Part shown: positions 1-32,362 of the stretch, piece after piece
Position numbering within the stretch: position 1 is the stretch's first letter
Layout: every line of letters begins with the position of its first letter
Assembly (NCBI GenBank): GCA_905234575.1
Contig: CAJOIG010000006.1
Coordinates: 1-32,362, forward strand
Reading direction: 5' to 3'
Source: an uncultured Oscillospiraceae bacterium
GTDB lineage: Bacteria > Bacillota > Clostridia > Oscillospirales > Oscillospiraceae
DNA: 32,362 nucleotides
Position numbers and translations under genes: made by a program
The notes under the pieces: generated by a model
The model's database searches: none
What the model was told of the DNA's origin: nothing
Seen by the model: the letters and a program-made list of their open reading frames with translations, nothing else

Positions 1-986
1 GCCGCCGATGACGTTCAGCGCCAGGGACACGATGCCGAAGAGGAAGGTGATGATGATGGCCTTCTTGGTGCCGAGCTTCTGGTCCATCACGCCGCAGAGG
101 TAGCTGCCGACGCAGGCGACGAGGCCGGCGCAGGCGAGCATCGGGGTGACGTCGTTCACGTTCACGAAGCCGATCTGGGCCATGCGGGGCACGAAGTTCG
201 ACATGACGCCCAGGGAGAACAGCTCCATGACGCCGAGCGGGAAGATGATTTTCCAGACGTTGGGGGTCTGCAGGAACTTCTTCGGCTGCCAGACGGAGGT
301 CTTCTGGTACGCGAGGCCCTCGGCCAGCAGCTTGTCGGACAGGGCGCGGTCAAAGCTCTTGTCGTTGTCGGGCCAGGCGCCGGCCTGCTCGGGATAGTCC
401 TTCACCAGCGCGAAGACAAGGATGCCGAGCACCAGGCACACGATGGAGAACATATAGTAGATGCCGTTCAGGCCGATGTTCATGAGCAGCGCGGTGCACA
501 GCGGCGTGGCGATGGTGGCGGACAGCGGGAAGCCGATCGTGACGACGCCCATGGCGAGGCCCTTCTTCGTGGGATACCAGTTGGAGATGACGTTCAGGCT
601 CGCGATATAGCAGAAGCCCATGCCGCAGATGTTCGCAATGCACAAAAGCAGCAGATACACCGCGGAGCTGCCCGCGAACGTCCACACCAGACAGGCCGCC
701 GCGTTCAGGACCAGGGCAAGTCCCCAGGCGAACTTGCAGCTCTTCTTGCCGCAGAGCCAGCCGAACACGATGGCGCCCGGTACGCTGATCCAGGCGGCGA
801 TGGTGGAGAAAACGTACAGGATGCCGGGGTTCTGCGGCGGGCGGGCCAGCCGAGCCCGGTCTGCGGGAGCAGGGTGACGTTCAGGGAGTCATAGATGATC
901 ATGGCGTTCATCAGGATGCTGAAGAACGTCAGGATCAGGATGACCCACCCCTTCTTGCCGAAGCCCTTCGCGGTGGACGGTTTCAT
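1..986 (-). pseudogene. MFS transporter (OFA-like), 3' part outside the window, apparent frameshift near 835-855
   Basis: MKPSTAKGFGKKGWVILILTFFSILMNAMIIYDSLNVTLLP... continues after a frame change as NPGILYVFSTIAAWISVPGAIVFGWLCGKKSC...; RBS AGGAGG upstream of the ATG at 986; many TM segments. Could be a sequencing indel rather than a true pseudogene. Confidence 0.7.
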
Positions 987-1136
987 AGCGGTTCCTCCTG
1001 TTTTTTGTAATAAATGATTGTTTGACATTTATCTGATCATGATTATACCGCTCTGATAATTGTTTGGCAAATATCCGTTTTCCCCTCTTCCCATTCCATT
1101 TGGTTATATGCTATACTATGTACGGGAGGGAATATC

Positions 1137-2009
1137 ATGGACATCAACAAGCTGCGCTACTTCCTCACCGCCGCGGAATGCGGCAGCTTTACGGAGACGG
1201 CGAGGCTGCTGTACACCTCGCAGCCGAACATATCGAAGCAGATCGCCTCCCTGGAGCGGGAGCTGGAGGTGAAGCTCTTTCTCCGGGAGAACGGCTCCCT
1301 GCGGCTGACCCGGGCCGGGGAATACCTGCACGACCAGCTCCGGGACCTGCCCGCCACCCTCGACCGGGTGACGGAGGCGGTCAAGGCCCTGGGCCGGAGC
1401 GAGAACGGCATGCTGACGGTGGGAGTCCTCTCCGGGCAGCGGCTGGACCACGCGGTCATCGAGCGCTTCCGGCGCTTCACGCAGACCTGGCCGGAGCTGA
1501 GCTTCACCATGGAGCGCGCCGGATTCTCGGAGCTGCAGCGCTCCCTGCAGTCCCGGCGGTTCGACCTCATCCTGACCCTCTCCTTCGACGTGACGCCGGG
1601 GCCGGAGCTGGCCTCCGTCCGGGTGCAGGAGAGCCGGAAGCCCGCGCTTTTCGTCAGCCGCTTCCTGCCGGAGGAGCAATGGCGGGATCTGTCCTGCGCG
1701 CCCTTCGTCGTCATCTCCCCGAAGGAGAGCTTCGGCGGATACCAGCAGCTCCTGCGGACCTGCCGCGCCAGGGGCTTCGAGCCCGACATCGTCCGCCTCG
1801 CGGATTCGCTGGACAGCCTGCTGTTTTATGTGGAGACCGGCGTCGGCGTCGCCATCCTGGACCGCAGCACACGCCTCGAAACGGACCAGAACATCCGGGT
1901 CGTCCCCCTGGAGGACGGGGATGTGCCAGGGCTCGTGGCAGTGTGGCTCGCGTCGAACCCGGACCCGAACGTGCGGAAGCTCGCGGAATGCCTCCGGGCA
2001 GAGGCATAG
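1137..2009 (+). CDS. LysR-family transcriptional regulator
   Basis: MDINKLRYFLTAAECGSFTETARLLYTSQPNISKQIASLERELEVKLFLR: classic LysR N-terminal HTH; divergent from the MFS gene. Confidence 0.95.
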   Translation: MDINKLRYFLTAAECGSFTETARLLYTSQPNISKQIASLERELEVKLFLRENGSLRLTRAGEYLHDQLRDLPATLDRVTEAVKALGRSENGMLTVGVLSGQRLDHAVIERFRRFTQTWPELSFTMERAGFSELQRSLQSRRFDLILTLSFDVTPGPELASVRVQESRKPALFVSRFLPEEQWRDLSCAPFVVISPKESFGGYQQLLRTCRARGFEPDIVRLADSLDSLLFYVETGVGVAILDRSTRLETDQNIRVVPLEDGDVPGLVAVWLASNPDPNVRKLAECLRAEA

Positions 2010-2063
2010 AGAGAAAAGGACCCTGCGGGGCGTCGTGCGACGCTTCGCAGGGTCCCTGATTTT

Positions 2064-2783
2064 TCAGCCGCCGAAATAGGCTCTCTTGACCACGTCGTCC
2101 GAGCGGATCGCCTCGGTGGTGCCCTCCGCGACCACGTTGCCGACCTGCAGCGCATAGCAATACTGCGCTGTGCCGAAGGCCAAGTGGACGTTCTGCTCCA
2201 CGAGCAGGATGGAGGTGCCGCGGGTCTTGTTGATCTCCCGGATCTTCTCACCAATGTCGTCGATGACGACCGGGGCGAGGCCGAGGCTCGGCTCGTCCAG
2301 GCAGAGGAGCTTCGGGTCCGCCATCAGCGCGCGGGCGATAGCGAGCATCTGCTGCTGTCCGCCGGACATGGTGCCCGCCTTCTGCTTCAGGCGGTCCTTG
2401 AGGATGGGGAAGAGCTCGAAGACGAACTCCATATCCCGGGCGATGCCGTCCTTGTCCTTGCGCTGGGTCGCGCCGAGGATGAGGTTCTTCTGCACCGTCA
2501 GATACGGGAACAGGTGCCGTCCCTCCGGCGCCAGGGCGATGCCCTTCTGGACGATGTTCTGGGTGGGCTCGTTCGTGATGTCCTCGCCGTTGAAGAACAC
2601 CGTGCCGGCGGTCTTTTTGACGATGCTCATCATGGCGTTGAGCGTCGTGGACTTGCCCGCACCGTTCGAGCCGATGACCGTCACGATGCCGCCCTTCGGC
2701 ACCTTGAGGCTGATGTCATGGATGGCGATGGACTTGCCGAACATGACCTTCAAGTTTTTGATCTCCAGGATATTCTCGCTCAT
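2064..2783 (-). CDS. livF: Branched-chain amino acid-type ABC transporter, ATP-binding protein LivF
   Basis: Walker A GSNGAGKST, signature MSGGQQQMLAIARALM, Walker B LLCLDEPSLGLAP; ATGA overlap with livG. Confidence 0.95.
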   Translation of the reverse strand: MSENILEIKNLKVMFGKSIAIHDISLKVPKGGIVTVIGSNGAGKSTTLNAMMSIVKKTAGTVFFNGEDITNEPTQNIVQKGIALAPEGRHLFPYLTVQKNLILGATQRKDKDGIARDMEFVFELFPILKDRLKQKAGTMSGGQQQMLAIARALMADPKLLCLDEPSLGLAPVVIDDIGEKIREINKTRGTSILLVEQNVHLAFGTAQYCYALQVGNVVAEGTTEAIRSDDVVKRAYFGG

Positions 2784-3544
2784 ACCGCACCTCCGAAATA
2801 GGTACTGATGACCGTCGGGTCGTTCCGCATCCCCTCGGGGGTGCCCTCGAAGATCTTTTCGCCGAAGCTGATGACGGTCACGCTGTCCAGAATATCGAGG
2901 ATCTGCATATTGTGCTCCACCACGAGGACGGTGATGCCCTTGTCGCGCATCTTGGAGATGGCGTTGATGGAGAACTGGATCTCCTCCGGGTTCATGCCGC
3001 CGAGGGGCTCGTCCAAAAGGAGGAGCTTCGGCTTCGTCGCGAGGGCGCGGGCGACGCCGAGGATCTTCTGGTAGCCGTGGGGGAGGTTCTTCGCCAGCTC
3101 GTTGCGGACGTGGTCGAGGCCGAGGAACTCGAGGATCTCGTCCGCGGATTTTTCGATGTACTTCTCATTCTCGTGATAGGTCTTCGTGCCGAAGAACGCC
3201 TGGCCTACGGTGGAGTGGGGCCGCAGGTGATAGGCGGTGGTGACGTTCTCGAACACGGTGAAGTCACCGAACAGAGGATTGAGCTGGAAGGTGCGCCCGA
3301 TGCCCATGGCCGCCACCTTGTGGGGCCGGTACTTCGTGATCTCCTCGTTGCAGTAGAAGATGTGGCCGGAGGTGGGCATGTGCACGCCGGTGATGAGGTT
3401 GAAGAAGGTGGACTTGCCTGCGCCGTTGGGGCCGAGGAAGCCCTTGATCTCGCCCTCGTTGATGCGGAAGTCCAGGTCGTTCATGACGGTCAGACCGCCG
3501 AAGCGCTTGGTCAGACCGGAGGTCTCCAGCAGAGTGTTCGTCAT
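2780..3544 (-). CDS. livG: Branched-chain amino acid-type ABC transporter, ATP-binding protein LivG
   Basis: Walker A GPNGAGKST, GRTFQ, LLLLDEPLGGMNPEE, LivG-like C-terminus; overlaps the livM stop. Confidence 0.95.
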   Translation of the reverse strand: MTNTLLETSGLTKRFGGLTVMNDLDFRINEGEIKGFLGPNGAGKSTFFNLITGVHMPTSGHIFYCNEEITKYRPHKVAAMGIGRTFQLNPLFGDFTVFENVTTAYHLRPHSTVGQAFFGTKTYHENEKYIEKSADEILEFLGLDHVRNELAKNLPHGYQKILGVARALATKPKLLLLDEPLGGMNPEEIQFSINAISKMRDKGITVLVVEHNMQILDILDSVTVISFGEKIFEGTPEGMRNDPTVISTYFGGAV

Positions 3545-4620
3545 TATGCCTCGCCTCCCTTCTGCGTCATGGCCGCGATCTCTTTCTTATCGGCGCGTTT
3601 GGCTTTATTCTCCCTTATGGTGTCCGGGATGCCGACGAGGCCCGTCGGCAGCAGGTACGCCACCACGAGCAGGACCGCCGCCGTCAGGAACGGGGTGTAG
3701 GCGGAGTTCTCGCCCAGCCAGCGGCTGAAGGCCACGAAGCCCGCGCTGTTGGAGGAGCCGGACAGGCTCGTCATGAGGTTCGCGATGCCCTGCACGATGC
3801 TGATGAGGATCGCGCCGATCATGGGCCCGATGAACTTGCCGCTGCCGCCGATCATCATGTACATGATGAGCCAGAGCGTCATGTTCATGCCGTAGCTCGA
3901 ATAGGAGATGGTGCCCATGTAGTGCGCCTGGACGCCGCCCATGAGGCCGATGAAGAAGCAGGCCACGCCCACGGCGAGGAGGCGGTAGTAGGTTGGGTTC
4001 ACGCCGATGGAGGCGGCGACCTCCTCGGACTGCGCCAGGGCCCGCAGCGTCGTGCCGACGCGGCAGTGCTCGAAGCGGTACATGACCACCAGGGAGAAGA
4101 TGGCAAGAAGCAGGATGACGAAATACGCCGCCTGGTAGTTCTTGATGCCGATTCCCTCCGCGACGCCCTTCAGGGCGGCGCCGAGAGCGGGGATGCGGCT
4201 GAGGCCCATGGCGCCGCCGGCCTTTTTCCAGGCCGAGACGAACAGCATGAGCGCCTGGCCCATGAACATGGTGCCCATGGAGAAATAGACGGTCTTGAGC
4301 CGGGCGAAGGGCCAGCCGGTGATGAGGCCGATGATCGTGGCCATCACGGCGCCGAGGGGGATCGTCAGCCACATGGGGAGGCCGAGATGCACGGCGAGCA
4401 TGCCGGCGGTGTAGGCGCCGACGCCCATGAACGCGCCCTGGGCGAAGCTCAGGTTGCCGGACAGAAGGATCAGCCGCAGACTGACGGCGCCGACCATATT
4501 GAACACGATGGTGACGAACAGGTCGATCCAGGTGCGGCTGTTCAGGACGAGGGGCAGGCCCGCGAACAGGACCAGCAGCACGATAAAGGGGATGGAGGCG
4601 GCAAAACCGGTTTTTTTCAT
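3544..4620 (-). CDS. livM: Branched-chain amino acid-type ABC transporter permease LivM
   Basis: Multi-TM protein with LSFAQGAFMGVGAYTAGML and AQSEEVAASIGVNPTYYRLLAVGVACFFIGLMGG motifs; position in the liv operon. Confidence 0.93.
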   Translation of the reverse strand: MKKTGFAASIPFIVLLVLFAGLPLVLNSRTWIDLFVTIVFNMVGAVSLRLILLSGNLSFAQGAFMGVGAYTAGMLAVHLGLPMWLTIPLGAVMATIIGLITGWPFARLKTVYFSMGTMFMGQALMLFVSAWKKAGGAMGLSRIPALGAALKGVAEGIGIKNYQAAYFVILLLAIFSLVVMYRFEHCRVGTTLRALAQSEEVAASIGVNPTYYRLLAVGVACFFIGLMGGVQAHYMGTISYSSYGMNMTLWLIMYMMIGGSGKFIGPMIGAILISIVQGIANLMTSLSGSSNSAGFVAFSRWLGENSAYTPFLTAAVLLVVAYLLPTGLVGIPDTIRENKAKRADKKEIAAMTQKGGEA

Positions 4621-4633
4621 CGTGGCACCCCCC

Positions 4634-5485
4634 TTACATTTTCAGCTCGTGGCCGAAGAAGCCCTCGGGCTTGATCAGCAGGAGCACGACGACGATGGCG
4701 ATGGGGATGGCGGACCCGGCGTTGCCCGCAAAATAGAGCGGGAAGATCGTGTCCAGAAAGCCCATGACCGTGCCGGTGATGAGGATGCCGTTCATGGAGC
4801 CCGCGCCGGCGAGCATGACGAGCATGAGGATCCGCAGATTCATGGTGTCGCCCATGTTGGAGCTCAGGCCGAGATACGCGCCCATGAAGCAGCCGGCCAC
4901 GGCGGCCAGGGCGATGCCGATGGCGCAGACGATGGCGGAGACCCGGTTTATGTTGATGCCCTGGAGAGCCGCGCCGAGGCGGTCCTGGCTGACGGCCTCC
5001 ATCTGACGGCCGAGGGCGGTGTAGTTCACGATGTAAAGCGCGGCGAGCAGCAGGACAAGCCCCACGCCGAAGGTGACGAGACGTTCGTTGGAGATGCTGG
5101 TCCCGGCGATCTTCGTCAGACCGGAGCCGTAGCTGGGGATGACCATGGCCTTGTTGCCGGTGAGGATGTTCGCGATGGTCTGGCCGATGGTGATGAGACC
5201 GACGGAGATCATGACGATGCGGTCAAAGTTCGTCAGGAACGGACGGAACATGACCTTCTCGAGCAGCAGGCCGACGCCTGCCAGCACGATCGCGGCGATG
5301 ACCATGGCGATCCACTGGTTGACGCCCGCCATGGCGCAGAGATAATAGCAGAGGTACGCGCCGACCATGTACAGTGCGCCGTGGGCGAGGTTGATGGTGC
5401 CCAGCATGTTGAAGATAAAAGCGAAGCCCAGGGACGCCAGGATGTACATGATGCCGAGGACCAGGGTATTTATCAGGATGTTCAA
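4634..5485 (-). CDS. livH: Branched-chain amino acid-type ABC transporter permease LivH (TTG start)
   Basis: INLAHGALYMVGAYLCYYL and LGRQMEAVSQDRLGAALQGININRVSAIVCAIG motifs; start codon reads TTG at 5485 with AAAGGAG upstream. Confidence 0.92.
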   Translation of the reverse strand: MNILINTLVLGIMYILASLGFAFIFNMLGTINLAHGALYMVGAYLCYYLCAMAGVNQWIAMVIAAIVLAGVGLLLEKVMFRPFLTNFDRIVMISVGLITIGQTIANILTGNKAMVIPSYGSGLTKIAGTSISNERLVTFGVGLVLLLAALYIVNYTALGRQMEAVSQDRLGAALQGININRVSAIVCAIGIALAAVAGCFMGAYLGLSSNMGDTMNLRILMLVMLAGAGSMNGILITGTVMGFLDTIFPLYFAGNAGSAIPIAIVVVLLLIKPEGFFGHELKM

Positions 5486-5502
5486 GCAGGGATCACTCCT
5501 TT

Positions 5503-5534
5503 AAAAAACGGCGGAGGCGAATGCGCCTCCGCCG
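5503..5534 (-). terminator. Intrinsic terminator-like hairpin between the SBP gene and livH
   Basis: Minus strand CGGCGGAGGCG-CATT-CGCCTCCGCCG followed by TTTTTT (perfect 11-bp stem, 4-nt loop). Confidence 0.85.
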
Positions 5535-5562
5535 CAGATTATTCCGTTAGACCGGGATCCGA

Positions 5563-6927
5563 TCAGGGAACGTTGACCTGGATCCAGTCAGCGAAGTACC
5601 AGCCGTCCTCGGCCTCGGGGTCCATGATGGACACGGGACGGGGATGACCGATGGCGTGGTTGTCAGAGCCGTAGGTCTCGGAGCCGCCGATGGTGGCCGG
5701 GCCGTACAGGGAGTCGACATCGCCGCCCTCTTCCCAGGCAGCCGCAACGGCCTCGGGATCGACGGAGCCGGCGCGCTGCATCATCTGGAGCATGACATAG
5801 AGGGTGTTCGCCGCAGCGCCGTCGAAGGTGCCGGCCGCGTCGTCGCCGTACTTCTCACGCACGACCGCCACGAGATCGTTGAAGAGGTCCGTGTTGCGGT
5901 CCGCGTCGGAGGCGCGGGTGGAGGTGCCGATGGTGAAGCCGTTATAGGAGGCGTCCGCGCCGGCATACTCCATGACCATGGAGACGGGCTTGCCCTGGGC
6001 GCAGGCCATGACCATGTCGTCGCCCAGGGAGCGGACGGCCTTCAGCACAGCGCCGTAAGCGTCGGGGGAGCCGTTGCCCATGAAGGCGTCGGCGCCGGTG
6101 TCGACGAGCTGCTGCGCGTAGGAGCTGTAGTCGGTGGTGTCGCCCGGATAGATGACCTGGCCGACCATCTCGAAGCCGTTCTCTTCGGCCATCTGCTCAA
6201 GCAGAGCGTAGGTCTCGTCGGTGGAGCCGTTATCGTCGTTGGCATAGGCCACGGTGTGGACGTCGGGATAGTACTCCTTCAGGACCGCAAAGCAGGCCTG
6301 CAGGTCACCGATGGAGCCGTTGGAGCCGGTGAAGGCCAGGGGGTTGTCGGGGATGAGGTAGGGGATGTTGTTGCTCACGCAGTAGGCGGAGGCATGCAGC
6401 ACGCCCTCGTCCTCGAACACGTCCGCGCACTTGAACACCCAGAAGTCGTTGGTCTCGACCACGAACTTCACGCCGGCGTCCACAAGGCTCATGGCCGCGG
6501 TACGCAGAGCGGCGTCGTCGGACTGACCGTCAACGAAGACCGGCTCGAGCATGTAGGTCGTGCCGCCGACCTCCCAGCCTCCGTTCTGGTTGATGTAGTC
6601 GACCATGGCGTTGAACTCGTTGAAGTTCGGGGTGTCGACGCCCGCGAACCAGCCGGTGGTGTTGACCATCAGGCCGATCTTGAGGGTCTCGGCGTCGGCG
6701 GGAGCCTCCGCGGCGGGCTCCTCCGCAGGCTCCTCGGCGGGAGCTTCGGCAGGGGCCTCGGCGGGAGCTTCGGCCGGAGCCGCAGCGCTCATGGAGTCCA
6801 GGGTCGCCTGGATGGCCTGGACGGAGGCCAGGATCTCATCGAGCTTCGCAGTATCGACGGAAGCGCCGCAACCGCAAAGAGACAGGACCATGACCACGGC
6901 CAGAACAAAGATAAGGATCTTTTTCAT
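5563..6927 (-). CDS. Branched-chain amino acid/amide-type ABC transporter substrate-binding lipoprotein
   Basis: Signal peptide/lipobox MKKILIFVLAVVMVLSLCGCG, then APAE-repeat linker and periplasmic-binding fold (LKIGLMVNTTGWFAGVDTPNFNEFNAMVDYINQNGGWEV). RBS AGGAGAAAC upstream of the ATG at 6927; the longer ORF start at 6969 is unlikely. Confidence 0.92.
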   Translation of the reverse strand: MKKILIFVLAVVMVLSLCGCGASVDTAKLDEILASVQAIQATLDSMSAAAPAEAPAEAPAEAPAEEPAEEPAAEAPADAETLKIGLMVNTTGWFAGVDTPNFNEFNAMVDYINQNGGWEVGGTTYMLEPVFVDGQSDDAALRTAAMSLVDAGVKFVVETNDFWVFKCADVFEDEGVLHASAYCVSNNIPYLIPDNPLAFTGSNGSIGDLQACFAVLKEYYPDVHTVAYANDDNGSTDETYALLEQMAEENGFEMVGQVIYPGDTTDYSSYAQQLVDTGADAFMGNGSPDAYGAVLKAVRSLGDDMVMACAQGKPVSMVMEYAGADASYNGFTIGTSTRASDADRNTDLFNDLVAVVREKYGDDAAGTFDGAAANTLYVMLQMMQRAGSVDPEAVAAAWEEGGDVDSLYGPATIGGSETYGSDNHAIGHPRPVSIMDPEAEDGWYFADWIQVNVP

Positions 6928-6969
6928 TTGTTTCTCCTTTTCAAAAACAGTTTTCATGGGAACGTTCAA

Positions 6970-6999
6970 ATTATATCACATACCCTGACAATATTTCAA
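6970..6999 (-). promoter_or_regulatory. Candidate sigma-A promoter for the SBP-liv operon
   Basis: Minus strand TTGAAA (6994-6999) - 18 nt - TATAAT (6970-6975). Confidence 0.55.
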
Positions 7000-7062
7000 C
7001 ACATTTTATGGAATGTACCTGTTTTTTCTCCGCGGACGGCGCGGCGCCGTTTTTCTGATTAA

Positions 7063-8409
7063 TTATGGTATGTCCGCGCTGTCCACAAGGACGCAGTCGA
7101 CGGCGATGCTCTCGCCGTCCCGCCACACGGTGAGGGGCAGCGTGTCGCCCACGGCGAAGCCGTCCTTCACGGCGTTCACCTCCGGGACGGAGGCCACGGG
7201 CACGCCGTTCACCTCGGTGATGACGTCCCCCACGCGCAGGCCGCTGCGGGACACCTCGCTGACCGTGGCCACATAGACCCCGGCGGGCAGGCCGTACCGC
7301 TCCCGGGCCGTGGCGTCCACCGGCGCCGCGGTGATGCCGATGGAGGGCTTGCCCCGGACCGCGCCATGGGTCAGCAGATCGTCCACCACGTCCTTCACGA
7401 GGGTCGACGGGATGGCGAAGCCGATCCCCTCCACGGTGGTGAACAGCGAGGACATGATCTTCATGTTCGTGATGCCCACGACCTGGCCGCAGGCGTTCAC
7501 CAGGGGGCCGCCGGAGTTGCCCTCGTTCAGGGCGGCGTTCGTCTGCAGAAGGCTCACGCTGTGGCCCCGGTTCTGCATGGTGCGGTCGATTCCGGAGACG
7601 ATCCCGTTCGTCATGGTGCCGGCGTAGGCCTTCCCAAGGGGATTCCCGATGGCGGCGACCTCGTCGCCCACCCGCAGCTCGTCCGAATTGCCGAACACGG
7701 CGCAGGGCAGGTCCCGGCCGTCGATCTTCAGAACGGCGATGTCGCTCGTGTCGTCAGAGCCGATGAACAGCGCCTCATACTCCGTGCCGTCCGTGAGCGA
7801 CACCACGGCGCCGTCGCAGCCGGCGACGATATGCTCGTTCGTGACGAGATAGCCGTCCGGGGTGAACAGCACGCCCGTGCCCCAGCCGTAGGGCTCGCCG
7901 CCGCGGGTGACGGCCACGCCCACCACCGCCGGGCTGACGGCCTCATAGATCTCCTGCAGGCTGAGAGAGGCGGCGCCCGCCGCGGAGCGCAGCTCCAGGG
8001 CCATGCCCTCGTCCGCCGCCGTCCGGGGGATGGCGACCCGGTCCGAGCCGACGTAGGTCTCGGCGAAGTAATCCCGGAAGTCCCGGATGGCTTCCGCTTC
8101 CTCCCCGGGCTCCTGCGGCAGGACGGAGACGACCTCCGCCGACGCCTCGCCCCGGGCCCGGGCAAGCGCCCGGGCGAACACCGTGCCGGCCGCGCCCATC
8201 AGAAGGGCCGCGCACAGGACGATGGCGACGATCCGGGTGCGGCGGCGCTTTTTCGCGGCGCGGGCCGTTTCCTCCGGGTCCGGGCCCTCCGGCGCGGAGG
8301 CCGGGAGCCGGACCTTCGCCGAGGCGTCGTACCAGGCCGCGGTGTCGGAGAGCCGCGCCTCCCCGGCGGGATACCAGCCGCTTACCGCGGCGTTTTCATG
8401 TTCCGTCAT
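7063..8409 (-). CDS. HtrA/DegP-like membrane-anchored serine protease with PDZ domain
   Basis: N-terminal cytosolic segment, one TM (TRIVAIVLCAALLMGAAGTVFA), trypsin-like triad contexts TNEHIVAGCDG / DTSDIAVLKIDG / NEGNSGGPLVNACGQVVG, then PDZ (RVGDVITEVNGVPVASVPEV). ATG at 8409 overlaps the kinase stop (ATGA). Confidence 0.93.
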   Translation of the reverse strand: MTEHENAAVSGWYPAGEARLSDTAAWYDASAKVRLPASAPEGPDPEETARAAKKRRRTRIVAIVLCAALLMGAAGTVFARALARARGEASAEVVSVLPQEPGEEAEAIRDFRDYFAETYVGSDRVAIPRTAADEGMALELRSAAGAASLSLQEIYEAVSPAVVGVAVTRGGEPYGWGTGVLFTPDGYLVTNEHIVAGCDGAVVSLTDGTEYEALFIGSDDTSDIAVLKIDGRDLPCAVFGNSDELRVGDEVAAIGNPLGKAYAGTMTNGIVSGIDRTMQNRGHSVSLLQTNAALNEGNSGGPLVNACGQVVGITNMKIMSSLFTTVEGIGFAIPSTLVKDVVDDLLTHGAVRGKPSIGITAAPVDATARERYGLPAGVYVATVSEVSRSGLRVGDVITEVNGVPVASVPEVNAVKDGFAVGDTLPLTVWRDGESIAVDCVLVDSADIP

Positions 8410-9851
8410 GCGTTCTCCTTTTTGGGTCGCTCGTCCTCGGCGAGGGCGAGGGTGAAGGTGAAGGTCGTCTCGCCGTTCTCGCTCGTGACGAAGATGTCCT
8501 GCCCGTGGGCAATGAGGATGTCCTTGACGAGATTGAGGCCGAGGCCGACGCCGTCCGGGTCCTGGCTGCGGGAGCGGTCGGACTTGTGGAAGCGGTCGAA
8601 AATGAGGGGAAGCTCCTCCCGCGGGATGGTGGCGCCCTGGTCCCGCACGCTGGTGTAGGCGAGGCCGTTCTCCTTCCATACGCTCACGCCGAGCTCGCGT
8701 CCCTCCGCGGCGAATTTCACGGCGTTGTCCACGAGGTTATAGACCACGCGCGTGATGGCGTCCTGGTCCCCCAGGACCTCGATGCCGTCCTCCGGCAGGT
8801 CCAGCTCCATTTCGAGGCGTTTTTTCGTCACCCGCTCCTCGAAGGACAGCACCGTCTGGACCACCATCTCCCGCAGGTCGAAGCGCTCCATGCGGACCCC
8901 CGCGCCGTCGCGCAGGCGGGACATATCCAGCATCGTCCGAACGAGACGGCTCAGGCGCTTCGTCTCGGAGGAGATCGCCTCCAGGTAGCGGCGCTCCTCC
9001 GCCGGGGGGATCGTTCCGTCCAGAAGGCCGTCGGCAAATCCCGCGATGGCGGTCATCGGCGTGCGGAGCTCATGGGACACGTTCGCCACGAACTCGCTGC
9101 GGCGCGCTTCGGTCCGGCTCAGGCTCTCCGCCATGCCGTTGAAGGCCCGGGTGAGGGTGCCGAGCTCGTCCGCCTCGTCGTAGCTCTCGACCCGGGCGGA
9201 ATAGTCCCCCCGGGCAAAGCGGTCCGCGGCCTCCGCCATCTCCCGCAGGGGCCGCGCCAGCCGCCGGGAGTACAGGAACTGCACGCACAGCGCCAGCGCG
9301 AGAACGCCGATCGCGAGCAGGATATAGGTCAGGATGAAGCCGCTCCACGCCTGGAGGAAGCCGCCCACCTCCGCGGTGACGAAGACATAGGCGTCCGTGC
9401 GGCCGGAGTGGTCGGGGACCGCCGTGGTGACCACATAGTGATCGGTCTCGTAAAAGCCGTCCAGGGTGCCGACCTCGTCGTAGGAGCCGCGCTCCCGGAG
9501 CGTATCCGTGACGCCCCGGCCGAGGCGATGGCCGATGTACGGCGAGACCCGGTGCGTATCGGAGCTCGTGAGGACGAGGCCGTCGGTGTCGGTGATGAAG
9601 ATGTGCGTGCCGCCGCAGCGCGCCACGGCGGCCAGGGTCATACGCAGCTCCAGGCTCGTCAGCTCGTCCTGCTCGTTCATGGCCTCGGCGAGAAGGCCGA
9701 TCTCGTCCGCGCAGGTATAGAGATTTTTTTCCTGCGAGCGGACGAGGAACACGCGGCCCATGGTCAGCATGGCAAGGCCGAAGACCACGAAGCACACGGC
9801 GAACATGCAGGCCGTGACGAGGAAGCTGCGGAAAAAGACGCTGCCCTTCAC
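8406..9851 (-). CDS. Sensor histidine kinase (HAMP, HisKA, HATPase), GTG start
   Basis: Two TM segments with an extracellular domain, HAMP, FVANVSHELRTPMTAIAGFADGLLDG (H-box), VVYNLVDNAVKFA (N-box), GVGLGLNLVKDIL (G-box); start reads GTG directly after the response regulator TAA. Confidence 0.95.
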   Translation of the reverse strand: MKGSVFFRSFLVTACMFAVCFVVFGLAMLTMGRVFLVRSQEKNLYTCADEIGLLAEAMNEQDELTSLELRMTLAAVARCGGTHIFITDTDGLVLTSSDTHRVSPYIGHRLGRGVTDTLRERGSYDEVGTLDGFYETDHYVVTTAVPDHSGRTDAYVFVTAEVGGFLQAWSGFILTYILLAIGVLALALCVQFLYSRRLARPLREMAEAADRFARGDYSARVESYDEADELGTLTRAFNGMAESLSRTEARRSEFVANVSHELRTPMTAIAGFADGLLDGTIPPAEERRYLEAISSETKRLSRLVRTMLDMSRLRDGAGVRMERFDLREMVVQTVLSFEERVTKKRLEMELDLPEDGIEVLGDQDAITRVVYNLVDNAVKFAAEGRELGVSVWKENGLAYTSVRDQGATIPREELPLIFDRFHKSDRSRSQDPDGVGLGLNLVKDILIAHGQDIFVTSENGETTFTFTLALAEDERPKKENA

Positions 9852-10547
9852 TTACGCTTCCCCGACCTCGAATTTATAGCCCACGCCCCAGACGGTCTTG
9901 AGGCGCCACTGATCGGAGACGCCCTCCAGCTTCTCCCGCAGGCGCTTGATGTGCACGTCCACCGTGCGGGAGTCCCCGAAGTAGTCGAAGCCCCAGACCT
10001 CGTCCAGGAGCTGGTTGCGGGTGTAGACCCGGTTCGGCGTCGCCGCGAGGTGATAAAGAAGCTCCATCTCCTTCGGCGGGGTGTCGATCTTCGTGCCGTC
10101 CACCACGAGCTCGTAGGAATCGAGGTTGATGACGAGCTTGTCGAACTCCAGGCGCTTCGCGGCGGGTGCGCCCTCCTCCCCCGCGCGGCGCAGCACGGCG
10201 TGGATGCGGGCGAGGAGCTCCTTCGGCTCGAAGGGCTTCGTGACGTAGTCGTCCGCGCCCATCTCGAGGCCGGAGATCTTGTCCTCCGTCTCGCCCTTCG
10301 CGGTCAGCATGATGATGGCAGCCTTCGAGAAGGACCGGACCTCCCGGCAGACCTGCCAGCCGTCCTTGACGGGCAGCATGATGTCCAGCAGAAGGACGTC
10401 CGGCTCGAAGCTCGCGGCCAGTTCCACGCCCTTGCCGCCGTCCGCGGCGTGGGCGACCTCGAATCCGTCCTTCTCGAGATACAGGCGCAGAAGCTCGGCG
10501 ATGTTGCCGTCGTCCTCCACGATCAGCGCGCGTTTGCTCATTTCCAT
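9852..10547 (-). CDS. OmpR/PhoB-family response regulator
   Basis: Receiver domain ALIVEDDGNIAELLRLYLEKDGFEV...DVLLLDIMLPVKDGW, winged-helix C-terminus RTVDVHIKRLREKLEG...KTVWGVGYKFE. Confidence 0.96.
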   Translation of the reverse strand: MEMSKRALIVEDDGNIAELLRLYLEKDGFEVAHAADGGKGVELAASFEPDVLLLDIMLPVKDGWQVCREVRSFSKAAIIMLTAKGETEDKISGLEMGADDYVTKPFEPKELLARIHAVLRRAGEEGAPAAKRLEFDKLVINLDSYELVVDGTKIDTPPKEMELLYHLAATPNRVYTRNQLLDEVWGFDYFGDSRTVDVHIKRLREKLEGVSDQWRLKTVWGVGYKFEVGEA

Positions 10548-10562
10548 AAAATCTCCTTGTGT

Positions 10563-10608
10563 CTCTTGGTCATTCTCGCCTAATTATATACCAAGAGGGC
10601 CGTCTTGG
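10563..10608 (-). promoter_or_regulatory. Candidate response-regulator promoter/operator: -10 box flanked by CTCTTGGT inverted repeats
   Basis: Perfect 8-bp inverted repeat ctcttggt (10563-10570) / accaagag (10590-10597), TATAAT-like box between them on the minus strand, third TCTTGG at 10603-10608. Confidence 0.45.
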
Positions 10609-10718
10609 GTGAACAAAATGTAAAAAAAGCGGAGACAGGAAAGATTTTGCTTTATTTTAGCGTGCTAACGTGGTAAAATGCTGCTTGACTGAAACAACCA
10701 AGAAGGAGACAGAAACGA

Positions 10719-11531
10719 ATGAAAAAGCTCATCGCTCTTGCTTTGGCCCTTGTGATGGTCCTGGCCCTGACCGCCTGCGGCGGCTCGGCCCCCGCCAAGA
10801 CCGACGCTCCCGCCGCGGAGGAGCGCACGTCCTTCATCATGGGCATCGACCCCGAGTATCCCCCCTTCAGCTATCTCGGCGACGACGGCGGCTACACCGG
10901 CTTCGACGTGGAGATCTGCCAGGCCGCCTGCGACTATCTCGGCTGGGAGATGGAGATCTTCGGCGTGAACTGGGACGAGAAGCTCGTCCAGCTCGATTCC
11001 ATGGAGTGCGACTGCGTCTGGTCCGGCATGACCATCCTCGACTCCATGAAGGAGGCCGGGTATGTGATCTCCGCCCCCTACTACGACAACACCCAGGTCC
11101 TCGTGGTCAAGGAGGACAGCGGCATCGCCTCCTCCGCGGATCTGGCCGGAAAGCTGGTGGCCGTGCAGCTCGGCACCTCCGGCGAGGCGCTCCTGAACGG
11201 CGACCTGGCCGAGCTCGCCGCCTCCTTCGGAGAGGTCATCACCTGCGACAGCTTCCTCAAGTGCTTCACGGAGCTTGCCGGCAACTCCGTGGACGCGGTG
11301 TTCGTGGACCTGCCCGTGGCGGCGAGCTACTGCGCCGAGCACGACGGCCTTCGCATCATCGACGAATCCCTCGGCGCGGAGCAGTACGGCATCGCCTTCC
11401 GCTCCGGCGACCAGGCACTCTGCGACGAGATCGAGGGCGCCGTGGCCGCGCTGGTGGAAAACGGCACGTATGCCGAGATCGCGGCGAAATATCCCGACAT
11501 CGTGAACAACCTCCTGTTCCTGAGCGAGTAA
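10719..11531 (+). CDS. Amino acid ABC transporter substrate-binding lipoprotein (SBP_bac_3 family)
   Basis: Lipobox LTACGGS; SFIMGIDPEYPPFSYLGDDGGYTGFDVEICQAACDYLGWEMEI; SBP_bac_3 organisation ending QYGIAFRSGDQALCDEIEGAVAALVENGTYAEI. Confidence 0.95.
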   Translation: MKKLIALALALVMVLALTACGGSAPAKTDAPAAEERTSFIMGIDPEYPPFSYLGDDGGYTGFDVEICQAACDYLGWEMEIFGVNWDEKLVQLDSMECDCVWSGMTILDSMKEAGYVISAPYYDNTQVLVVKEDSGIASSADLAGKLVAVQLGTSGEALLNGDLAELAASFGEVITCDSFLKCFTELAGNSVDAVFVDLPVAASYCAEHDGLRIIDESLGAEQYGIAFRSGDQALCDEIEGAVAALVENGTYAEIAAKYPDIVNNLLFLSE

Positions 11532-11557
11532 GCTCCCCCTATCCATCGGCCTTTCTC

Positions 11558-11587
11558 CCCGAAAGCGCGCTCCGGCGCGCTTTCGGG
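11558..11587 (+). repeat. Strong stem-loop between the SBP gene and permease gene
   Basis: cccgaaagcgcgc-tccg-gcgcgctttcggg, perfect 13-bp stem with tetraloop; not followed by a clear U-tract. Confidence 0.8.
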
Positions 11588-11621
11588 ACATTCTGTTTCT
11601 ATGTAAAATGAGGACTGCTCC

Positions 11622-12269
11622 ATGACCTTGATGACCATGATCGTCAAGATGAGCGAGGGTCTCGGCAAGACCTGCGCCATCTTTTTCCTGACGCTGCTGT
11701 TCTCTCTCCCGCTGGGCATGCTCGTGGCCCTGCTGCGGATGAGCAGGAACCGGATCGTCTCCGCCGTCACGCGGTTTTTCATCACCGTGCTGCGCGGCAC
11801 GCCGCTGATGCTCCAGCTCCTGGCCGTGACCTACGGTCCCTATTACCTCTTCGGCGCAAACGTGGCCCGCAACAAGCTCATCCCCGTCGTGATCGCGTTT
11901 GCCATCAACTACGCCGCCTATTTCGCCGAGATCTACCGCGGCGGCATCGAGTCGATCCCCGTCGGACAGTATGAGGCGGCGGAGGTCCTGGGCTACACCC
12001 GGATGCAGACCTTTCTGCGGATCATCCTGCCCCAGGTGGTCAAGCGCATCATGCCCAGCGTGACGAACGAGGTCGTGACCCTCGTAAAAGACACGTCCAT
12101 GGCCTTCACCGTCTCCTACCAGGAGATGTTCACCATCGGCAAGCAGATCGCGAACTCCCAGACGAGCTTCCTGCCCTTCGTGGTCGCCGGCGTGTTCTAC
12201 TACGTCTTCAACTTCATCGTGGACCGTGTGATGGGCCGGATCGAAAAGCGGCTCGACTACTACAAGTAA
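11622..12269 (+). CDS. Amino acid ABC transporter permease (His/Glu/Gln/Arg type)
   Basis: [57 protein letters not shown]: polar amino-acid permease motifs. Confidence 0.95.
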
Positions 12270-12282
12270 GGAGGACGCGAAA

Positions 12283-13059
12283 ATGACCGAGATCCCCCAA
12301 AACGGCGCGCCCTCCGCGCCCATCCTGGAGATCCGCGGCCTGCGGAAATCCTTCGGCGACCTCTCCGTGCTGAAGGACATCTCCCTCTCCGTGGAGCCGG
12401 GCAATGTCGTGTCCGTCATCGGCCCCTCCGGCTCCGGCAAATCTACCCTGCTGCGCTGCGCCTCCTTCCTGGAGACCGCCGACGGCGGGGACATCCTCTA
12501 CGACGGACAGTACGCCATGAAGGACGGCGTCTATGCCTCCAAGGCGGAGCTGAATCATTGCCGGACCCGCTTTGGCATGGTGTTCCAGAACTTCAACCTC
12601 TTCCCCCACTATTCGGTCCTGCGGAACGTCTCCGAGCCGCCGCTCCTCCACGGGGAGGACAAGGAGGAGGTCCGGGAGCGGGCAATGTCCCTCCTCAAAA
12701 AAATGGGGCTCGAAGGCAAGGAGAACGCCTATCCCTGCCAGCTCTCGGGCGGACAGCAGCAGCGCGTCGCCATCGCCCGGGCCCTGGCCCTCCGGCCCGA
12801 GATCCTCTTTTTCGACGAGCCCACCTCCGCCCTCGACCCGGAGCTCACCGGCGAGGTGCTGAAGGTCATCCGCCAGCTTGCGGAGGACCGGATGACCATG
12901 GTGGTCGTCACCCACGAGATGCCCTTCGCCCGGGCGGTATCGAACCGCGTCATCTTCATGGACAAGGGCGTCATCGTCGAGCAGGGCCACCCAGAGGACG
13001 TCTTCGGCGCGCCGACGCAGGAACGCACGAAGCAGTTTCTGCGGAACTACCAGTCATGA
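12283..13059 (+). CDS. Amino acid ABC transporter ATP-binding protein
   Basis: Walker [50 protein letters not shown]-loop [11 protein letters not shown]. Confidence 0.96.
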
Positions 13060-13811
13060 GCGTCCGATACGCGCTTCTCGATCCCACGGGCAACACGACG
13101 ATCCTTGTGGAAACGCCCGTGTCCCCGGCAGACCAGCCCCGGATCGCCGCCGGACTCATGGAAAAGGAGCCGTCCGCCGAGCAGGTGGGCTTTCTCACCG
13201 CGGCGGAGGACGGCGTTTCCCTCCGCATGGCAGGCGGGGAATTCTGCGGCAACGCCGCCATGAGCGCCGCCGCCCTGCTCCTCCTGGACCGCGGGATCGC
13301 CGCGGGCGTTTTCACCGTCGCCGTCTCCGGCACGGAGGAGCCGGTGCCGGTGGCGGTCCACCAGCAGGCGGACGGGAGCGTCCGCGGGACCGTGACCATG
13401 CCCCGCCCGCTTTCCGCGGGAGAGGAGCGCCTGCCCGACGGGAGCCTCCGTCCCGTGGTGCGCTTCGGCGGCATCACCCATGTGATCCTGGAGACCGCCC
13501 CGGACCGGGCATGGGCCGAGGCCGCCGCGCGGGCATGGTGCGCCGACCTGCAGGCCGACGCTCTGGGACTGATGTTCCTCGACCGGGACGCCGGGACCCT
13601 CCATCCGCTCGTCTATGTTCCCGCGGCGGACACCCTGTTCTGGGAAAACTCCTGCGCCAGCGGCACGGCGGCGGTCGGGGCCTGGCTTCTGGCGGAGACC
13701 GGCGGCCGCATCGACCTCCGGCAGCCCGGCGGGACCCTGACGGTCGAAGCCGCGGACGGACGCCTCCGCCTCACGGGAACCGTGCGTCTGCTGCATCGAA
13801 GCCGGGCTTGA
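13056..13811 (+). CDS. DapF-fold PLP-independent epimerase/racemase-like protein
   Basis: ATG at 13056 overlaps the ATPase stop (ATGA). Two Cys motifs [19 protein letters not shown] and [16 protein letters not shown] match the two catalytic Cys positions of the diaminopimelate epimerase superfamily. Confidence 0.75.
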
Positions 13812-13836
13812 ACCCGGCGCGCGGATGCTGTATAAT
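13808..13836 (+). promoter_or_regulatory. Candidate sigma-A promoter for the aminotransferase gene
   Basis: TTGAAC (13808-13813) - 17 nt - TATAAT (13831-13836); -35 overlaps the stop of the preceding gene. Confidence 0.7.
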
Positions 13837-13869
13837 AGGGACGAAATTCCTGGGCACGGAGGTGCGGCT

Positions 13870-15000
13870 ATGATCTCCTTCAATCTCCCGCCGACGGTGG
13901 GCACCGAGCTCGACTATATGCGCCAGGCCATCGAGAACCACAAGGTCTGCGGCGACGGCGCGTTCACGAAACAATGCCACGCCTGGCTGGAGGAGCGCTT
14001 CGGCGCCCAGAAGGTCCTGCTCACGACGAGCGGCACCTCGGCCCTCGAGATGGCGGCGCTGCTGTGCGGCCTTGCCCCCGGGGACGAGGTCATCCTGCCG
14101 AGCTACACCTTCTCCTCCACCGCGACGGCCTTCGTGCTGACCGGGGCAAAGCTCGTCTTTGCGGACATCCGCCCGGACACGATGAACCTCGACGAGACGA
14201 AGCTCGAGGCCGCCATCACGGAGAAGACGAAGGTCATCTGCGTCATGCACTACGCGGGCGTCGCCTGCGAGATGGACACGATCCTCGCCATCGCCCGGCG
14301 GCACGGCCTGCTGGTGGTGGAGGACGCCGCCCAGGGCGTCATGAGCACCTACAAGGGCCGGGCCCTCGGCACGATCGGCGATTTTGGCTGCTACTCCTTC
14401 CACGAGACGAAAAACTACTCCATGGGCGAGGGCGGCGCCCTCGTCATCAACAACGCCGCTTACAACGAGCCCGCCGAGATCCTGCGGGAAAAGGGCACGA
14501 ACCGCTCGAAGTTCCTCCGGGGCCAGGTGGACAAATACACCTGGATCTCCTACGGGTCCAGCTACCTGCCCAGCGACCTGAACGCGGCCTTCCTCTGGGC
14601 GCAGCTCGAGCGGGCGGACGAGATCAATGAAAACCGCCTCGCCGCGTGGCAGCGCTATTGGGACGCTCTCTCCCCCCTGGCGGAGGAGGGCAAAATTGCC
14701 CTGCCCGTCATCCCGGCGGACTGCGTCCACAACGCCCATATGTTCTACATCAAGCTCCGGGACCTGGAGGAGCGCACGGCGCTGACCGCCCATCTGCGGG
14801 AGGACGGTGTCCTGGCCTGCTTCCACTACATCCCCCTGCACAGCGCCCCCGCCGGGCGGCAATACGGGCGCTTTGCCGGCGAGGACGTGTATACCACCAG
14901 GGAGAGCGAGCGCCTCCTGCGCCTGCCGATGTACTACGGCCTTGATCCCGCGGACCAGGACGTCGTCGTCGCGAGCATCCGCAGCTTCTTCGGCCGCTGA
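13870..15000 (+). CDS. rffA: DegT/DnrJ/EryC1-family aminotransferase, dTDP-4-amino-4,6-dideoxygalactose transaminase-like
   Basis: ISFNLPPTVGTELDYMRQAIENHKVCGDGAFTKQC; LLTTSGTSALEMAALL; ILPSYTFSSTATAFV; VVEDAAQGVMSTYKG; CYSFHETKNYSMGEGGALVIN. RBS GGAGGT before the ATG at 13870. Confidence 0.9.
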   Translation: MISFNLPPTVGTELDYMRQAIENHKVCGDGAFTKQCHAWLEERFGAQKVLLTTSGTSALEMAALLCGLAPGDEVILPSYTFSSTATAFVLTGAKLVFADIRPDTMNLDETKLEAAITEKTKVICVMHYAGVACEMDTILAIARRHGLLVVEDAAQGVMSTYKGRALGTIGDFGCYSFHETKNYSMGEGGALVINNAAYNEPAEILREKGTNRSKFLRGQVDKYTWISYGSSYLPSDLNAAFLWAQLERADEINENRLAAWQRYWDALSPLAEEGKIALPVIPADCVHNAHMFYIKLRDLEERTALTAHLREDGVLACFHYIPLHSAPAGRQYGRFAGEDVYTTRESERLLRLPMYYGLDPADQDVVVASIRSFFGR

Positions 15001-15018
15001 CGCATAACGCAGAGAATC

Positions 15019-15054
15019 AAAGGATCGGAAGCTCCGGCTTCCGATCCTTTTTTT
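15019..15054 (+). terminator. Intrinsic terminator after the aminotransferase gene
   Basis: aaaggatcggaagc-tccg-gcttccgatccttt followed by tttt (perfect 14-bp stem). Confidence 0.92.
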
Positions 15055-15082
15055 GCTCAGATAATAAATTATGTAAACTATA

Positions 15083-16762
15083 TTATGTAAATTCCATGCC
15101 GTCCAGGGTGATCCGCGCCTCCGGCAGGACGGTGAGGGCCAGGAAGCTCAGGGTGATGAAGGGGTCGATGCCTTCCGGGACGCCGATGCTCCGGGCCTTC
15201 CCTTCCAGCTCGTCCAGGGTCTCGATGATCTTCGAATAGCGGGCGTCGCTCATGAGGCCGGCAATGGGCAGGGGCAGGGTGCCGAGGACCCGCCCCCCGG
15301 ACACCACGGAGTACCCGCCCTGGGTATGGCGGACGGTCTCCATGGCCAGGAGGATGTCCGCGTCGTTGTCCCCCGCGGCGATGAGGTTGTGGGCGTCATG
15401 GGCGACGGTGGTGGCCACCGCGCCGCCCCGGATGGACAGGCCCTCCAGGATGCCCGTACCGATCTTGTCGGTCCGCCCGTGCCGGTGGGCCATGACGATC
15501 TTGTTGAACCGGCTATCCGGAACGAACATCCCGTCCCGGGTCGTCACGGCGGCCCGGACATGCTTTGTGAGGATCTGGCCCGGGATGATGCCGATGGCGT
15601 CCGCCTCGCCAGTACATGGCAGAGCGATGTCCGCGGCGGTGAACCGGGGCAGGCGCACCGTGTGGATGAGAGGCTTCGGCACCGGCACGGCAAGATCGGC
15701 GGCGTAGTCCGCCTCCGTCAGGAACCGGCCCCGGACCATTACGTCCGTCGGGCGCGGATCGTTCCCATCGTCCAGCAGGAGCAGATCCGCCTGATACCCC
15801 GGCCCGACGGCCCCAAGACGGCGCAGGCCGTAATACCGCGCGGCGTTCCAGCTTCCCATGCGGTAGGCCCGGGCGGTGGGGACCCCCAGGGCAATGGCCT
15901 TGCGGACGCAGGTGGTGATGTGCCCGTCGGCCTCGATCTCCGCGAGGTGCTTGTCGTCCGTGCAGAAGAGACAGCCGTCCAGCGGAAGGCCCGCGTCCAG
16001 CACCGCGGAAAGCAGGACCTCCAGGTTTTTCGCGCCGCTGCCTTCCCGCATCAGGATCGTGAAGCCCGCCCGGAGCTTTTCGAGGACCTCCGTCGGGGCC
16101 GTGCACTCGTGGTCGTTCTCCACCCCGGCGAGCCGGTACGCCTGCAGGTCCTTCCCGGAGAGCCCCGGCGCGTGCCCGTCGATGTGCTTCCCGCGGAAGA
16201 GATCGAGCTTCGCGCCCATGGCCTCCTCCCCCGCGACGCAGTCCATAAAGCGCATGGTCTCCCCCAGGCCCAGGACCCTCGGATAGTTTACATAATCTTT
16301 CATCTCCGACGCCGGGAACTCGCCGCAGCCGTTCACGTCGGTGTCGGCGGCGGGGACCGAGGACGGGAGCATGAAGAAGGTGTTCGTCAGCATCCGGTCC
16401 GCGCAGGCGAGGAAATAGTCGAGTCCGGCGCGGCCCGCCACGTTCACGATCTCGTGGGGGTCGGCCACCACCGTGGTCGTTCCGGCGCGGACGAGGACCT
16501 TGGAGAATTCTCCCGGCGCGGCCATGCTGGATTCCAGGTGGACATGGGCGTCGATGAGGCCGGGGACGATGACCTTTCCGGCGCAGTCGACCTCCCGCGC
16601 GCCGGCATAGTCCCCCACCCCGACGATGGTGTCGCCGCAGATGGCCACGTCCCCCGGGAGGAACTCCTCCGTGAACACGTTCAGCACCGTGCCGCCCTTG
16701 AGGACCAGGTCCGCCGGCTCCTCGCCCCGGGCGCAGCGCAGCAGCCGCTTTCGGTCGATCAT
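15083..16762 (-). CDS. ade: Adenine deaminase
   Basis: GKVIVPGLIDAHVHLESSMAAPGEFSKVLVRAGTTTVVADPHEIVNVAG; IDGHAPGLSGKDLQAYRLAGVENDHECT; CTDDKHLAEIEADGHI: diagnostic adenine deaminase motifs. Confidence 0.96.
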   Translation of the reverse strand: MIDRKRLLRCARGEEPADLVLKGGTVLNVFTEEFLPGDVAICGDTIVGVGDYAGAREVDCAGKVIVPGLIDAHVHLESSMAAPGEFSKVLVRAGTTTVVADPHEIVNVAGRAGLDYFLACADRMLTNTFFMLPSSVPAADTDVNGCGEFPASEMKDYVNYPRVLGLGETMRFMDCVAGEEAMGAKLDLFRGKHIDGHAPGLSGKDLQAYRLAGVENDHECTAPTEVLEKLRAGFTILMREGSGAKNLEVLLSAVLDAGLPLDGCLFCTDDKHLAEIEADGHITTCVRKAIALGVPTARAYRMGSWNAARYYGLRRLGAVGPGYQADLLLLDDGNDPRPTDVMVRGRFLTEADYAADLAVPVPKPLIHTVRLPRFTAADIALPCTGEADAIGIIPGQILTKHVRAAVTTRDGMFVPDSRFNKIVMAHRHGRTDKIGTGILEGLSIRGGAVATTVAHDAHNLIAAGDNDADILLAMETVRHTQGGYSVVSGGRVLGTLPLPIAGLMSDARYSKIIETLDELEGKARSIGVPEGIDPFITLSFLALTVLPEARITLDGMEFT

Positions 16763-16796
16763 GCTCTCCCCGCCTTTCCAATTAGTTTACATAATT

Positions 16797-17828
16797 TCAG
16801 TAGCGATTGTGGACCTTCTCCGCGAAGCACATCACGTCCCGGAGGTCAAGCGCCGTCCCGTCGTCCAGCACGGCCCGCCCGCTCATCCGGCCGAAGACCT
16901 GGTGCTGGTCCGACACGAGGAGCTTGAAGTCCAGCTTCGCCGCCCGGTCCAGGACGGGCCGGAACTCCATCTCGAACCGCCCGTCCGAGGAGGAGAAGGT
17001 CCACGGGTCCATATAGCCGGAGGCCGGGATGTGAAAGGTCACGTCGTCGAGCTTGTGGGCCCGGCCGTCGTAAAACAGGATGTTCTCCGTGGCGGCGGAC
17101 GTATTGCCGAAGCCATAGCCGATGTTGAAGCCGAAGGCGTGCCCGCCGAGGTCGGCGTTGCCGGAACCCCAGTGCCAGGTGTTGTCGTAGGTCCAGACGC
17201 CGCGGCCCCAGTCCAGGGTGCCGAAGTCGGTCTCCGGGCGGAACTCGTAGCGCGCGCCGTCGTATTCCATAGTGCCCGAGGCGCGCATACAGTTGATCTT
17301 TTGGTTGTAGTAGAAGGCGTGCTTTTTGTCCCAGGGGGTGGCGATGACCATGCTGTCCCCCGGGGGAGGCGGCGGAGAAAGGACGATGTCGCAGGAGAAG
17401 GGCTTCTCCCGGAAGAAGCGCTCGAAACGGCAGGTGATGTGCCGGCGTCCGTCCTCCTCCACGGCAAAGCGCATTTGGAGGCGCTTGTCGGCGTACTCCG
17501 TGACGCCGGACGCCGAGCTTTTCGGAAGGCCGAGCTTCCCCAGGGGAAAGGCGTTCAGGACCGTCTCGGTGTGCTCCCAGGGCTTCTCCCCGAACACGAG
17601 GAGGGACACGGACTGCAGGCCGATGTACCCGTCGTCGGAGATGGTGAAGGCCCCGGCGAAGCCCTCCGCCAGGACAAGATAGTAGTCCCACTCCTTGATG
17701 CGGAAGCGGGGCGCGCGAATCGCGGCGCGGTCATACCCGAACACCGGCGTCCGCGCCCAGCCGGGCTCCCGCAGCTCGCCCCGTTCATCCAGCAGGGGCT
17801 GACGGGCCGTTACCTCGTGGTTGCGCAT
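16797..17828 (-). CDS. DUF2804-family protein
   Basis: MRNHEVTARQPLLDERGELREPGWARTPVFGYDRAAIRAPRFRIKEWDYYLV...TLDWGRGVWTYDNTWHWGSGNADL recalls the DUF2804 family. Confidence 0.8.
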   Translation of the reverse strand: MRNHEVTARQPLLDERGELREPGWARTPVFGYDRAAIRAPRFRIKEWDYYLVLAEGFAGAFTISDDGYIGLQSVSLLVFGEKPWEHTETVLNAFPLGKLGLPKSSASGVTEYADKRLQMRFAVEEDGRRHITCRFERFFREKPFSCDIVLSPPPPPGDSMVIATPWDKKHAFYYNQKINCMRASGTMEYDGARYEFRPETDFGTLDWGRGVWTYDNTWHWGSGNADLGGHAFGFNIGYGFGNTSAATENILFYDGRAHKLDDVTFHIPASGYMDPWTFSSSDGRFEMEFRPVLDRAAKLDFKLLVSDQHQVFGRMSGRAVLDDGTALDLRDVMCFAEKVHNRY

Positions 17829-17974
17829 GGGGATCCCTCCTCCGCATGGCAGAAGCCGTCATGGAAGCTTCCGCAGTTTTCGCAGACCTCCGGCTCCTCG
17901 ATGAGGGACAGCGGAGAGCGCTCAAAGCGCGCGCAGACATGGTCCGCATCGGTCGGGCGCGGCTGGACATTCAT
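17810..17974 (-). CDS. Small Cys-rich protein (54 aa), possible zinc-binding, overlapping the DUF2804 start
   Basis: Minus-strand ORF MNVQPRPTDADHVCARFERSPLSLIEEPEVCENCGSFHDGFCHAEEGSPCATTR*, with GGAGGG six nt before the ATG; below the size cutoff of the supplied ORF track. Confidence 0.65.
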   Translation of the reverse strand: MNVQPRPTDADHVCARFERSPLSLIEEPEVCENCGSFHDGFCHAEEGSPCATTR

Positions 17975-17996
17975 AGCATACCCTCCTTCGATATAG

Positions 17997-18029
17997 AAAC
18001 AGACCGGACGCAGCGCATCCGGTCTGTTT
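17997..18029 (-). terminator. Stem-loop/possible terminator downstream of the beta-helix gene
   Basis: aaacagaccgga - 9 nt - tccggtctgttt perfect 12-bp stem; weak U-tract (TTTCTAT) on the minus strand. Confidence 0.65.
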
Positions 18030-18039
18030 ATGTCTTGAA

Positions 18040-19724
18040 TCAGTAGACGCCGCCGGCGGCGACGAACTCGTCGTAGGTCATGGGGCAGCCGTTTTCCAGC
18101 ATGCCGTTCCAGAGCATCTCCGCGGGGAAGGTGGTGTAGTCGCCCGCCCAGATGAGGGGCATGAACTCGTTCTCATGGTGTCATTGACCTCGTCCTCCGC
18201 GATGAGCCACTGATGGAGGTATTCCTTGTAGGCGTCCTCGGACACGCCGCCCGCCGCGGGAGCCGCGGCCTCGGGGCTGCCGGAGGGCTCGCCGGAGGCC
18301 GGAGCCTCCTCCGCGAAGGGGTTCTCCACCGCGTAGTCCTCCCAGACGGGGACCGCGCCCGCGCCGGAGACGTCGGCCTTCGCCTCGAAGGCGCCGACGG
18401 TCACGGTGAACTCGCCACTGCCCGCAAGGGTCTTGCCGGAGGCGTCGACGATCTTCGCGTTCTCGATCGCGCCCTCGCAGGACAGGGTGCCGTTGATGCA
18501 GGAGTCGCCCGTGACGACCCAGGTACTGTCCTTGTCGATGATGACATTCGCAATGCCGTCGCCGGTGGTGCCGCCGTTGAAGCTGTCGTCGCAGTTGACG
18601 GCGCCGGTGAGCTCGCTGCCCTCGAGGAGATAGAGGTCGAGGTTCGAGATGGTGTCATACACCACATCGCCGGGCAGGGTCTGGTCGACGGCGGTGAAGA
18701 TGCAGTTCGCGCCGTTCGCCCCGGCACGGCCCCAGGTGCGGGAGCTGGAGTTGCCGGTCACCTGCAGGAAGTAGGTGGTGTCGTCGCCGCGGACGATGTC
18801 CACGCCGGCGAGGGTGATATAGCTGGAGGTGTTGGTGTTGTAAAGAATGGGACCGGCGTGGGTGGTGAGGGTGCCGCCGACCATCTCAAAGTGGGAGGTG
18901 CCAACGTCCGCGTCGCCGGACATGGACTGGTAGACGATGATGTTCCAGACATTGTTGTCGTTGATCTGGTTCGGGATCATGTTGCCCTCGAGCTCGCAGT
19001 CGAACAGGCGGATCGTGTTCTTGCCCTCGATAGCGATGGCCTCGGAGCCGCCGGTGTAGAGGTAGGCGTCATGGACGGAGATGTCCGCCGTGACATAGAC
19101 CGCGCCGGTGCCGCCGTTCGTGACGTAGCGGCCGCCGTCGATGACCATGAGCCCGCCGCCGCGGTCGGAGCGGATCGCCGCCGCCGCCATGCCGGCCTCG
19201 GTCTCGACGTTGCAGTCCCAGGCATAGAGCGTGCCGCCGCCGGCGACGTGCAGGCCGCCCGCGGAGCCCTGGGTGGTGTGGATGTCGGCGTTCCGGACAT
19301 AGGCCACGCCGTCCTTGTAGGCGAAGACGCCCGTGCCGCCGCCCACGGTGGAGTCGATGGTCACGTCGTCCACATACATCTCGCCGTCGGAGACGAGGAG
19401 CGTCGCGCCGACGCCGTAGAAGCTCGCCGCGTCGCCGCCGGAGGAGCCGGAGCCGCCATTCACGAAGTCGGAGTCCGTGATGGTGGCCTTCGCGCCGTCA
19501 TAGACGTGGATGACGCTCTCGTCGCCGGTGACGGATTCCATGGATTCGCCGGTAATTTCGGTGTCCGTGGTGATGTCGAGGACGGCGTCGTAGCTGTCGG
19601 GCTCGCCCGAACCGCCGCCGCCGGGAGCGCCGGAAGCGCCGCCAGGGCCGCCGGAAGCGAACGCGCTCACGGTCAGGACCATGCAGAGGACCAGGACCAG
19701 AGCCAGGAGCTTGGATGCTTTCAT
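18040..19724 (-). pseudogene. Secreted right-handed beta-helix (pectin-lyase-like) protein, frameshift near 18175-18185
   Basis: Signal peptide MKASKLLALVLVLCMVLTVSAFASGG, G/S/P-rich linker, repeated short beta-coil segments (VIHVYDGAKATITDSDFVNGG...LLVSDGEMYVDDVTIDST...). After the frame change the C-terminus reads ENEFMPLIWAGDYTTFPAEMLWNGMLENGCPMTYDEFVAAGGVY*. The indel may be artefactual. Confidence 0.7.
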
Positions 19725-19807
19725 GTTCTTTCCTCCTAATGCTTTTTTGGGGGAACATTCCCCCTATTAAATGCAGTATACAAACTTCCGCGCCGCCGCG
19801 TCAAGAG

Positions 19808-19830
19808 AAAAAAGCCGCTGTGGCTTTTTT
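19808..19830. terminator. Short terminator-like hairpin in the divergent intergenic region
   Basis: aaaaaagcc-gctgt-ggctttttt, symmetric A/T tracts. Confidence 0.6.
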
Positions 19831-19848
19831 GTAACGGATATGTTACAA
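19829..19848. promoter_or_regulatory. Operator-like palindrome in the promoter region of the 5'-nucleotidase gene
   Basis: TTGTAAC-GGATAT-GTTACAA perfect 7-bp arms; overlaps a TACAAT -10-like box (19844-19849) with TGGCTT 17 nt upstream. Confidence 0.5.
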
Positions 19849-19880
19849 TATGTTCATCCCAACAAAAAGGAGAACGCACC

Positions 19881-21901
19881 ATGAGAAAGGAACGCAAGCT
19901 CTTATCCCTCCTGCTGGTCCTCGCGCTGGCCGCGGGACTTCTCGGCGGCGGCGCTTTCGCCTCGGGCGATCCCGGCACGTCCGCCGCGCCCGGCGGGGCC
20001 TCCGGCGAGGCGTCCGGCGGCGGCGCAAACGAGACCGAGACCGTCACCCTGATTCCCGAGGAGATGGACGAGCTCCTCATCGGCCCCGAGGGCTACGAGT
20101 TCACCACCGACCTCACCGTCGGGCATCTCGAGCTCGATCCCGCGGCCGAGATCTCCTCCGAATATCCCATCGTCGTGCTTTTCGGCGAGTCGGACACCGT
20201 GAAAAACGGCGACGTGATCGGGAACGTCCAGTTCGTCTCCGACTACGACGAGATCATCGCAATCGTCCACACGAACGACGTGCACGGCCACATCGACGTG
20301 GAGCCCTACGTCAAGGGCCTCGCAGACGAGCTGAAGGCCAGCGGCAAATACAGCCTGGTCCTCACCGTCTCCGCGGGCGACATCTACGGCGGCGGCGAGG
20401 CGGTCGCCGGCTCCTACAACGGCGAGTTCATCCCCGCCATCATGGACGGCGTCTACGACGTCATCGCCCCGGGCAACAACGACTTCGGCTCCACCGGCGT
20501 CGTGCGCCACAACGTCCTGCTCTCCTCGCTCTATGAGCACACCCAGACCCTCTGCGCCAACATCGGCGCGCGGGATACCGGCCTTGCCGTGGAGGAGTAC
20601 GCCGCGGGTTATGAGCCCATCCTCGGCGACGAGCTCTTCGACGAGCTCTATGACAAGGTCACCACCGGCGCGGACGGGAGCCTCGACCTGAGCGCGCTGG
20701 ACCTCACAGATCCCGCTCCGGGCGGGGCGGTCTATCCCCACACCACGACCTTCGAGACAGGGACCGGCACCGTCGTCGGCCTCTTCGGCCTGACCACCAG
20801 CGGCGGCGCCATCGACGTGGACGTGGACGGCCTCGGCTCCATCGCGAGCGCCCAGGCCCGGACGGCGCGGACGTCGTGATCGGCGTCGGCCACACCGGCT
20901 GGCTCGGCGAGGGCGCGACCACCGCCTCCTCGAATGACACGAACTCCTGGCAGCTCGCGGACAAGGTCACGGGCCTCGACGCCTTTGTGGACGGTCACAC
21001 TCACTCCATCATCAACAAGGGCCAGGGCGTGCTGGTCGGCTCCGATCCCACCTACGTGAACCAGGCGGAGAGCTTCGGCTACTGCATCGGCGTCATGGAG
21101 CTATACGTCAAGGACGGCAGGGTCCTCGCAAAGCACGGCGAGGTCATCCACGACATGAGCGGCATCACACCCGACGCAGAGGTCCAGGCCCTCGTCGATC
21201 TGGCCGAGGCCCGGGTCAAGGAGGACTTCGGCAAGCCCATCGCCCACACCGACTACTTCCTGAACGGCGAGCGCATGTCCGCCGGCAACGAGGGCGGCAC
21301 CGTCCGCGGCAACGAGACGAACCTAGGCGACCTCATGACGGACGTCATCCGCGCCGCCGCCTCGGAGAAGATGGGCGTGGACTATGACTTCGCCGCCTAT
21401 CCCGGCTTCTGGCTGCGCTCCTCCATCGAGGCGGGGGACATCACCCTCGAGAGCATCCAGGGCGTGTTCGCAAACCCGACGGTCCTCTACTACGACACCT
21501 ACACCGCCGACCAGGTCGTGAGCATGGTCACCCGGGGCCTCAACAGCGTCTATCCCGAGAAGGAGGACACGACCTTCACCCAGTATTCGGGTCTCACCGT
21601 GACCTACACGAACACCGCCGGCAAGGGCACGCCGCTGACGATCACCGTGGGCGACACCCTCGTCTACGACGCGGCGAACGGCGGCATCCAGGTGGGCGCG
21701 GACTGGACCTGCGAGGGCGTTCTCACCATGTCCGGCGGCGAGATCGACAGCTACACCGGCGACATGGCGAACTGGATCTGCCACGACAAGACCGAGGTCC
21801 AGGCCCTGGTGGGCGACTGGTTCCAGAGCCACACCGCCGACGACTACACGATCTTCCCGAACACCGTGGCTCCCGACGGCCGCATCGTGGCGGTCGGCTG
21901 A
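19881..21901 (+). pseudogene. Secreted 5'-nucleotidase/2',3'-cyclic phosphodiesterase-like protein (UshA family), frameshift near 20851-20862
   Basis: Signal peptide; IIAIVHTNDVHGHID, SAGDIYGGGEA, APGNNDFGSTG metallophosphatase motifs; C-terminal 5'-nucleotidase domain NETNLGDLMTDVIRAAA...ANPTVLYYDTYTADQV in ORF 20876-21901. Two ORFs together form one protein after a 1-nt correction. Confidence 0.85.
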
Positions 21902-21922
21902 TACGGCCCCATATACACAACG

Positions 21923-21957
21923 TCTCCCCCGACGGTCTGCGTCGGGGGAGATCGTTT
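21923..21957. terminator. Intrinsic terminator between convergent genes
   Basis: tctcccccgac-ggtctgc-gtcgggggaga followed by tcgtttta. Confidence 0.8.
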
Positions 21958-21967
21958 TATTCTATGA

Positions 21968-22831
21968 TCAGTACGTCCAGCGGCAGGACGCGCCGCAGGG
22001 CAGGACCAGGCCGGAGGCCGTCGCCCGCAGGCCGAGCTCCTGGGCCTCGCTGTGCCCGCGCCCGAACTTTTTCGTGAAGACGCTCTCCGCGATGTACGTC
22101 AGCACCGAGGGGGAGAGGCCCGTGGTATAGGAGTTTATGAGCACGAACAGCGGCCCATCGGAGAGGAGCTCCGCCGCCGTCGTCACGAGGTCCCAGAGGC
22201 TGTCCTCCAGCCGCCAGACCTCCCCGCCGGGACCGCGCCCGTAGGAGGGCGGGTCCATGATGACGGCGTCGTAGGTCTTTCCCCGGCGGATCTCCCGCTG
22301 GCAGAACTTCACGCAGTCGTCCACGATCCAGCGGACGGGCCGCTCCGCAACGCCGGAGCAGGCGGCGTTCTCCTTGGCCCAGGCGACCATGCCCTTCGCG
22401 GCGTCCACATGGCAGACCTCCGCGCCGGCGGCAAGACACGCGACCGTCGCCGCGCCGGTATAGGCAAACAGATTCAGCACCCGGATGGGGCGTCCGGCGT
22501 CCCGGATGCGCGCGGCGGCCCAATCCCAGTTCGCCGCCTGCTCCGGGAAGATTCCCGTGTGCTTGAAGCTCATGGGCTTGACCTGAAAACGAAGGTCCCC
22601 GTACCGGACGACCCAGCTTGCCGGGAGACGGTTCTTCTCCCAGGCGCCGCCGCCGGAGCTGGACCGGCGATACGCCGCGTCCGGGCGGTTCCAGCGCGGA
22701 TCGGTCCGGGGCGTCTGCCAGATCGCCTGGGGGTCCGGGCGCAGCAGGATGTGCTTCCCCCATCGCTCCAGCTTCTCCCCGCCCGAGGCGTCCAGAAGCT
22801 CATAATCTTCCCATCGTTCGCTGACCCACAT
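21968..22831 (-). CDS. Class I SAM-dependent (RlmI/RlmK-like) methyltransferase
   Basis: VLNLFAYTGAATVACLAAGAEVCHVDAAKGMVAWAKENA; VDDCVKFCQREIRRGKTYDAVIMDPPSYGRGPGGEVW; ATG assigned at 22831 (MWVSERWEDYELLDASGGEKLERWG). Confidence 0.9.
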   Translation of the reverse strand: MWVSERWEDYELLDASGGEKLERWGKHILLRPDPQAIWQTPRTDPRWNRPDAAYRRSSSGGGAWEKNRLPASWVVRYGDLRFQVKPMSFKHTGIFPEQAANWDWAAARIRDAGRPIRVLNLFAYTGAATVACLAAGAEVCHVDAAKGMVAWAKENAACSGVAERPVRWIVDDCVKFCQREIRRGKTYDAVIMDPPSYGRGPGGEVWRLEDSLWDLVTTAAELLSDGPLFVLINSYTTGLSPSVLTYIAESVFTKKFGRGHSEAQELGLRATASGLVLPCGASCRWTY

Positions 22832-22996
22832 GGCGGGACCTCCGCGTACCAGTTTTTGTATCATTTATTATACCATGCTTGCCGCCGCGCGGTCAATTCC
22901 CGCCGAACTCCGAAAAAAACGCGCCGGACCCTTGCGCCGGAACGGGAATTGGTATAAAATCTTCGTCGGAAAACCCTGATTCCTGCGAGGCTCCCC

Positions 22997-23857
22997 ATGA
23001 AACGCTTCCCTTCCCTGCTTCTTTTGCCGATCGCCGCTCTTGCGGCGGTGTTTTTGGCTGCCTGCGGCTCCGCGTCTCCGGCCGCCGCGAAGTCCGCGGT
23101 CGAGGCCGCGCCGATCGCCGTGCGCGCCGCCATAAAGGCGCATCCTCTGCCAACGCCGACGGCCGCGCCCGCATCCACGCCGACGCCCGCGCCGACGGCA
23201 CCGTCCAAGCCGGACCCCGCGCTCCGGCCGACCCCCGCGCCGACGCCCGTTCCCACGCCGGAGCCTACGCCCGCGCCGGTCCCGCCGGATCTGCCGGAGC
23301 CGCCCGAGCCCGCGCCGGAGGGACACTTCGCGAGCACGGCCTTCCTGGGGAATTCCCTCGTGAACGGCCTGTCGCTCTACGACTACGGCGGCGTCCTCGC
23401 GGGCGCGGATTTCTACACGGAAAACAGCATGACCGTCCTCGGGATCGGCCCCAAGGCCGCCCAGCTGGAGGGAAAGAGCTATGACCGCGTCTACATCGGC
23501 CTCGGCATGAACGAGCTCGCCTATGACCGGGAGACCATCCGCGCCCGGTTTGCGGAGCTCATCGCGACCCTGCGGGCCCAGGACCCGGACCGGGTCATCT
23601 GCCTCATGGCCGTGACGCCCGTGAGCCGGAACAAGTCCGCCGGGAGCTCCAGCGTCAACATCGACCTCGTGCGCTCCTTCAACGAGATGCTGTACGACGT
23701 CGCCGCGGCCGAGGGCGTCTGGTATCTCGACGTATACGCCGCTCTGGCGGACGACGAGGGCTATCTCCCCGCGGACGTGACCCCGGACGGCGTGCATTTC
23801 AGCCCATCGTATTACGAGCGCTGGCTCGATCTTCTGAAAACGCGGTATCTTCCGTAA
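22997..23857 (+). CDS. SGNH/GDSL-hydrolase-like lipoprotein with Pro/Thr-rich linker
   Basis: Lipobox FLAACGS; linker PTPTAAPASTPTPAPTAPSKPDPALRPTPAPTPVPTPEPTPAP; TAFLGNSLVNGLSLYDYG, YIGLGMNELAYD, DGVHFSPSYYERW blocks. Confidence 0.85.
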   Translation: MKRFPSLLLLPIAALAAVFLAACGSASPAAAKSAVEAAPIAVRAAIKAHPLPTPTAAPASTPTPAPTAPSKPDPALRPTPAPTPVPTPEPTPAPVPPDLPEPPEPAPEGHFASTAFLGNSLVNGLSLYDYGGVLAGADFYTENSMTVLGIGPKAAQLEGKSYDRVYIGLGMNELAYDRETIRARFAELIATLRAQDPDRVICLMAVTPVSRNKSAGSSSVNIDLVRSFNEMLYDVAAAEGVWYLDVYAALADDEGYLPADVTPDGVHFSPSYYERWLDLLKTRYLP

Positions 23858-23879
23858 TCATTGAAAAGAGGTAAACGAC

Positions 23880-24338
23880 ATGAAAAAACTGCTGAGCCTG
23901 CTCCTTGCGCTTCTGACCCTCGCAAGCCTTGCCGCCTGCGGCGGCGGCGCCAAGACCGTGGACATCGACGCGCTGGCGGCGGAACTGACCGCGAGCGGCG
24001 CCTTTTCGGACATCCTCAACCCGCCCGCCGAGGGCGTGGCCGCCCGCCTGTACGACCTGCCGGAGGGCACGGCGAAGAAGACGGTCCTTTACGTCAGCAC
24101 CGGCGCAACCGCGGAGGAGATCTTCCTCGCGGAGGCCGCCGACAGCGCCGCGGCCGGCGCCCTCAAGACCGCCTGCCAGAACCGCATCGAGGCACAGAAG
24201 CAGGCCTTCGTGAACTATGCGCCCGAAGAGGTGCAGAAGCTCGACAACGCCGTCCTCGTAACCGCCGGGAACTACGTCATCCTGGTCGTGGCCTCGGACG
24301 CCGCAGCTGCCAAGGCCGTCGTGGACAAGTACGCCTGA
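23880..24338 (+). CDS. DUF4358-like lipoprotein
   Basis: MKKLLSLLLALLTLASLAACGGG lipobox; DIDALAAELTASGAFSDILNPPAEGVAARLYDLPEG...AQKQAFVNYAPEEVQKLDNAVLVTAGNYVILVVASDAAAAKAVVDKY resembles DUF4358. Confidence 0.75.
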   Translation: MKKLLSLLLALLTLASLAACGGGAKTVDIDALAAELTASGAFSDILNPPAEGVAARLYDLPEGTAKKTVLYVSTGATAEEIFLAEAADSAAAGALKTACQNRIEAQKQAFVNYAPEEVQKLDNAVLVTAGNYVILVVASDAAAAKAVVDKYA

Positions 24339-24342
24339 TCCC

Positions 24343-25134
24343 ATGAGATTCCGGCGTCTTGCGCTGTGCGCGCTCCTGTGCGCGGCGCTCCTTCTGCCCT
24401 GCACCGCCTGCGGCGAGAGCAGCGGCATGCGGGTCATCGATACCTACAGCGCCGAGGGCAGCTACGTCATCGCCTTCCGCGAGGGGGACAAGCTCTGCGA
24501 GCTGGCCTCCGCCGCCATGGCGGAGCTCGTGGCGAACGGGTCCCTCCGCTCCGCCTCCTACCGCTGGTTCGGCGAGGACCTGGTCAGCGCCAAAGGCCAG
24601 GGCGGCGAGATGGACGAGCTCTGGGCCGAGGTCCCGGACCGGACCATCACCGTCGGCATCGACGTCACGAACATGCCCATGAGCTACGAGACGGCCGAGG
24701 GCTATCTCGGCTTCGACGTGGACGTGGCGAACTACATCTGCGGCTATCTCGGCTGGCGCATGGCGATCTATCCCATCGACCCGGCGAACGTGGATGTGGA
24801 GCTGCAGAGCGGCAACATCGACATGGCCATGGGCATCCCCGAGAGCGACGCGAAGAGCGGCTTCAGCTACTCTCCGGCGTACCTCACGAGCCGGTATGTG
24901 CTGGTGGCCCGTGTGAACGGGCGCGTCCGGGACCGCTCGGCCCTCAAGGGCAAGAACCTCGGCGTCACCGTGACCGACCTCGACATTCTGATGCAGGACC
25001 AGAAATTCGTAAACTCCCTCGGCAGCGTCACCTATCAGACCGACACCGACGGGCTGTTCCGGGCCCTGCTTTTGGGGGACGTGGACGGCATCCTCGTCTC
25101 CAGCGTCGCCGCGGCGTACTACATGAAGACCTGA
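24343..25134 (+). CDS. Exported SBP_bac_3-type protein with apparent circular permutation
   Basis: N-terminal residues 29-79 (MRVIDTYSAEGSYVIAFREGDKLCELASAAMAELVANGSLRSASYRWFGED) look like the C-terminal end of an SBP_bac_3 domain; the remainder starts like a normal SBP N-terminus (ITVGIDVTNMPMSYETAEGYLGFDVDVANYICGYLGW) and stops at VDGILVSSVAAAYYMKT. Confidence 0.85.
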   Translation: MRFRRLALCALLCAALLLPCTACGESSGMRVIDTYSAEGSYVIAFREGDKLCELASAAMAELVANGSLRSASYRWFGEDLVSAKGQGGEMDELWAEVPDRTITVGIDVTNMPMSYETAEGYLGFDVDVANYICGYLGWRMAIYPIDPANVDVELQSGNIDMAMGIPESDAKSGFSYSPAYLTSRYVLVARVNGRVRDRSALKGKNLGVTVTDLDILMQDQKFVNSLGSVTYQTDTDGLFRALLLGDVDGILVSSVAAAYYMKT

Positions 25135-25148
25135 CGAACGAACACGAA

Positions 25149-25192
25149 AACGGGCTGTGAAGTCCGGGAGTCATCCCGCTTCACAGCCCGTT
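25149..25192. terminator. Bidirectional terminator between convergent genes
   Basis: aacgggctgtgaag ... cttcacagcccgtt perfect 14-bp stem. Confidence 0.8.
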
Positions 25193-25208
25193 ATTGTTGT
25201 TTGCAGAA

Positions 25209-26888
25209 TCAGTAAACGACCACCCTTGTGCCCGAGGGGATGTTCTGGTAGATCCAGTAGGCGTTGTCGTACGCGAGGCGGACGCAGCCGTGGGACAGCG
25301 GCAGGCCGAGGCGTCCGTCCTGGAGCGAGCCGTCGGCGTTGTAGGTCACGGAATGGAACAGGTAATTGCCGTAAAACTGCGTGTACCAGAAGCACAGGGA
25401 GCCGTAGGAATAGAAGGAATATCCCCGCGCCTTCACCGTGAAGGAGCCCGTGACCGTGGGCGAGCTCGCCGCGCCCGGCGTGCAGTCCCAGAAAAACTGC
25501 AGCGCCCAGCCGCCGCCGTCCCGATAGAACACGCCGGTCTTGCAGGCGGCGGTATCCACGAGGATCATCCAGTCCGTGGCGCTGTCATACCAGGCCGTCG
25601 CCTCCTGCATATAGCGCCTTGCGCCGTCCGCCGCCGAGCCGTCGGAGCGGACCTCCCAGCCGTCGATCGTCACATCGTGGGCGTTGGAGCCCCGGGGACC
25701 GGCGTTTTCCTCCGCGCCGGTGTAGAAGTAATAGTACGCGCCGCCGAGGTACTGCCAGCCCGTGCGCATCTTCCCGTCGCTGCCGAAGTAGTACCAGTAG
25801 CCGTCGATCACCCGCCAGCCCTTTTGCATGGTGGCGTCCTCCGGGCGCATGTAGTAGGTTTCGCCGTCCCGGTCGGCCCAGCCGCGGTGTACGATGCCGG
25901 TGTCCGGCTCGAAGTAGTACCAGTAGCCGTCATTGCAGAAGCACCAGCCCGTGGTCATGACGCCGTTCGGGCCGAAATAGTACCACAGCCCGTCGATCTT
26001 GCGCCAGCCCTTCTGCATGGTGCCGTCTTCCGGACGCATGTAGTAGGTCTTCCCGTCCGAGGTAGCCCAGCCCCGGTGGACGACGCCGGTATCGGGCTCG
26101 AAATAGTACCAGTAGCCGTCGTTGGCCTGGACCCAGCCCGTGGCCATGACGCCGTCCGAGAGGAAGTAGTACCACAGGCCGTCCAGATACAGCCAGCCCG
26201 TCCGGGCGATGGCGTTCGATGGGTTGAAGTAGTACTTCCGGCCGTCTACCTCCTGCCAGCCCCGGTGGACGACGCCGGTGTCGGGCTCGAAGTAGTAAAG
26301 GTCGCCCCAGATGTTCGTCAGGCCGGAGGCGGCCGTGCCGTCAGAGTTGAAATAGTACCACAGCCCGCCGGTGTAGAGCCAACCGGTGCGCATGGTGGCG
26401 TCGGAGGGGTTGAAGTAGTAGAGCCTGCCGTCGATCTCCTGGAAGCCGCGGTGCACGACGCCGGTGTCCGGCTCAAAGTAGTAGTAGTTCCAGAGGGGCT
26501 TGCACAGGCCGGTGGCAAGGGTCCCGTCGGACCAGAAGTAGTACCACAGCCCGTCCAGATACAGCCATCCGGTATGCTTCGCGCCGGTGCTGGGATCGAT
26601 GTAGTAACGGGAACCGTCGGCATCCGTGACGAAGGCCGATTCCTCGCCGTCTCCGTCCACCCAGGGATAGACCGGCTCCTCCGCGGGGGCCTCCGCCGCG
26701 GCTTCCGACGGCTCGGAAGCGTATGCCGAGGTAGTCTCCTCGGCCGGGAGCGTATCCTCTTCGGCGACCGCCTCCGAGGCAACGGAGACGTCCTCCTCCC
26801 CGTCGGCCGCGAACGCCGGGACCGCCGCCAGGATCACCGCGGCGAGAAGAAGCGCCGTGACCCGTCGTGTCCATTCAAGAAATCTCAT
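25209..26888 (-). CDS. Exported L,D-transpeptidase (YkuD) with N-terminal cell-wall-binding repeats
   Basis: Signal peptide MRFLEWTRRVTALLLAAVILAAVPAFA; GWxxxDGxWYYF-type repeats; C-terminal catalytic motif LGLPLSHGCVRLAYDNAYWIYQN. RBS GGAAGGAG before the ATG at 26888; upstream ORF extension rejected. Confidence 0.93.
   Translation of the reverse strand: MRFLEWTRRVTALLLAAVILAAVPAFAADGEEDVSVASEAVAEEDTLPAEETTSAYASEPSEAAAEAPAEEPVYPWVDGDGEESAFVTDADGSRYYIDPSTGAKHTGWLYLDGLWYYFWSDGTLATGLCKPLWNYYYFEPDTGVVHRGFQEIDGRLYYFNPSDATMRTGWLYTGGLWYYFNSDGTAASGLTNIWGDLYYFEPDTGVVHRGWQEVDGRKYYFNPSNAIARTGWLYLDGLWYYFLSDGVMATGWVQANDGYWYYFEPDTGVVHRGWATSDGKTYYMRPEDGTMQKGWRKIDGLWYYFGPNGVMTTGWCFCNDGYWYYFEPDTGIVHRGWADRDGETYYMRPEDATMQKGWRVIDGYWYYFGSDGKMRTGWQYLGGAYYYFYTGAEENAGPRGSNAHDVTIDGWEVRSDGSAADGARRYMQEATAWYDSATDWMILVDTAACKTGVFYRDGGGWALQFFWDCTPGAASSPTVTGSFTVKARGYSFYSYGSLCFWYTQFYGNYLFHSVTYNADGSLQDGRLGLPLSHGCVRLAYDNAYWIYQNIPSGTRVVVY
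25730..26620 (-). repeat. Cell-wall-binding repeats arranged as about four ~62-aa super-repeats
   Basis: YYFEPDTG[VI]VHRG occurs four times at about 183-190 bp spacing, each followed by GWxxxxGxWYYFxxxGxxxTG units. Confidence 0.85.
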
Positions 26889-26927
26889 ATCCTCACTCCT
26901 TCCAACGTTTGGTTCTGTCTGTATTCC

Positions 26928-26957
26928 ATTGTACACAGCCGCGCCGCCCCGTGTCAA
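26928..26957 (-). promoter_or_regulatory. Candidate sigma-A promoter for the L,D-transpeptidase gene
   Basis: Minus strand TTGACA (26952-26957) - 18 nt - TACAAT (26928-26933). Confidence 0.65.
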
Positions 26958-26973
26958 GGAAAACGGGGTCCGG

Positions 26974-28185
26974 TCATGTCCGGTCACGCCGACGGTACAG
27001 GCTCTGGATCCCCAGCACGGAAAACGCCGCGCACAGCGCGAAGAACAGGTACGCCGGGACGTAGCTCCCGCCAAAGCGGTCCGCCAGAAGCCCCGGCAGC
27101 GTGGAGAACAGCAGGCCGCCCGCAGCATAGCCCACCTGGAAGCGGCGGACGGCGGCGTCATAGGTCTCCGGCGTGCTCAGGTCCCCGGCCCAGGTCGTGA
27201 TCCCGACGGTCCCGAGGGCGAGGCCCGGACCGTACAGCGCCATGGCGAGCAGGAGCAGCGTGGTGCTCCCCGCGGTGAAACAGCTCAGCAGCAGCCCCGC
27301 CAGGAGCAGAACGCCGAACAGCCAGTTCGTCCGCACCGGTCCGAGGCGTTCCTCCAGCACGCCGTAGGCGGACTTGCCCAGCATGAGCGTAACGCCGGAA
27401 AATGTGACGGCGAGGGCGGTGGTGTGGGCGGAGAAACCCTCACCCCGGGTCAGGACGGTGATGTGGCTGTACCCGACGCTCGTGAAGGCCCCGACGCAGA
27501 GGAGGATCGGCACGAGCAGCAGCCAGTCCCGCCGCGCGAGCTCCCGGCCGCCCGCCGTAAAGTCCTCGTGATTCACCCGATCCCAGCTCCCGTAGGGCTC
27601 CATGCCCCGGTCCGCCGGGCGGCTGCGGATGAGCAGGACCGCTGCCAGCACGAGCGCCGCGATGAAGAAACCCTCCGCCCGGAAGGCAAAGCGCAGGCCG
27701 CGCGTCTCGATGATCCGCGTCAGAAGCGACGGGATGCCGAGCGTGGACAGCCCCGTCACCGCGGAACAGAGCCCCAGTGCAAGCGTGCGCTTTTCGATGA
27801 ACCACCGCTCCATGAGCATGGCCACGGGAATCATCGTCCCGACGCCGTAGCCGAGGCCGACCACCGCCGCGGCCAGCGCGCAGGCAGGAAAGCCGGACGC
27901 GGCCCCGAACAGGAAAAAGCCCGCCGTCGTCAGAGCACCTGCGATCCCCATGCCCGCGCGCAGGGACAGACGCCGGTAATACGGGCCGGACAGCAGCATC
28001 GACACGAAGCTCGTCAGGCTCCGCACCGTCACAAGCAGGGACGACTGCGCGTTCGTGAAGCCGTTCTGCGCGAGGATATAGGGCTGGAAGATCGTAAAGG
28101 CATTCACGGCGAGGCCGCTCGTGCAGAACAGGATCAGAGCGCCGCCCGCGCATACCGCCCACGCGTAATGGGGTCTGTGCTTCAT
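26974..28185 (-). CDS. MFS transporter
   Basis: Multi-TM protein MKHRPHYAWAVCAGGALILFCTSGLAVNAFTIFQPYIL..., GLGYGVGTMIPVAMLMERWF; RBS GGGAGGG upstream. Confidence 0.9.
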   Translation of the reverse strand: MKHRPHYAWAVCAGGALILFCTSGLAVNAFTIFQPYILAQNGFTNAQSSLLVTVRSLTSFVSMLLSGPYYRRLSLRAGMGIAGALTTAGFFLFGAASGFPACALAAAVVGLGYGVGTMIPVAMLMERWFIEKRTLALGLCSAVTGLSTLGIPSLLTRIIETRGLRFAFRAEGFFIAALVLAAVLLIRSRPADRGMEPYGSWDRVNHEDFTAGGRELARRDWLLLVPILLCVGAFTSVGYSHITVLTRGEGFSAHTTALAVTFSGVTLMLGKSAYGVLEERLGPVRTNWLFGVLLLAGLLLSCFTAGSTTLLLLAMALYGPGLALGTVGITTWAGDLSTPETYDAAVRRFQVGYAAGGLLFSTLPGLLADRFGGSYVPAYLFFALCAAFSVLGIQSLYRRRDRT

Positions 28186-28275
28186 CGTTTTTCCCTCCCC
28201 TGCCCATGTCCGACCGCCTGCGGGCCGGCAATACTCCAGGTCAGATCCTTTTTGCCTCTTTCCGTCTCAAAAAGC

Positions 28276-28310
28276 CAAAACCGGAACCCAGCGCAGCGGT
28301 TCCGGTTTTG
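28276..28310 (-). terminator. Terminator hairpin downstream of tRNA-Leu
   Basis: caaaaccggaacc ... ggttccggttttg perfect 13-bp stem followed on the minus strand by GCTTTTTGAG. Confidence 0.75.
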
Positions 28311-28384
28311 AAAAGGAGGAAGGAGCTTGCGGATGTGCAGCTTTCGCGAAAGCGGAAGCGGAACGGAGCATGCTTCTTCCGACG

Positions 28385-28468
28385 TGGTACCGGCAGCGGG
28401 ACTTGAACCCGCACGCCTTTCGGCAAGGGATTTTAAGTCCCCTGTGTCTGCCATTCCACCATGCCGGC
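28385..28468 (-). tRNA. tRNA-Leu (anticodon UAA), CCA encoded
   Basis: Minus strand GCCGGCATGGTGGAATGGCAGACACAGGGGACTTAAAATCCCTTGCCGAAAGGCGTGCGGGTTCAAGTCCCGCTGCCGGTACCA: acceptor stem GCCGGCA/TGCCGGT, anticodon TAA, variable arm, GGTTCAAGTC T-loop. Confidence 0.96.
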
Positions 28469-28574
28469 GTGATCGGCCGCCGGGACCGTCCCGGCGGTTT
28501 TTTCTAGCTTACACCATCCAAAATCGTTTGACAAGGGGCTTTTGCGCGGCAAACCTGTTAATTAAATGACTAAT

Positions 28575-28603
28575 TTGCATTGTGCTTTCGCGTGTCGTAT
28601 AAT
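28575..28603 (+). promoter_or_regulatory. Candidate sigma-A promoter for recJ
   Basis: TTGCAT (28575-28580) - 17 nt - TATAAT (28598-28603). Confidence 0.7.
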
Positions 28604-28639
28604 AGTTCCAATTAATAAAAATAAGGATAGCATGAAAAA

Positions 28640-30616
28640 ATGAACAGAACGGTATGGACCCTTCCTTCGGTTCGGACCATACCCGAGGAGCTTCTGCGGG
28701 CGGGGTATACCCCTTTGCTGGCTGCTGTGCTGGCCGCCCGCGGCATCGTCACGGCCGAGGCCGCCGCCGAACTGCTGGCGTGCGGTCCCGAGGTATTGAG
28801 CGATCCATTCGCCCTGCGCGACATGGACCGCGCGGCTGCGCGCATCCGTCTGGCCCGGGAGCGGGGCGAGACGGTCGCGGTCTACGGCGACTACGACGCG
28901 GACGGCATCACCGCCGCGTGCCTTCTGACGGAAGTCCTTCGGGCTGCCGGACTGCACACCGAGATCTACATCCCCGACCGCAGCGAGGGCTACGGCGTGA
29001 ACAACGCCGCGGTCGAGCTCCTGCGGGACAGGGGCGTCTCCCTCATCATCACCGTGGACACGGGCATCACCGCCGTGGCGGAGACGGACTACGCCGCCTC
29101 CCTGGGGGTGGACGTGATCATCACGGACCACCACGAGTGCCAGGCGGAGCTTCCCCGGGCGGCCGCCGTGGTGGACCCGAAGCGCCCGGACGACGACGCG
29201 CCGGACCGCTGTCTCGCCGGCGTGGGCGTGGCCTTCAAGCTGGCCTGCGCCCTGTGCGGAGACCCGGAGGCGATCCTCGATCGCTTCGCGGACCTCGTCG
29301 CCATCGGCACCGTGGCGGACGTGATGCCCCTCGTGGGCGAGAACCGCTACATCGTCACCCGCGGCCTCGAAAAGCTGCGGACGGACCCCTGCCCGGGGCT
29401 CGACGCCCTCATCGAGCTGACGAACGTCAACCGCCCGACCCTGAACGCCGCCGCCATCAGCTTCCGGCTGGCCCCCTGCATCAATGCCGCGGGCCGGCTG
29501 TTCCAGGTGGCCCAGTCCTCGAAGCTGCTGCTCGAGCAGGACCCGGCCACCGCCCGGGACCTGGCGGAGGAACTCTGCGGCATCAACCGCACCCGCCGGG
29601 AGCTCGAGGCCGACATCATGGAACAGGCCCGGCAGCTCCTGCGCGGCACGGAGGCGCCCGCCGCGCCCATCGTGCTCGCCCGGGAGGACTGGCACCAGGG
29701 CATCATCGGCATCGCGGCCTCCCGGCTCGTGGACCGCTACCGCACCCCGGTCATCATGATCTCCCTCAAGGGGGACATGGGCAAGGGCTCGGGCCGGAGC
29801 TACGGCGACTTTGACCTCTTCGCCGCGCTGAACGAATGCCGGGATCTGCTCGTCACCTTCGGCGGCCACGCGGAGGCCGCAGGCCTGACCATTGAGCGGA
29901 AAAACATCGACGCCTTCCGCGAGGCGCTGGGCGCGTATTACGCCGCCCATCCGCCCCGCGCGAACCGGACCCTCTGCCCGGACGTGCTCATCGAAGACCC
30001 GTCCTGGCTCTCCCTGCGGAACACCGCGTCCCTCGCGCAGCTCGAGCCCTGCGGCGCCGCGAACCCCCGGCCGCTCTTCTGCATGACGGATACCCGCGTC
30101 GTTTCCATCACCGCCGTCGGCGGCGGCGCCCACACGAAGCTCCAGCTCGGAAAGGGCGGGCAGGTCTTCGACGCCATCTGGTTCGGGCAGGACCCCGACC
30201 GGCTGGACCTCTATCCCGGCTGCACGGCAGACGTCGCCTTTGAGCCGGAGATCAACGAATTCCGCGGCCGCCGGAGCGTCCAGCTCCAGATCAAGGCCAT
30301 GCGCTGGGAGCCCGGCGCCCCCTGGCAGGGCATCCTGGACGGCAGGGACGGACACGGTTACCGCATGAACCGCGCAGAGCTCGGCACCCTGTGGCGCGCC
30401 CTCGAGAAGCTCTGCCCCGCCCGGGTGGAGCTCGGATCCCTCGGCGATCTCGAGCCCCGGCTGCAGCCCGGACAGATCGCCCTGGGCCTGCGGGTGCTCT
30501 CGGAGCTCTCCCTGGCCCGTCTCACCGCGGAGGACGGCGGCGTGACCGTCGAGCTGACCCGCGAAAAGCGCGCGGATCTCTTCACCTCCCCCGCCTGGCA
30601 AAAGCATCATCGCTGA
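28640..30616 (+). CDS. recJ: Single-stranded-DNA-specific exonuclease RecJ
   Basis: YGDYDADGITAACLL, VDVIITDHHECQAELPRAAAVVDPKRP (DHH), VGVAFKLACAL, GRSYGDFDLFAALNECRDLLVTFGGHAEAAGLTI (DHHA1). Confidence 0.97.
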   Translation: MNRTVWTLPSVRTIPEELLRAGYTPLLAAVLAARGIVTAEAAAELLACGPEVLSDPFALRDMDRAAARIRLARERGETVAVYGDYDADGITAACLLTEVLRAAGLHTEIYIPDRSEGYGVNNAAVELLRDRGVSLIITVDTGITAVAETDYAASLGVDVIITDHHECQAELPRAAAVVDPKRPDDDAPDRCLAGVGVAFKLACALCGDPEAILDRFADLVAIGTVADVMPLVGENRYIVTRGLEKLRTDPCPGLDALIELTNVNRPTLNAAAISFRLAPCINAAGRLFQVAQSSKLLLEQDPATARDLAEELCGINRTRRELEADIMEQARQLLRGTEAPAAPIVLAREDWHQGIIGIAASRLVDRYRTPVIMISLKGDMGKGSGRSYGDFDLFAALNECRDLLVTFGGHAEAAGLTIERKNIDAFREALGAYYAAHPPRANRTLCPDVLIEDPSWLSLRNTASLAQLEPCGAANPRPLFCMTDTRVVSITAVGGGAHTKLQLGKGGQVFDAIWFGQDPDRLDLYPGCTADVAFEPEINEFRGRRSVQLQIKAMRWEPGAPWQGILDGRDGHGYRMNRAELGTLWRALEKLCPARVELGSLGDLEPRLQPGQIALGLRVLSELSLARLTAEDGGVTVELTREKRADLFTSPAWQKHHR

Positions 30617-30653
30617 TGCTATTCCTCGATAGAAACAAAATAGGAGCGTCACC

Positions 30654-32362
30654 ATGGCAGATTTCATGCCCGAAGCCGCCTTTGACGAGCTGAAGGCCGT
30701 CATTCTCGAAAACGACCCCCATGCGGACATCACCCGGATCCGCGAGGCCTTCGATTTCGCCGTCACCGCCCACGAGGGGCAAAAGCGCAAGGACGGCTCG
30801 CCCTACGTCACCCACACCATCGCCGCCGCGGCCATCGCCGCGCAGATGGGCCTGGACGACGAGGCCCTCATCGCCGCCCTCCTGCACGACGTGCTGGAGG
30901 ACACAGACGTGACCTACGACGAGCTGGCCGCGAAATTCGGCAAGGAGGCCGCCGACATCGTCGAGGGCGTCACCAAGCTGACCCGCGTGCAGTACAGCAC
31001 CCTGGAGGAGACCCAGATGGAGAACCTCCGCAAGATGCTGCTCGCCATGGCGAAGGACATCCGCGTCATCCTCATCAAGCTGGCGGACCGGCTGCACAAC
31101 ATGCGGACCATGGAATTCCAGTCCCCGGAGAAGCAGCTCTCCAAATCCCGGGAGACCATGGACATCTACGCGCCCATCGCCCACCGGCTGGGCGTCGAGC
31201 AGGTCAAGGACGAGCTGGAGGACCTGGCCCTGTTCTACCTGGACCCCGTGGGGTACCAGGAGATCACGAGCACCCTGGACAAGCGCCACGACATCATGCA
31301 GAAGTTCATCGTGGACATGGAGGCCCGCATCGAGGCCCGCATGGCCCAGGAGGGCATCCGCAGCAAGGTCTACGGTCGGCTGAAGCACCTGTACAGCATC
31401 TACCGCAAGATGTACGCCCAGCACCTTGCCATGGAGGAGATCTTTGACCTCTGCGCCTTCCGGGTGATCGTGGACGACCTCGCGGACTGCTACAACGTCC
31501 TCGGCATCGTGCACGAGATGTTCCGTCCCGTGCCCGGGCGCTTCAAGGACTATATCTCCACCCCGAAGCCCAACGGATACCAGAGCCTGCACACCACCGT
31601 CATCGGCACGGAGGGCATCCCCTTCGAGGTGCAGATCCGCACCTGGCAGATGCACATGACGGCGGAATACGGCGTCGCCGCCCACTGGAAATACAAATCC
31701 GGCCCCGCCGGCGTAAAGGCGGGGGACGAGGAGAAATTCGCCTGGATCCGCCAGCTCCTCGAGAAGCAGCAGGATTCCGACGCCCAGGACTTCTACCACG
31801 ATCTGAAGGTCGATATGTTCGATGACGAGGTCTTCGTCTTCACCCCCAGCGGCGACGTGAAGAGCCTCCCCGCCGGCGGGACCCCCATCGACTTCGCCTA
31901 CGCCATCCACTCCGCCGTGGGCAACCGCATGGTCGGCGCGAAGGTGAACGGTCGCATCGTCCCCATCTCCTACCCCCTGCAGAACGGCGACATCGTGGAG
32001 ATCCTGACCTCCAACGCCTCCACGGGACCGAGCCGCGACTGGCTGAGCATCGCCAAGTCCGGCGAGGCCCGCTCGAAGATCAAGCAGTGGTTCAAAAAAG
32101 AGCGCCGGGAGGAAAACATCCAGCACGGCTCCGCCATGTTCGAGGCAGAGGCCCGGCGCCAGGGCCTCGACATGGACGAGGTGACCGACCCGGACATGCT
32201 CCCCTACATCCTCAAAAGGATGGCCGTCACGGAGCTCGACGACGTATTCGCCTCCATCGGCTACGGCGGCATGACCGCGGCTCACGCCGTCGGCCGCATC
32301 CGGGACGAGGTCATCCGCCGCCGCGCCCCCGCGAAGAAGACAGACCTCGACCGCATCCAGGA
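30654..32362 (+). CDS. relA: Bifunctional (p)ppGpp synthetase/hydrolase (RelA/SpoT), 3' truncated by the window edge
   Basis: HD domain (YVTHTIAAAAIAAQMGLDDEALIAALLHDVLEDTD), synthetase motif RFKDYISTPKPNGYQSLHTTVIG, TGS domain (DEVFVFTPSGDVKSLPAGGTPIDFAYAIHSAVG). Open to the window end, which is why the ORF track omits it. Confidence 0.97.
   Translation, partial: MADFMPEAAFDELKAVILENDPHADITRIREAFDFAVTAHEGQKRKDGSPYVTHTIAAAAIAAQMGLDDEALIAALLHDVLEDTDVTYDELAAKFGKEAADIVEGVTKLTRVQYSTLEETQMENLRKMLLAMAKDIRVILIKLADRLHNMRTMEFQSPEKQLSKSRETMDIYAPIAHRLGVEQVKDELEDLALFYLDPVGYQEITSTLDKRHDIMQKFIVDMEARIEARMAQEGIRSKVYGRLKHLYSIYRKMYAQHLAMEEIFDLCAFRVIVDDLADCYNVLGIVHEMFRPVPGRFKDYISTPKPNGYQSLHTTVIGTEGIPFEVQIRTWQMHMTAEYGVAAHWKYKSGPAGVKAGDEEKFAWIRQLLEKQQDSDAQDFYHDLKVDMFDDEVFVFTPSGDVKSLPAGGTPIDFAYAIHSAVGNRMVGAKVNGRIVPISYPLQNGDIVEILTSNASTGPSRDWLSIAKSGEARSKIKQWFKKERREENIQHGSAMFEAEARRQGLDMDEVTDPDMLPYILKRMAVTELDDVFASIGYGGMTAAHAVGRIRDEVIRRRAPAKKTDLDRIQ

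Follow-up and report, generated by a model that had tools for sequence, protein, structure and literature searches.

Our analysis indicates that the gene at positions 24343-25134 (+) of a contig from an uncultured Oscillospiraceae bacterium encodes a lipid-anchored substrate-binding protein (SBP) of the SBP_bac_3 (type II) family that is naturally circularly permuted, and that it is one instance of a recurrent pattern. We place the probability of this whole explanation, which has no experiment behind it, at roughly 0.85. According to this explanation, the old C-terminal segment, comprising the last strand of lobe 2, the second hinge strand, and two helices of lobe 1, would have been relocated to a position after the signal peptide. 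It would be tied to the old N terminus by some 20 linker residues, and the new chain ends would sit in a loop of lobe 2.

The gene lies on a 32,362-nucleotide stretch of DNA, analyzed as a whole and called the window here, and its 263-residue product is referred to as P0001. A lipoprotein signal peptide (24343-24411, +) ends at the lipobox Cys23, which is invariant in a 37-sequence alignment. It is followed by the moved segment (residues 29-79; 24427-24579, +), reading MRVID...WFGED, which equals the canonical C terminus and holds the last strand of lobe 2, the second hinge strand, and the C-terminal helices of lobe 1. A linker of 21 residues (80-100; 24580-24642, +) then leads from the old C terminus to the old N terminus. 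The rest of the chain, TITVGID...AAYYMKT, consists of the canonical N-terminal part of lobe 1 through the first hinge strand (residues 101-190; 24643-24912, +) and of lobe 2 (residues 191-263; 24913-25131, +), ending after the helix that precedes the cut. The window also carries an unpermuted SBP_bac_3 paralogue (10719-11531, +), with an ABC permease (BPD_transp_1; 11622-12269, +) and then an ABC ATPase (12283-13059, +) downstream.

The first-pass annotation had proposed, from alignment by eye, that the block just after the signal peptide corresponds to the C-terminal end of the canonical protein and the remainder to its N terminus. Both correspondences were borne out. In BLAST, residues 101-260 of P0001 align with the N-terminal part of the window's canonical SBP and residues 17-75 with its C-terminal part, and the same swapped two-piece match recurs independently against PDB entries 3hv1 and 4ohn. 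Hidden Markov models (HMMs) built from canonical proteins only, leaving out the window's own, assign 35.4 bits to the C block (residues 33-79) and 87.1 bits to the N block (residues 101-259); the best of 5,000 shuffled sequences reached 7.8 and 6.0 bits, respectively. The Pfam profile of the family (PF00497) matches residues 102-215 with 56.7 bits, above its gathering score of 26.4, over profile positions 1-98 of 132. Because the match stops at position 98, the end of the profile is missing from the C terminus of P0001. The protein reads C-N1-N2, not the N1-N2-C segment order of the family. Together, the swapped BLAST pieces, the canonical-only HMMs, and the partial Pfam match confirm that the open reading frame encodes a permuted SBP_bac_3 protein.

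Structure prediction, which had been suggested as a check, returned one confident globule: an AlphaFold2 model computed from the 37-sequence alignment has a pLDDT of 93.7 and a pTM of 0.83. In this model, residues 29-46 are a single long strand with two helices after it, the same arrangement that the hinge strand and the last helices have in normal SBPs. The possibility that residues 29-79 form a separate N-terminal domain is supported neither by the single globule nor by the canonical-only HMM matches. Foldseek alignments, which keep sequence order, span only ~170 columns of the 263 residues in the best SBP matches of the P0001 model (best E, 4e-10). With the model of the canonical paralogue as a control, they span about 210-239 columns, the top matches covering 223-239 columns with E values of about 1e-24 to 1e-22, and this is the contrast expected from a permutation. 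The position of the cut falls in lobe 2 of the canonical model, between helix 198-207 and strand 211-214. The moved piece had originally been described as the last segment of lobe 1, which holds for its lobe 1 helices but is too narrow, since the piece opens with model strand 29-46, which covers both the final lobe 2 strand and the second hinge strand. As the moved piece begins with the last strand of lobe 2, the new termini are predicted to lie in that lobe. A single compact fold remains a prediction only. We infer from it that the chain adopts the usual architecture of a two-lobed trap, including the closure of lobe 1, and that the lipid anchor is now on lobe 2 and no longer on lobe 1.

In HisJ and GlnH, an Asp holds the alpha-amino group of the ligand and the Arg of a T-x-x-R motif holds the carboxylate. 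The Asp is present in 47 of 47 canonical representatives, with the Arg exactly placed in 26 of 47, and all type B representatives (a second permuted form, described below) have the Asp. In P0001 a Ser within the lobe 2 part takes the place of this Asp; the same holds for 35 of 36 sequences of the window's genus, which mostly have no Arg at the T-x-x-R column either. The residue pair that would mark an amino-acid binder is therefore lacking in this genus, and amino-acid binding by its proteins is doubtful. In the absence of any ligand data, these substitutions suggest that P0001 probably either has a ligand that is not an ordinary alpha-amino acid or plays an accessory part.

Gene neighborhoods bear on the same question. 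In the window, the P0001 gene is not beside a permease or an ATPase. Directly upstream are genes for an SGNH/GDSL lipase and a DUF4358 lipoprotein (22997-24338, +), and a YkuD L,D-transpeptidase with several choline-binding-type repeats is convergent with it (25209-27161, -). Farther upstream, a weak Metallophos match (19881-20879, +) and a 5_nucleotid_C match (20876-21901, +) lie on reading frames with an overlap of only a few bases; these may represent a 5'-nucleotidase that has become two genes or has been broken by a frameshift. The usual order in the window's family, all on one strand, is canonical SBP, permease, ATPase, and permuted SBP (examples are L063, L064, L065, L067, L068, L069, and L072). 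In L076, L081, and L098, the first SBP slot is occupied by the permuted protein and no normal SBP was seen, and in L086 and L093 two permuted SBPs flank the permease and ATPase. Outside the window's family, almost all examples read permuted SBP, permease, ATPase. Since most permuted forms outside the window's clade have no other SBP beside their polar-amino-acid-type permease and ATPase, they most likely feed that importer; for first-slot permuted proteins, our best inference is that they would serve the adjacent amino-acid-type system. Within the window's clade, the permuted protein is typically a second SBP encoded after the ATPase, and the form found in the genus no longer has the residues with which the amino acid backbone is gripped. 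It therefore probably either hands another ligand to an importer of the same type or has turned into an accessory or sensing protein.

The latter option, that the genus protein is a surface sensor or cell-envelope accessory and no longer a transport SBP, is a serious possibility, though not the one that we favor. The usual amino-acid-anchoring residues are gone, as this option would require, and in the window and in L061 the gene stands behind SGNH and DUF4358 genes. However, this trio is not general, and in the congeners L063 and L064 the permuted gene lies directly downstream of, and is co-oriented with, the ATPase gene of an amino-acid-type operon, as it is in most genera of the family.

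Whatever its ligand, P0001 is not alone in its segment order. We surveyed relatives with models of the junction between old C terminus and old N terminus, which is common to all permutants, and used the block HMMs to define classes: canonical; type A (C-N1-N2), cut as in the window protein; type B (N2-C-N1), cut at the first hinge; type D, cut within lobe 2; and tandem (N1-N2-C-N1-N2-C). A first set of distinct sequences comprised 112 type A, 70 canonical, 22 type B, and 2 type D proteins; these were drawn with permuted queries, so the counts are not frequencies. Four of the type B sequences have 37-44 lobe 2 residues after lobe 1 and belong with type D. Individual cases illustrate the other cuts, at the first hinge with lobe 2 leading (L133 and L142) and inside lobe 2 (L143). 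An HMM of the permuted family sorts relatives into two clean classes, one matched continuously and the other reading signal, N part, C part. A search with a strict threshold gave the junction in 24 of 297 genomes of the order, including one tandem gene. With a shorter junction model, manual counting gave continuous C-to-N matches in no fewer than 75 of the 328 genomes sampled in the class. Among 32 weaker junction matches that were examined, the C block preceded N1a in all 32, one of them (L298) being a tandem. Counted by hand, the family-level groups of the phylum with permuted forms number about 36. No cuts inside lobe 1 were seen among the examples examined with the shorter junction model (A4), with which cuts in the C block or in the first 46 residues of N1 are undetectable. 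Some type B units are part of longer chains, as judged from domains read by eye: L277 and L294 are fused to a permease, and L297 and L298 combine SBP, permease, and ATPase in one polypeptide, L298 having two SBP units.

At the order level, some permuted proteins lie nearer to normal SBPs than to the permuted clade of the window. The clearest is L106, which shares 72% (N part) and 68% (C part) identity with the window's canonical SBP in swapped order, versus 27% with P0001; against another canonical protein, the values are 0.75, 0.78, and 0.78 across the three blocks. Likewise, L103 pairs with the normal L123 at 64% and 66% identity, the type B protein L181 and the normal L209 are 75% identical overall, and permuted/normal pairs reach 77%. 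For phylogenetic analysis, segments were rotated to a common order, giving about 214 columns. A tree of 106 proteins requires 18 changes of topology. A more careful tree of 70 proteins requires 20, of which at least 11 switches between canonical and permuted order are forced by well-supported branches; bootstrap trees of the same analysis give 13-15 such switches. Forcing all type A proteins into one clade costs 588 log-likelihood units (AU p 3e-58), and forcing a single clade of all permuted proteins costs 746 (AU p 2e-7); the single permuted clade is thus rejected. Switch counts do not distinguish gain from reversal. We read this as repeated switching between the normal and a permuted arrangement among the SBP_bac_3 lipoproteins of the phylum, on many occasions and with roughly three cut sites in use.

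One could suppose instead that a single ancient permutation, followed by gene conversion or reversion, produced the interleaving without any recurrence. The cut is nearly identical across all type A proteins, and trees based on about 214 columns are blind to gain versus loss, so this scenario retains some footing. We nevertheless consider it improbable: there are three different cut sites, the AU tests reject the single-clade hypotheses, and the equal similarity of L106 to its canonical relative in every block would need conversion block by block. Moreover, a reversal to the normal order is itself a permutation, so reversions would only add new events of the same kind.

With recurrence as the preferred reading, the simplest and most likely route to permuted SBPs starts with the SBP gene duplicating in tandem and in frame; trimming would come next, with copy 1 losing its front while retaining the signal peptide and copy 2 losing its back. 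This route, which the first-pass annotation had also put forward, is inferred; it has indirect support from tandem SBP genes in the order but is not proven, and no locus polymorphic for the SBP form was seen among the surveyed sequences. The two units of one tandem gene (L149), which occupies the SBP slot of a permease-ATPase operon, are 86% identical in protein and about 88% in DNA. Those of another (L118) are 90% identical in protein and about 88% in DNA; this gene is also fused to permease-like sequence. The signal peptide of L106, 57% identical to that of the window's canonical SBP, is related to that of its normal relative, which fits a copy 1 trimmed at its front but with its signal kept. 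In L097, the tail RLDLIMSDEE resembles a second copy of the strand that opens its N-terminal block and is possibly a scar of the duplication.

Conservation of the gene argues that the permuted product is a real protein. P0001 has a match over essentially its whole length in 32 of 35 genomes of the window's genus, and matches, mostly full length, in about 40 genera of the family. The residues invariant in the 37-sequence alignment, which besides Cys23 are Arg46, Asp49, Gly105, Pro112, Gly123, Leu154, and Asp160, span the C and N blocks, so both blocks are conserved. Values of dN/dS are 0.05-0.30 across the mature protein and <0.36 in each block alone, from which we conclude that the permuted gene is under purifying selection. 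Truncation as the cause of the unusual order is ruled out by this selection and by the genus-wide full-length gene, which also exclude the assembly error that had been named as a possible refutation. Although the source assembly is an 85% complete draft broken into 296 contigs and tandem SBPs do occur in the order, the idea that the gene is a tandem remnant, or an assembly or annotation artifact without a stable protein, is scarcely credible in light of the same full-length gene in those 32 genomes, the purifying selection, permuted forms on single-contig genomes (L284, L291, and L292), and a lipobox that precedes the leading block in most permuted proteins (100 of 112 for type A, 21 of 22 for type B). 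With a conserved full-length gene, both segments homologous to normal proteins, and a single confident globule, a natural circular permutation, as initially suspected, is well supported and by far the best reading of this open reading frame.

It is instructive to set P0001 beside known systems. Every segment is homologous to normal SBP_bac_3 proteins (PF00497; 3hv1, 4ohn, GlnH, and HisJ), it is likewise a lipoprotein, and its relatives have the same operon partners; it differs in its rotated segment order and, in its genus, in the absence of the usual ligand Arg and Asp. TpMglB-2 (Tp0684) of Treponema pallidum, a "Type Ic" permuted glucose-binding lipoprotein, is also a natural circular permutation of a lipid-anchored SBP; it retains ligand binding and conformational change, and its authors also connect permutation with anchoring (PMC4990184). 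Unlike P0001, it has a type I sugar-binding fold of another family with another cut, and it represents one family and not repeated events. P0001 falls outside the Type Ic proteins, as Pfam identifies SBP_bac_3 only and no type I family. Glycine-betaine-binding proteins form a permutation family detected by CPSARST (PMC2395249), again within two-lobed binding proteins; theirs is another family, recognized by structure at <24% identity, whereas SBP_bac_3 pairs reach the 77% noted above, and P0001 has no OpuAC/ProX match in Pfam at E up to 1. GlnPQ-type tandem domains (SBD1-SBD2, PDB 6h30) join SBP_bac_3 units in one chain and so contain the C-to-N junction of the permutants, but they are two complete units, whereas P0001 has one complete set of segments. 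Apart from that tandem, no rotated junction was present among the best 60 sequence matches in the PDB; predicted-structure databases were outside our scope. Similarly, no report of a permuted SBP_bac_3 protein, or of such recurrence, was found in the open-access literature, subscription papers being outside our scope. Thus, permuted SBPs were already known, while permutation within SBP_bac_3 and its recurrence have apparently not been described before.

Natural circular permutations are usually viewed as rare, single, ancient events. Our analysis leans, with some reservation, toward a broader proposition: that amino-acid-type SBPs of Clostridia-like bacteria permute repeatedly, with at least 11 switches, and, within the range of cuts that our search could pick up, only in or bordering lobe 2, moving the lipid anchor or a fused permease to a different lobe. 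If this is true, these receptors would follow permutation as a regular, selected path of evolution, giving a natural, replicated experiment in topology. A large family with close normal/permuted pairs, several cuts, and tandem intermediates makes the routes, constraints, and consequences of permutation directly comparable. It also means that many genes annotated plainly as substrate-binding proteins encode proteins whose chain topology and site of anchoring are different, a point of importance for annotation, structure modeling, permease docking, and biosensor design.
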